NCBI GenBank assembly: GCA_016866785.1
Contig: VGLH01000015.1
Span: 1 to 43,331 of the forward strand
DNA length: 43,331 nt
Direction: 5' to 3'
Source: Candidatus Poribacteria bacterium
Lineage (GTDB): Bacteria > Poribacteria > WGA-4E > GCA-2687025
The translations under genes and the position numbers were made by a program. The notes beneath the pieces were generated by a model. The model saw only the letters and a program-made list of their open reading frames with translations, did no database searches and was not told the origin of the DNA. Positions 1-43,331 of this stretch are shown piece after piece (the first letter of the stretch is position 1; every line of letters begins with the position of its first letter).

Positions 1-1
1 C

Positions 2-289
2 GACGATGGCGACGGCGTCGGAGACGATCACAACGAGAACGGAGCGCCGGACCACGAGGAGCGCGACTTCGACGGAGACGGGGTCAAGCGCGCCGAGGCG
101 GTTCCCTGGGATGCATTCCCGAATGACCCGAAAGAGTGGCGCGACGCGGACGGCGATGGCATCGGTGACAACGCCGACCTGGACGACGATGGAGACGGCT
201 GGTCCGACGCCGAAGAGGCGGATGCCGGAACGGATTCTCAGAACGCGTTGAGCTTCCCAACCGAGCGCGACGTCGACGCGACGCCCTAG
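2..289 (+). CDS. C-terminal end of a calcium-binding (thrombospondin type 3-like) repeat protein, 5' partial
   Basis: An open frame enters from the left edge and ends at TAG 287-289, giving 95 codons. The translation is dense in Asp/Gly with repeated D-x-D-x-D-G loops (DDDGDGW, DADGDGIGD, DFDGDGV), the hallmark of thrombospondin type 3 / EF-hand-like calcium-binding repeats in secreted or surface proteins. The frame with an ATG at 6 is a different, Arg/Thr-rich shadow frame and is not the gene. The N-terminal domains that would define the job lie outside the window. The protein ends without any visible sorting signal or membrane anchor. The calcium-binding repeat call is secure; the overall function is unknown. 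Confidence 0.75.
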   Translation, partial: DDGDGVGDDHNENGAPDHEERDFDGDGVKRAEAVPWDAFPNDPKEWRDADGDGIGDNADLDDDGDGWSDAEEADAGTDSQNALSFPTERDVDATP

Positions 290-326
290 GCGGACCGGAC
301 GGCTGGGCGGAGCGTTGGCTGGCGAG

Positions 327-1349
327 TCAGAACAGGGCGGCGGGAGCTTCCGCGAGACGATGTGACGCTGCTGCGCAGTATTCCGGATTCAGTTCAAAGC
401 CGATGTAGCGGCGGTTCGTCATGACGCACGCCATCGCCGTCGAACCGAAGCCCATGAATGGGTCCAATACGATGCCGCCCGCTGGCGACAGGAGTCTCAC
501 GAACTCGACGATCACTTGGACCGGATAGATCGCGGGATGGTTTGCGCCCTTGATGTTCTCCACAGGGCTGACGATTACGTCGCGCTTGAGCGCCTCGCCG
601 CGCAGTCGGATGATGGTGAAACCATCGCGCTCCATGTGCATCTGTCTGCCGCCGCTCTGTCCTCCGAACGCCTCGGCGTGAATGCCGCGGATCTTCATGC
701 GGAGATCGACGATCCGGCCGTCGTGGACCTCCTGGATGGCTTCGGCGAGGGCGGCGCGCGCACGAGCCTTCTGCTCCGGCGTCAACTCGGATCGGTCGAT
801 CAGTGCGAAGTAGCTTTCGCCCACTCGACTGCCGGAGCGCTTCGGGGGGTGCTTGGACCGTCGCGACTGGAACGCCGCGCTATCGTAGTAGTAGTCGTCC
901 GCCTTAGCGAAGTGGAAGAAGGGCTCCGTACTGCTGACCAGGCGGCGCTTGAACTGGCGCGGCGTCGGGTTCTGCTTGACCCACGTGATCTGGTTGACCA
1001 GCCGGGCGATTCCGGTTGCCAGCGCCGCTTGGGCGAACCGGTAGGGAACCAGCAGCAGACTGGCGTCTTCGTACTTGTCACCGACGTTGAAGACGATGTT
1101 GCCTTCGGGCTTGATGACCCGTACGCACTGCTGGAACAGCTTCACGAGCTGATCGACGTAGCCTTGGACGTCGGGCTCATCGCCGATGCCCGCCCCATAG
1201 TCTCGTTGCTTGTAGTACGGCGGCGAGGTGATGGCCAGATCGACGCTCTCGTCGGGCAGGTCTCGGATGAGCGCATACGCATCGCCGCACAGGATCGTGT
1301 CGGTGGGAAGACGGAGCGTCTCGTCCACAGTTCGGACCTCCGGTCGCAT
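327..1349 (-). CDS. Solitary site-specific DNA methyltransferase (N4-C/N6-A type, beta-class motif order)
   Basis: The protein has 340 residues and carries the catalytic motif TSPPYY at residues 41-46 and the SAM-binding motif DPFMGFGS at 296-303, followed by FELNPEY. Catalytic motif first and SAM-binding motif last is the beta-class order. SPPY is common in N4-cytosine enzymes and also occurs in N6-adenine enzymes, so the modified base is open. The middle (about 100-250) is the likely target-recognition region. No restriction endonuclease lies next to it: the 3' side is the calcium-binding protein end and the 5' side is a divergent kinase. It is therefore a solitary methyltransferase as far as this window shows. 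Start ATG at 1349. A perfect inverted repeat lies 12 bp upstream and could be a control site. Confidence 0.9.
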   Translation of the reverse strand: MRPEVRTVDETLRLPTDTILCGDAYALIRDLPDESVDLAITSPPYYKQRDYGAGIGDEPDVQGYVDQLVKLFQQCVRVIKPEGNIVFNVGDKYEDASLLLVPYRFAQAALATGIARLVNQITWVKQNPTPRQFKRRLVSSTEPFFHFAKADDYYYDSAAFQSRRSKHPPKRSGSRVGESYFALIDRSELTPEQKARARAALAEAIQEVHDGRIVDLRMKIRGIHAEAFGGQSGGRQMHMERDGFTIIRLRGEALKRDVIVSPVENIKGANHPAIYPVQVIVEFVRLLSPAGGIVLDPFMGFGSTAMACVMTNRRYIGFELNPEYCAAASHRLAEAPAALF

Positions 1350-1361
1350 CGCTCAATGGAA

Positions 1362-1380
1362 AGAACGCGATGAGCGTTCT
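1362..1380. promoter_or_regulatory. 7-bp perfect inverted repeat between divergent methyltransferase and kinase genes
   Basis: AGAACGC-GATGA-GCGTTCT lies in the 56-bp gap between the divergent starts at 1349 (minus) and 1406 (plus). Its position, centred about 22 bp upstream of the methyltransferase start, fits an operator for a dimeric regulator. No regulator gene is adjacent, so its role is inferred. Confidence 0.35.
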
Positions 1381-1405
1381 GCGGGTTGCCACGTTCGGGT
1401 AGGAC

Positions 1406-2299
1406 ATGGATTCCGAGTCCATCATCGGCGATGAGCTGATCGCTTGGTGCTCGTCGGTAGTGGGACCGTGCGTCCTGTTTGATACGCACGAGCGGTACCA
1501 CGGGAGAACCGGCGTCGCGCGAGTCGTGGCTGGATCGACTGCCTACTACCTCAAGGTCTACCGGGATCGGTCGACGTGGGCGGTCGAGTCGCGCGCCTTG
1601 GCGGAATGGGCTCCCGCGTTCAGTTCGCACGCTCCCCGATTGGTCGCCGTTCGTGAAGGCGACCCCTGTGCAACCCTGATATCCGAGCTCGCTGGCAGAT
1701 CGATGGGCGAGGTCGAGCTCTCCGACAGACAGGCGCGCGCTGTCTGGCGGGATGCCGGTTCCGCCCTCGTAGCCCTCCATGCGCTGTCGCCGGCCGAGCG
1801 CTTCGGTCCGTCGAGCGGCTCTGCCGAGACGTATGTCGATGAGGTGGACTACATTGCGTCGGAGTTGAGCCGACTCGCGCGGAATGCCCACCAACGGAGT
1901 CTGCTCAGCGGACGGGAGCTCACCGTCGTGCACGAAGCCCGCGAGATGGCTCCCATCTTCGCTGGCGAGTCCGCTGTGCCGTGCCACCGCGACTTCTGCC
2001 CCGCCAACTGGCTCGTGCTCGAAGACGGAACCTGGTCCGGCGTGATCGACTTCGAGTTCGCGTGCGGAGACGTCCGCGCATCGGAGTTCGCCCGTTATCC
2101 CGATTGGGAGTGGATCCATCGCCCCGACCGAGTCGATGCCTTGCTCGAGGGCTACGGTCTGCCCATACCGGAGGACCAGCTCTGGGTCGCACGCGTGTTG
2201 TATGCGGTCGGTGCCGTCGTATGGGGAGCCGAGAACGCGTTTCTCGGCTTCGCTGCCGAGGGTCGAGACGCGTTGAGGCATCTGCACGATACTGCCTGA
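1406..2299 (+). CDS. Aminoglycoside phosphotransferase (APH)-fold small-molecule kinase
   Basis: The protein has 297 residues with the APH/choline-kinase-like catalytic core: the catalytic loop CHRDFCPANWLV (H-x-D-x(4)-N type) near residue 193 and the metal-binding IDFEFA (DFG equivalent) about 20 residues later. The family transfers phosphate from ATP to small hydroxyl substrates (aminoglycosides, choline, sugars, homoserine). The substrate cannot be told from sequence and a resistance role should not be assumed. It is cytoplasmic with no signal peptide. It is divergent from the methyltransferase with only 56 bp between starts. The start ATG at 1406 has no strong ribosome binding site. Confidence 0.8.
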   Translation: MDSESIIGDELIAWCSSVVGPCVLFDTHERYHGRTGVARVVAGSTAYYLKVYRDRSTWAVESRALAEWAPAFSSHAPRLVAVREGDPCATLISELAGRSMGEVELSDRQARAVWRDAGSALVALHALSPAERFGPSSGSAETYVDEVDYIASELSRLARNAHQRSLLSGRELTVVHEAREMAPIFAGESAVPCHRDFCPANWLVLEDGTWSGVIDFEFACGDVRASEFARYPDWEWIHRPDRVDALLEGYGLPIPEDQLWVARVLYAVGAVVWGAENAFLGFAAEGRDALRHLHDTA

Positions 2300-2324
2300 C
2301 CCAAGATCGGTCTCCCCAACGCGG

Positions 2325-2353
2325 TTGATAACGCCCCCGACCCGGACTATTCT
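2325..2353 (+). promoter_or_regulatory. Sigma-70-type promoter upstream of the beta-helix gene
   Basis: TTGATA (2325-2330), a 17-bp spacer and TATTCT (2348-2353) match the housekeeping consensus in 5 of 6 and 5 of 6 positions. The site lies about 55 bp upstream of the ATG at 2408. Confidence 0.6.
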
Positions 2354-2407
2354 GAGCCGGACACACAGGACAGGGATCAACGCCAGCAAAGACTGCGCAG
2401 GTACGAA

Positions 2408-4492
2408 ATGAAGCCTGAACAGAACCGACGCAACGCTGTGATACTGGTCTGCGCGGCGCTCGCCGCCTTGGAGGCATTCGCCATGGCAAGCACGTCGAGC
2501 CTGACGCTACACGTGTCACCTCGAGGCAACGATGCCGGCACGGGGAAGTCCGCCGCGCCGTTCGCGACGTTCGAGCGCGCACGAGACGAAGTCCGGCGGT
2601 TGCGACAGTCGGGACAGGTTCCGATGGGCGGCGTCTCGGTGGAGATCGCCGGCGGTACGTACGAGCTGGATCGGCCGCTGGAACTCACGCCAGAGGACTC
2701 CGGCACGCCGGATGCGCCCATCGTCTACCGAGCCAAGGACGGCGAGACCGTGCGCGTATCTGGAGGGCGGCGCGTGGCGTCGTTCCAGCCCGCCAACAGC
2801 GCCCACGCGCTGGACCGACTGAGTCCACAGGCACGGGAACACGTCGTTCAGGCAGATCTGCGAGCTATCGGGGTCACGGACTACGGCGTCGTATCGGGCA
2901 GCGGGCTCGAGCTGTTCTGGAATGATGAGCCGATGACCCTGGCTCGGTGGCCCAACGAGGGGTTCGTGCGTATCGCCGATCTCGTTGGCGGACACCCCGT
3001 CGATGTGCGAGGCACGAAAGGCGACCTGCACGGCGACTTCATGTACGAAGGCGACCGACCCAGCTCGTGGATCGGCGAGAACGACCCATGGGTTCACGGC
3101 TACTGGTTCTGGGACTGGTCGGATCAACGCCACGCGGTCGCTTCCATCGACCCAGAGGGACGCATCATCTCGGTCAAGCCCCCGTACCATGGCTACGGGT
3201 ATCGCAAAGGGCAGTGGTTCTACGGACTGAATCTGCTGTCGGAACTCGACAGTCCTGGCGAGTGGTACGTCGACCGCGAGGAGGGCATCCTCTACTTCTG
3301 GGCCCCGTCGCCGGTCGAGTCCGGTACGGCGGTCGTTTCCGTCATCGACGCTTTGGTCACGATGACCGACGTGTCCCACGTGACGCTCTCGCGACTCACC
3401 TTCGAAGCGGCGCGAGGCACGGCGATCACGATCTTCGGCGGCAGCGACGTTCGCGTTTCGGGATGCACGCTGAGGAACCTCGGCAGTTGGGCGGTCACCG
3501 TGCGCGACGGCGAACGGCACGTGGTCGCGGGCTGTGACATCTACCAGACCGGCAATGGAGGCGTCTCGTTGAGCGGCGGCGACCGCCCGACGCTGACTCC
3601 GGCGAATCACGTCGCGCGCAACAACCACATCCACCACTACAGCCGCTGGAACCGGATGTACCAGCCGGCAATCGCCATCAGCGGCGTCGGCAACCGCGCC
3701 GATCACAACCTGATCCACAACGCGCCACACATGGCGATCATGTTCTCAGGCAACGATCACGCCATCGAGTACAACGAGATCCACAGCGTCTGCTATGAGT
3801 CCAACGACGCCGGAGCCATCTACAGCGGACGCGACTGGACGATGCGCGGAACCGTGATCCGTCACAACTACCTGCACGACATCACGGGGTTCGAGGGCAA
3901 GGGCTGTGTCGGCGTCTACCTCGACGACATGTTCTGCGGAACCGAGATCAGCGGGAACCTGTTCTACCGCGTTACGCGCGCGGCGTTCATCGGCGGCGGC
4001 AGGGATTGCACCGTCGAGAACAACATCTTCGTCGACTGCTCGCCGTCGCTCCACATCGATGGCAGGGCGATGGGCTGGGCAAGCTACCACGTCGGCACGA
4101 CGATGACCGACCGTCTCAACGACATACCCTACAAGAACGCGCTGTGGTCGAGCCGATACCCGGAGCTCGTGAACATCCTCGACCAGGAACCCGCCGCGCC
4201 GAACGGCAACGTCGTCCGGCTCAACATCTCCGTCGGCGGCAAGTGGGACGAGATCTACGACAACGTGCGCGACCGCGTCCGGTTCGAGGACAACCTGGTC
4301 GACGTCGATCCTGAGTTCGTCGGCGCGCCGCCGAGCACGTTCGAGCTGAACCCGCATTCGCCGGCGTTCGGATTGGGCTTCCAGCAGATCCCCGAATCTG
4401 AGATCGGCATCTACAACGACTCAGAACGGGCATCCTGGCCCCCAGTCCACCTCGTTCGCAAGCACGTCCAGTCAGCCCTTCGCAAACACTAG
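2408..4492 (+). CDS. Secreted right-handed parallel beta-helix protein (polysaccharide-lyase-like fold)
   Basis: The protein has 694 residues with an N-terminal signal peptide (hydrophobic stretch about residues 11-28, ending near AMA). The mature start (LHVSPRGNDAGTG, then APFATFERARDEVR) is the typical opening of DUF1565/beta-helix proteins. The region of about 320-560 shows repeated short strands with Asn ladders (for example ENNIFVDCS, RHNYLHDI, DHNLIHNA), characteristic of right-handed parallel beta-helices of the pectate-lyase/alginate-epimerase type. Such proteins usually bind or cleave acidic polysaccharides outside the cell, but no catalytic triad can be assigned here. A good promoter lies just upstream and the gene stands alone, followed by a repeat-containing gap. 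The fold is certain; enzyme activity is not. Confidence 0.85.
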   Translation: MKPEQNRRNAVILVCAALAALEAFAMASTSSLTLHVSPRGNDAGTGKSAAPFATFERARDEVRRLRQSGQVPMGGVSVEIAGGTYELDRPLELTPEDSGTPDAPIVYRAKDGETVRVSGGRRVASFQPANSAHALDRLSPQAREHVVQADLRAIGVTDYGVVSGSGLELFWNDEPMTLARWPNEGFVRIADLVGGHPVDVRGTKGDLHGDFMYEGDRPSSWIGENDPWVHGYWFWDWSDQRHAVASIDPEGRIISVKPPYHGYGYRKGQWFYGLNLLSELDSPGEWYVDREEGILYFWAPSPVESGTAVVSVIDALVTMTDVSHVTLSRLTFEAARGTAITIFGGSDVRVSGCTLRNLGSWAVTVRDGERHVVAGCDIYQTGNGGVSLSGGDRPTLTPANHVARNNHIHHYSRWNRMYQPAIAISGVGNRADHNLIHNAPHMAIMFSGNDHAIEYNEIHSVCYESNDAGAIYSGRDWTMRGTVIRHNYLHDITGFEGKGCVGVYLDDMFCGTEISGNLFYRVTRAAFIGGGRDCTVENNIFVDCSPSLHIDGRAMGWASYHVGTTMTDRLNDIPYKNALWSSRYPELVNILDQEPAAPNGNVVRLNISVGGKWDEIYDNVRDRVRFEDNLVDVDPEFVGAPPSTFELNPHSPAFGLGFQQIPESEIGIYNDSERASWPPVHLVRKHVQSALRKH

Positions 4493-4575
4493 GCGCTCTT
4501 CTGCCCTGACGGCGACGGAGAGGTGACGGCAGCGAGCCGCGCCGATGGAGGTCGGCAAGGTCCGGGCAAGGCGTG
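4493..4575. other. Intergenic stretch before repeat element
   Basis: This is the start of a 435-bp gap between the beta-helix and crystallin-like genes. No gene, hairpin or promoter was seen in 4493-4567. Bases 4568-4575 (AAGGCGTG) are repeated at 4816-4823 and form the left target-site duplication of the following element. Confidence 0.4.
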
Positions 4576-4815
4576 CAGGGCTGTTCCATGAAGCCACTCG
4601 GTCCCCGCACGGCGGGGTCCAGACGAACGCCCGCTGCTCCGACGGACACCATCCGTCCATGGAGCCACCGTTTCCGCTCCGTCGCTCCCGCGAAAGCGGG
4701 AGCCCAGAATCCTGGATTCCCGCTTCCTGGCCCCGCGAAGGCGGGGCTCGCGGGAATGACAGGTAGTGTTGGACCTGCGCAGCAGGCGGCGAGACTCGTT
4801 CATGAAACAGCCTGA
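4576..4815. mobile_element. MITE-like non-autonomous element, copy A, with terminal inverted repeats and 8-bp target duplication
   Basis: The left end CAGGGCTGTTCCATG (4576-4590) is nearly the reverse complement of the right end CATGAAACAGCCTG (4801-4814). The flanks carry the direct repeat AAGGCGTG (4568-4575 and 4816-4823), as expected for transposition. The interior has strong hairpins: GCTCCCGC-GAAA-GCGGGAGC (4684-4703) and CCCCGC-GAAG-GCGGGG (4731-4746). The last about 65 bp before the right end is almost identical to the end of a second copy at 12121-12315. No transposase is encoded. What is seen directly: two related copies, inverted ends and the target duplication. That a trans-acting transposase moves it is inferred. 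Confidence 0.7.
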
Positions 4816-4874
4816 AAGGCGTGAGGCGTCCCGATGGCTTCCCGCCCGTCGGCTTCGACGCCGACGACGCGGGG

Positions 4875-4883
4875 TGCTATACT
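4875..4883 (+). promoter_or_regulatory. Extended -10 promoter of the crystallin-like gene
   Basis: TGC-TATACT is an extended -10 element located 45 bp upstream of the ATG at 4928. No convincing -35 was seen. Because it lies downstream of an in-frame ATG at 4766 (inside the repeat element), it supports the later start codon. Confidence 0.5.
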
Positions 4884-4927
4884 CAGCCGGTGGCGGTCGG
4901 ACTTCGTCGGCTCGAAGGTCCCGCGTG

Positions 4928-6271
4928 ATGCTCCATACGATCCCACGGCTCGTCGTCGAGGTGTTTCAGCACGAGTGGTATCGTGGTCGGCGCGGCACCG
5001 TCATTGAGCCGGTGCCCGAGACGCGCGCCATCGGGTTCGAGAACAACATCTCGGCGATCCGCATCTACAAGGGTCCTGCCTACAGCGCGGGCTCGAACGT
5101 GAAGGCGATCTTCTGGCAAGACGCGCACTTCCGTGGGCAGCGGCTCGTGCTCGGACCCGGGTACTACCACTCGCTGCACCAGTTCTCGTACAACTTCGGG
5201 AACCGGATCTCGTCGATCTCGTTCGGTTCCGAAAGCTATGTGGACGGACCCGTGTGGGGCACCGTGCCGGTTGTCGTCGATCTGTTCGATGAACCGAACT
5301 ACGGCGGCAATCGCGTCACTATCGTCCGAGACGAGCCGCGCCTCGATGCCCGCGTGTCGACGACCGTGCGCTCGATCCGGCTTTACAAGGGACCCAACTG
5401 CCCGACCATCGGGAGCCGCATCCAGCTCTTCGAGCAGCCCTTCTTCGAGGGAACGGCGTTCCCGCTGGAACTCACGCGCCGAGACTCCGTGCGCGAGTAC
5501 CCGAACGTGGAGCTGTTACCACAGAGGCTTCCGACGAGCATCGGCTCCGTGAAGATCGAGGGATGGGCGGCATCGACCGAGTTCACGCAAGTCGTCTTCC
5601 AGGACGAGTTCGATGGCGTGAAACTGCGCGACCTGTGGGAGTGGATCGATCCGAAAGAGGGCGGACACTGGCAGGAGCGGCTCGGGTGGCTCCAGATGTC
5701 GGCGGAACCGGGCACCTTCCTGTGGCGAGGCGCGAACTTCGACGCGCCGAGGATCCTCCGACCGGAGAGCGGCGACTTCGCGGTCGAGACCCGTCTGCGG
5801 ATCAGCGACGAGACGCATCCCTACGGCGGCATTCTCATCTGGTTCAACGAGAACGCCTACATCCGGCTCGACAAATCGCCGTCCGACTACCTGTTCAACG
5901 GCGACATCCGGTTCGAGGACCATACGCCGGGGCGCGAAGACACGCTCGTGGGCAGGGGCTTCGGGCTCTCGACCGCGCCGCAGGTGTACCTGCGCGTCGA
6001 GCGTTCGGCGAACCTATTCAGCGGCTTTGCGAGCTCGAACGGCGTCGACTGGGTCGCCTGCGGCTCGACCTTCGTCAGCATGGGAGACCCGGTGCAAGTG
6101 GGGCTCTTCGCCGCCTGTCCGACCGGCATCCCAAAGACGCTCACGCGGTTCGACTACTTCAAGACGCTCAAACGCCCCATCGACACGCCGCTTCGGAGTT
6201 CGCGGCTCGTCGCGCCCTACCGGTCGCCGGAGCACAGCCGACGCATCGGCGAGGTGCGAAAGCTCACCTAG
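4928..6271 (+). CDS. Beta/gamma-crystallin-like domain protein with C-terminal DUF1349 concanavalin-like domain
   Basis: The protein has 447 residues from ATG 4928. The N-terminal half has two or more beta/gamma-crystallin-type units (VEVFQHEWYRGRRG, IFWQDAHFRGQRLVLGPG, VDLFDEPNYGGNRV, IQLFEQPFFEGTAFPL), each with the aromatic-x-G-x pattern of the Greek-key motif, roughly residues 5-215. The C-terminal part (about 225-425: FQDEFDGVKL, GGILIWFNENAYIRLDKS, VYLRVERSANLFSGFASSNG) matches DUF1349, a jelly-roll fold of the concanavalin type. The combination suggests a calcium- and/or glycan-binding structural protein. No clear signal peptide follows this start; GTG 4925 is an alternative. An in-frame ATG at 4766 lies within the repeat element and upstream of the promoter and is rejected. 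The stop TAG overlaps the left end of the 6268-6408 element. Confidence 0.75.
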   Translation: MLHTIPRLVVEVFQHEWYRGRRGTVIEPVPETRAIGFENNISAIRIYKGPAYSAGSNVKAIFWQDAHFRGQRLVLGPGYYHSLHQFSYNFGNRISSISFGSESYVDGPVWGTVPVVVDLFDEPNYGGNRVTIVRDEPRLDARVSTTVRSIRLYKGPNCPTIGSRIQLFEQPFFEGTAFPLELTRRDSVREYPNVELLPQRLPTSIGSVKIEGWAASTEFTQVVFQDEFDGVKLRDLWEWIDPKEGGHWQERLGWLQMSAEPGTFLWRGANFDAPRILRPESGDFAVETRLRISDETHPYGGILIWFNENAYIRLDKSPSDYLFNGDIRFEDHTPGREDTLVGRGFGLSTAPQVYLRVERSANLFSGFASSNGVDWVACGSTFVSMGDPVQVGLFAACPTGIPKTLTRFDYFKTLKRPIDTPLRSSRLVAPYRSPEHSRRIGEVRKLT

Positions 6272-6408
6272 TGGTCTGTCACGATGAGGATTCGGGAGCC
6301 CCCCACGCTTCGCCGGGGCGGGGGGAGGATGCCTTATCGCCCCTCCTTGAATGGGGAGGGTTAGGGTGAGGGTCGGTTCTCCAAAGCATCAACCTGACAG
6401 ACCACTAG
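6268..6408. mobile_element. 141-bp MITE-like element with perfect 14-bp inverted ends at a CTAG target (IS630/Tc1-like)
   Basis: CTAGTGGTCTGTCA (6268-6281) and TGACAGACCACTAG (6395-6408) are perfect inverted repeats. Removing a TA duplication leaves an 11-bp terminal repeat GTGGTCTGTCA flanked by TA within CTAG, the target preference known for IS630-family elements. The interior is GC-rich and palindromic (CCCCTCC...GGGGAGG) and encodes nothing. It sits exactly between two convergent genes. The left copy of CTAG supplies the TAG stop of the crystallin-like gene, and the right end encodes the last residues and stop of the LamG gene. IS630 kinship is inferred from target and end structure only. 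Confidence 0.7.
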
Positions 6409-7162
6409 CCTCCACCTTGATGATGCCCCAGGTGCGTGCCAGTTTGCCGCGCGGCTCGACCGGTTCGAGCCCGGTCGCTCTGCCGAGACCGGACTCCATG
6501 ATCGACTTCACATCGCCAGCTTCGAGCCCGACCTTGAAGAGCCCCACTTCGTCGACCACGCACGCGGTCAGGAACCCGATTCCCTTGTCCGTCGCGACCC
6601 ACGCCGTCTGGTTCTGATCCTGCAGTATGAACGCCGCCACCGCCTGCGAGACCTTCTGCGCGCCGTCGATGTAGATCGCGGCGTTCTTGCCGTCATAGAC
6701 GTTGGCGACGTGGTACCACGTCTTTGACGACACGTTGAAAGAGCTCCCGACGTTCCAGAGATTGCTCCAGAAACGAAGCTCGTTGCCGTCCGTCTTGTAA
6801 GGTACAGAGCGGTTGTCGGACTGATCCCACACCGAGAAGTAGTTCTGCTGCCCCGCCAAGTCGGTGAACTTGATCCACATGGCGACGCTCCAGGAAGTTC
6901 GGAGCGTTCCCTTGCCCAGCGTGAACGTCACCGTGTCGCCCTTGGCGAAGTTGAGCGCCTTGCCCAGCTTGCCGTCCTCCCACCTGGCTCCCTTGATCGC
7001 TCCCTGGAAGGCGTTCGGTGAGGAGTCGGCTGTCGTGTCGCCTTTGCCCTCGTCGAAGTACCACAGCCCGACGAGGCTGTCAGGAGTGATCTTGGCGTGT
7101 GCCGTCGAGACGGCGAACACGAGGTACGCAGCATACAGAAGCGTCCAAGCCGTAGATCGCAT
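6389..7162 (-). CDS. Secreted LamG/concanavalin A-like lectin-glucanase fold protein
   Basis: The protein has 257 residues with a clear signal peptide (MRSTAWTLLYAAYLVFAVSTAHA, cleavage after AHA; first 23 residues). The mature part is a single LamG-type jelly roll: VGLWYFDEGKGDTTADSS at the start, WSVAMWIKF, WYHVANVYDGKNAAIYIDG and VDEVGLFKVGLEAGDV near the end, the usual order of this family. It likely binds glycans at the surface or outside the cell. A SD-like GAGGAG precedes the ATG at 7162. The C-terminus PRGKLARTWGIIKVEA resembles the tail of the second LamG protein here, but the last residues SGLSG and the stop come from the inserted 6268-6408 element. Before insertion the frame would have ended VEAR-stop. 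Confidence 0.9.
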   Translation of the reverse strand: MRSTAWTLLYAAYLVFAVSTAHAKITPDSLVGLWYFDEGKGDTTADSSPNAFQGAIKGARWEDGKLGKALNFAKGDTVTFTLGKGTLRTSWSVAMWIKFTDLAGQQNYFSVWDQSDNRSVPYKTDGNELRFWSNLWNVGSSFNVSSKTWYHVANVYDGKNAAIYIDGAQKVSQAVAAFILQDQNQTAWVATDKGIGFLTACVVDEVGLFKVGLEAGDVKSIMESGLGRATGLEPVEPRGKLARTWGIIKVEASGLSG

Positions 7163-7204
7163 CGCCGTGTCTCCTCAGCGTGTCGAGAGGCTCCTGCGAC
7201 GAAC

Positions 7205-7993
7205 CTACCAGGACAACTCGGCGGGCAGGTACTGCCCGATCAGGTCCTGATAGTACGGTCGCAGCGCGTCCACGTCCGGCGGCTCGTCAGCCTTCGAGTA
7301 GAGGTCGTACGGATTGAACCGCCGGACCCACTCCATCAGCTCGCGGTCGCGGTCGTTCATCAAGTAGGTGTATTGGTTCTCCGTGTGCGCGGCATAGAAC
7401 GAATGGTACCGGATCATCGCGAGCGCCTCGTCCGGCAGATAGTCGCGGACCACCTGGTAGAGGTACTCGTCATGCCCCCACGAGACATGCACGGAATCGA
7501 GGCCGCAGCCCTCCTCGTAGATGCCCAACCGCGTCGAGTAGACCGGATGCTCGCTGTCCGGGTTCTCAGCGAAGTACTCCGGGTAGATGATCCGGTCCGA
7601 GAAGGCGCATCCGACCGGGAACGTGTCGCCGACGACCGCCCACTGCGGCTCGCCGAACAGCGCGAGCGCCTTGCCCAGGTCGTGGATCAGCGCCGCCAGG
7701 ATGAACCAGTCGGGCTGTCCGTCGCGACGACACGCCTCCGCCGACTGCAGGTTGTGCGCGAGCTGTGAAAGCTCCGTGTCGGGATCGCTGTCGTCGACAA
7801 GGGCATCGAGCCTCTCGATGGCTTCCCACGCGCCCATCCGCGCCCGGTCTTTCCGAGCGTACTGCGCCTTCTTGCCCTGGACGAAGTCCAAGGTCTGGAG
7901 CCGGTGGTTCGTTCGGTAGAACTCACGAACGCTGTCGCGTGCGCCTTCGTAGTTCCTGAAGCTCTGAGATGCCGTGGTCTGGTCGGTGGACAA
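7205..7993 (-). CDS. miox: myo-Inositol oxygenase (MIOX), eukaryote-like
   Basis: The protein has 262 residues and collinear similarity to animal and plant MIOX along its whole length, including [19 protein letters not shown] (109-129), [11 protein letters not shown] (171-181) and the terminal LSW. MIOX uses a mixed-valent di-iron centre to cleave myo-inositol with O2, giving D-glucuronate. The expected six ligands are all present: H80, H104, D105, H174, H197 and D230. It is cytosolic. The start is TTG at 7993 with an AAGGAG ribosome site 8 nt upstream; there is no nearby ATG. It follows the M42 peptidase gene by 48 bp on the same strand and may be part of the same transcript. Together with the glucuronokinase-like gene at 13602-14633 it could feed a plant-like inositol route to UDP-glucuronate. 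Confidence 0.95.
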
Positions 7994-8041
7994 CGTCGCG
8001 TCTCCTTGTCACCTCACGAAGTCACTTCACGAAGCGATGGC

Positions 8042-9127
8042 TCAGCCGTAGGTCACGTCGCGTACCGTGGACTCGTCGAGCCGACGGATCAAGACGACGA
8101 GCAGCGCCACGAGCTGGTCGAAGTCGTCTCGATGGATCATGCTCGTGTGGCTGTGGATGTGGCGCGACGGCACGCAGAGCGTCACCGTGGGAACGCCGTC
8201 GCGGTGGACGTGGATCGCCCCGCCGTCGGTTCCGCCCATCACCATGTCGAGCTGGAGGGGGATGTCCTCCGCCTGCGCTGTGTCGATCACGAAATCACGC
8301 AGGCGCAGATGCGGGATGAGCGAGTTGTCGTAGCAGATGAGCGCGGGTCCGCCGCCCAGCTTCTCCGTCGCCTGGTGCTTCTCGATGCCGGGCACGTCGC
8401 CGGCGATGCCCACATCCAGCGAGAACGCGATGTCGGGGTTGGCGATCCACGAGCTCGTCCGCGCCCCTCGCAGACCGACCTCCTCCTGGACGGTTCCGAC
8501 GCCGTAGACGGTGTTCGGGTGATCGACGCCGTTCAACGCGCGCACCGTCTCGATGACGGTCGCGACGGCAGCGCGGTTGTCGAACGCCTTGCCGAGGTAG
8601 ACCTTGCCGCCGTTCATCGGGACGAACTCGCTGAGCGGCACGATGGGGTCGCCGATCCGAACGCCCATCTGCTCGCGCACCGTCGCGCCGTCGGTCACGC
8701 CGAGATCGATGTACATGTCCTTCATCTCGACGACCTTGTTCCGTTCGTCGGGAGGCAGGACGTGAGGCGGCTTCGACCCGATGACTCCGAGGAACTCGCC
8801 CTTCGACGTGTAGACGATCACCCGCTGCGCGAGCATCACCTGCGTCCACCAGCCGCCCAACGGCGAGAACCGGATGTATCCCTCGTCGGTGATGTGCCGG
8901 ACGACCCAGCCGACCTCGTCCATGTGTCCCGCGAGCATGATCGACGGCGACGCGGCGGATCCGACCTTCTTGCAGGCGACCGAGCCGATGCGGTCCCGCT
9001 CGACGGTTCCGATGCCCTCCAGTGCGCGCAGGAAGATCGCGCGGACTCGATCTTCGTATCCCGGTAAGCCCGGAGCTTCGGTCAGGTCCTTCAGCAGCTT
9101 CGCACGGGCGTCCAGATCGGCAGTCAT
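8042..9127 (-). CDS. M42 family metallo-aminopeptidase (glutamyl aminopeptidase/endoglucanase-M-like)
   Basis: The protein has 361 residues, the normal size for M42. The two-zinc site motifs are in order: AGHMDEVGW (His and following Asp), GKAFDNRAA (bridging Asp), GTVQEEVGLRGA (catalytic Glu-Glu) and a C-terminal PSRHIHSHTSMI (His ligand). These tetrahedral cytosolic enzymes trim N-terminal residues from peptides. The ATG at 9127 is only 9 bp from the thiE/tenI stop, and its ribosome site GAGGA overlaps that TGA stop, so translation is probably coupled to the thi operon. A role in thiamine metabolism is not established for M42; the linkage may only be transcriptional. Confidence 0.92.
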   Translation of the reverse strand: MTADLDARAKLLKDLTEAPGLPGYEDRVRAIFLRALEGIGTVERDRIGSVACKKVGSAASPSIMLAGHMDEVGWVVRHITDEGYIRFSPLGGWWTQVMLAQRVIVYTSKGEFLGVIGSKPPHVLPPDERNKVVEMKDMYIDLGVTDGATVREQMGVRIGDPIVPLSEFVPMNGGKVYLGKAFDNRAAVATVIETVRALNGVDHPNTVYGVGTVQEEVGLRGARTSSWIANPDIAFSLDVGIAGDVPGIEKHQATEKLGGGPALICYDNSLIPHLRLRDFVIDTAQAEDIPLQLDMVMGGTDGGAIHVHRDGVPTVTLCVPSRHIHSHTSMIHRDDFDQLVALLVVLIRRLDESTVRDVTYG

Positions 9128-9136
9128 TTGAGTTCC

Positions 9137-10566
<1,430 letters not shown>

Positions 10567-10776
10567 CTAGATACCTCCCTGCACAGCCCGGATGATCTCG
10601 ACGCAGTCGCCCTCGCGCAGGAGCAGCCCGTGCCACTCGGCTCGACGGACGACGGCTCCGTTGACGGCGACGGCGATGCCGCGTTCCGGCACGCTCTCGA
10701 CGGTTGCCGCCACGAGCGACTCGACGGTCGTTGAGTCCCGGAGCTCCGTGGCGCGACCGTTCACCGTGATGGTCAT
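10567..10776 (-). CDS. thiS: Sulfur carrier protein ThiS with one residue beyond the Gly-Gly tail
   Basis: The protein has 69 residues and the ThiS beta-grasp pattern (MTITVNGRATEL, then GIAVAVNGAVV, LLREGDCVEII, AVQGG). ThiS carries sulfur as a C-terminal thiocarboxylate for thiazole formation; activation by ThiF requires a terminal Gly-Gly. Here the frame reads ...VQGGI-stop, so an isoleucine follows the Gly-Gly. The codons for Gly-Gly (GGA GGT) also form the ribosome site of thiG, with ATC TAG as spacer. The ATG overlaps the thiO stop as ATGA. It is too small and overlapped to be found by length alone, but context and sequence make it firm. No thiF is in the window. Confidence 0.93.
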   Translation of the reverse strand: MTITVNGRATELRDSTTVESLVAATVESVPERGIAVAVNGAVVRRAEWHGLLLREGDCVEIIRAVQGGI

Positions 10777-11912
10777 GCCCTGGCGCTCCTGAACCGGTCG
10801 AGGCGGTACGGTTCGATGACGTCCGACATCTCCCCGGTCAGGATCGCTCGCGATACGTCCTGCGCCGTGACAGGGGCATAGAGGATGCCGTTCCGATAGT
10901 GACCCGTCGCCATGAAGAGCGCGTCGATGTCGGTTGCCCCGAGGATAGGCGCGTTGTCCCGGGAGCTGGGGCGCAGACCCGACCAAGTCTCGACAACCGA
11001 CAGCTCGTGAAGGATGGGCAGCGCCTCCCAGGCGGGGCGCAGCAAGTCGAGCACGCCACCCGCTGTGACGCTCTTGTCGAAGCCCGCCTCCTCGACCGTG
11101 GCGCCGATCAGGATGGTCCCTGCGCTCTTGGGAGCCAGATAGACGAAATGCCGGGCGTTCATCGCCCACAGGACGCGGTCGAGCACAGGCGGGTCCGGCT
11201 GTCGGACGGCGATCACCTGCCCTCGGATCGGACGCACCGGCGGAACGCTGCCTTCCGGCAGTCCGGCGATCCCTGCCGACCACGCCCCAGCCGCCAGCAG
11301 AACCGCATCCGCCAGCTCGAATCCGCCACGGACGACGACGCCCGTTGCCTGGTTCCCTTCGATCACGATCTCGTCGACAGGCGCGTGGGCGCGCACGAAG
11401 CCGCCAGCGCGAGAGAGGGCGACGAGTAGCGCCTCGGCGACTCGGCGGGCGTCGACTTGATGGTCCTGCCGCGAAAGCAGACCCATCGTCACGGCGCGAG
11501 ACAGGTACGGTTCCAGTTCTCGCGCTTCGTCCCCCGTGACGGACTCGACGGGCAGCGAGAGCTGACGCTGATGCTCGTGGAGGAACCGAAGCTGAGACGC
11601 GGCGTCGCGATCCAGCGCGACGAAAAGCGTGCCTTCGTCGCGGTAATCGACCGATATGCCGGAGTCGGATTCGAGTTCGGCGGCGAAGGCGCGCCATCGA
11701 CGCTGGCTCTCGCGCCCGAGCACGGTCAGGTGGTCTTCTTCGGGGCGAAGCTCCATCTGAGCGGCGAGCATGCCGCCCGACGCCCAGGTCGCCTCGCGCA
11801 TGGGCTCCCCGGCGTCATAGACGACGACTTCTGCCCCTGACTTGGCGAGCTGCCACCCGATTCCGACGCCGCACACGCCCGCCCCGACCACGGCGACGCG
11901 GAGTCGCTTCAT
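10773..11912 (-). CDS. thiO: Glycine oxidase ThiO
   Basis: The protein has 379 residues and is a FAD-dependent D-amino-acid-oxidase-family enzyme. The dinucleotide-binding motif VAVVGAGVCGVGIGWQLA is at the N-terminus, followed by ATWASGGMLAAQ, the FAD contact typical of ThiO. The C-terminal LRPSSRDNAPILGAT and ATGHYRNGILYAP match the family. ThiO oxidises glycine to dehydroglycine, the nitrogen source for the thiazole ring. It is the first gene of the thiO-thiS-thiG-thiE/tenI operon and lies 64 bp downstream of the TPP riboswitch. Its ATG at 11912 has only a weak GAGACG upstream, consistent with translational control by the riboswitch. Confidence 0.95.
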   Translation of the reverse strand: MKRLRVAVVGAGVCGVGIGWQLAKSGAEVVVYDAGEPMREATWASGGMLAAQMELRPEEDHLTVLGRESQRRWRAFAAELESDSGISVDYRDEGTLFVALDRDAASQLRFLHEHQRQLSLPVESVTGDEARELEPYLSRAVTMGLLSRQDHQVDARRVAEALLVALSRAGGFVRAHAPVDEIVIEGNQATGVVVRGGFELADAVLLAAGAWSAGIAGLPEGSVPPVRPIRGQVIAVRQPDPPVLDRVLWAMNARHFVYLAPKSAGTILIGATVEEAGFDKSVTAGGVLDLLRPAWEALPILHELSVVETWSGLRPSSRDNAPILGATDIDALFMATGHYRNGILYAPVTAQDVSRAILTGEMSDVIEPYRLDRFRSARA

Positions 11913-11976
11913 GGTCTGCGTCTCGTATCAGATGAAGCGGCGGCAAATCGGCGAACGCACGCCCATCGGCGAGTGT

Positions 11977-12077
11977 CCATGGAAGGTCTCCCTACGCTGG
12001 CATTACCCAGGTCAGGTTCGGAGGGTCTGATCTCAGCCGGACGGCGCGCGTCCGGCACCCCTGTCGTCCTTCCATGG
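11977..12077 (-). ncRNA. TPP riboswitch (THI element) controlling the thi operon
   Basis: Read on the minus strand, the stretch contains the conserved THI elements in order: GGGGTGC, a GC-rich hairpin (CCGGACGCGCGCCGTCCGG), GCTGAGATCAGACCC, then GAACCTGACCTGGGTAATGCC and AGCGTAGGGA. These form the pyrimidine- and pyrophosphate-binding arms of the TPP aptamer. The closing stem P1 can extend to 10 bp (12068-12077 with 11977-11986). The aptamer ends 64 bp before thiO, and no U-rich terminator hairpin was seen between them, so control is more likely by hiding the start region than by termination. Confidence 0.95.
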
Positions 12078-12103
12078 TACGCGACCGGGAGCCCGGGCGT
12101 CAA
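12074..12103 (-). promoter_or_regulatory. Candidate promoter of the thi operon
   Basis: On the minus strand TTGACG (12103-12098), an 18-bp spacer and TACCAT (12079-12074) precede the riboswitch. The predicted start near 12067 would fall inside the outer part of stem P1, so either P1 is shorter in the transcript or the true promoter lies a little upstream. Confidence 0.4.
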
Positions 12104-12120
12104 ACGGCAGAGCGGCGGTG

Positions 12121-12315
12121 CAGGGCTGTTTCATGCGCACACCTTGCCTCGCGCTTCTGCACCACAGGCAACCGGCTGATGCCCGCGCGCTGCGGCATCC
12201 GTCGACGCGCTGACCCTGTATCGCCGTCGCTCCCCCGAGCCCCGCCTTCGCGGGAATGACAGGTAGTGTTGGACCTGCGCAGCAAGCGGCGAGACTCGTT
12301 CATGCAACAGCCCTG
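12121..12315. mobile_element. MITE-like element, copy B
   Basis: CAGGGCTGTTTCATG (12121-12135) and CATGCAACAGCCCTG (12301-12315) are 14-of-15 inverted repeats. The last about 65 bp before the right end (from CGCGGGAATGACAG onward) matches copy A at 4748-4812 with two or three differences, while the left half is unrelated to copy A. It lies between the thi riboswitch and the tlpA-like gene. No clear target duplication was seen. Short minus-strand frames beginning MNESRRLLRRSNTTCHS are shared by both copies but are most likely by-products of the conserved end. Confidence 0.7.
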
Positions 12316-12333
12316 GGTCAGCGCTCTGTCGCC

Positions 12334-12363
12334 TTGACATTCGCGCTGGCGATATCGTAGACA
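12334..12363 (+). promoter_or_regulatory. Promoter of the thioredoxin-like gene
   Basis: TTGACA (12334-12339), an 18-bp spacer and TAGACA (12358-12363) lie about 40 bp upstream of the ATG at 12403 and immediately after repeat copy B. Confidence 0.5.
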
Positions 12364-12402
12364 ACACGACACGCCCGCGACAGTCCCGCCGAGGAGGTGG
12401 TC

Positions 12403-13212
12403 ATGCCCCGTCTCAAGAGCTTCATCGCCGCGACGATCTTTCTCGCCGCCACGGTCGCCGCCTCGGCGCAGCTCATGGAAGTGTCGGAGCTGCTCGACAT
12501 CCCCGCGCTCGGCAAAGGCTCCTCCACCATCGAGCTCGAGACGAAGGCGAACGTCCGCTCCTATGAGGTTCCCGCGAACCCGTCGATGACGATCCTGCCG
12601 GAGACGATCACCGTCTGGGTCAACAACGCGCCGCTGACCCGCGACAAGGACTATGTGGCGGTCACTGGCGAGAACGCGGTCTACGTACAGCTCACGGAGC
12701 CTCGGCGGAGCCAGCGCGACAAGTTGCGCGTCGGGTTCGACTTCCGCCGGGCGAACCTGACCAACGGCAAGCCCTTCTCGATGGACGACCTCTACGGACA
12801 CGTCCTCGTCGTCGATCTGTGGGCGACGTGGTGCGGGCCCTGCGTCAAGGAGATACCCGACTTCATCGAGTTCCAGAAGAAGCACAAGGACGAGAAGTTC
12901 AGCTACGTAGGCATCTCGGTGGACGATCCCGCCGACCTCGCAGAAGTGGAGAGCTTCATCAGCGGTAAGCAGGTCAACTACCCGATGATCCTCGGCGACC
13001 GGACGCTGGTGAACGAGTTCAAACCGATCATGATGGGCAAGTCGCTGTCCGGCATTCCCACGAAGTTCGTCGTGAACCGACAGGGCAAGGTCGCGTTCTG
13101 GATGGTCGGTTCGCCCAAGGGAACCCCGATCGAGCCGGAGATCGAGCGCCGCCTGCTGAGGCTCATCGCTGAGCCGGTTCCGGAGAAACCCAAGGCGGTT
13201 TCAGCGAACTGA
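12403..13212 (+). CDS. Secreted TlpA-like thioredoxin-fold disulfide reductase
   Basis: The protein has 269 residues from ATG 12403, preceded by GAGGAGG at 5-nt spacing (the GTG at 12397 lies inside that ribosome site). A signal peptide occupies about residues 1-23 (ending ASAQ). A beta-rich N-terminal region (about 25-108) of unknown role is followed by a TlpA/ResA-type thioredoxin domain: LVVDLWATWCGPCVKEIPDF with the redox pair C144/C147, VGISVDDP, and the cis-proline segment SGIPTKFVVNRQG. Such proteins reduce periplasmic disulfides, often for cytochrome c maturation. No cytochrome biogenesis genes are adjacent, so the partner is unknown. Confidence 0.9.
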   Translation: MPRLKSFIAATIFLAATVAASAQLMEVSELLDIPALGKGSSTIELETKANVRSYEVPANPSMTILPETITVWVNNAPLTRDKDYVAVTGENAVYVQLTEPRRSQRDKLRVGFDFRRANLTNGKPFSMDDLYGHVLVVDLWATWCGPCVKEIPDFIEFQKKHKDEKFSYVGISVDDPADLAEVESFISGKQVNYPMILGDRTLVNEFKPIMMGKSLSGIPTKFVVNRQGKVAFWMVGSPKGTPIEPEIERRLLRLIAEPVPEKPKAVSAN

Positions 13213-13251
13213 TATGCGCGCTGCTCGATTTCTGAGCACTCCATCCCGATT

Positions 13252-13274
13252 GCCTGCGAGGTTCTTGCGCAGGC
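13252..13274 (+). terminator. Hairpin downstream of the thioredoxin-like gene
   Basis: GCCTGCG (13252-13258) and CGCAGGC (13268-13274) form a 7-bp stem with a 9-nt loop, 40 bp after the stop. No U-run follows, so this is only a possible terminator. Confidence 0.3.
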
Positions 13275-13321
13275 ATCGCCGCACAGTCCGCATGAACACG
13301 CCCTTTCGCGCGTCCCGGAGG

Positions 13322-13337
13322 TGGCACGAGTCTTGCT
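13322..13337 (+). promoter_or_regulatory. rpoN site: Sigma-54 (RpoN) promoter, consensus-quality
   Basis: TGGCAC-GAGTC-TTGCT matches the -24/-12 consensus TGGCAC-N5-TTGCW exactly, with the GG and GC doublets 12 bp apart. The transcription start is predicted near 13348. It points at the small gene starting at 13385. No enhancer-binding activator gene lies in the window. Confidence 0.75.
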
Positions 13338-13384
13338 TCATCCTCGCCGACAGTGCCACACGACGTGCGATGAGGAGACGTGAC

Positions 13385-13600
13385 GTGCCACGATTTCGAT
13401 GCGTGTTCCCAACCCAGACGGCAGCAGGCGCCAAGGACGCTGGCACCAGAGGGCGAACGGCACGCGGTATGCATCTCGCCTACGAGTTCGATGCCCCCGA
13501 CCTGACAACGCTTAAGGCATGGCTCCAGCAGCGGAACCTTCCTGTCCCGGATATCGCCGAAGTGTCGAACGACACGGCTCCGGCGTCGTCCGCCGACTGA
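13385..13600 (+). CDS. Small protein (71 aa) behind a sigma-54 promoter, function unknown
   Basis: I do not recognise this family. GTG 13385 is preceded by GAGGAG at 7-nt spacing and lies 37 nt downstream of the predicted sigma-54 start. An in-frame ATG at 13370 lacks a ribosome site, and longer in-frame extensions would start upstream of the promoter. The N-terminal part is Arg/Ala/Gly-rich. The C-terminal part (HLAYEFDAPDLTTLKAWLQQ, then RNLPVPDIAEV) looks like an amphipathic helix with a hydrophobic strand and is the most gene-like portion. No signal peptide or membrane segment is seen. It converges with the glucuronokinase-like gene, the two stops being 1 bp apart. Confidence 0.5.
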   Translation: MPRFRCVFPTQTAAGAKDAGTRGRTARGMHLAYEFDAPDLTTLKAWLQQRNLPVPDIAEVSNDTAPASSAD

Positions 13601-13601
13601 T

Positions 13602-14633
13602 TCACCCGTCCGTCTGATCGTCGACTTCGAGCGGCGTGAACGCGTACCCGCGTCTCATGTAGGCGTCTTCGAGCGCGGACAGGTGCGCGGCGTCGCGGTA
13701 GATGCCGACGACCGCCCCGCCGGAGCCGCTGAACTTCGTCGGGCTCCCCAGGTTCCTGCCGATCTCGATCATCTCCAGATTCGCGGCTCCGAGCGCGGCG
13801 TCGCCGTAGATTCGGCGTCTCAGGTCGAAGTTGCGGCTGAAGAGCGATCCGAGCGTCTCGGAGTCGCGCGCGAGGATGGCGCTCTTCGCCTCGACGGCGT
13901 ACTGCGCGAACTGGCGCATCGCCGCCCGGACCTCTGGATCGCCGTCGTCGAACCGATACCGGATGCTGCTGTGCACCTTGCCGGACTCCGTTCCGCGCGG
14001 CATGTACGCGAGGAACAGAGGCGGCAGCAGCGCTGAATCGAGCGGCGTGTAGTCGCCGTAGCCCTGGGCGCGCATGCGCTCTTCGGCGAAGTCCATGAAG
14101 ACGGTTCCGCCGTAGACCTGCACGACGCGGTCCTGGAGACCAGCGGCGATTCCCAGCTCGTCCACCTCGACGCTGAGGATCAGGCTCGGGAGCTCCGCCT
14201 TGGGGATGTCGATACCCTCGCGGATGCCGAAGAACGCCATCAGCGCGCGGATGGTCGCCGTGATGATGGCGCTGGAGCCGCCCAGACCGATCTGCCGAGG
14301 AATCGTGGTGTCGTAGGAGATCGTGAAGTTGCGGTCGTCCAGCGGGATGCCGCGCTGCTCACAGAAGCTCTGGAACCGGCAACACGCCGCGAAGAGCAGT
14401 CTGAGCCCGCCGTAGTAACCTTCGATGCGCATCTGGTCGGCGAGGTCCGTCAGGCTCAGGAAGGCGGTCGAATCGTGCGTCGCGTGCGGCACGAGCTGGA
14501 GCTCCGGGCTCTCCCAGAGCGTCACGTCGGCGGCGAAGTTGCGGATCGCTGACGCAATCGTCTTGCCGAAGAACCCGTCCGATGGGTTCCCCACCAGCCC
14601 AACCCGCGCGTAGGCGCGCTGACGGATGATCAC
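13602..14633 (-). CDS. GHMP-family glucuronokinase-like kinase
   Basis: The protein has 343 residues. The N-terminus RAYARVGLVGNPSDGFFGKTI (6-26, with GNPSD) closely recalls plant glucuronokinase, as do EGYYGGLRLL (71-80) and FTISYDTTIPRQIGLGGSSAI (103-123), the last containing the GHMP ATP-binding loop. The third GHMP motif is SGSGGAVVGIY near 303-312. Glucuronokinase makes glucuronate 1-phosphate from glucuronate and ATP, the step after inositol oxygenase in plants. The start is GTG 14633, overlapping the upstream kinase stop as GTGA. The substrate call rests on remembered similarity to the plant enzyme plus the presence of MIOX 6 kb away; another sugar-kinase activity is possible. Confidence 0.8.
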   Translation of the reverse strand: MIIRQRAYARVGLVGNPSDGFFGKTIASAIRNFAADVTLWESPELQLVPHATHDSTAFLSLTDLADQMRIEGYYGGLRLLFAACCRFQSFCEQRGIPLDDRNFTISYDTTIPRQIGLGGSSAIITATIRALMAFFGIREGIDIPKAELPSLILSVEVDELGIAAGLQDRVVQVYGGTVFMDFAEERMRAQGYGDYTPLDSALLPPLFLAYMPRGTESGKVHSSIRYRFDDGDPEVRAAMRQFAQYAVEAKSAILARDSETLGSLFSRNFDLRRRIYGDAALGAANLEMIEIGRNLGSPTKFSGSGGAVVGIYRDAAHLSALEDAYMRRGYAFTPLEVDDQTDG

Positions 14634-15664
14634 TCGCTTGACTCCGCTGAAAGCCCTCGATCCGACAGCACACGCCGGATCACGTCGATGCCGGTCTCCA
14701 TTTCCTCGCGGGAGATCGGCACGTACTTCTCGAACTCCGCCCAGTCGTGAGCGTCCTGCCGCTCGTCACGGTTCCCACGCAGGATGCTCTGGGCGTACTC
14801 GCCGATCTCGCCGATGCACCACTGATATATGTAGAACGCAAAGACTTCGGCGTCGAGTCGTTTGGGCTCACCAATCTCAGAATAGCCGTCCAGGAACGCC
14901 TCGAACCGGTCTGCGCCTTCGGTGAAGTGGACGATGTCTCGCTCGGCGGGTCCGTGCGCCGCGCCGTCCCAGTCGATCAGCACGAACCCGCCGCGTCCAT
15001 CGCGCAGGACGTTGCCGCACGTCGGGTCGCCGTGCGTGACGAGAGCCGCATGGCTCCTCATCTGCGCGTGCTCCCGAAGCTGGCGCAGGCGATCCAGCGC
15101 TTCCCGGATGCCCTGCCCGTGATCCAGGAACGCTTGTGCGACGCGCTTCTTGTAGTCGCCGGAGACTCGATCTTGGCTCGGAGGATCGGCGAGCAGGCGT
15201 TCGACGACATCGCCATACCGGATCGGGAACGTCTCGACGGGGATCGCCGCGCCGGTTTCGCAGGCGTGGAGTTCGCCGACGATCCGCCCGATGACCTCCA
15301 ACTCCGGGAGCGTCGCCGGGTCGTCGCACAGGTCGCCGCCGTCCACGTAGGGAAAGACGCACGCCGGGAAGCCGTGCAGGTTGAAGACCGTCTCTCCGTT
15401 CGTCGCAGGAAGAGGGGTCAAGGCATGTTGGAATCCCTCAGCGCTTCGCAGCTCGCAGATGAGATCGATGCACCGCCGGAGTGCCGAGGAGTGCTCCGGT
15501 CGGTGCAGCTTGACCCAAACCGGCGCGTCGGGCGGGCACTCGCCGAGGTAGCTGTATCCGGACTCGCCGACCGGTATGAAGGTGAGGGTCGTCAGCCCGA
15601 CTCCGTAGGCATCGCTGAGCCTGCGACACAGATCGTCCTTGTCCAGGTCGTTGTCGACGAACAT
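14630..15664 (-). CDS. APH-fold kinase co-transcribed with the glucuronokinase-like gene
   Basis: The protein has 344 residues. The catalytic loop THGDPTCGNVL (about 210-220) and IDWDGAAHGPAERDIVHF supply the H-x-D-x(4)-N and metal-binding Asp of the aminoglycoside phosphotransferase/choline kinase superfamily. The N-terminal part (TLTFIPVGESGYSYL, PVWVKLHRP) fits the nucleotide-binding lobe. It lies directly upstream of, and overlaps by 4 bp, the glucuronokinase-like gene, implying coupled translation and perhaps action on the same or a related sugar or inositol substrate. The actual substrate is unknown. Start ATG at 15664. Confidence 0.82.
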   Translation of the reverse strand: MFVDNDLDKDDLCRRLSDAYGVGLTTLTFIPVGESGYSYLGECPPDAPVWVKLHRPEHSSALRRCIDLICELRSAEGFQHALTPLPATNGETVFNLHGFPACVFPYVDGGDLCDDPATLPELEVIGRIVGELHACETGAAIPVETFPIRYGDVVERLLADPPSQDRVSGDYKKRVAQAFLDHGQGIREALDRLRQLREHAQMRSHAALVTHGDPTCGNVLRDGRGGFVLIDWDGAAHGPAERDIVHFTEGADRFEAFLDGYSEIGEPKRLDAEVFAFYIYQWCIGEIGEYAQSILRGNRDERQDAHDWAEFEKYVPISREEMETGIDVIRRVLSDRGLSAESSE

Positions 15665-15839
15665 CGGCGCGCCTGCCAGTGAGCGGATCTCGCCCGAAGG
15701 TTATCCCAGCCGTCGTGACGCGGCAACGCCTCAACCAACCGCACGGCTGCTCTGCCTCGGCACCCCGACCTGTACAGCGCCTGTCTCAGGTTCGAGCGGT
15801 CGTCATTGAGAACCGAAGAGCCATCTGTGCGGCGGCGCA

Positions 15840-15870
15840 TTGACAAGGCGGCGCGATATGGCAATAGATA
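15840..15870 (+). promoter_or_regulatory. Candidate promoter of the second LamG gene
   Basis: TTGACA (15840-15845) is followed after 19 bp by TAGATA (15865-15870), about 72 bp upstream of the ATG at 15943. The -35 is perfect but the spacing is long. Confidence 0.35.
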
Positions 15871-15942
15871 GACAGCAGTCGGGATTCGCCCGTGACTTCC
15901 GGCAACACAGCACGCGAACCGCCCGCACACGGAGGAGAGAGG

Positions 15943-16539
15943 ATGCGAAACAAGAGCACGCTCGTAGGAGTCCTGGCAGCGTTCGCGCTGGCGATCATGG
16001 CATCGACATCGCACGCTACGCTCGCCGACGGGCGGATTCTCTACCTGCCGTTCGATGAGGGAGCCGACAACACCGCCGCCGACCTGTCGGGCAACAACGC
16101 CAAAGGCACTATCAACGGCGCCAAGTGGACCGGCGGGGCTTCGTGCGCTGAGATCGGGCTCTACCTCGCCGGCGCGTGGGTGTGGCTTCGCACCGTCGAG
16201 CCGCTGGAGAAGGCGAAGTTCCACCACATCGTCGCTGTCTGCGACCTGAAGAACGGTCTCCACATCTACTACGACGGCAAGCTGGACGATGGAGCCGGTT
16301 CCGCCGGAGCCAAGCCTGCGAAGATCGACCCCGCTCCGGGCGAGAACCTGGGCATCGGACACAACTACAATCTGGCGGGACGCTTCTGGGTTGGCGTCAT
16401 CGACGAAGTCGCCGTCTACAACCGAGCGCTGTCGGAAGCCGAGGTCGCGCAGCTCTACAAGACCCCGCCGATGGCGCAGGGCATCGCGCCCAAGGGCAAG
16501 CTCGCGGCGATCTGGAGCCAGATGAAGGCAAGGCGCTGA
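15943..16539 (+). CDS. Secreted LamG-fold protein, internally shortened
   Basis: The protein has 198 residues from ATG 15943, preceded by a strong GGAGGAGAGAGG. A signal peptide covers about residues 1-27 (ending SHA). The LamG landmarks RILYLPFDEGADNTAADLSG, FHHIVAVCDLKNGLHIYYDG and GVIDEVAVYNRALSEAEV are in order. Compared with the LamG protein at 6389-7162, about 45 residues are missing between the GAKW strand and the segment just before FHHIVAV, where that protein has its WSVAMWIKF strand. The fold may therefore be incomplete. The C-terminus PKGKLAAIWSQMKARR resembles the tail of the other LamG protein. Downstream lies a hairpin and one arm of a direct repeat around the GmrSD-like gene. 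Confidence 0.85.
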   Translation: MRNKSTLVGVLAAFALAIMASTSHATLADGRILYLPFDEGADNTAADLSGNNAKGTINGAKWTGGASCAEIGLYLAGAWVWLRTVEPLEKAKFHHIVAVCDLKNGLHIYYDGKLDDGAGSAGAKPAKIDPAPGENLGIGHNYNLAGRFWVGVIDEVAVYNRALSEAEVAQLYKTPPMAQGIAPKGKLAAIWSQMKARR

Positions 16540-16548
16540 CGCTGCGCT

Positions 16549-16621
16549 GAGCGATCCGAATCGCCGTCGGAGCTGCTGTGCTCCGGCGGAGAATCGTCGT
16601 GCAAGGAGCGTCAAACGTTCG
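16549..16621. repeat. Left copy of imperfect direct repeat flanking the GmrSD-like gene
   Basis: The stretch from GAGCGAT (16549) through AATCGCCGTCGG and TGTGCTCCG to CGTCAAACGT is repeated imperfectly at 18935-18999 (GAGCGAT, AATCGCCGTCGG, TGTGCTCCG, CGTCAATCGT). It contains a 9-bp stem (16564-16572 with 16581-16589, one G-T pair) that could also terminate the LamG transcript. No U-run is seen. Confidence 0.5.
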
Positions 16622-16791
16622 GCAACCTCTATGAGCTCCCGCCGGAGCACATCATCGCCTTCGCCAGAAAACGGGACGGTTGGAGGCTCTACCGTCTTGC
16701 TCGTTTGGAGGGGGCCCCCGCTTCGCCCGAAACTGGTTTCTGACGAGGTTGACGTGTCGGAACTTGGCATCGACGGAGAGACGAACGACCT
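16622..16791. other. Intergenic stretch with a possible coding remnant
   Basis: The frame that is in phase with the LamG stop stays open from 16540 to TGA about 16740 and reads, in part, NLYELPPEHIIAF and DGWRLYRLARLEG, which looks more protein-like than random, but there is no start codon and I do not recognise it. It may be a relic. No promoter was identified for the downstream GmrSD-like gene. Confidence 0.25.
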
Positions 16792-18882
16792 ATGAAAGCC
16801 ACCGAAACAAAACTGCTCGACTTTCTGCAAGGTCCGAAGCAGTTCATCATCCCGATCTATCAGCGCACGTACAGTTGGACGCAGAAGCAATGCGAGCAAC
16901 TGTGGAACGACATCCGCCGCACGCAGGACCCGTTCAGTCCGGGACACTTCATCGGCTCCATCGTTTATATCGAACGCGGCTTGTATCACACTTCCTCCGT
17001 GCCGCATCTGCTCGTCATCGACGGTCAGCAACGCCTGACGACGATTTCGCTGCTGTTGGAGGCGCTCGCGCGCGCCATCGAACAACAACGGACGGAATCG
17101 CTCATCAATCCGCGCAGACTCCGCAACTACTATCTGTTCAACGCAGAAGAGGAAGACGATCTTCGTTTCAAACTGCTACTGACGCAGAACGACAAGCCGA
17201 CGCTCTGCCGCCTGCTGACGCACAAAAGCCTTCCGCAGCCGCATTCCCGACGAATCGTCGAGAATCACGCCTTCTTCACGGATCGGATCGCGAAGTCCGG
17301 CGTCGACCTGCGCGCGCTGTACGAAGGCATCTCGAAACTCATCGTCGTGGACATCTCGCTCGACCGCGGGCACGACAACCCGCAACTGATCTTCGAAAGC
17401 CTGAACTCGACCGGGCTGGAACTGAGCCAAGCCGATCTAATCCGAAACTACGTCCTGATGGGGCTGGAACCGAAGGAGCAGAACGAACTCTACTCGGACT
17501 ACTGGTTTCCCATGGAGCAGAGCTTCGGACACGCGGATTACGCGGCGCAGTTCGACCGGTTCATGCGCGACTACCTGACCGTGAAGACCGGCACGATCCC
17601 GAACATCCGCGCCGTCTACGAGGAGTTCAAGGCGTACGTCCAAAGCCTGCCGAGCGCGTCGATCCACGAAATCGTCGCGGACATCTACCGGTTCTCGCAA
17701 TTCTTCGTGCGTTTCGCCCTGGAACGAGAACCGGACGGCGCGATCCTCGAGGCGCTCAACGATGTGAACACGCTCAAAGTCGATGTCGCCTACCCGTTTC
17801 TCCTTGAGCTCTTTGACGACTGGGAACAAGGGCGGATCGAACGGGATGGCGTCCTCGAAATCCTGCGGCTTACCGAGAGTTATGTGTTCCGCCGCGCGGT
17901 TTGCGGCATCCCGACGAACTCGTTGAACAAGACCTTCGCGACGCTCGCGCGGGAGCTCGACAAGGAGCGATACGTCGAGAGTTTCAAGGCGGCGCTGTTG
18001 TTGAAGGATTCCTACCGTCGATTCCCCGATGACGAGGAGTTCAAGCGGGAGCTCGCCGCGAAGGACCTCTACAACTTCCGCAGTCGCAACTACTGGCTCC
18101 GGCGCTTGGAGAACCACGAACGCAGGGAGCGCGTCAACGTCGACGAGTACACCATCGAACACGTCATGCCGCAGAACGAGAATCTGTCGCCGGAATGGAG
18201 GTCGGAACTCGGCGACGACTGGCGTCAGGTTCACGCGCGGTATCTGCATACGCTCGGCAATCTGACGCTGACGAGATACAATCCGGAACTCCGCGACCGT
18301 CCGTTTGGGGAGAAGCGCGAGATGGCGGGCGGGTTCCGCGACAGTCCGCTCCGCCTGAACGACTTCCTGCGACACGTCGAGCGCTGGAACGCCGAGGCGA
18401 TCAATGCGCGAGCCGAAACGCTGGCGAACAAGGCGGTCGTTGTGTGGACCGCACCGCGACTGGAAGAGGAAACGCTCACTGCCTACCGCGGACGACAACG
18501 AAGGGGACAGGAGCGGACCTACTCTCTGGACGATTTCCAGTACCTCACGGGCGACATGCGAACGCTCTTCGAGCAGTTGCGCCAGCGCGTGCTGAATCTG
18601 GACGCAGCGGTCACGGAGGAGATTCTGAAGTTGTATATCGCGTATAAGACGACGACGAACTTCGTCGATGTCGTGCCGCAGAAGAGCCGTTTGCGCCTGT
18701 CGCTGAATCTCCGGTTCGACGAGATCAACGATCCGCAAGGGTGGTGCAGGGACGTCACGGACATCGGACGCTGGGGAAACGGCGATGTCGAGGTCGGTTT
18801 GGCGACGCTGAATCAGTTGGATTACGCGATGTTTCTGATCCGTCAGGCGTTCGGCAAACACGCGGCCAACGGCGATGAATAA
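16792..18882 (+). CDS. GmrSD-like (DUF262-DUF1524-DUF5655) type IV restriction enzyme
   Basis: The protein has 696 residues. The N-terminal DUF262 domain has FIIPIYQRTYSW (about 18-29) and the NTP-binding motif VIDGQQRLTT (D77-G-Q-Q-R81). The DUF1524 domain has the His-Me/HNH-type nuclease motif IEHVMPQ (H457, P460), then HTLGNLTLTRYN (from H486) and a downstream RPFGEKR. The C-terminal 100 residues (YIAYKTTTNFVDVVPQKSRL, CRDVTDIGRWGNGDVEVGL, LDYAMFLIRQAF) match DUF5655. GmrSD enzymes cleave modified (glucosylated hydroxymethyl-cytosine) phage DNA; fused DUF262-DUF1524 proteins are single-chain forms. The substrate here is untested. Codon use looks less GC-biased than its neighbours and imperfect direct repeats flank it, suggesting acquisition. 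The ribosome site is weak. Confidence 0.92.
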   Translation: MKATETKLLDFLQGPKQFIIPIYQRTYSWTQKQCEQLWNDIRRTQDPFSPGHFIGSIVYIERGLYHTSSVPHLLVIDGQQRLTTISLLLEALARAIEQQRTESLINPRRLRNYYLFNAEEEDDLRFKLLLTQNDKPTLCRLLTHKSLPQPHSRRIVENHAFFTDRIAKSGVDLRALYEGISKLIVVDISLDRGHDNPQLIFESLNSTGLELSQADLIRNYVLMGLEPKEQNELYSDYWFPMEQSFGHADYAAQFDRFMRDYLTVKTGTIPNIRAVYEEFKAYVQSLPSASIHEIVADIYRFSQFFVRFALEREPDGAILEALNDVNTLKVDVAYPFLLELFDDWEQGRIERDGVLEILRLTESYVFRRAVCGIPTNSLNKTFATLARELDKERYVESFKAALLLKDSYRRFPDDEEFKRELAAKDLYNFRSRNYWLRRLENHERRERVNVDEYTIEHVMPQNENLSPEWRSELGDDWRQVHARYLHTLGNLTLTRYNPELRDRPFGEKREMAGGFRDSPLRLNDFLRHVERWNAEAINARAETLANKAVVVWTAPRLEEETLTAYRGRQRRGQERTYSLDDFQYLTGDMRTLFEQLRQRVLNLDAAVTEEILKLYIAYKTTTNFVDVVPQKSRLRLSLNLRFDEINDPQGWCRDVTDIGRWGNGDVEVGLATLNQLDYAMFLIRQAFGKHAANGDE

Positions 18883-18934
18883 GGACCACGAGTCCACCGG
18901 CATCGAGCACCCGACCATCGGATCACTCCGCGAA

Positions 18935-18999
18935 GAGCGATGCAAATCGCCGTCGGGTTGTTGTGCTCCGCCGGCGATTCGTCCTGTGCGCGTCAATCG
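18935..18999. repeat. Right copy of imperfect direct repeat flanking the GmrSD-like gene
   Basis: See the left copy at 16549-16621. The match is about 80% with small gaps. A 6-bp stem (TCGCCG 18947-18952 with CGGCGA 18972-18977) lies inside and could end the GmrSD-like transcript. It overlaps the last bases of the convergent MFS gene. Confidence 0.5.
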
Positions 19000-20240
19000 T
19001 CAGCGGTTTGTTCGGCGAGCGGGAGACTCGGTTCCCGCCTGCGCAGAACCGACCCGAACAACGGCAGCGCGGGCGACAGAAGCGCTGCCGCCGTGTAGAT
19101 CGCCGCGCGCAGACCGCGCAGGTTCCCGACGAACCCGATGGCGGGACCCCCGGCGAACTGCCCCAGCGCGTCCATCTGGCTGCTGACAGACAGCACCGTC
19201 GCCCGCACCGGCGACGGCACGCTGCGGTTCAGCCATGCCCGGTAGAGCGGGTACATCATCGAGCGCGTCGCGCTGATGAGCCAGTACGCCGCAACCGCCC
19301 ACCAGAAGCCGCTCGCCCCCGCGAACGCGATCAGCCCGAACGCTAGGAACCCTGTCAGAACAAGGAGCACCGGAGCGAGCCGACGCTTCGCCTCGATCCG
19401 CCGGACGAGCGCCTCGGCGGCAGCGATGCTCAGAATCGCCGCGCCCACGCGCAGTATCCCGAACCACACGATCGGTTCCAGCTCGCCGAGTCCGGGGAAC
19501 GTGAAGTTGCTCAGGAAGTGCGCTTCCCACAGCCGATCGACCCCCTCGCTGTAGAGACCAAAGACGACGCCAATGCCCAGGATCGCCCAACCCGCGTGAC
19601 GCGCCCGCACGAAGCGGAATGCCTCGCGCCACGTCGCCGCCATCGCGCGCCACGAGCTCCGTTCCGACGCCGGCAGGGACGTGAACCCGTGCTCCGGCAT
19701 CGCCAGCGCCAGCAGACCTGCCAGGATCAAGAGGATCGCGCCGCTCGCGACGATGGGAACGCTCAGCGCGAACGCGCTGGCGAGTAGGACGCCGCAGAGC
19801 GTCGCGGCGATGTCGGCGACGTGGTCGACCTGTCCGCCGCGCAGGAACAGGCGGGCAACGCGATCTTCGCCGGTCTCGTCCGTAATCCACGCGTCGAACG
19901 CGCCGCTGACAAACGTGTAACCGATGCCGGAGACCGCCTCCATCGCCAGCACGACGGCGACGTACGGCAAGAGCCCCTGCACGAGGATGCTCGCCCCCAG
20001 GAGCACGAACGCGATGATCACCGAGAGTCGGCGACTGTATGAGTCGGCGACGATGCCCGTCGGGATCTCGAACAGAAAGCAGGCGACTTCGAGGGCGGTT
20101 CCCGCGAGCACGAGCGTCAGGGGGCTCATGCCGACCGTCTGGATGCGGTAGACCCCCATGACCGACCAGCAGAGGCTGCCGGCGAAGCTCCACACGGCGA
20201 CGATGAGGAAGTAGACGAACCGGGCGTCCCACTTCCTCAC
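18993..20240 (-). CDS. Major facilitator superfamily (MFS) transporter
   Basis: The protein has 415 residues from GTG 20240, with about 12 hydrophobic segments. The loop between segments 2 and 3 (EIPTGIVADSYSRRLS) is the MFS signature G-x-x-x-D-x-x-x-R-R/K. The arrangement of two six-helix halves with a longer central loop (about 190-215, MPEHGFTSLPASERSSWR) fits MFS drug/sugar exporters. The substrate is unknown. An in-frame ATG at 20315 would add 25 Pro/Arg-rich residues before the first helix; neither start has a convincing ribosome site, and I prefer the one close to helix 1. A far longer upstream extension of this frame runs antisense to the Gfo/Idh/MocA gene and is not real. Confidence 0.88.
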   Translation of the reverse strand: MRKWDARFVYFLIVAVWSFAGSLCWSVMGVYRIQTVGMSPLTLVLAGTALEVACFLFEIPTGIVADSYSRRLSVIIAFVLLGASILVQGLLPYVAVVLAMEAVSGIGYTFVSGAFDAWITDETGEDRVARLFLRGGQVDHVADIAATLCGVLLASAFALSVPIVASGAILLILAGLLALAMPEHGFTSLPASERSSWRAMAATWREAFRFVRARHAGWAILGIGVVFGLYSEGVDRLWEAHFLSNFTFPGLGELEPIVWFGILRVGAAILSIAAAEALVRRIEAKRRLAPVLLVLTGFLAFGLIAFAGASGFWWAVAAYWLISATRSMMYPLYRAWLNRSVPSPVRATVLSVSSQMDALGQFAGGPAIGFVGNLRGLRAAIYTAAALLSPALPLFGSVLRRREPSLPLAEQTADD

Positions 20241-20417
20241 CGGCAACTGCCTTCGCGGAGGACAGGGATCAGGCGGGCGGATGGACGGGCGTATGGCAAT
20301 CGGGTACCTCCCCATGTCGTTGGAGCCGGGCGGAGCCGTACGCGAAACGGTCGCCCTGAATGGACGCGGGTTCGGATGCACACTCGGCGGCCATCGCCGA
20401 TGGGACGGCCCGGCTCG

Positions 20418-20446
20418 TTGACACCAATCCGCGCCCTTCCTATACT
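20418..20446 (+). promoter_or_regulatory. Near-perfect sigma-70 promoter of the Gfo/Idh/MocA gene
   Basis: TTGACA (20418-20423), a 17-bp spacer and TATACT (20441-20446) give consensus -35, optimal spacing and a 5-of-6 -10. Transcription should begin near 20453, about 58 nt before the ATG at 20511. It is the best housekeeping promoter in the window. Confidence 0.75.
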
Positions 20447-20510
20447 CGACCCGGTTTGCGGCATGGTACCGCTTGGTCGCGCAGATACACCTACCACGGA
20501 AGATGGGATC

Positions 20511-21635
20511 ATGGCGGACAAGCTTCGAGTTGGCGTCATCGGGCCCGGAGGGGCGGGACGCGGGAACACGATGGGCTTCGCGACGCGGTCGGACTGCGTC
20601 GTCGTGGCGGCGGCCGATGTCGCGCCGGGAAGCCTGGAAGCGCTCGAGAAAGGGCTCCAGGAACGCGTCGAGGGCTACAAGGCGGGCTCCCTCAAGCAGT
20701 ACGTGGGCGAGCACGAGTTCATCGAGATGCTCAACAAAGAGGACCTCGATATCGTCGGCGTCTTCTCGCCGCACTCGCTCCACCACATTCACGTCGCGTA
20801 CGCGTTGCGCCGAGGCTGCTCGGTGATCGTCGAGAAGCCGATGGCGAACCTCGTCGGCGATGCGGTCTACATCCACAAGCTCGCCGTAGCGCGAGGACTC
20901 CACCTCGTCGGCGGCTACCAGCGGCACTACGAGGACCGCTACGTCCACGCGCGGCAGTTCATCCAGGGCGGCGGTCTCGGCGAGCTGAAGCGCTTCGAGG
21001 TCTACCTGGCGCAGCGATGGGGCGCGGGCGGGTGGCGCGGCGACCCACGGTTCAGCGGCGGGGGCCAGCCGAACGACTCCGGCAGCCACCTGCAAGACAT
21101 CTTCATGTGGATGACCGGCTTCCTGCCTCAGTCCGTCTACGGCACGACGGACATGATCTTCGAGGACGGCGGGAAGGTGATTCCCAAGCAGGTCGAGATC
21201 AACTCCTACTCGGATGTCGTCATGGAGGGCGGCGCCGAGGGAACCATCACGATCATCGGGAACACGACGATCGGGTTCGCGGAGTGGGTCATCCTCGAAG
21301 GCACGGAGGGGACCCTTGAGATCAAGGACGGCATGCGCTTCATCCCCAACGGCGGACAGGCGCAGGACGTTCCCGCTTCCAAGCCGGACAACTACCCGAC
21401 AGGCAAGGTCGATCAGGTCGTCGGACTCGTCAAGGGCGAGTACTCGAAGAACTGGACGTCGGGGATCAACGGCATCCGCACGAGCTGGCTGACCAACTCG
21501 ATCCTGGAAGCCGGACGGGGACCCGAAGCCAAGAACACGGTGGACTGCGACGTGCTCATCGAGGCGGAGGGGTACAGCCGCGCCGACGTGAAGACGCTCA
21601 TCGCCGAAGCCGCTTACTGGCACGGGATGTTCTAG
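20511..21635 (+). CDS. Gfo/Idh/MocA family NAD(P)-dependent oxidoreductase
   Basis: The protein has 374 residues from ATG 20511. The N-terminal Rossmann motif VGVIGPGGAGRGN is at 6-18, and the family signature VIVEKPMA (with the EKP lysine) follows about 90 residues later. The C-terminal alpha/beta domain has GGQPNDSGSHLQD, with the His that is usually catalytic. Family members oxidise or reduce sugars, inositols and related polyols; the substrate is open. Upstream is the strongest promoter in the window and downstream a 12-bp hairpin, so it is likely a single-gene, well-expressed unit. Confidence 0.92.
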   Translation: MADKLRVGVIGPGGAGRGNTMGFATRSDCVVVAAADVAPGSLEALEKGLQERVEGYKAGSLKQYVGEHEFIEMLNKEDLDIVGVFSPHSLHHIHVAYALRRGCSVIVEKPMANLVGDAVYIHKLAVARGLHLVGGYQRHYEDRYVHARQFIQGGGLGELKRFEVYLAQRWGAGGWRGDPRFSGGGQPNDSGSHLQDIFMWMTGFLPQSVYGTTDMIFEDGGKVIPKQVEINSYSDVVMEGGAEGTITIIGNTTIGFAEWVILEGTEGTLEIKDGMRFIPNGGQAQDVPASKPDNYPTGKVDQVVGLVKGEYSKNWTSGINGIRTSWLTNSILEAGRGPEAKNTVDCDVLIEAEGYSRADVKTLIAEAAYWHGMF

Positions 21636-21660
21636 GAATCCCACAGCCCATCGGGCATCG

Positions 21661-21690
21661 GGGGACAGGCGCCTCAGCGCGCCTGTCCCC
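21661..21690 (+). terminator. Strong hairpin after the Gfo/Idh/MocA gene
   Basis: GGGGACAGGCGC (21661-21672) and GCGCCTGTCCCC (21679-21690) form a perfect 12-bp stem with a 6-nt loop, 25 bp after the stop. No U-run follows, as is often the case in GC-rich genomes. Confidence 0.55.
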
Positions 21691-21712
21691 GTCGCGAGTG
21701 GGAGGGTCCGCG

Positions 21713-22210
21713 ATGAAGATCGTGGTGCGCGTCGTACTGGGCCTGATCGTTCTCGCGCTCGGGGCGCAGCTCTACCGGCCCCTCAAGACGAACCCGCCGA
21801 CGGACCCGTCACGCACTCTCCAGGCTCAGATGACGGTTCCTCCGAATGTCACGGCGATCCTCGACCGCGCGTGCCGCGATTGCCACTCGAACGACACGAA
21901 GTGGCCCTGGTACGCCGACGTCGCGCCGGTGATGTGGTCGGTCCGCAATCACGTAAATTTCGGGCGCAAGCACCTCAACATGTCCGACTGGGCGCAGTAC
22001 TCCCAGGAGGACGCCGCCGGGCTGCTCGACGAGATCTGCGAGGAGGTGCGCGAGCACAAGATGCCGCTTCCCGCCTACCTCCCCATGCACCCGCAGGCTA
22101 AGCTCTCCCAAGCGGACATCGACGCGCTGTGCGAGTGGGCGCTGGCCGCCAACGCCACGCTGGGCGGCGGGGAGCACACGCACGAGGAGGGCGAGGAGCA
22201 CGAGCACTAG
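21713..22210 (+). CDS. Membrane-anchored heme-binding (c-type, CxxCH) domain protein
   Basis: The protein has 165 residues from ATG 21713 (GGAGGG 6 nt upstream; a GTG at 21698 lies upstream of that site). An N-terminal hydrophobic helix (4-20) acts as signal anchor. The heme motif is CRDCH (C54-C57-H58) followed by SNDTKWPWY, and the downstream KMPLPAYLPMHPQAKLSQADI fits the haem-binding domain family (Pfam Haem_bd). The protein should sit on the outer face of the membrane and carry one covalently bound heme. The C-terminus is a His/Glu-rich tail (GEHTHEEGEEHEH) that could bind metal. No redox partner is adjacent. Confidence 0.88.
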   Translation: MKIVVRVVLGLIVLALGAQLYRPLKTNPPTDPSRTLQAQMTVPPNVTAILDRACRDCHSNDTKWPWYADVAPVMWSVRNHVNFGRKHLNMSDWAQYSQEDAAGLLDEICEEVREHKMPLPAYLPMHPQAKLSQADIDALCEWALAANATLGGGEHTHEEGEEHEH

Positions 22211-22232
22211 CGAGACAGCCAGACCGGCTCCG

Positions 22233-22472
22233 TCACTTGGCGAGCTCTCGGAGCGCAGTGCCGTACTGTCGGCGGATGACTTCGAACGACTCCATCGTCT
22301 TGGCGAACTCAGGATCGTACGCGGTCAGGAGGATTCCGTCCGCGGTCCGGACGGCGTGAAGCTCGTCACCCTCCCCGACATGGAGCTCTTCGAGAAGGCT
22401 CTTGGGGAGGATCGCCCCGAGCGCGCCTCCGACCGCACCTCCGACCGCACGGATCTTGATGCGCGTGGTCAT
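22233..22472 (-). CDS. Solitary AbrB/MazE-type DNA-binding protein with a duplicated loop
   Basis: The protein has 79 residues from ATG 22472 (GGGAG at 5-nt spacing; an upstream in-frame ATG at 22484 has no site). The swapped-hairpin AbrB pattern is clear: ALGAILPKSLLEELHVGEGDEL. Relatives usually read R-x-x-G-N-S-L-G before the IPK; here that segment is AVGGAVGGALG because a 12-bp unit is tandemly duplicated (22427-22438 and 22439-22450), adding four residues. Such proteins are often antitoxins, but no toxin gene is adjacent (neighbours are heme-binding and DUF5916-like proteins). The C-terminal 30 residues are a helical tail. Confidence 0.85.
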   Translation of the reverse strand: MTTRIKIRAVGGAVGGALGAILPKSLLEELHVGEGDELHAVRTADGILLTAYDPEFAKTMESFEVIRRQYGTALRELAK

Positions 22473-22510
22473 CGCTACTCCCATTTGGATGGCCAGACGC
22501 TTCCGAGCGC

Positions 22511-22538
22511 CTTATAAGAATCATTTAACTCCCGGCAA
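22511..22538 (-). promoter_or_regulatory. Promoter of the AbrB-type gene
   Basis: On the minus strand TTGCCG (22538-22533), a 16-bp spacer and TATAAG (22516-22511) lie about 39 bp upstream of the ATG at 22472. Confidence 0.55.
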
Positions 22539-22590
22539 CGGGCCGCGTCAGGGAGCATCATGGCGCTGTGACCCTCTCAGGAGCTCAGCG

Positions 22591-24756
22591 ATGTCCATTC
22601 GGTATCCTGTGGCATGGTGTGCGGCTTTCGTGTTTCTACTCGTGATGCCACTGGCGGCCCGTGCCGGGATTTCGGTAACACCGGTGCGGACCGAGGCGAA
22701 GATCGCCATCGACGGCAGGCTGGACGAACCCGCGTGGCAGACCGCCAACGTGATCCGCGACTTCGTCCAGATGATCCCCGACACAGGCAAGCCCGCTTCC
22801 GAGCGTACCGAGGTCCGCATCCTGTACGACGACGACAAGCTCTACTTCGGCTTCACCTGCTACGACTCGGAGATGCCAAGAGCCGTCATCAAGGAGATGC
22901 GCCGCGACTCGCCCGGCGTCCGGTCGGGCGACCACGCATTCGTGTTCCTCGACGCCTACAACGACCGGAACGGCGCGACGTTCTTCCGATTCAACGCCGT
23001 CGGCGGCATGGAAGACACGATCGTCTCGGACGGCGGCAACACGCTCAACGAGAGCTGGGACGCGGTCTGGGAATCGTCAGGGCAGATCGAGTCGGACCGC
23101 TGGACGGCGGAGCTCGCCATTCCGTTCAGCCAGCTTCGGTTCCGCCAGGCCGACTCGATGACGTGGGGTATGAACGTCGGGCGGGACATCACGCGGAAGC
23201 GCGAGATATCAACGTGGAGCCCCGCGCCAGGCGGCTACGGGCCCCTCGGCAAGTACCGTCCCGCCTACTTCGGCGAACTGACGGACATCCGGGGCGTCGC
23301 GCCCTCACGCCATCTGGAGGTGCTGCCGTTCATCTCGCCGGGGTTCAGCCGAGTCAAGGACGTCAATGACGGCGTGTTCGAAGCCGGACTCGACCTGAAG
23401 CACGGGATCACGTCGAACCTGACCGCCGACCTGACGTTCAACACGGACTTCGCCCAGGTCGAGGCGGACCAGCAGCAGGTGAACCTGACGCGGTTCAGCC
23501 TCTTCTTCCCGGAGAAGCGCCCGTTCTTTATGGAAGGCGCAGCGCAGTTCGAGTTCGGGACGCCCCGGTTCAGCTTCGACGCCCCGCCGCCCATGTTGCT
23601 CTTCTACAGCCGCCGTATCGGTCTCGCCGGAGACCGCGCGGTTCCCATCCTTGCCGGAGGGAAGGTCACAGGCCAGGCGGGCCCCTACGGCATCGGACTG
23701 CTCGCCGTCGCAACCGACGAGCTCCACGAAGGTGGAGTCGACGTCGAACGAACCGGCTACTCGGTTCTCCGCTTGAGCCGAAACGTCTTGCGCAACTCGT
23801 CCGTCGGCATGATCGCGGTCAACAAGCAGGACGCGGAGACGTACCAGCGCGCTGCGGGCGTCAACTTTGCCCTGCGGCCGCGCGGCAACGTCGACCTGCG
23901 CGGCTTGTGGGCGCGGACATTCGAGATGGACGACACGGAGGATTCGCGCGACGCCTACTATGCGGGAGGCGAATGGCGGACGACCCTCTTGAACGCGCGC
24001 GCTTCGTATGCCGACATCGGCGACGCGTTCGATCCCTCCATGGGGTTCGTCTGGCGGAAGGGGATACGCCAGGTGAACGCGGGCATCGACTACACGCCAT
24101 GGCCCCGGAAGTACGGCATCCGCACGATCACGGTGGGTCCCAGCCTGAACACGGTGCTTCTGCGGGACGACAACTCGGTCTCGTCGCGCTCGGTCGGCGG
24201 CGGAGCGCGCGTCGAACTGGAGTCGGGGCATTCCGTCGGGATGCGAGCCAACGCGGTCACGGAGAACATCGAGAGGGACTTCCCGCTGTTCGGCGCGACG
24301 ATTCCCCAGGGCACCTATGACAGCCTGACCGGCGGCGTGACGTTCGATTCCAGCTCGGCGCATGCGGTCACGGGCGGCTTCGGCGTCGATTTCGGCGACT
24401 TCTACAACGGATCGCGCGTCGGAGCGCGCCTGCGCGGTTCCATCCGTCCGAACACGCGGCTGGGCTTCGAGCCGATGTTCGAGCACAACCGCATCTCGCT
24501 GCCGGACGGCGATGTCACCGCGAACCTGCTGATCGGGCGGATCACCTACTCCCACTCGCCGACGATGTACGCGCGGCTGTTCACGCAGTGGTCGGACGAC
24601 CGTGACATCCTCGCGGCGAACCTGCTCCTCAACTGGATCTACGCTCCGGGCAGCGACCTCTACTTCGTCGTAAACCAAACCTATGACACATCCGACGGCA
24701 CCGAAGTCATCGAGACGACCGCCCTGGCGAAACTCACGTTCTGGTGGAGCCTGTAG
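22591..24756 (+). CDS. DUF5916/CBM9-like outer-membrane beta-barrel protein
   Basis: The protein has 721 residues from ATG 22591 (CAGGAG upstream). A signal peptide covers about 1-25 (ending ARA). Residues about 30-200 are a carbohydrate-binding family 9-like domain (IAIDGRLDEPAWQTA, VRILYDDDKLYFGFTCYD, WTAELAIPFSQLRF), the usual first domain of DUF5916 proteins. The remainder, beginning TADLTFNTDFAQVEADQQQVN and PEKRPFFMEGAAQFEF, consists of alternating beta strands and ends in an aromatic-hydrophobic C-terminus (KLTFWWSL), typical of an outer-membrane barrel. Function is uncertain: glycan binding or uptake, or a secreted hydrolase-like role. The organism therefore probably has an outer membrane. 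Confidence 0.85.
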   Translation: MSIRYPVAWCAAFVFLLVMPLAARAGISVTPVRTEAKIAIDGRLDEPAWQTANVIRDFVQMIPDTGKPASERTEVRILYDDDKLYFGFTCYDSEMPRAVIKEMRRDSPGVRSGDHAFVFLDAYNDRNGATFFRFNAVGGMEDTIVSDGGNTLNESWDAVWESSGQIESDRWTAELAIPFSQLRFRQADSMTWGMNVGRDITRKREISTWSPAPGGYGPLGKYRPAYFGELTDIRGVAPSRHLEVLPFISPGFSRVKDVNDGVFEAGLDLKHGITSNLTADLTFNTDFAQVEADQQQVNLTRFSLFFPEKRPFFMEGAAQFEFGTPRFSFDAPPPMLLFYSRRIGLAGDRAVPILAGGKVTGQAGPYGIGLLAVATDELHEGGVDVERTGYSVLRLSRNVLRNSSVGMIAVNKQDAETYQRAAGVNFALRPRGNVDLRGLWARTFEMDDTEDSRDAYYAGGEWRTTLLNARASYADIGDAFDPSMGFVWRKGIRQVNAGIDYTPWPRKYGIRTITVGPSLNTVLLRDDNSVSSRSVGGGARVELESGHSVGMRANAVTENIERDFPLFGATIPQGTYDSLTGGVTFDSSSAHAVTGGFGVDFGDFYNGSRVGARLRGSIRPNTRLGFEPMFEHNRISLPDGDVTANLLIGRITYSHSPTMYARLFTQWSDDRDILAANLLLNWIYAPGSDLYFVVNQTYDTSDGTEVIETTALAKLTFWWSL

Positions 24757-26065
24757 CCGGGCTCGCCGAGCGCTCTGGATCGCGTCCTTCTTGATGGTGA
24801 CCACTTCCATGGGGAACACGACCGCTGCGCCGATCGTCGCCGAGGGGCCCGTGGTTCTCCACGGGAGCATCTCGGATCAGTGGGGCGGGCACACGTTCGG
24901 GTATCTCGTCCAGGGGCGCGACGCGCTCTTCTGGGCGGCGACGCTCCACAGCCCCGGTGGACCTCCGACAGCGCTCGTGGGCCAGCATCCGCTGCCGGGC
25001 TCCTCGACGACTCCCGCCGTGACGCGGCTCGCGTTCACCGCGCCGAACGTCAAGGGCAACAACCAGCCGCAGATGGTGTGCGCCTCGGACGGGCATCTTC
25101 ACATCTTCGTCGGCGTCACGTACACGACCGACGACCCGAAGTACAACTACGGGCGCATCCACTACTACCGCAGCGAACGCCCGGAGGACGTTTCGACGCT
25201 GGTCGACAAGACGGCTCGTATCCCGCTGGAGCCGTTCGTCGACTTCCACCTCCGCATGAACGCGGCGATCAGCCCCGACGGCTCCCGGATCGTCCTCGTC
25301 ATCCTCGCCATCTCGCCGGACGGCAGCGTGCCGTTCAACACGCCCGTGCTGTTCGTCGGCGAGCGGCAAGGCGCGGACTACGTGTTCCGCAGGCCGGTCG
25401 TCTATGCGCGTCCGATGGGATTCTTCTACCCGCAGGTCGCGGCGCTCGACGACGGCATCGTCCTCGTCGGCGAGGTGTGGGACAACTACGAGCGCCCCAT
25501 CACGCGAATCCTCCACATCGACTGGGATGGGAACGCGCTCCACGAGGAGGACCTGCCGCACGGTTCCGACGGGACGTTCCTCTCGTTCGATATGAAGCCC
25601 ATCTCGCCGGATCAGCCGAACCGCCTCGTGATCTACTACAACCGCCAGTCGAAGGACCACTCGGACAACGCGCACGAGTTCTGGGAGTACGACGTCCAGC
25701 GCCGATCCACGCGCCTGCTGCGATCCATCCCGTCGGAGTACAGCTTCTCGAACGCGGGGAAGTGGGTACGCTTCGCGGATGGGAGCTCGGCGTTCATCAA
25801 CAACCCGTCGATGGGCAAGCTCCACGTCTGGGGCGAGGACGTGCTGGAGTCGCCCGGCGCGACGCCGACGCCCCTCGTCGGCGCGGACCTGCTCGCGCTG
25901 GGCTATCGAGCGTCGGCGTATGTCTTCACGCCGAATCCGTTTCAGGGCTCGCTCGCGTCGCCGGATGGCGTCTACATCGCGTCGGATTGCTTCAACCCCA
26001 GCCGCGAGGACGGGAAGTCGGGCCCGTCGTCATTCCTCTTCTGGAAGCTCCGCCGGCGGGAGTAG
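24683..26065 (+). CDS. Secreted propeller-like protein of unknown function
   Basis: I do not recognise the family. The frame has repeated units such as HTFGYLVQGRDALFWAATL, DGHLHIFVGVTY, ISPDGSRIVLVILAISPDG and FYPQVAALDDGIVLVGEVWD, suggesting a beta-propeller of exo-alpha-sialidase or WD/PD40 type. The start is uncertain. ATG 24794 lacks a signal peptide, but an in-frame hydrophobic stretch just before it (RRALWIASFLMVTTSMG) looks like a signal peptide core; the nearest upstream in-frame start is ATG 24683, which overlaps the previous gene by 74 bp. No ribosome site marks either one. It follows the DUF5916-like gene on the same strand and may be co-transcribed with it. Confidence 0.65.
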   Translation: MTHPTAPKSSRRPPWRNSRSGGACSRARRALWIASFLMVTTSMGNTTAAPIVAEGPVVLHGSISDQWGGHTFGYLVQGRDALFWAATLHSPGGPPTALVGQHPLPGSSTTPAVTRLAFTAPNVKGNNQPQMVCASDGHLHIFVGVTYTTDDPKYNYGRIHYYRSERPEDVSTLVDKTARIPLEPFVDFHLRMNAAISPDGSRIVLVILAISPDGSVPFNTPVLFVGERQGADYVFRRPVVYARPMGFFYPQVAALDDGIVLVGEVWDNYERPITRILHIDWDGNALHEEDLPHGSDGTFLSFDMKPISPDQPNRLVIYYNRQSKDHSDNAHEFWEYDVQRRSTRLLRSIPSEYSFSNAGKWVRFADGSSAFINNPSMGKLHVWGEDVLESPGATPTPLVGADLLALGYRASAYVFTPNPFQGSLASPDGVYIASDCFNPSREDGKSGPSSFLFWKLRRRE

Positions 26066-26084
26066 CCGGTCGTCCGCAGGGCAG

Positions 26085-26109
26085 CGCCCTCACCTAGCCT
26101 CTCCCTGAA
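26085..26109. repeat. Left arm of a palindromic repeat interrupted by the IS
   Basis: GCCCTCACCTAGCCTCTCCCTGA-type sequence here pairs imperfectly with the right arm at 27529-27556 (TCAGAGAGAGGGTTGGGTTGAGGGC-type). The last eight bases (CTCCCTGA, 26102-26109) are the target duplication of the IS. Similar GGGAGGGTTAGGGTGAGGG sequence occurs inside the 6268-6408 element. Confidence 0.45.
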
Positions 26110-26163
26110 GCTGAGAGGGGTAGGTTTTTGGGTATACGTGAGTGATTGCGATGGCGAGACATC

Positions 26164-26197
26164 TTGACGATCCTCTCGGTTTGACGATCCTCTCGGT
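26164..26197. repeat. 17-bp tandem duplication in IS leader
   Basis: TTGACGATCCTCTCGGT occurs twice in a row (26164-26180, 26181-26197) in the untranslated left part of the IS. Confidence 0.9.
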
Positions 26198-26904
26198 GTC
26201 CAACAAACCGGAATGAATCGTCGCCATGTCTCGCCGAACGGAATTGTCGCAATGGACGCACCTCGTCACAACCATCTTTCCGCGACTGAGCCGACCGCAA
26301 GCGGTCCTCTTGGCTCTTTGGAGTTTCGGCATCGTGTTGGCATCCTCATGTGCGCAGACTGCCGTCGCCGCCGCATCGCTCCCCTATGTGGGTGGCTCCT
26401 TCGACGCCTTGCGCCAACGCCTTCGCGAAGGACTGTGGTCGGTCGCGGACAAAGCCGGGAAACAGCGGCGGGAATTCGAGGTGTTGCCCTGTTTTCCCTA
26501 CCTGATCCGATGGGTCATTCGTCTGCGCGACGCAGCGTCGCGACACTCCCCCTCCTCTTGGCGATGGACCCGACCACCTTGGGCAACCGTGTGACGGTGT
26601 TGGTGATCTCCGTCCTCTGCGGCGGCACGGCGGTCCCCGTTGCGTGGAAAGCGTTGTCGGGCAATGTGCCGGGCGAGTGGAACCCCTACTGGAAGACCTT
26701 GATCGGAGCGGTGGCTTACGGACTTGCGTGCGACATCCCTGTCGTCGTCTTGGCGGATCGCGGACTGACGGGCGCATGGCTGTTCCGCGAAATCGTTCGC
26801 TATCGGTGGCATCCGCTCATCCGCATCAAACGGACGGGTCCGTTCCGATTCCACCAAACCGACACATGGCGTTCCATCGCCTCGTTCGCACTTCGACCAG
26901 GTTG

Positions 26905-26932
26905 CCAATGGAAGGGAGCCAATGGAAGGGAG
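26905..26932. repeat. 14-bp frameshifting tandem duplication
   Basis: CCAATGGAAGGGAG occurs twice in a row (26905-26918, 26919-26932). Deleting one copy restores the transposase frame. Confidence 0.9.
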
Positions 26933-27292
26933 AAGGAGACGCTTTCAAGAAAGCCACGGCTCGCGTGCGGGCGACGCTGATCGCCTACTGGAAAGAAGAC
27001 GCCCAAGAGCCGTGGTTCCTGCTGACCGACTTGCCGCCCGGAGCGGTCGATCCGGCATGGTAGGGTCGCCGAATGTGGATCGAAGAGGGCTTCCGCGTCC
27101 TCCAGTCGGGGCAATGGAACGTCGAACGGACACGCATGACCGACCCGGCTCGTATCGAAAGGCTGTGGATGGCTCTGTCGTTGGCGACGCTGTGGACGCT
27201 GACGCTGGGCGACACGACGCCCGTCGCGTCGCGCCCGGAGTTGCCCAACGCGCCGCGTTTGACCCAGGACGGACGCCGTCGCATGAATCGAG

Positions 27293-27314
27293 TCCGTTGG
27301 GGTTCCGTTGGGGT
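27293..27314. repeat. 11-bp frameshifting tandem duplication
   Basis: TCCGTTGGGGT occurs twice in a row (27293-27303, 27304-27314). Deleting one copy restores the transposase frame to its natural end beside the inverted repeat. Confidence 0.9.
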
Positions 27315-27352
27315 CGCGCCGTCGTGATCGCGTGGTTGATGCATGGCGTCGT

Positions 27353-27388
27353 CCGTCTGGGAGAACTGAACCGTCTGGGAGAACTGAA
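27353..27388. repeat. 18-bp in-frame tandem duplication
   Basis: CCGTCTGGGAGAACTGAA occurs twice in a row (27353-27370, 27371-27388), duplicating six residues of the transposase. Confidence 0.9.
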
Positions 27389-27495
27389 CATGACCTTAAC
27401 CAACGGGCATAGGTCCGATAGGACGCCGAAGCCCATCACAACGGTCGGCGCACGATATGTGACGTAGAAAACCTACCCCGCTCAGCTCTCCCTGA

Positions 27496-27560
27496 CGGGA
27501 GAGGAACCAGAGCTGTCCACTGCCTTCTCCCTTCAGAGAGAGGGTTGGGTTGAGGGCTCG
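27496..27560. repeat. Right arm of the interrupted palindromic repeat
   Basis: CGGGAGAGG continues the interrupted palindrome, and the stretch around 27529-27556 (CAGAGAGAGGGTTGGG followed by TTGAGGGC) pairs imperfectly with 26085-26109. No gene is present between the IS end and the ATG at 27658. Confidence 0.4.
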
Positions 27561-27657
27561 TTCCGTTCACTGGACTGCTCCGCACACGTCCTAGATGCGC
27601 GTGGCGCTTGCGCTTCGGGCTGGCAGCCTCCATCATGCGGGTAGGTGGAGGGTCGCC

Positions 27658-28812
27658 ATGGCGTTGCGAGTCGGCGTCGTCGGGCTGGGTCAGCGTGGGC
27701 TCCAGCATCTGAGCGTACTCTGGCGGCTCCAGTCCGAAGGGCTCGTCCGCGTCGCCGCGCTCGTGGACGTCTTTCCTGAGAACCTCGCCGCCGCCAAGAT
27801 CGCCTCCTACGTGCCCGGGTTCCGGGTCGACGGCATCCGGCTCTCGACCGACTTCGCCGACGCACTGGGCGCGTCGCTGGACGCCCTCTACATCGCGCTG
27901 CCGCCGGGATTGCACGGCGGAGAGGTCATCGCCGGGGCGGAAGCCGGCGTCCACCTGTTCATCGAGAAGCCCGTCAGCCTCTATCTCGACGAGGCGGCGC
28001 CGATGGACGCCGCCATCCGCAAGAGTGGCGTCATCGCGGCGGTGGGGTTCCAGCACCGCTACGATGCCCGGAACGAGGCGGTTCGTGGCTTCCTGGCGGA
28101 CAAGCGGATCGTCCTGCTCACGATGGCATCGCACAGTTCGCTGGAAAGCCATTCCGTCAAACACACGGCGACGGAACGGCTCGGCGGGCCCGGCAACCGC
28201 GTCTGGACGGCGAACGCGCAGTGGTCGGGTTCCACCGTCGTCGAGGCGGGCATCCACCAGGTCGATCTGATGCGTTACTGGTGCGGCGATATCGAGTGGG
28301 TGAGCGCCCGGTACGTCCACCGAGACGCTGACGACATCGTGGACGGCGCGGACAACCCCTACGCCTACGCGGCGACGTTCGGGTTCGCCAACGGGGCGGT
28401 CGGGAGCTTGATCCTTTCGCGCCTGCGCCGCGTCTACTTCGGTGACGGCCATCAGAGTGTTCTGTGGACGCACGGTCACCTGCGGTTCGAGGGCGCTGAG
28501 CTCGCCGCCTACTACTACGACGGGCCCTACCCGCCGGAGCAGACGCCTGACCGCGCCGCGGTCCGGCACGTCGTCCCCGTCCCGCGAGGTATCGAGGCCA
28601 CCGAGGGAGCCCATCGCGCGTTCCTCCACGCCGTCTCGACGCGGAACCCCGACCAACTCCGGAGCCCGTTCTCCGCGAGCATGAACAGCCTCGACGCGGT
28701 CATTGGCGCGAACGTCTCGGATCATCTCGGCGGAGAGCGCGTCGCCCTCGCCGAGCTCGCCAGCCATGATCGCTTCGCCGACTTCCGACGAAAGCCGCCG
28801 CGACCTGCATAG
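27658..28812 (+). CDS. Gfo/Idh/MocA family oxidoreductase
   Basis: The protein has 384 residues from ATG 27658, with GGTGGAGGG upstream. The Rossmann motif VGVVGLGQRGLQH is at 5-17. The signature HLFIEKPVS has the EKP lysine, and GSTVVEAGIHQVDLMRYW holds the conserved His-x-x-Asp of the substrate site. The length is typical. It precedes the DUF6785-like membrane protein gene by 25 bp on the same strand, suggesting an operon in which the membrane protein and the dehydrogenase handle the same polyol or sugar. The upstream boundary is the dead IS; the IS did not truncate the gene. The substrate is unknown. Confidence 0.9.
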   Translation: MALRVGVVGLGQRGLQHLSVLWRLQSEGLVRVAALVDVFPENLAAAKIASYVPGFRVDGIRLSTDFADALGASLDALYIALPPGLHGGEVIAGAEAGVHLFIEKPVSLYLDEAAPMDAAIRKSGVIAAVGFQHRYDARNEAVRGFLADKRIVLLTMASHSSLESHSVKHTATERLGGPGNRVWTANAQWSGSTVVEAGIHQVDLMRYWCGDIEWVSARYVHRDADDIVDGADNPYAYAATFGFANGAVGSLILSRLRRVYFGDGHQSVLWTHGHLRFEGAELAAYYYDGPYPPEQTPDRAAVRHVVPVPRGIEATEGAHRAFLHAVSTRNPDQLRSPFSASMNSLDAVIGANVSDHLGGERVALAELASHDRFADFRRKPPRPA

Positions 28813-28837
28813 AGCGCACGGGTAGGGAGCCGAGCCC

Positions 28838-30757
28838 GTGGAACCTCAACTCCATCGGGTACGCATCCGCGCCGCCCTGATCGGCGTTCTGCTGATCCTT
28901 GCGAACAGCTACTGGCTCGGCTACGTCGAGATGATCTGGCACACGGCTCATCTCACCATCGTCGCCGTGCCGGTGAACGTCCTCTTCCTGCTCATCGTGC
29001 TCACCTGGGCGAACACGGTCGTGCGTAGCGCGGCGCCTCGGCTCGCGCTGGGTCAGAGCGATCTGCTGGTCGTCTACGCGATGCTGGCGACGGGGAGCGC
29101 CTTCGCCGGGCACGACTTCATGCCCCGCCTGATGGGACTGATCCCTCACGCGGCGCGCTACGCCACGACGGAGAACGACTGGGAGGGGCTCTTCTTCCGC
29201 GATCTGCCGAAGCGGCTCGTCGTCATGGACACGGACGCAGTCCAGGCGTTCTACAAGGGCGGAGCGCGGTTCTTCTCGGAAGGGCACTACCGCGCGTGGG
29301 TGGCTCCGCTCCTGGCGTGGACGTGCGTCGTGCTCCTCCTGATGGTCTGCTTCCTCTGTATCTCGGTTCTGCTGCGCGAGCAGTGGGTGAACCGGGAACG
29401 GCTCGCTTACCCGCTGATCCAGGTGTCGTATGAGCTGACGACGGACGACGCCTCGCTCTTCCGTCACACGAACCTGTGGGTCGGCGTCGGGATCGCCTTC
29501 GGCATCAACCTGTGGAACGGCATCCAGTACTTCCGTCCCGCGCTGCCGGAAATCCCGATCAAGCGCTACGACCTGATCCAGTACGTGACGGATCGCCCGT
29601 GGAACGCCATCGGCTCGACACCCATGCGTCTCCATCCGCTGCTCATCGGCTTGGCGTTCCTGCTGCCGCTGGACCTGTCGTTCTCCGTGGCGTTCTTCTA
29701 CGCCTGCCGCAAGCTGCAGCACGTCTTCGGGAGCGCGTTCGGCGTGACGGTTCCCGGCTATCCGTTCCTGGGCGAGCAAGGGGCTGGGGCGCTTCTGGCA
29801 CTGGTCGTCGTGTCGTCGTGGTCAGGGAGACGTCACCTGGCGCGCATCCTGATTCGGGTACGCCATCCGCTGCGGGAGGCGGCGCATCGAGAGGCGGTCA
29901 CCTACCGCACGGCGGTGGTCGGGCTCGGCATTGCGGTGGCGGCGCTGACGGTCATCTTCGTAGCGTCCGGCATGACGATCTGGGGCGCGTGGCTCTTCCT
30001 GGGCGTCTATCTCTCCATCGTCACCGGGCTCACGCGCATGCGGACGGAGCTGGGCCCGCCGATCCACGCCATCGGCTACGCGACGCCCCAGCATCTGCTC
30101 ATCACCGCGTTCGGGACGCGGCGCTTCGGAACGGGGAACCTGACGATGCTCTCCATGCTCAACTGGCTGAGCGGAGCGTCTTACGCCTCGTTCCGCACGC
30201 ACCCGATGCCGCACCAGATGGAGGCGTTCAAACTGGCGGATCGAGGCAGGATTGGGAACCGGTCGATGCTGTTCGCGCTGATGGTGGCGGGCGTGGCTGG
30301 CGTCGTCGGGAGCCTGATCCTCTATCCGACGCTGCTCTACAAGGAAGGCGTTCCGGGAGCCGCCGAGCAGATCCACGCGGGCGGCTGGGAGGCTTACACG
30401 TTCCTGGCGGGTTGGCTGCACTCTCCGCGTCCGCCCAACTGGCTCGCCGTGATGGTTCTCAGCTTGACGTTCGTCGTGAACCTGGGAATCTTCGGGATGC
30501 GGAGTCGGTTCTTCTGGTGCCCGCTGCATCCGGCGGGCTACGTGATCGGCGTCGCGCCGGGCACGACGGACATCTTGTGGTTTCCTCTGCTCATCGCGTT
30601 GGTCGCCAAGTGGTCGATCCTCCGCCTGGCGGGCTTCGCGACCTACCGCCGGACGATCCCCTTCTTCATGGGCCTCATCCTCGGCGAGGCTCTGGGCGGG
30701 GGGATGTGGCCCCTCGTGAGTCTGTTCACGAGGACGAGCGTCTATAGCTGGATGTAG
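28838..30757 (+). CDS. DUF6785-like multi-spanning membrane protein
   Basis: The protein has 639 residues with about 12-14 hydrophobic segments (for example ALIGVLLILANSYWLGYVEM near the start, WTCVVLLLMVCFLCISVLL, VVGLGIAVAALTVIFVASG, VAGVAGVVGSLILYPTLLY). The motif REQWVNRERLAYPLIQVSYEL in a loop and HAIGYATPQHLLI are what I associate with the DUF6785/DUF6784 membrane proteins of uncultivated phyla; this is from memory. The function is unproven, with transport plausible. The start is GTG 28838 with GTAGGGAG upstream. The C-terminus ends at a GC-rich hairpin shared with the convergent regulator gene. Confidence 0.75.
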   Translation: MEPQLHRVRIRAALIGVLLILANSYWLGYVEMIWHTAHLTIVAVPVNVLFLLIVLTWANTVVRSAAPRLALGQSDLLVVYAMLATGSAFAGHDFMPRLMGLIPHAARYATTENDWEGLFFRDLPKRLVVMDTDAVQAFYKGGARFFSEGHYRAWVAPLLAWTCVVLLLMVCFLCISVLLREQWVNRERLAYPLIQVSYELTTDDASLFRHTNLWVGVGIAFGINLWNGIQYFRPALPEIPIKRYDLIQYVTDRPWNAIGSTPMRLHPLLIGLAFLLPLDLSFSVAFFYACRKLQHVFGSAFGVTVPGYPFLGEQGAGALLALVVVSSWSGRRHLARILIRVRHPLREAAHREAVTYRTAVVGLGIAVAALTVIFVASGMTIWGAWLFLGVYLSIVTGLTRMRTELGPPIHAIGYATPQHLLITAFGTRRFGTGNLTMLSMLNWLSGASYASFRTHPMPHQMEAFKLADRGRIGNRSMLFALMVAGVAGVVGSLILYPTLLYKEGVPGAAEQIHAGGWEAYTFLAGWLHSPRPPNWLAVMVLSLTFVVNLGIFGMRSRFFWCPLHPAGYVIGVAPGTTDILWFPLLIALVAKWSILRLAGFATYRRTIPFFMGLILGEALGGGMWPLVSLFTRTSVYSWM

Positions 30758-30775
30758 GCGACTGCCGCGCAGGGA

Positions 30776-30800
30776 GGGCGGGCGAGCCCACTGCCCGCCC
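30776..30800. terminator. Bidirectional hairpin between convergent genes
   Basis: GGGCGGGC (30776-30783) and GCCCGCCC (30793-30800) form an 8-bp all-GC stem with a 9-nt loop in the 55-bp gap between the membrane-protein and XRE-TPR stops. Confidence 0.5.
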
Positions 30801-30812
30801 GCGGACCCGCTT

Positions 30813-32372
30813 CTAGGACCGAGCGAGGCGACTCCGAATGGCGCGGATCGGCTCCGAACCGCACAGGGCCCGGAGCGCCTCGTCGCTCTGCTTCTCGGGG
30901 TCGAGTGATTCGGCGATGGCGCGCCGTGTCTCGGCGATCTCGGTCCCATCGGTGATCGACTCCAGCATCGAGAGGGCGGCGTCGCGCAGCAAGTTGCGAC
31001 GTCCCTTCTCGCGTACCGGATCGGTCAGGGGGGACTTCTTGAGGAAGCCGTTGAGAAGCTCGGCGGCTTCTCCGATCTGCTCTTGGGCGATGGCGACCTG
31101 AGCCAGCAGGACGACGATACGGTCGGCAAACAGCGTCCGGTCGTCCTGATCGGCGAAGTGGAGTCCATCAGCCGCCTCGCGGTGGGCGACGTCGGTCAGG
31201 TTCTTTCGCGCGTGGTTCCAGCGCCCCTGGTCGACCATCAGCGCGGCTGACTCGAGGTCGCTCTCGGCGACGAACCGCGCGTGCTGCGCGGCGGTCATAT
31301 CCTCTTCGGTAACGCGGGCGAGCGTCGACCGGATTCTACCCAACCACTGCCGGGCTTCGTCCGATTCGTCGAGATCGACCAACAGGTGCAGTCCCAGCAT
31401 CTGGGTCGAAACCAGCCGCGCCGTCTTGTCGGGAATGTCGAGCGACCGAAGCCGCCAGATGCGAACTGCCTGCGTCACGGGTTCCAGCGCGCCTCGGCTG
31501 TCTCCGAGGTCATAGGCGAGCTGAGCCCGCTGCACGTAGAGCTTCGCCTTCGCAGCGGCGGGAATCGCCTCGGAGGACACCGCCTCGTCGAGCATGGACA
31601 GGATACGGTCCAGCTTGCCGACGCGACGAAACGCCGCAGACGCCTTTGCATAGGCGTCCAGGACCGTCGCGCCGTCCTCGATGCGGCGCGCCTCCTGCGC
31701 CGCTCGCTCGAACGCCGATCCCGCCGCGTCGAGTTCGCCGGATTCCAGTCGGGCATCTGCCAGTCGCACGTTCACGAGCATCCGCAGGGAACCTGGGTAG
31801 GGAGCATCGTCGCCTGCCGCCAGTCGATCCGCCAGCGACTGGAAGCCGGATGCCGCCTCGCGTATGCCGCTGCGTTCAGCGAGCAACCGTGCCGCGTAGT
31901 AGTCCGCCCATGCGACCGCCTTGGCTGAGAACCGATCCGGTCGCTGCTGGATCTCGCGGATGAGCCCTCCGAAGAACCCCTCCCGTTCGCCCGTGGCTTC
32001 ACCGTCCTCAATGGGCTGGAAGAGCGCCTGGAGGAGGCGATCTTCGCTGTCGGATTGCGTCGAGTCCCAACTGGATTCCGACTCCACCTGCGGGTCCCTG
32101 CCCTGTCGCACTCGGAACGGAAGCGCCGAGGGCGTTCTGAGCAGGACTTCCTTCTGGACGCGAGGCATCGACTGGGAGAGGAAGCGGATGAACTCCGGGT
32201 CCTCACCGAAGAACCGCGCGCAGCGGTCTTGGAGTTTTCTCGAGGGGTTGCATCGCCCACCCTCGAGCAGGCTGATGTACTGGGGCGTGACGGACAGGCG
32301 ACCCGCCAGCTCGGTCATGCTCATGCCCAACGCGGCGCGACGTTTGGCGAGGAACTCTGCGAACGTAAGCAT
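30813..32372 (-). CDS. XRE-family HTH regulator with a long TPR-like helical domain
   Basis: The protein has 519 residues. An N-terminal XRE/Cro helix-turn-helix spans about 4-60 (FAEFLAKRRAALGMSMTELA, then LSVTPQYISLLEGGRCNPSRKL), the clearest part. Residues about 140-500 are helical repeats of TPR type (ADARLESGELDAAGSAFERA, AYAKASAAFRRVGKLDRILS, AALMVDQGRWNHARKNLTDV). This layout (DNA-binding head, TPR sensor) resembles Rgg/PlcR-like or other peptide/partner-sensing regulators, but no cognate signal gene is visible. The ATG at 32372 has GAGAGG at 5-nt spacing. A near-perfect palindrome 39 bp upstream (32411-32432) is a likely operator, probably for autoregulation. Confidence 0.85.
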   Translation of the reverse strand: MLTFAEFLAKRRAALGMSMTELAGRLSVTPQYISLLEGGRCNPSRKLQDRCARFFGEDPEFIRFLSQSMPRVQKEVLLRTPSALPFRVRQGRDPQVESESSWDSTQSDSEDRLLQALFQPIEDGEATGEREGFFGGLIREIQQRPDRFSAKAVAWADYYAARLLAERSGIREAASGFQSLADRLAAGDDAPYPGSLRMLVNVRLADARLESGELDAAGSAFERAAQEARRIEDGATVLDAYAKASAAFRRVGKLDRILSMLDEAVSSEAIPAAAKAKLYVQRAQLAYDLGDSRGALEPVTQAVRIWRLRSLDIPDKTARLVSTQMLGLHLLVDLDESDEARQWLGRIRSTLARVTEEDMTAAQHARFVAESDLESAALMVDQGRWNHARKNLTDVAHREAADGLHFADQDDRTLFADRIVVLLAQVAIAQEQIGEAAELLNGFLKKSPLTDPVREKGRRNLLRDAALSMLESITDGTEIAETRRAIAESLDPEKQSDEALRALCGSEPIRAIRSRLARS

Positions 32373-32410
32373 TTCTGCCTCTCATTGGCGCGTGAACCGC
32401 AAGGAGCGCC

Positions 32411-32432
32411 GAAGCAAAACGCGTCTTGCTTC
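32411..32432. promoter_or_regulatory. 22-bp near-perfect palindrome upstream of the XRE-TPR gene
   Basis: GAAGCAA (32411-32417) and TTGCTTC (32426-32432) flank the palindromic core ACGCGT (32419-32424). Only one symmetric pair of the 22 positions fails. The position, 39 bp before the ATG at 32372, fits an operator for a dimeric XRE regulator. Confidence 0.5.
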
Positions 32433-32528
32433 CAGTAAGGTCTTGATAGCACTGCAAGTCCCGTCGAGGCAACTGGAATGCTACTGCCTAAATATGGGAA
32501 CGGCAAGGGGAGATGCCGCGCGAAGCGG

Positions 32529-33443
32529 CTACTCGACGGCTTTCAGCAGGCGCTCCGTGCGGACGGCTCCGCCTGAACGCATCGAGCCGAGAAGGGATTC
32601 CGCTAGGTAGACGGTGTTCCGCGAAGAGGCGGCGACGACCGGGGGAGCCCCGCGCTCTCGGATCGCTCGCCACAGACCGTCGTAGAACGGCTGCGGGTCG
32701 GGATTGTTGAGCATCGAAGTATCCGCGAAGGCGGATCGAGTCCCAATCACGACGAGGCGAGGCAGCGGGAACAGCGCGTTCGGCGCCGCGACCGCGAAGG
32801 TGATCTCGACGGCGGGGTTCTTCTCGAATCGGCAGACCGCCGCAAGCGTGTCGGTCGCGCCGGATCGGCTCAGGTTCGGCACAGCCGAGACCTCGATCAG
32901 GGGACTGTCGTTGAGGATCAAAGCGTAGTCGAGCAGGTCGAACCCGTCTCCGAAGAGCGCGTCGGTACCGGCGGGCACCGCCGCCGCCAGCTTGATGAGA
33001 ACCGGGTCGCCGACTTCGCCGCCCTGAATCCGAGTGCGAGCGTGTACGAACAGATGGTCCCAACGGCGGAAGTGCGTCGATGTCAGCAAGAGCCCGCGCC
33101 GTCGCGCCAGCGCTAGAAGCTGGTCGCATTGGACTGCAGAACCCGCCATCGGACGTTCGACGATCGTGTGCTTGCCGGCGTTGAGGGCGCGTTGCGCCAT
33201 ATCGAATCGGCTGGAAACGGATGTCGTGATGAGTACGGCTTCGACCTGCGGGTTCTTCAGCAGGTCGTCGAGGCTCTCGTAGGCGGCGGCATTCGTGCGC
33301 GTGGCGGCGTTCAGCATTCGGGACGGGTCCGGGTCGTACATGGCGACGGCCTGGTAGTGGTCGGGCTGCGCATCGATCACGGGTCGATGCAGCCCCGTGT
33401 ACTCGTCGCCCACACCCACAACACCCAGACGGACCGCATTCAT
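32529..33443 (-). CDS. Gfo/Idh/MocA family oxidoreductase with altered signature (ERP)
   Basis: The protein has 304 residues from ATG 33443, clearly shorter than its two relatives here (374 and 384). The Rossmann motif LGVVGVGDEYTGLH is at 6-19. The family signature reads TIVERPMAG: the Lys of EKP, which takes part in catalysis in characterised members, is Arg. The C-terminal domain is compact and lacks part of the usual beta sheet. It may be a divergent enzyme or a binding protein. It is divergent from the membrane protein at 33575. An extended -10 candidate lies about 80 bp upstream. Confidence 0.85.
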   Translation of the reverse strand: MNAVRLGVVGVGDEYTGLHRPVIDAQPDHYQAVAMYDPDPSRMLNAATRTNAAAYESLDDLLKNPQVEAVLITTSVSSRFDMAQRALNAGKHTIVERPMAGSAVQCDQLLALARRRGLLLTSTHFRRWDHLFVHARTRIQGGEVGDPVLIKLAAAVPAGTDALFGDGFDLLDYALILNDSPLIEVSAVPNLSRSGATDTLAAVCRFEKNPAVEITFAVAAPNALFPLPRLVVIGTRSAFADTSMLNNPDPQPFYDGLWRAIRERGAPPVVAASSRNTVYLAESLLGSMRSGGAVRTERLLKAVE

Positions 33444-33522
33444 CCGACGGCATCTCCTAGAACGCCATGTTTGCTGCGAGGCGCCGCAATCCCGCGCCAT
33501 GCCTTGCTCAACCGCCATCGAG

Positions 33523-33531
33523 ATTGTATCA
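33523..33531 (-). promoter_or_regulatory. Extended -10 candidate for the ERP-type oxidoreductase gene
   Basis: On the minus strand TGA-TACAAT (33531-33523) would start transcription near 33516, about 73 nt before the ATG. There is no convincing -35. Confidence 0.35.
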
Positions 33532-33574
33532 TCGGATTCCACGAGACGTCTGGGAAGTTTGCTGAGAGGCGCAC

Positions 33575-34327
33575 ATGAGGACCCGTTCCGCCGCCCAGAA
33601 CGCCCATCGCCACCGGGATTCCTGCGATCAGGTCCCTGTGCACGGAACCAGCCGCTGGGAAGCGATGACGCGCTTCCACGATCGAGAAGGGCGACCGGTC
33701 GTCGGGCTCACCAAGACCATCCGGCAGGAGCTCGCACACCATCTGCCGTTCACGGCGCTGGCTGTGCTGACGACCGTTCTGGTTCTCGGCTTGGTGTCCC
33801 AGGGGCGCACGGAACCGTGGCAGGAATCGCGGTTCGAGTTCCTGCACTACGTCCATCTCTTCGCCAGCGCCATCGCGACGACGGCGGTCTTTTGGCGTTA
33901 CCAGCGCAATGCGCTCCTGGCGGTCGGGACGGGCGCCGCGGGCTCCGTGATCTTCTGCACGCTGAGCGACATCGTGCTCCCGTTCCTCGGCGGGCGCCTG
34001 TTCGGGTTGCCGGTGTCGTTCGGTCTGGAACTGGTCGAATCGCCCCTGCTCGTGCTCGGCATGGCGCTCGGCGGATCGCTGGTCGGGTTCGTTCGGCTGC
34101 GTCACCTTTCGATCTACTCGCATTCCCTCCACGTCTTCGTCTCCTCCTTTGCATCGCTGATGTACCTGCTGACGCACACGTCGATCGCGTGGTTCGGATG
34201 GTCGCATGCGCCGGCACTCGTGGCGGTGCTGGTGGTCGCCGTCTTTGTGCCTTGCTGCATGAGCGATCTCGTGATGCCGGTGGCGTGCACGCATTGCGGG
34301 CTCCGCGACGGGGACCGCTCGCACTAG
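33575..34327 (+). CDS. Integral membrane protein of unknown function
   Basis: The protein has 250 residues from ATG 33575 (GAGG at 5-nt spacing). An alternative in-frame ATG at 33665 would remove 30 Arg/His-rich residues and start just before the conserved-looking RQELAHHLPFTALAVL segment. There are about six hydrophobic segments (LPFTALAVLTTVLVLGLVS, VHLFASAIATTAVFW, LLAVGTGAAGSVIFCTLSD, LVESPLLVLGMALGGSLVGF, HVFVSSFASLMYLL, HAPALVAVLVVAVFVPCC). Paired His and Cys residues on the loops (HHLPF, VPCCMSD, ACTHCGL) hint at metal binding. I do not recognise the family. It ends 27 bp before the kinase-nuclease-helicase gene on the same strand and could be its transcriptional partner. Confidence 0.7.
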   Translation: MRTRSAAQNAHRHRDSCDQVPVHGTSRWEAMTRFHDREGRPVVGLTKTIRQELAHHLPFTALAVLTTVLVLGLVSQGRTEPWQESRFEFLHYVHLFASAIATTAVFWRYQRNALLAVGTGAAGSVIFCTLSDIVLPFLGGRLFGLPVSFGLELVESPLLVLGMALGGSLVGFVRLRHLSIYSHSLHVFVSSFASLMYLLTHTSIAWFGWSHAPALVAVLVVAVFVPCCMSDLVMPVACTHCGLRDGDRSH

Positions 34328-34354
34328 AGCCGCCTCGGCGCGGAGAGTGACGCC

Positions 34355-37300
34355 GTGGAACACCAGGTCGGAGACCTTCTGGACGGCGGACGGCTGCGCC
34401 TGGAAGCCGCTCTGGGCAAGGGCGGGTTCGGCACGGTGTGGCGCGCGACGGAGCTCTTCGGGCTGGACCGCGAAGCCGTGCCTCTGCGCACCGTCGCCGT
34501 GAAGTGCCTGCCTCCCGTTCGCCACGAAGCGGATCGTTCGCGGATCGTCGAAGAGGCGCGCGCACTCGCCGGATTGGTTCACGAAGCCGTTCTTCGGCTC
34601 TACTATGCGTTCGCCGACGAGAGCGGCGCTTACCTCGTGACCGAACTGGCGACCGAAGGAGACCTGCGCGACTTCTACGACGGCTCGATCCCTTCCGAAG
34701 CCGAACTGCGCGAGATCGTCTTCTCGCTGGCGCGCGGGCTGGATCACCTGCACCGTGGCGGGTTCGTCCACGGCGATCTGAAGCCGGAGAACGTCCTCGT
34801 CACCGAGGCGGAAGAGGATTCGGTCCGGTATCTGCTCGCCGACTTCGGTCTGCGGACGCTGATCGGCGAGAGGCGGTTCCAGGGAACCGTTCCGTACATC
34901 CCTCCCGAGGCGTACCGCGCGAGCTCCCAGCCGCTGACCGACCGAGCAGACATCTACGCGTTCGGCGTGCTCCTGTTGGAGACGGCGACCGGGCGTTCGG
35001 TCCGCAGCCTCCTGACTGAGAACGTCCTGGAATCGCTCAGCGAGACGCAAGCCCCGCCGAAAGCGCTGGAACGCGTCCACAGCGCCATGGACGAGTGGCT
35101 AGAGCGATGCGACTGGCGGTCGCTCCGCCTCCCGCCGTTCCTTCCCGCGCTCCTGCGGATGTGCCTGTCGCCGGAACCGTCCCACCGCCCGACGGCGCAG
35201 GGAATCATCGATCTGTGGAACGCCTTCGAGCGCGGTCGCCGCGGGACACTGATGCCGTACCGATTCGCCCACGCGCCGGGACCGGAGGCGCGCTACCAGA
35301 TGCAGTACGCGCGGCTGCTGGAGGTCGCGGAAACGTGGGACGCCGAGAGGCGGGAGAACGTCGCGGTGGCTTCGTTCGTCGGGGCGACGGAGAGCGCCTT
35401 CCATGTGCGGGTCGGCGAGAAGACGAACCGGTCGATGTTCTCGTCATTGACTTCGCTGCGGTCGCTGGATGCGGTTCCCATGGCGTCCATCTACGGCGTG
35501 CTGGCGCGAGACATCGGGTCGCAGTCGTTCGAGGCGGATTTCCGCAGCTACATGGTCGTGCGTCCGTTCGAGCTGGTGGACGTGACGCACGTGAGCAGCA
35601 GCCATCATTGCTCGCGGGCGTATCTCCACCGGATCGTCTACTCGCAGGGGGTTCTCTCGCTTCCGATGCTCCGTGGAACCGTTCTGCACCAGTTGTTCGG
35701 CGAGCACCTGGCTCACCCGGAGACGTCGTTCGAAGAGCTGTGGGAGCGGCACTGGCGCGAATCCTGTCTGTCGTTCGCCTTCCTCCTGCCGACAAACGCG
35801 GAGTATGACGGGTTCCGAGCCGATGTCGGCAAGACCTTCGAGCGGATCCGCCGCGCCGTCGCGCGAGAAGGGATGCTGTCACGACCGGGACGGGAGCTGG
35901 AATCCTCGCGCTGGTCGTATGAGCTGGGGCTCTCCGGAAGGGTGGACGCGCTTTTCACGTCCGAGTCCGATCGGCTGGCGGCGTACGAGCTGAAGACGGG
36001 TCACGTTCGTCCCGGCGATCTGCTTCAGCTTCAAGCCTACGCAGCCATCCTGAGCGAAGAGCGACGCGGCGCTCAGGGCGAGGTCGGGGCTGACGAGATC
36101 GACGCCCAACTGATCGTCGGCGCGACGGGGAGGTTCCAGCGACCCGACCCCGCCACAGGCTACGCCCACCTGACGAGCATCCGAAACGAACTGCTGCGAC
36201 TCAAGGATGCTCTGATCGCTCCGCGCGCCCCCGGCGAACCCCTGCCGGAGGAGTACCCCTACTTCGGGTATCAGACCGCCAAGTGCCGCCAGTGCCGTCA
36301 GGCAGAGCCGTACCTCCACGGGGAGTGTCGGACGACGACCGCGCGGCACGGCGAGCGCCGCGACCTGGAAGGGGAACCGCTCTCCTCGCTGGAAACCCAG
36401 TATTACCAGCACTGGACGAGGATGATCTTGCGCGAGCAGCGGGCGATGCAGCAGGCGTACTTCGCGCCGCTGCTCGAGACGGCGCTGCGCGAGGAGGGCG
36501 CCGACGCGACGGCGTACGGCATTCGAGCCGAACATCGCATTGAGAACGCCGAGCTCTGCAGCGTGGACGGCGACGTGCTCCGCTTCCGGTTCGAGGCGAG
36601 CGTCGCGGAGTTCTCGGCGGGAAGCGACGTGCTGATCCATCACGGCGACATCCGGCGCGTGAGCGAGATCGTCCGCGGCTCGGTCGTCGAGATGAACCGC
36701 GACGAGATCGTTGTGGAAGGAAACGTCCGGTCGCGCGGCAAGCACCTGGTTCAGCAGATCGGCACGGTCTGGCACATCGACCCGCTTCCTAGCCTGAGAA
36801 GCACCGACGCGCTGCAACGGGCGCTGAACCTGTTCATTCGCTCCAAGAACGGGGCGATGAAGGGGATCGTGCTGGGGGGTTCCATTCCTCGCCGCCAGGG
36901 ACGGCTCTTCGCGGAGCCGACGGGCGAGCCCAAGCCAGTGGCTGCGGGTCATCGCCTGAACGCCCAGCAGACACGCGCGCTGGTGGCAGCGTTCGACGAC
37001 GCGGGATTCCTGTCGATCACGGGACCTCCGGGAACCGGCAAGACAGCGACCATCCACGCCATTGTCGATGCGTTCGTGCGGCAGGGCTGCCGCGTGTTGG
37101 TGGCGGGATTCACGAACAACGCCATCGACAACGTCGTCGAGCGCCTCATCGGAGAGGGCTCGGACACGATGATCCCCTTCCTCCGGCTGGGGAACCCTCC
37201 GGGCGCGTGCGAGCGGATGTTTGAATCGATCCGCAGACACGGGTTCGACCCGCGACGCTGCTTCGCGCACACGCTCGGAGAGGCGTTCACGGATATCGAA

Positions 37301-38305
37301 GCGCTGCGGGAGCACGTCGAATCGGTTCCGGTGTTCGTCGGGACGGCGCACTCGCTGCTGCGCTCGCCGTGGATCGCCGAGGAGACGGACGAGCCCCTGT
37401 TCGACGTCGTGCTGATCGACGAGGCGACGCAGCTCACGGAGCCGTTCGCGGCGGCGCTGCTGACGCTGGGCAGGAAGGGGATTCTAGTCGGGGACGAGAA
37501 GCAGTTGAGCCCGATTGCCGCCGATGCGCCCGATACTGACGCGGAAATCCCGGAGCCGCTGCATGCGTTGGGCGTCGGGGGGCTGGGCACGTCCCTGTTC
37601 GAGCGCCTGAACCGGCTGTTGCGCGAACGCGGGGACGATGACTGTCTCGCGCTGCTGACACAGCAGTACCGCATGCATCCCGACATCGGCGCATGGGCGT
37701 CCAAGCAGTTCTACGGCAACCGCCTGGACGCGTCGTCGACGACCTACGCAGGGCTCCCGGAACTGGGTCGCGCGCAGGATCAGCCGGGATGGGACCAACT
37801 ACGTAGGATCCTGGACCCTCGTTACGCGTTCGTATTCTTGGACGTCGAGTCGGGAGGGGACTCGGTTCCCAATGCGTCAGCGGCAGAGGCTCGCGTAGCC
37901 GCCGTGCTGGCGCGAGGGCTGTCGCAGCTCGGCATCGAGAGCGTCGGCTGTATCACGCCGTATCGGAACCAGTTGGCGCTGCTGCAGCGGGAGCTCGCCG
38001 ACCTGCCGACGTTCGAATGCGGGACGGTCGATGCGTTCCAGGGGAGAGAGAAATCCGTCATCATCCTGTCGACGGCGCGGAGGGATCGGCTGACCGACTT
38101 CCTGACGAACCCGAACCGCCTGAACGTGAGCGTGACTCGCGCAAAAGCGAAGTGCATCTTGCTGGGGAGCGCGCGACTGTTGCGGGGAGACCCCCTGCTG
38201 TGGAGCCTGATCGATCAGGAGAGTTGCCTACGCGTGTCCACGGATGCGGAGTTGCTCGCGCAGGAGCTGCTCGGGGAACGCAGCGGGCTTCGGCGGTCTA
38301 GGTGA
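34355..38305 (+). CDS. Fusion: Hanks-type Ser/Thr kinase + Cas4/Dna2-type Fe-S nuclease + Dna2/Upf1-type SF1 helicase
   Basis: The protein has 1316 residues; GTG start 34355 with GGAGAG upstream. Kinase (about 12-290): GKGGFGTV (21-28), Lys50, HGDLKPEN (139-146), DFG (163-165), PPE (183-185); all residues for activity are present, with HGD in place of HRD. Nuclease (about 410-660): Cys419, His445, Asp531, E545-x-K547, then QLQAYA, and CRQC...C (Cys644, 647, 658), i.e. the Dna2/Cas4 PD-(D/E)XK site with its four Fe-S cysteines. Helicase (about 860-1300): GPPGTGKT (890-897), LIDEATQ (D1022), GDEKQLSP (about 1046), QYRMHP (about 1104), VDAFQGRE (about 1225) and NVSVTRAK (1257). The kinase-plus-Dna2 joining is unusual; defence or DNA end processing under phosphorylation control is inferred. 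Antisense to a convergent HTH gene over 8 bp. Confidence 0.93.
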   Translation: MEHQVGDLLDGGRLRLEAALGKGGFGTVWRATELFGLDREAVPLRTVAVKCLPPVRHEADRSRIVEEARALAGLVHEAVLRLYYAFADESGAYLVTELATEGDLRDFYDGSIPSEAELREIVFSLARGLDHLHRGGFVHGDLKPENVLVTEAEEDSVRYLLADFGLRTLIGERRFQGTVPYIPPEAYRASSQPLTDRADIYAFGVLLLETATGRSVRSLLTENVLESLSETQAPPKALERVHSAMDEWLERCDWRSLRLPPFLPALLRMCLSPEPSHRPTAQGIIDLWNAFERGRRGTLMPYRFAHAPGPEARYQMQYARLLEVAETWDAERRENVAVASFVGATESAFHVRVGEKTNRSMFSSLTSLRSLDAVPMASIYGVLARDIGSQSFEADFRSYMVVRPFELVDVTHVSSSHHCSRAYLHRIVYSQGVLSLPMLRGTVLHQLFGEHLAHPETSFEELWERHWRESCLSFAFLLPTNAEYDGFRADVGKTFERIRRAVAREGMLSRPGRELESSRWSYELGLSGRVDALFTSESDRLAAYELKTGHVRPGDLLQLQAYAAILSEERRGAQGEVGADEIDAQLIVGATGRFQRPDPATGYAHLTSIRNELLRLKDALIAPRAPGEPLPEEYPYFGYQTAKCRQCRQAEPYLHGECRTTTARHGERRDLEGEPLSSLETQYYQHWTRMILREQRAMQQAYFAPLLETALREEGADATAYGIRAEHRIENAELCSVDGDVLRFRFEASVAEFSAGSDVLIHHGDIRRVSEIVRGSVVEMNRDEIVVEGNVRSRGKHLVQQIGTVWHIDPLPSLRSTDALQRALNLFIRSKNGAMKGIVLGGSIPRRQGRLFAEPTGEPKPVAAGHRLNAQQTRALVAAFDDAGFLSITGPPGTGKTATIHAIVDAFVRQGCRVLVAGFTNNAIDNVVERLIGEGSDTMIPFLRLGNPPGACERMFESIRRHGFDPRRCFAHTLGEAFTDIEALREHVESVPVFVGTAHSLLRSPWIAEETDEPLFDVVLIDEATQLTEPFAAALLTLGRKGILVGDEKQLSPIAADAPDTDAEIPEPLHALGVGGLGTSLFERLNRLLRERGDDDCLALLTQQYRMHPDIGAWASKQFYGNRLDASSTTYAGLPELGRAQDQPGWDQLRRILDPRYAFVFLDVESGGDSVPNASAAEARVAAVLARGLSQLGIESVGCITPYRNQLALLQRELADLPTFECGTVDAFQGREKSVIILSTARRDRLTDFLTNPNRLNVSVTRAKAKCILLGSARLLRGDPLLWSLIDQESCLRVSTDAELLAQELLGERSGLRRSR

Positions 38306-38906
38306 GACGCTTGCTCAACAACTGGATGAGCAGTTCGATCTTCGATTCGAGCGTGTTGAGGCGTGTCTCGAACTGGCGAATCATGGCTTCAGACGCGTCA
38401 GAACTTCGGACATGCTCCCGGACGATGGGCGTCGGCTTCGCAGACGCCGCGTCGTAGGAAGCGGTATGGCGCAGGCGGCACAGACCGTTGGTTTCGGAGA
38501 ACTCTGCGAACGCCGCGAGGAACTCGCCGATGCTCTCCACGCTGAAGCTCAGTCCATGGTACCGCTCGAGCTGCCACTGGAGTTCGCTGATCGCGAGCCC
38601 ATCCCGATGCTGAGCGAGAATCGCCCACAGCATCTGGTAGAGGTTCGGCTCGTCTCCTTCCGCGAGGGGCTTTTGGAGAACGGGGTCCTTCCGCACGTCG
38701 GAAGCGAGCTCTTCCTTGACGGATTCGAAGGGAATCATGTAGCGGAATCGCTTGGACTTCCCTTGCCCTGTCGCCATCGGTCTCTGAACCGCGGCGAGGC
38801 TGCCTCGCTTGATGCGCGCGCGGAGGGCTGCCTCTTGCTTGCTCAGGACGCGAGCCACGTCCTTGAGGCTGAGGTATGTAATGCCGTCGATGGTCTCTTC
38901 AGCCAT
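38298..38906 (-). CDS. Helix-turn-helix domain protein convergent with the kinase-nuclease-helicase gene
   Basis: The protein has 202 residues. The N-terminal 65 residues (YLSLKDVARVLSKQEAALRA, RIKRGSLAAVQRP, RFRYMIPFESVKEEL) look like a MerR/excisionase-like winged helix (HTH_17 type). The middle (LYQMLWAILAQHRDGLAISE) is helical, and the C-terminal part (MIRQFETRLNTLESKIELLI) has heptad spacing typical of a coiled coil, suggesting a dimer or trimer. The last 8 bp overlap the end of the large fusion gene. It may regulate that gene or the repeats in the intergenic region to its right. The ATG at 38906 has only a weak ribosome site. The exact family is unknown. Confidence 0.75.
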   Translation of the reverse strand: MAEETIDGITYLSLKDVARVLSKQEAALRARIKRGSLAAVQRPMATGQGKSKRFRYMIPFESVKEELASDVRKDPVLQKPLAEGDEPNLYQMLWAILAQHRDGLAISELQWQLERYHGLSFSVESIGEFLAAFAEFSETNGLCRLRHTASYDAASAKPTPIVREHVRSSDASEAMIRQFETRLNTLESKIELLIQLLSKRLT

Positions 38907-38950
38907 ATTCGGGTTGCTCCATAAGCTGATAGCGCCGCAGCACCGTCGAT

Positions 38951-38959
38951 ACTATACCA
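38951..38959 (-). promoter_or_regulatory. Extended -10 promoter of the HTH gene
   Basis: On the minus strand TGG-TATAGT (38959-38951) lies about 45 bp upstream of the ATG at 38906. No clear -35 was found. Confidence 0.45.
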
Positions 38960-39005
38960 CCGAACTTGTCGCAGCGAACGTGCACAACCATACGTAACTG
39001 TCAAT

Positions 39006-39049
39006 ACGCAACAGTCGTGCCCAAGCAACGCAACAGTCGTGCCCAAGCA
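39006..39049. repeat. 22-bp tandem duplication
   Basis: A 22-bp unit starting ACGCAACAGTCGTGCC and ending CAAGCA is present twice without change (39006-39027, 39028-39049). It lies upstream of the divergent HTH and matrixin-TPR genes. An ACTGT...ACAGT inverted repeat overlaps the first copy. It has only two copies and no spacer, so it is not a CRISPR. Confidence 0.85.
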
Positions 39050-39113
39050 GCGACGTGATGGAACCAGGTAGCGTCGTTGCCCGTGCGTTCAGCTCACAGC
39101 AGCGTTCGAGCAG

Positions 39114-39133
39114 GCTCTGTCACGCTCTGTCAC
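39114..39133. repeat. 10-bp tandem duplication
   Basis: GCTCTGTCAC occurs twice in a row (39114-39123, 39124-39133) in the same 288-bp intergenic region. No other gene was seen in 38907-39194. Confidence 0.7.
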
Positions 39134-39194
39134 ACCAGGATGCGTATCGCGGACGTCTGATTCTTCTGTCTGTGCTTGTGCAAAAGGATACAGT

Positions 39195-41561
39195 ATGTCG
39201 TCGTTGCGGCGCCTGATCAGGGCCTCCATCGGGGTCTCCGCGTTGCTGTGGGCGTTCCTTGGGACGGCGGCTCTGTCGGCATCCGATGACTACCTCGCGG
39301 TGAGCGTCGTCTACTCGGACGGTCGTGTGACGCGCTTCGACCGGATGCCCGTCGCCATCCGGCTCGCCACCTTGCCCGAAGGACTGCGCGACTCCGGATA
39401 TGACGACGTATTCCGCCAGGCGGTTGAGCTCTGGACGAAGGAATCAGATGGGCTCGTGCGATGCGTCTTTGTCGACAACTCCAGCACATCCGTGGATTTG
39501 CCGGTCACATGGGTCACGCGGATACGGGGACGCGCGCAGGAAGCCCATCTCGGCAAGACGACGCTCATCCGCCCCACGGCGGACACGTTCCGCGTCGAGA
39601 TGGAGATCGGCGTCACAGACGCTTCCACGGGCAGGCGTCTCACGCGCGAGAAGATGCTCTCCGTCTGCCTGCATGAGTTGGGACATGCGTTCGGGCTGTG
39701 GGGTCACAGCGGAGCCCCCGAGGATGTCATGTCGCCGTCCACAGATGCGCAAGCGCCCACTCGACGCGATGTCGAGACGCTACGCCGTCTCTACGCACTG
39801 CCGCCGGGCTCTTCGCTTCACGACGCAGCGATCGGCGTGCTGAAAGACCGTTTGGCGCGGGAACCGGCGGATGTCGAGACGCACTTCCTGCTGGGGAACC
39901 TGTTGCTGGATCGCGGCAACCACGACGCGGCGATCGACCAGTTTCTGCAGACACTCGAGCTGGATGCCACTCATCAGGACGCCGCGGAGCGCCTGGTTCG
40001 TGCCTATCTGGATGCCGGCAGAGCCGACGAGGCGATCCAGAGCGTCGAGCAGGCGGGGGTCCAGTCGCCCGAAGCCTACAACAACGCGGCGCGCGTATTC
40101 TACGAGCGCGGCGAGGTCCACGAGGCGATCTCTGCGCTGGAACGGTCGCTGCGGCTGGACCCGACGTTCGAGGTGGCTCGAAGGAACCTGATCCGCCTGT
40201 GCGTTGCCGAATCGGACCGATTGGCGGAGGTCGGCGAGTACGCAGGCGCCGAAGCCCTGCTGCGCCGCGCCGTCGAGCTCGATCCGCGCGACGTCGGCTC
40301 GACGCTCCGGCTGAGTGTTGTCCTGAACCACCTGGGCAAGGACGCCGAGGCGGTGCGCATCTTGGAGGCGCTGCTCGCTCAGCAGCCGGGAAACGCAGAC
40401 GTCCGAGCCGGACTTGGAAGAACCTACAACAACCTGGGGGTCTCGGAGGCGGCTCGCGAGCGATGGGAGCAGGCTGCCGGACACTTCGAGGCAGCCTTGC
40501 GCTACGACCCGGCTCTGGAGACCGCCAAGAGGAACTACGGCGCGGCGATCCTCCAATGGGCGAACGCCGTGGAGGGCTCGGACCCGAATCGCGCGCTGGC
40601 GCTGTTGGAGAAGCACGCGCGGCTGGAGCGTTCAGCGGCGACGGAAGTACGCATCGGCGTGCTGCATTCGCGGCGAGGCGACTACCCAGCCGCCATCGAA
40701 GCGTTCCGGCGCGCCCGACAGATCGACCCAGACGACGCGGTCATTCGGAAGAACCTGCTGGTGACGCATCACCAGTACGGTGTCGAGCTGGATAAAACGG
40801 GAAACGTCACGGCAGCGGTCGATCAGTTCCAGAAGGGGTTGGCTCTCGATGCGGACCACCTCGACCTCTACCGCAGTCTCGGGCAGACCTATGCGCGCGG
40901 CAAACGAACCGACGACGCCGCGCGAGCGTACGGGGAGGTCCTCAAGCGCAATCCGTCGGACGCCTGGGCACAGAGCGCTCTGGTGAACCTGTACCTGACC
41001 GCGGGTAACGAAGCGCTCCAGAAGGGGCAGTTCGCCAAGGCGCTGGAGCAGTTCGAGCTGGTCCCGGACAGTGCGCGTACCGGTGCGGTCTATGGGATGA
41101 TCGGCTATCTGTATCTTGCGACGGAGAAACCCGTTCAGGCGGTCGATACGCTCGGAAAGGCGTTGCTTCTGAACGCCGATGAGCGTTCGACCCAGAGCAA
41201 CTTCGATCTCGCGGTGAAGCGGCTCAACAAGGCGGCGAAGGAGCGACCGTCGCCGGAGATGGAACGCGCCGCCTTCCGCGCGGAGGTCTACGATCTTACG
41301 GCGAAGATCGCGAAGCGTCCGCGCAAGGCGGATGTCTCTCGCTTCGTCGAGATGGTCGCATCGACTCCGAACGATCCGATGACGATCCAAGTCGTTCAGG
41401 ACTGCGCACTCCAGGCATCGCGCAGCGCGACGCCGCGCTACCCGGAGGAGGCGCAGGCGCTCGCTCGGAGCGCGCTCGCCCTCAAGCCGAGCCATGCCGA
41501 GTTGCGTACGTGGGTGAATGGCACCGGATCGACACCAAAGGCGAATCGAACGCCGGAATGA
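39195..41561 (+). CDS. Secreted matrixin-like metalloprotease with TPR repeats
   Basis: The protein has 788 residues; ATG 39195 follows AAAGGA. A signal peptide covers about 1-28 (ending LSA). The metzincin zinc motif HELGHAFGLWGH (His160, Glu161, His164, His171) and a Met-turn DVMSPS about 5 residues later define a matrixin-type protease domain (about 30-205). Residues about 215-700 form around a dozen TPR units (THFLLGNLLLDRGNHDAAID, AYNNAARVFYERGEVHEAIS, LYRSLGQTYARGKRTDDAAR). Such proteases cut extracellular or periplasmic proteins, and the TPR array probably holds partners or substrates. The following gene starts 10 bp downstream, so the two are co-transcribed. The fusion order protease then TPR is uncommon. 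Confidence 0.88.
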   Translation: MSSLRRLIRASIGVSALLWAFLGTAALSASDDYLAVSVVYSDGRVTRFDRMPVAIRLATLPEGLRDSGYDDVFRQAVELWTKESDGLVRCVFVDNSSTSVDLPVTWVTRIRGRAQEAHLGKTTLIRPTADTFRVEMEIGVTDASTGRRLTREKMLSVCLHELGHAFGLWGHSGAPEDVMSPSTDAQAPTRRDVETLRRLYALPPGSSLHDAAIGVLKDRLAREPADVETHFLLGNLLLDRGNHDAAIDQFLQTLELDATHQDAAERLVRAYLDAGRADEAIQSVEQAGVQSPEAYNNAARVFYERGEVHEAISALERSLRLDPTFEVARRNLIRLCVAESDRLAEVGEYAGAEALLRRAVELDPRDVGSTLRLSVVLNHLGKDAEAVRILEALLAQQPGNADVRAGLGRTYNNLGVSEAARERWEQAAGHFEAALRYDPALETAKRNYGAAILQWANAVEGSDPNRALALLEKHARLERSAATEVRIGVLHSRRGDYPAAIEAFRRARQIDPDDAVIRKNLLVTHHQYGVELDKTGNVTAAVDQFQKGLALDADHLDLYRSLGQTYARGKRTDDAARAYGEVLKRNPSDAWAQSALVNLYLTAGNEALQKGQFAKALEQFELVPDSARTGAVYGMIGYLYLATEKPVQAVDTLGKALLLNADERSTQSNFDLAVKRLNKAAKERPSPEMERAAFRAEVYDLTAKIAKRPRKADVSRFVEMVASTPNDPMTIQVVQDCALQASRSATPRYPEEAQALARSALALKPSHAELRTWVNGTGSTPKANRTPE

Positions 41562-41571
41562 GAGTGGTTCC

Positions 41572-43065
41572 ATGCGACGCGTGATCTGCGCTCTCGTGTG
41601 GTTGGGTTGGGTGTCGGCGCAAAGCATGCTCTGGAGCCAGGAGGCTCAGGAGATCATCCCGCTCAACCCCGTCGTCGGGCACGAGCTGGATGCCGAAGAG
41701 CGGCTGCGGTTCAACGCGTTCAAGGACGTCGAGGGGTTCATTCGCGCGTTCGTCACGCAGTCGCCCGACGGCTACGTCCTGAACGTCGTCTACGAGCGAT
41801 CCGGTCAGCGGTGGCTGGAGCGCGTGCGGATCGCATCGGAGGACTTGGAGCGGATGCGCCGCGCCCTGGTGACGACCGGGCAGTCGCGGTCGGGCGTCGG
41901 CGGCTCCGATGGTCGTCTCAGCCTGGTTCTCCACAGTACGATCTACGGCTTGTTCGTCTACGGCACAGAGCTTTCGGAGCTTCTGGGCGTTGACGAGACG
42001 CGCACGAGGATCGGCTTGTTCATGCTCGGCAGCGGGGCTGGGTTCGCGGGCGGGATGTACGGCACGCAGGGGTATGACCGGGGCAACGGCTACGCCACGA
42101 TGCTGACGACCGGCTCTTACATCGGGCTCTACTACGGACTCATCCCGTCGCTGTGGACGGACGAACGCATCCGGTCGGTGACGGAGGAGGGCGTGGAGTT
42201 TCTCGAAGACCCCGAGGGTCCCGATCGGACGCGCTCGGTCGGTATGATGGTGGGACTCCCGGCGGGCGTAGCGGCGATGCACTTCCTGACCAAGGACGGC
42301 GATGTAACGAGCGCCGAGGGCGACGGTACGTTGCTGGGGAGCGCCGTCGGGGCGGCGTACGGGGTTGCCGGAGCCTATCTCGCGGGAGCCAGCGACAACT
42401 CCGGCGACAAAGAGCGGCGGATGTACCTCGCGAGCAGTGCCGCGTTGATCCCCGTCGGTGGATGGCTGGGGCATCGGCTCGCTCAGAACGAGTCGGTCAC
42501 GCAGGGGAGGGTGTGGTCGCTCGCCTTGGGCGGGGCGATGGGGGCGTTCAGCGGCATCACCGCCGTACGGCTCGCCGACGGGGACGCGGTTCGCGAGAAC
42601 GGCAAGCCGTATGTGTGGGCGAGCCTGCTGGGATTCCCGGCTGGACTCGCCATCGTGTATCGGTTGACGGACCGCGAGGAGTACTCCCTCCAGCGGGCGG
42701 CGCTGCTCTGGACCGGGACCGTCGCCGGCGGCTTGTTCGGGGCAGGGATGGTCTACGTCCTCACCGAGAGTGACGACAGTCGTCCTTATCTGCTCGCGGC
42801 AACGGCTGGCGGGGCGGCGGCGTTCGCGATCGTGCATCGCGTGACTCGGACAGCGGAGCGCGTGGTCGCGCGCGCCGACGGACCGTGGGTTCCGTTCCCA
42901 ACGGCGGCGGAGCTCGGGTTCACGAGAGCTCTCGGCGACATGCCCGCGTCGGCGAACGACCGGCGCGTGACGTTCGCGTCGCCGGGCGACGTTGTCTCCG
43001 CCTTCGCGATGAGCCAGGCGACGGGCGAGGGCGTCTCCGTGCCGCTGGTGCGCGTTCGGTTCTGA
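41572..43065 (+). CDS. Glycine-rich multi-spanning membrane protein co-transcribed with the matrixin-TPR protease
   Basis: The protein has 497 residues from ATG 41572, 10 bp after the protease stop. A signal peptide (about 1-22, ending WSQ) is followed by a soluble region (about 25-110). Then come repeated Gly/Ala-rich hydrophobic hairpins: GLFMLGSGAGFAGGMYG, SVGMMVGLPAGVAAMHFL, GSAVGAAYGVAGAYLAG, LALGGAMGAFSGITAV, WASLLGFPAGLAIVYRL and TAGGAAAFAIVHRV. The GxxxG-rich segments resemble glycine-zipper membrane proteins. The C-terminal 60 residues are soluble and end in SVPLVRVRF, a terminal Phe as in outer-membrane proteins. I do not recognise the family. It may anchor the protease or be its substrate. 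Confidence 0.75.
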   Translation: MRRVICALVWLGWVSAQSMLWSQEAQEIIPLNPVVGHELDAEERLRFNAFKDVEGFIRAFVTQSPDGYVLNVVYERSGQRWLERVRIASEDLERMRRALVTTGQSRSGVGGSDGRLSLVLHSTIYGLFVYGTELSELLGVDETRTRIGLFMLGSGAGFAGGMYGTQGYDRGNGYATMLTTGSYIGLYYGLIPSLWTDERIRSVTEEGVEFLEDPEGPDRTRSVGMMVGLPAGVAAMHFLTKDGDVTSAEGDGTLLGSAVGAAYGVAGAYLAGASDNSGDKERRMYLASSAALIPVGGWLGHRLAQNESVTQGRVWSLALGGAMGAFSGITAVRLADGDAVRENGKPYVWASLLGFPAGLAIVYRLTDREEYSLQRAALLWTGTVAGGLFGAGMVYVLTESDDSRPYLLAATAGGAAAFAIVHRVTRTAERVVARADGPWVPFPTAAELGFTRALGDMPASANDRRVTFASPGDVVSAFAMSQATGEGVSVPLVRVRF

Positions 43066-43116
43066 GGGACGATCAGCCCGGAAAAGCCGCACCGTGGCTG
43101 GTTTCGGCACATTCGG

Positions 43117-43145
43117 TTGTCCCGCCATCGGGGATTTGCTACCAT
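43117..43145 (+). promoter_or_regulatory. Candidate promoter of the tRNA gene
   Basis: TTGTCC (43117-43122), a 17-bp spacer and TACCAT (43140-43145) would start transcription near 43152, about 60 bp before the tRNA. Confidence 0.4.
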
Positions 43146-43214
43146 GCTGGGCAGAACGCGCAGGGGAGACGGCTCTGTCCATTGCTCGCCTTCCGTCTCC
43201 CGCATCGACACGAA

Positions 43215-43301
43215 GGGCGAGTGTTGGAACTGGTAGACAAGATAGACTTAGGATCTATTGGGTTCACCCCCGTGAGGGTTCGAGTCCCTCCTCGCCCACC
43301 A
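43215..43301 (+). tRNA. tRNA-Leu (anticodon UAG)
   Basis: The 87-nt gene has the acceptor stem GGGCGAG/CTCGCCC, the D-arm region AACTGGTAGACAAG, the anticodon stem ATAGA/TCTAT with loop CTTAGGA (anticodon TAG at 43249-43251), a variable arm and the T-arm GAGGGTTCGAGTCCCTC. The discriminator is A and the CCA end is encoded. It reads CUN leucine codons. Class II type with an extra arm fits leucine. The last 30 bases of the window after it contain nothing recognised. Confidence 0.97.
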
Positions 43302-43331
43302 CATCGTCGAGCCCTACTTCGAGCGCGACAT

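Follow-up and report, generated by a model that had tools for sequence, protein, structure and literature searches.

Eukaryotic Dna2, which unwinds and trims DNA ends, is regulated by separate regulators and receives control at its N-terminus. Its published layout runs from an OB domain through a nuclease and a barrel/stalk to the helicase (PMC4716839). Two further described proteins resemble the one reported here: MkoA of the Mokosh type I system, in which a kinase and an SF1 helicase share one chain, and NCBIfam family NF040671 from Myxococcota, curated as 'PLuB system helicase-like protein'. No paper on a kinase-Dna2 fusion or on the name PLuB was found in the open-licence literature; our guess from taxonomy names is that PLuB stands for Persicimonas, Lujinxingia and Bradymonas.

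The window analysed here, a 43,331-nucleotide stretch of Candidatus Poribacteria DNA (contig VGLH01000015.1), holds one uninterrupted open frame of 1316 aa, with its GTG start at 34355 and its stop ending at 38305. That this single chain unites a kinase, an Fe-S PD-(D/E)XK nuclease and an SF1B helicase, as claimed in an earlier note made from the DNA letters, is near certain and is borne out by the Pfam matches. The gene, its parts and its neighbours are:

33575..34327, + strand: membrane protein (27-bp gap upstream of the fusion; synteny in relatives' loci L014 and L015)
34355..38305, + strand: kinase-Dna2 fusion gene, 1316 aa (open frame; Pfam domains; family orthologues)
34382..35230, + strand: Hanks-type Ser/Thr kinase domain, residues 10-292 (PF00069, Pkinase, at residues 17-285, 3.9e-37; invariant in orthologues; dN/dS 0.027)
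35231..35539, + strand: OB-like domain, residues 293-395, at the Dna2 OB position (predicted strands; profile match; Dna2 order, PMC4716839)
35540..36424, + strand: Dna2-type PD-(D/E)XK nuclease (PF08696, Dna2, at residues 397-462, 5.9e-8; profile against DNA2 1.8e-19; Foldseek 5ean 1e-18)
36425..36934, + strand: stalk/beta-barrel part, residues 691-860 (modelled as a long helix followed by strands; Dna2-like order)
36935..38302, + strand: SF1B helicase of the Dna2/Upf1 class, residues 861-1316, with all motifs (AAA_11 at residues 868-949; AAA_12 at 1078-1273, 7.3e-38; DNA2 by phmmer, 2.4e-36)
38298..38906, - strand: convergent HTH-like gene, judged outside the system (homologues unlinked in relatives)
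39195..41561, + strand: TPR/matrixin-like protein (Pfam; syntenic in one other genus)

Each catalytic residue named in the earlier note was found at its position, and all are invariant in aligned orthologues from three other genera that share 47-50% identity with the window protein (K50, H139-G140-D141, D163-F164-G165, C419, E545/K547, C644, C647, C658, K896 and NVSVTRAK). Collinear copies of the fusion lie inside contigs in four independent assemblies, the window's included, and a fifth assembly holds it as two contig-end pieces.

The nuclease had been called 'Cas4/Dna2', of which the Dna2 part stands: a 23-sequence profile and a Foldseek search both place it specifically with Dna2. While the four-sequence nuclease alignment alone barely matched solved structures, a profile of residues 293-862 built from 23 sequences (4 from Poribacteria and 19 Myxococcota relatives) matched mouse DNA2 at 1.8e-19 over profile positions 52-406. 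Likewise, an AlphaFold model from the 4 sequences was useless (pLDDT 41), while that of the same residues from 23 sequences reached a mean pLDDT of 82.8 and a pTM of 0.83. When the latter was compared with the PDB, three Dna2 crystal entries came out on top (1e-18 to 4e-16), and the next match was at 2e-4. As in Dna2, a four-cysteine Fe-S PD-(D/E)XK nuclease with the D/ExK/QxxxY pattern (C419, C644, C647 and C658; H445, D531, E545, K547, Q558 and Y562) is joined to an SF1B helicase of the Dna2/Upf1 class. Across the 23 sequences from Poribacteria and Myxococcota, at about 20% identity, no change is seen in the nuclease catalytic columns or in the aligned Fe-S cysteines (C419, C644 and C658). 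The linker of ~100 residues between kinase and nuclease (293-395) has the predicted order b-b-b-a-b-b, as for an OB fold, and the DNA2 profile match begins within it; it is predicted to be the Dna2 OB domain. The placement of an OB domain before the nuclease and of a barrel/stalk before the helicase is seen in the predicted model only. The profile, the model and the OB-like linker therefore point to a complete Dna2 with an N-terminal kinase.

The kinase carries the Hanks motifs intact, with a G-loop (GKGGFG), K50, the alphaC glutamate E67, HGDLKPEN, DFG (163-165) and PPE; the usual HRD reads HGD here (D141). In a comparison of two congeneric genomes, the kinase had a dN/dS of 0.027, as against 0.066 in the nuclease and 0.073 in the helicase. 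The Poribacteria kinase is thus under strong purifying selection, at least as strongly kept as the rest of the chain, and its motifs suggest that it is catalytically competent. In one relative's copy (L003, positions 1380-1600) the frame of the kinase start does not match that of the remainder, which likely reflects an assembly or sequencing frameshift because relatives are intact at the same place.

The fusion is no orphan, and its conservation is ancient. NF040671 matched its residues 391-1290 at 4e-100, and the first part of the family matched the kinase segment collinearly, if weakly (0.0014); the overall score of 336 bits falls far short of the 999 bits set as the curated cut-off. Judged from these alignments, the family is the same three-part protein, though not labelled so. 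The nuclease-helicase occurs in 25 of 379 Myxococcota genomes searched, and in the class of one of those 25 it is carried by 28 of 57 genomes, 17 of them above the curated cut-off. These chains run from a kinase or kinase-like region to the nuclease and then the helicase. Nuclease and helicase motifs are kept in all 19 chains with a kinase region, while the kinase catalytic Asp is kept in only four, so phosphotransfer would not be essential to every version. Loci L160-L176 hold such kinase-like Dna2 fusions with mostly dead kinases, a make-up that the name 'PLuB system helicase-like protein' hides. In the kinase tree a single fusion origin for Poribacteria and Myxococcota was not rejected (p-AU 0.69); in the helicase tree the two groups of fusions stand apart, and their union was not rejected (p-AU 0.11).

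Within the window's family of uncultured Poribacteria the gene is single-copy in five of the six available genomes, the sixth being 64% complete. Searches of the phylum's remaining 79 genomes gave no full-length match, and the fusion is thus dispensable at the phylum level. A sample of 343 Planctomycetota genomes yielded solely kinase-less helicases, under the family cut-off. Identity of the fusion as compared to that of RpoB was 92.5 vs 97.0 within the genus and 52 vs 70, 48 vs 70 and 47 vs 65 between genera. Its GC3 matches that of neighbouring genes. Vertical descent within the family would fit both the RpoB-tracking identities and the neighbour-like GC3.

The gene for the upstream membrane protein lies beside the fusion in three genomes, which represent two genera, is found elsewhere in a fourth (third genus), and was not found in the fifth fusion carrier, whose genome is 61% complete. 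Across the phylum it was present in four of 85 genomes, all four of which carry the fusion. The protein is family-restricted, gave no Pfam or NCBIfam match and has a conserved C-terminal CCMSDLVMPVACTHC motif. Both it and the convergent HTH gene had been suggested as parts of the system. The membrane protein is possibly an accessory of the fusion in the two genera where it is linked; in the third it is unlinked. The HTH gene was rejected as a partner, as its homologues in relatives are not linked to the fusion, and it is absent between the same neighbours in a relative's locus (L015). The 788-aa protein encoded at 39195-41561 combines many TPRs with a matrixin-like peptidase domain. In relatives, genes for Complex I, sulfite reductase and ABC transporters are among the neighbours of the fusion, and PADLOC returned ABC-ATPase cross-hits from these neighbourhoods and nothing else. 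In two genomes of the family, one of them that of the window, AddA and AddB adjoin each other; a simple replacement of AddAB was rejected for this reason, and any resection role of the fusion would likewise be partly redundant.

The reading that we favour, with modest confidence, is that the fusion is a vertically inherited, kinase-coupled Dna2 with a putative function in chromosome maintenance; it resembles an inherited enzyme of genome maintenance more than a mobile anti-virus gene. Its presumed substrate, kinase target, direction of control and physiological role would be as follows. A complete Dna2 (OB domain, Fe-S nuclease, barrel/stalk and 5'-3' SF1B helicase) with its own Ser/Thr kinase would process chromosomal DNA. 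Helicase and nuclease, sharing one tunnel as in Dna2, would load on single-stranded DNA, either where ends are broken or at stalled forks, and DNA loading would be coupled to the state of the kinase. Autophosphorylation of the kinase, or its phosphorylation of bound partners such as SSB, may gate unwinding and cutting; alternatively, the kinase may report DNA structure. The earlier proposal that the kinase controls the nuclease-helicase is therefore plausible. A bolder version, which we consider unlikely, is a one-protein bacterial DNA-damage checkpoint, in which the Dna2 motor would switch the fused kinase, thereby controlling end processing and signalling DNA structure, and which in most Myxococcota would have decayed to a pseudokinase with a structural or allosteric role only.

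The earlier note had proposed a single-chain defence or DNA-repair factor. The conserved kinase and Dna2-like nuclease-helicase stand, while the defence role does not fare as well, and we regard it as doubtful that the fusion is a single-gene anti-phage factor whose kinase senses infection and frees the nuclease-helicase on invading DNA by a Mokosh-like logic. Kinase-helicase pairs do occur in defence; in PADLOC the helicase of the fusion matched MkoA best and the kinase MAD6/PD-T4-6, and enrichment in defence genes has been described for sponge-associated metagenomes (PMC5099237). A Mokosh type I-like pair, in which a kinase-helicase adjoins a PLD-domain gene, is also carried by the cyanobacterial conjugative plasmid pMIC7113.01 (L107, 7899-12874). 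However, the PADLOC matches to the fusion are domain-level only, and the claimed relationship to Mokosh type I goes no further than the helicase: the best MkoA match spans that part rather than the whole protein, and no gene for the PLD nuclease MkoB, the partner of MkoA, was found among the nearest genes tested on both sides, the fusion having an Fe-S nuclease within the chain instead. In the helicase tree, the two MkoA-like kinase-helicases examined branch apart from both fusion groups. At the family level, neither a defence-island context nor a patchy or mobile distribution was seen: the neighbours are ordinary, no defence genes were found adjoining the fusion, its divergence tracks RpoB, and its presence in the family is near-constant. 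The operon context in Myxococcota is fixed and non-defence. Among 72,556 plasmid and 50,697 phage records, none yielded a copy that spans most of the chain, a scan of viral contigs gave one distant helicase as its sole match, and a viral fold search returned phage PD-(D/E)XK nucleases with weak scores. Filing the fusion under Mokosh or general defence was thus rejected on partner, context and inheritance. The housekeeping Dna2 against which the earlier note had weighed a defence role is seen in part, as no defence genes surround the fusion, but it is family-restricted rather than phylum-wide.

Less probable still is a signalling or RNA-directed enzyme, either an Upf1-like helicase acting on RNA or an envelope/stress-signalling module. 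The helicase is of the Upf1/IGHMBP2 class, a membrane protein lies directly upstream in two Poribacteria genera, and the Myxococcota operon might hint at envelope or stress signalling, the gene being followed at about ten loci by the PLuB PQQ-repeat protein (NF040673) and the myxosortase MrtP (NF040674). The nuclease and OB domain, however, are much closer to Dna2 than to any RNA enzyme, and no homologues of the PQQ-repeat protein or MrtP were found among the genes that flank the Poribacteria copies. Finally, the idea that separate genes were joined by an assembly or sequencing artefact, which the earlier note had named as a refuting outcome and which might be suspected of a genome in 291 contigs, is refuted by the independent collinear copies in other family genomes and in Myxococcota, and its probability is negligible.

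As compared to known systems, the TM0106-family RecB-like nucleases with a helicase, found for example on Rhizobium plasmids, share the helicase region at 26-27% identity, but no kinase was matched and the alignment is limited to fusion residues 741-1275. The likeness to NF040671 extends much further, with kinase-like, OB-like, Dna2 nuclease, barrel/stalk and helicase parts collinear over about 1,250 residues. The two differ in that most NF040671 members lack the kinase catalytic Asp, which is intact in the Poribacteria fusion, and in the Myxococcota operon with NF040673 and NF040674, which is absent beside the Poribacteria gene. An apparently active kinase in Poribacteria and seemingly dead relatives form a natural comparison for control of the nuclease-helicase, one that would address control by phosphorylation versus control by the kinase fold. 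The curated 'PLuB helicase-like' family is a kinase(-like) Dna2, and its annotation should change. With eukaryotic Dna2 (mouse DNA2, PDB 5eaw/5ean) the fusion has in common the OB domain, Fe-S PD-(D/E)XK nuclease, barrel/stalk and SF1B helicase, in the same order and with the same catalytic residues, at about 16% identity across the modelled part. Where eukaryotic Dna2 has an N-terminal helix or extension, however, the fusion has its kinase, which occupies the place of the eukaryotic enzyme's regulatory N-terminus.
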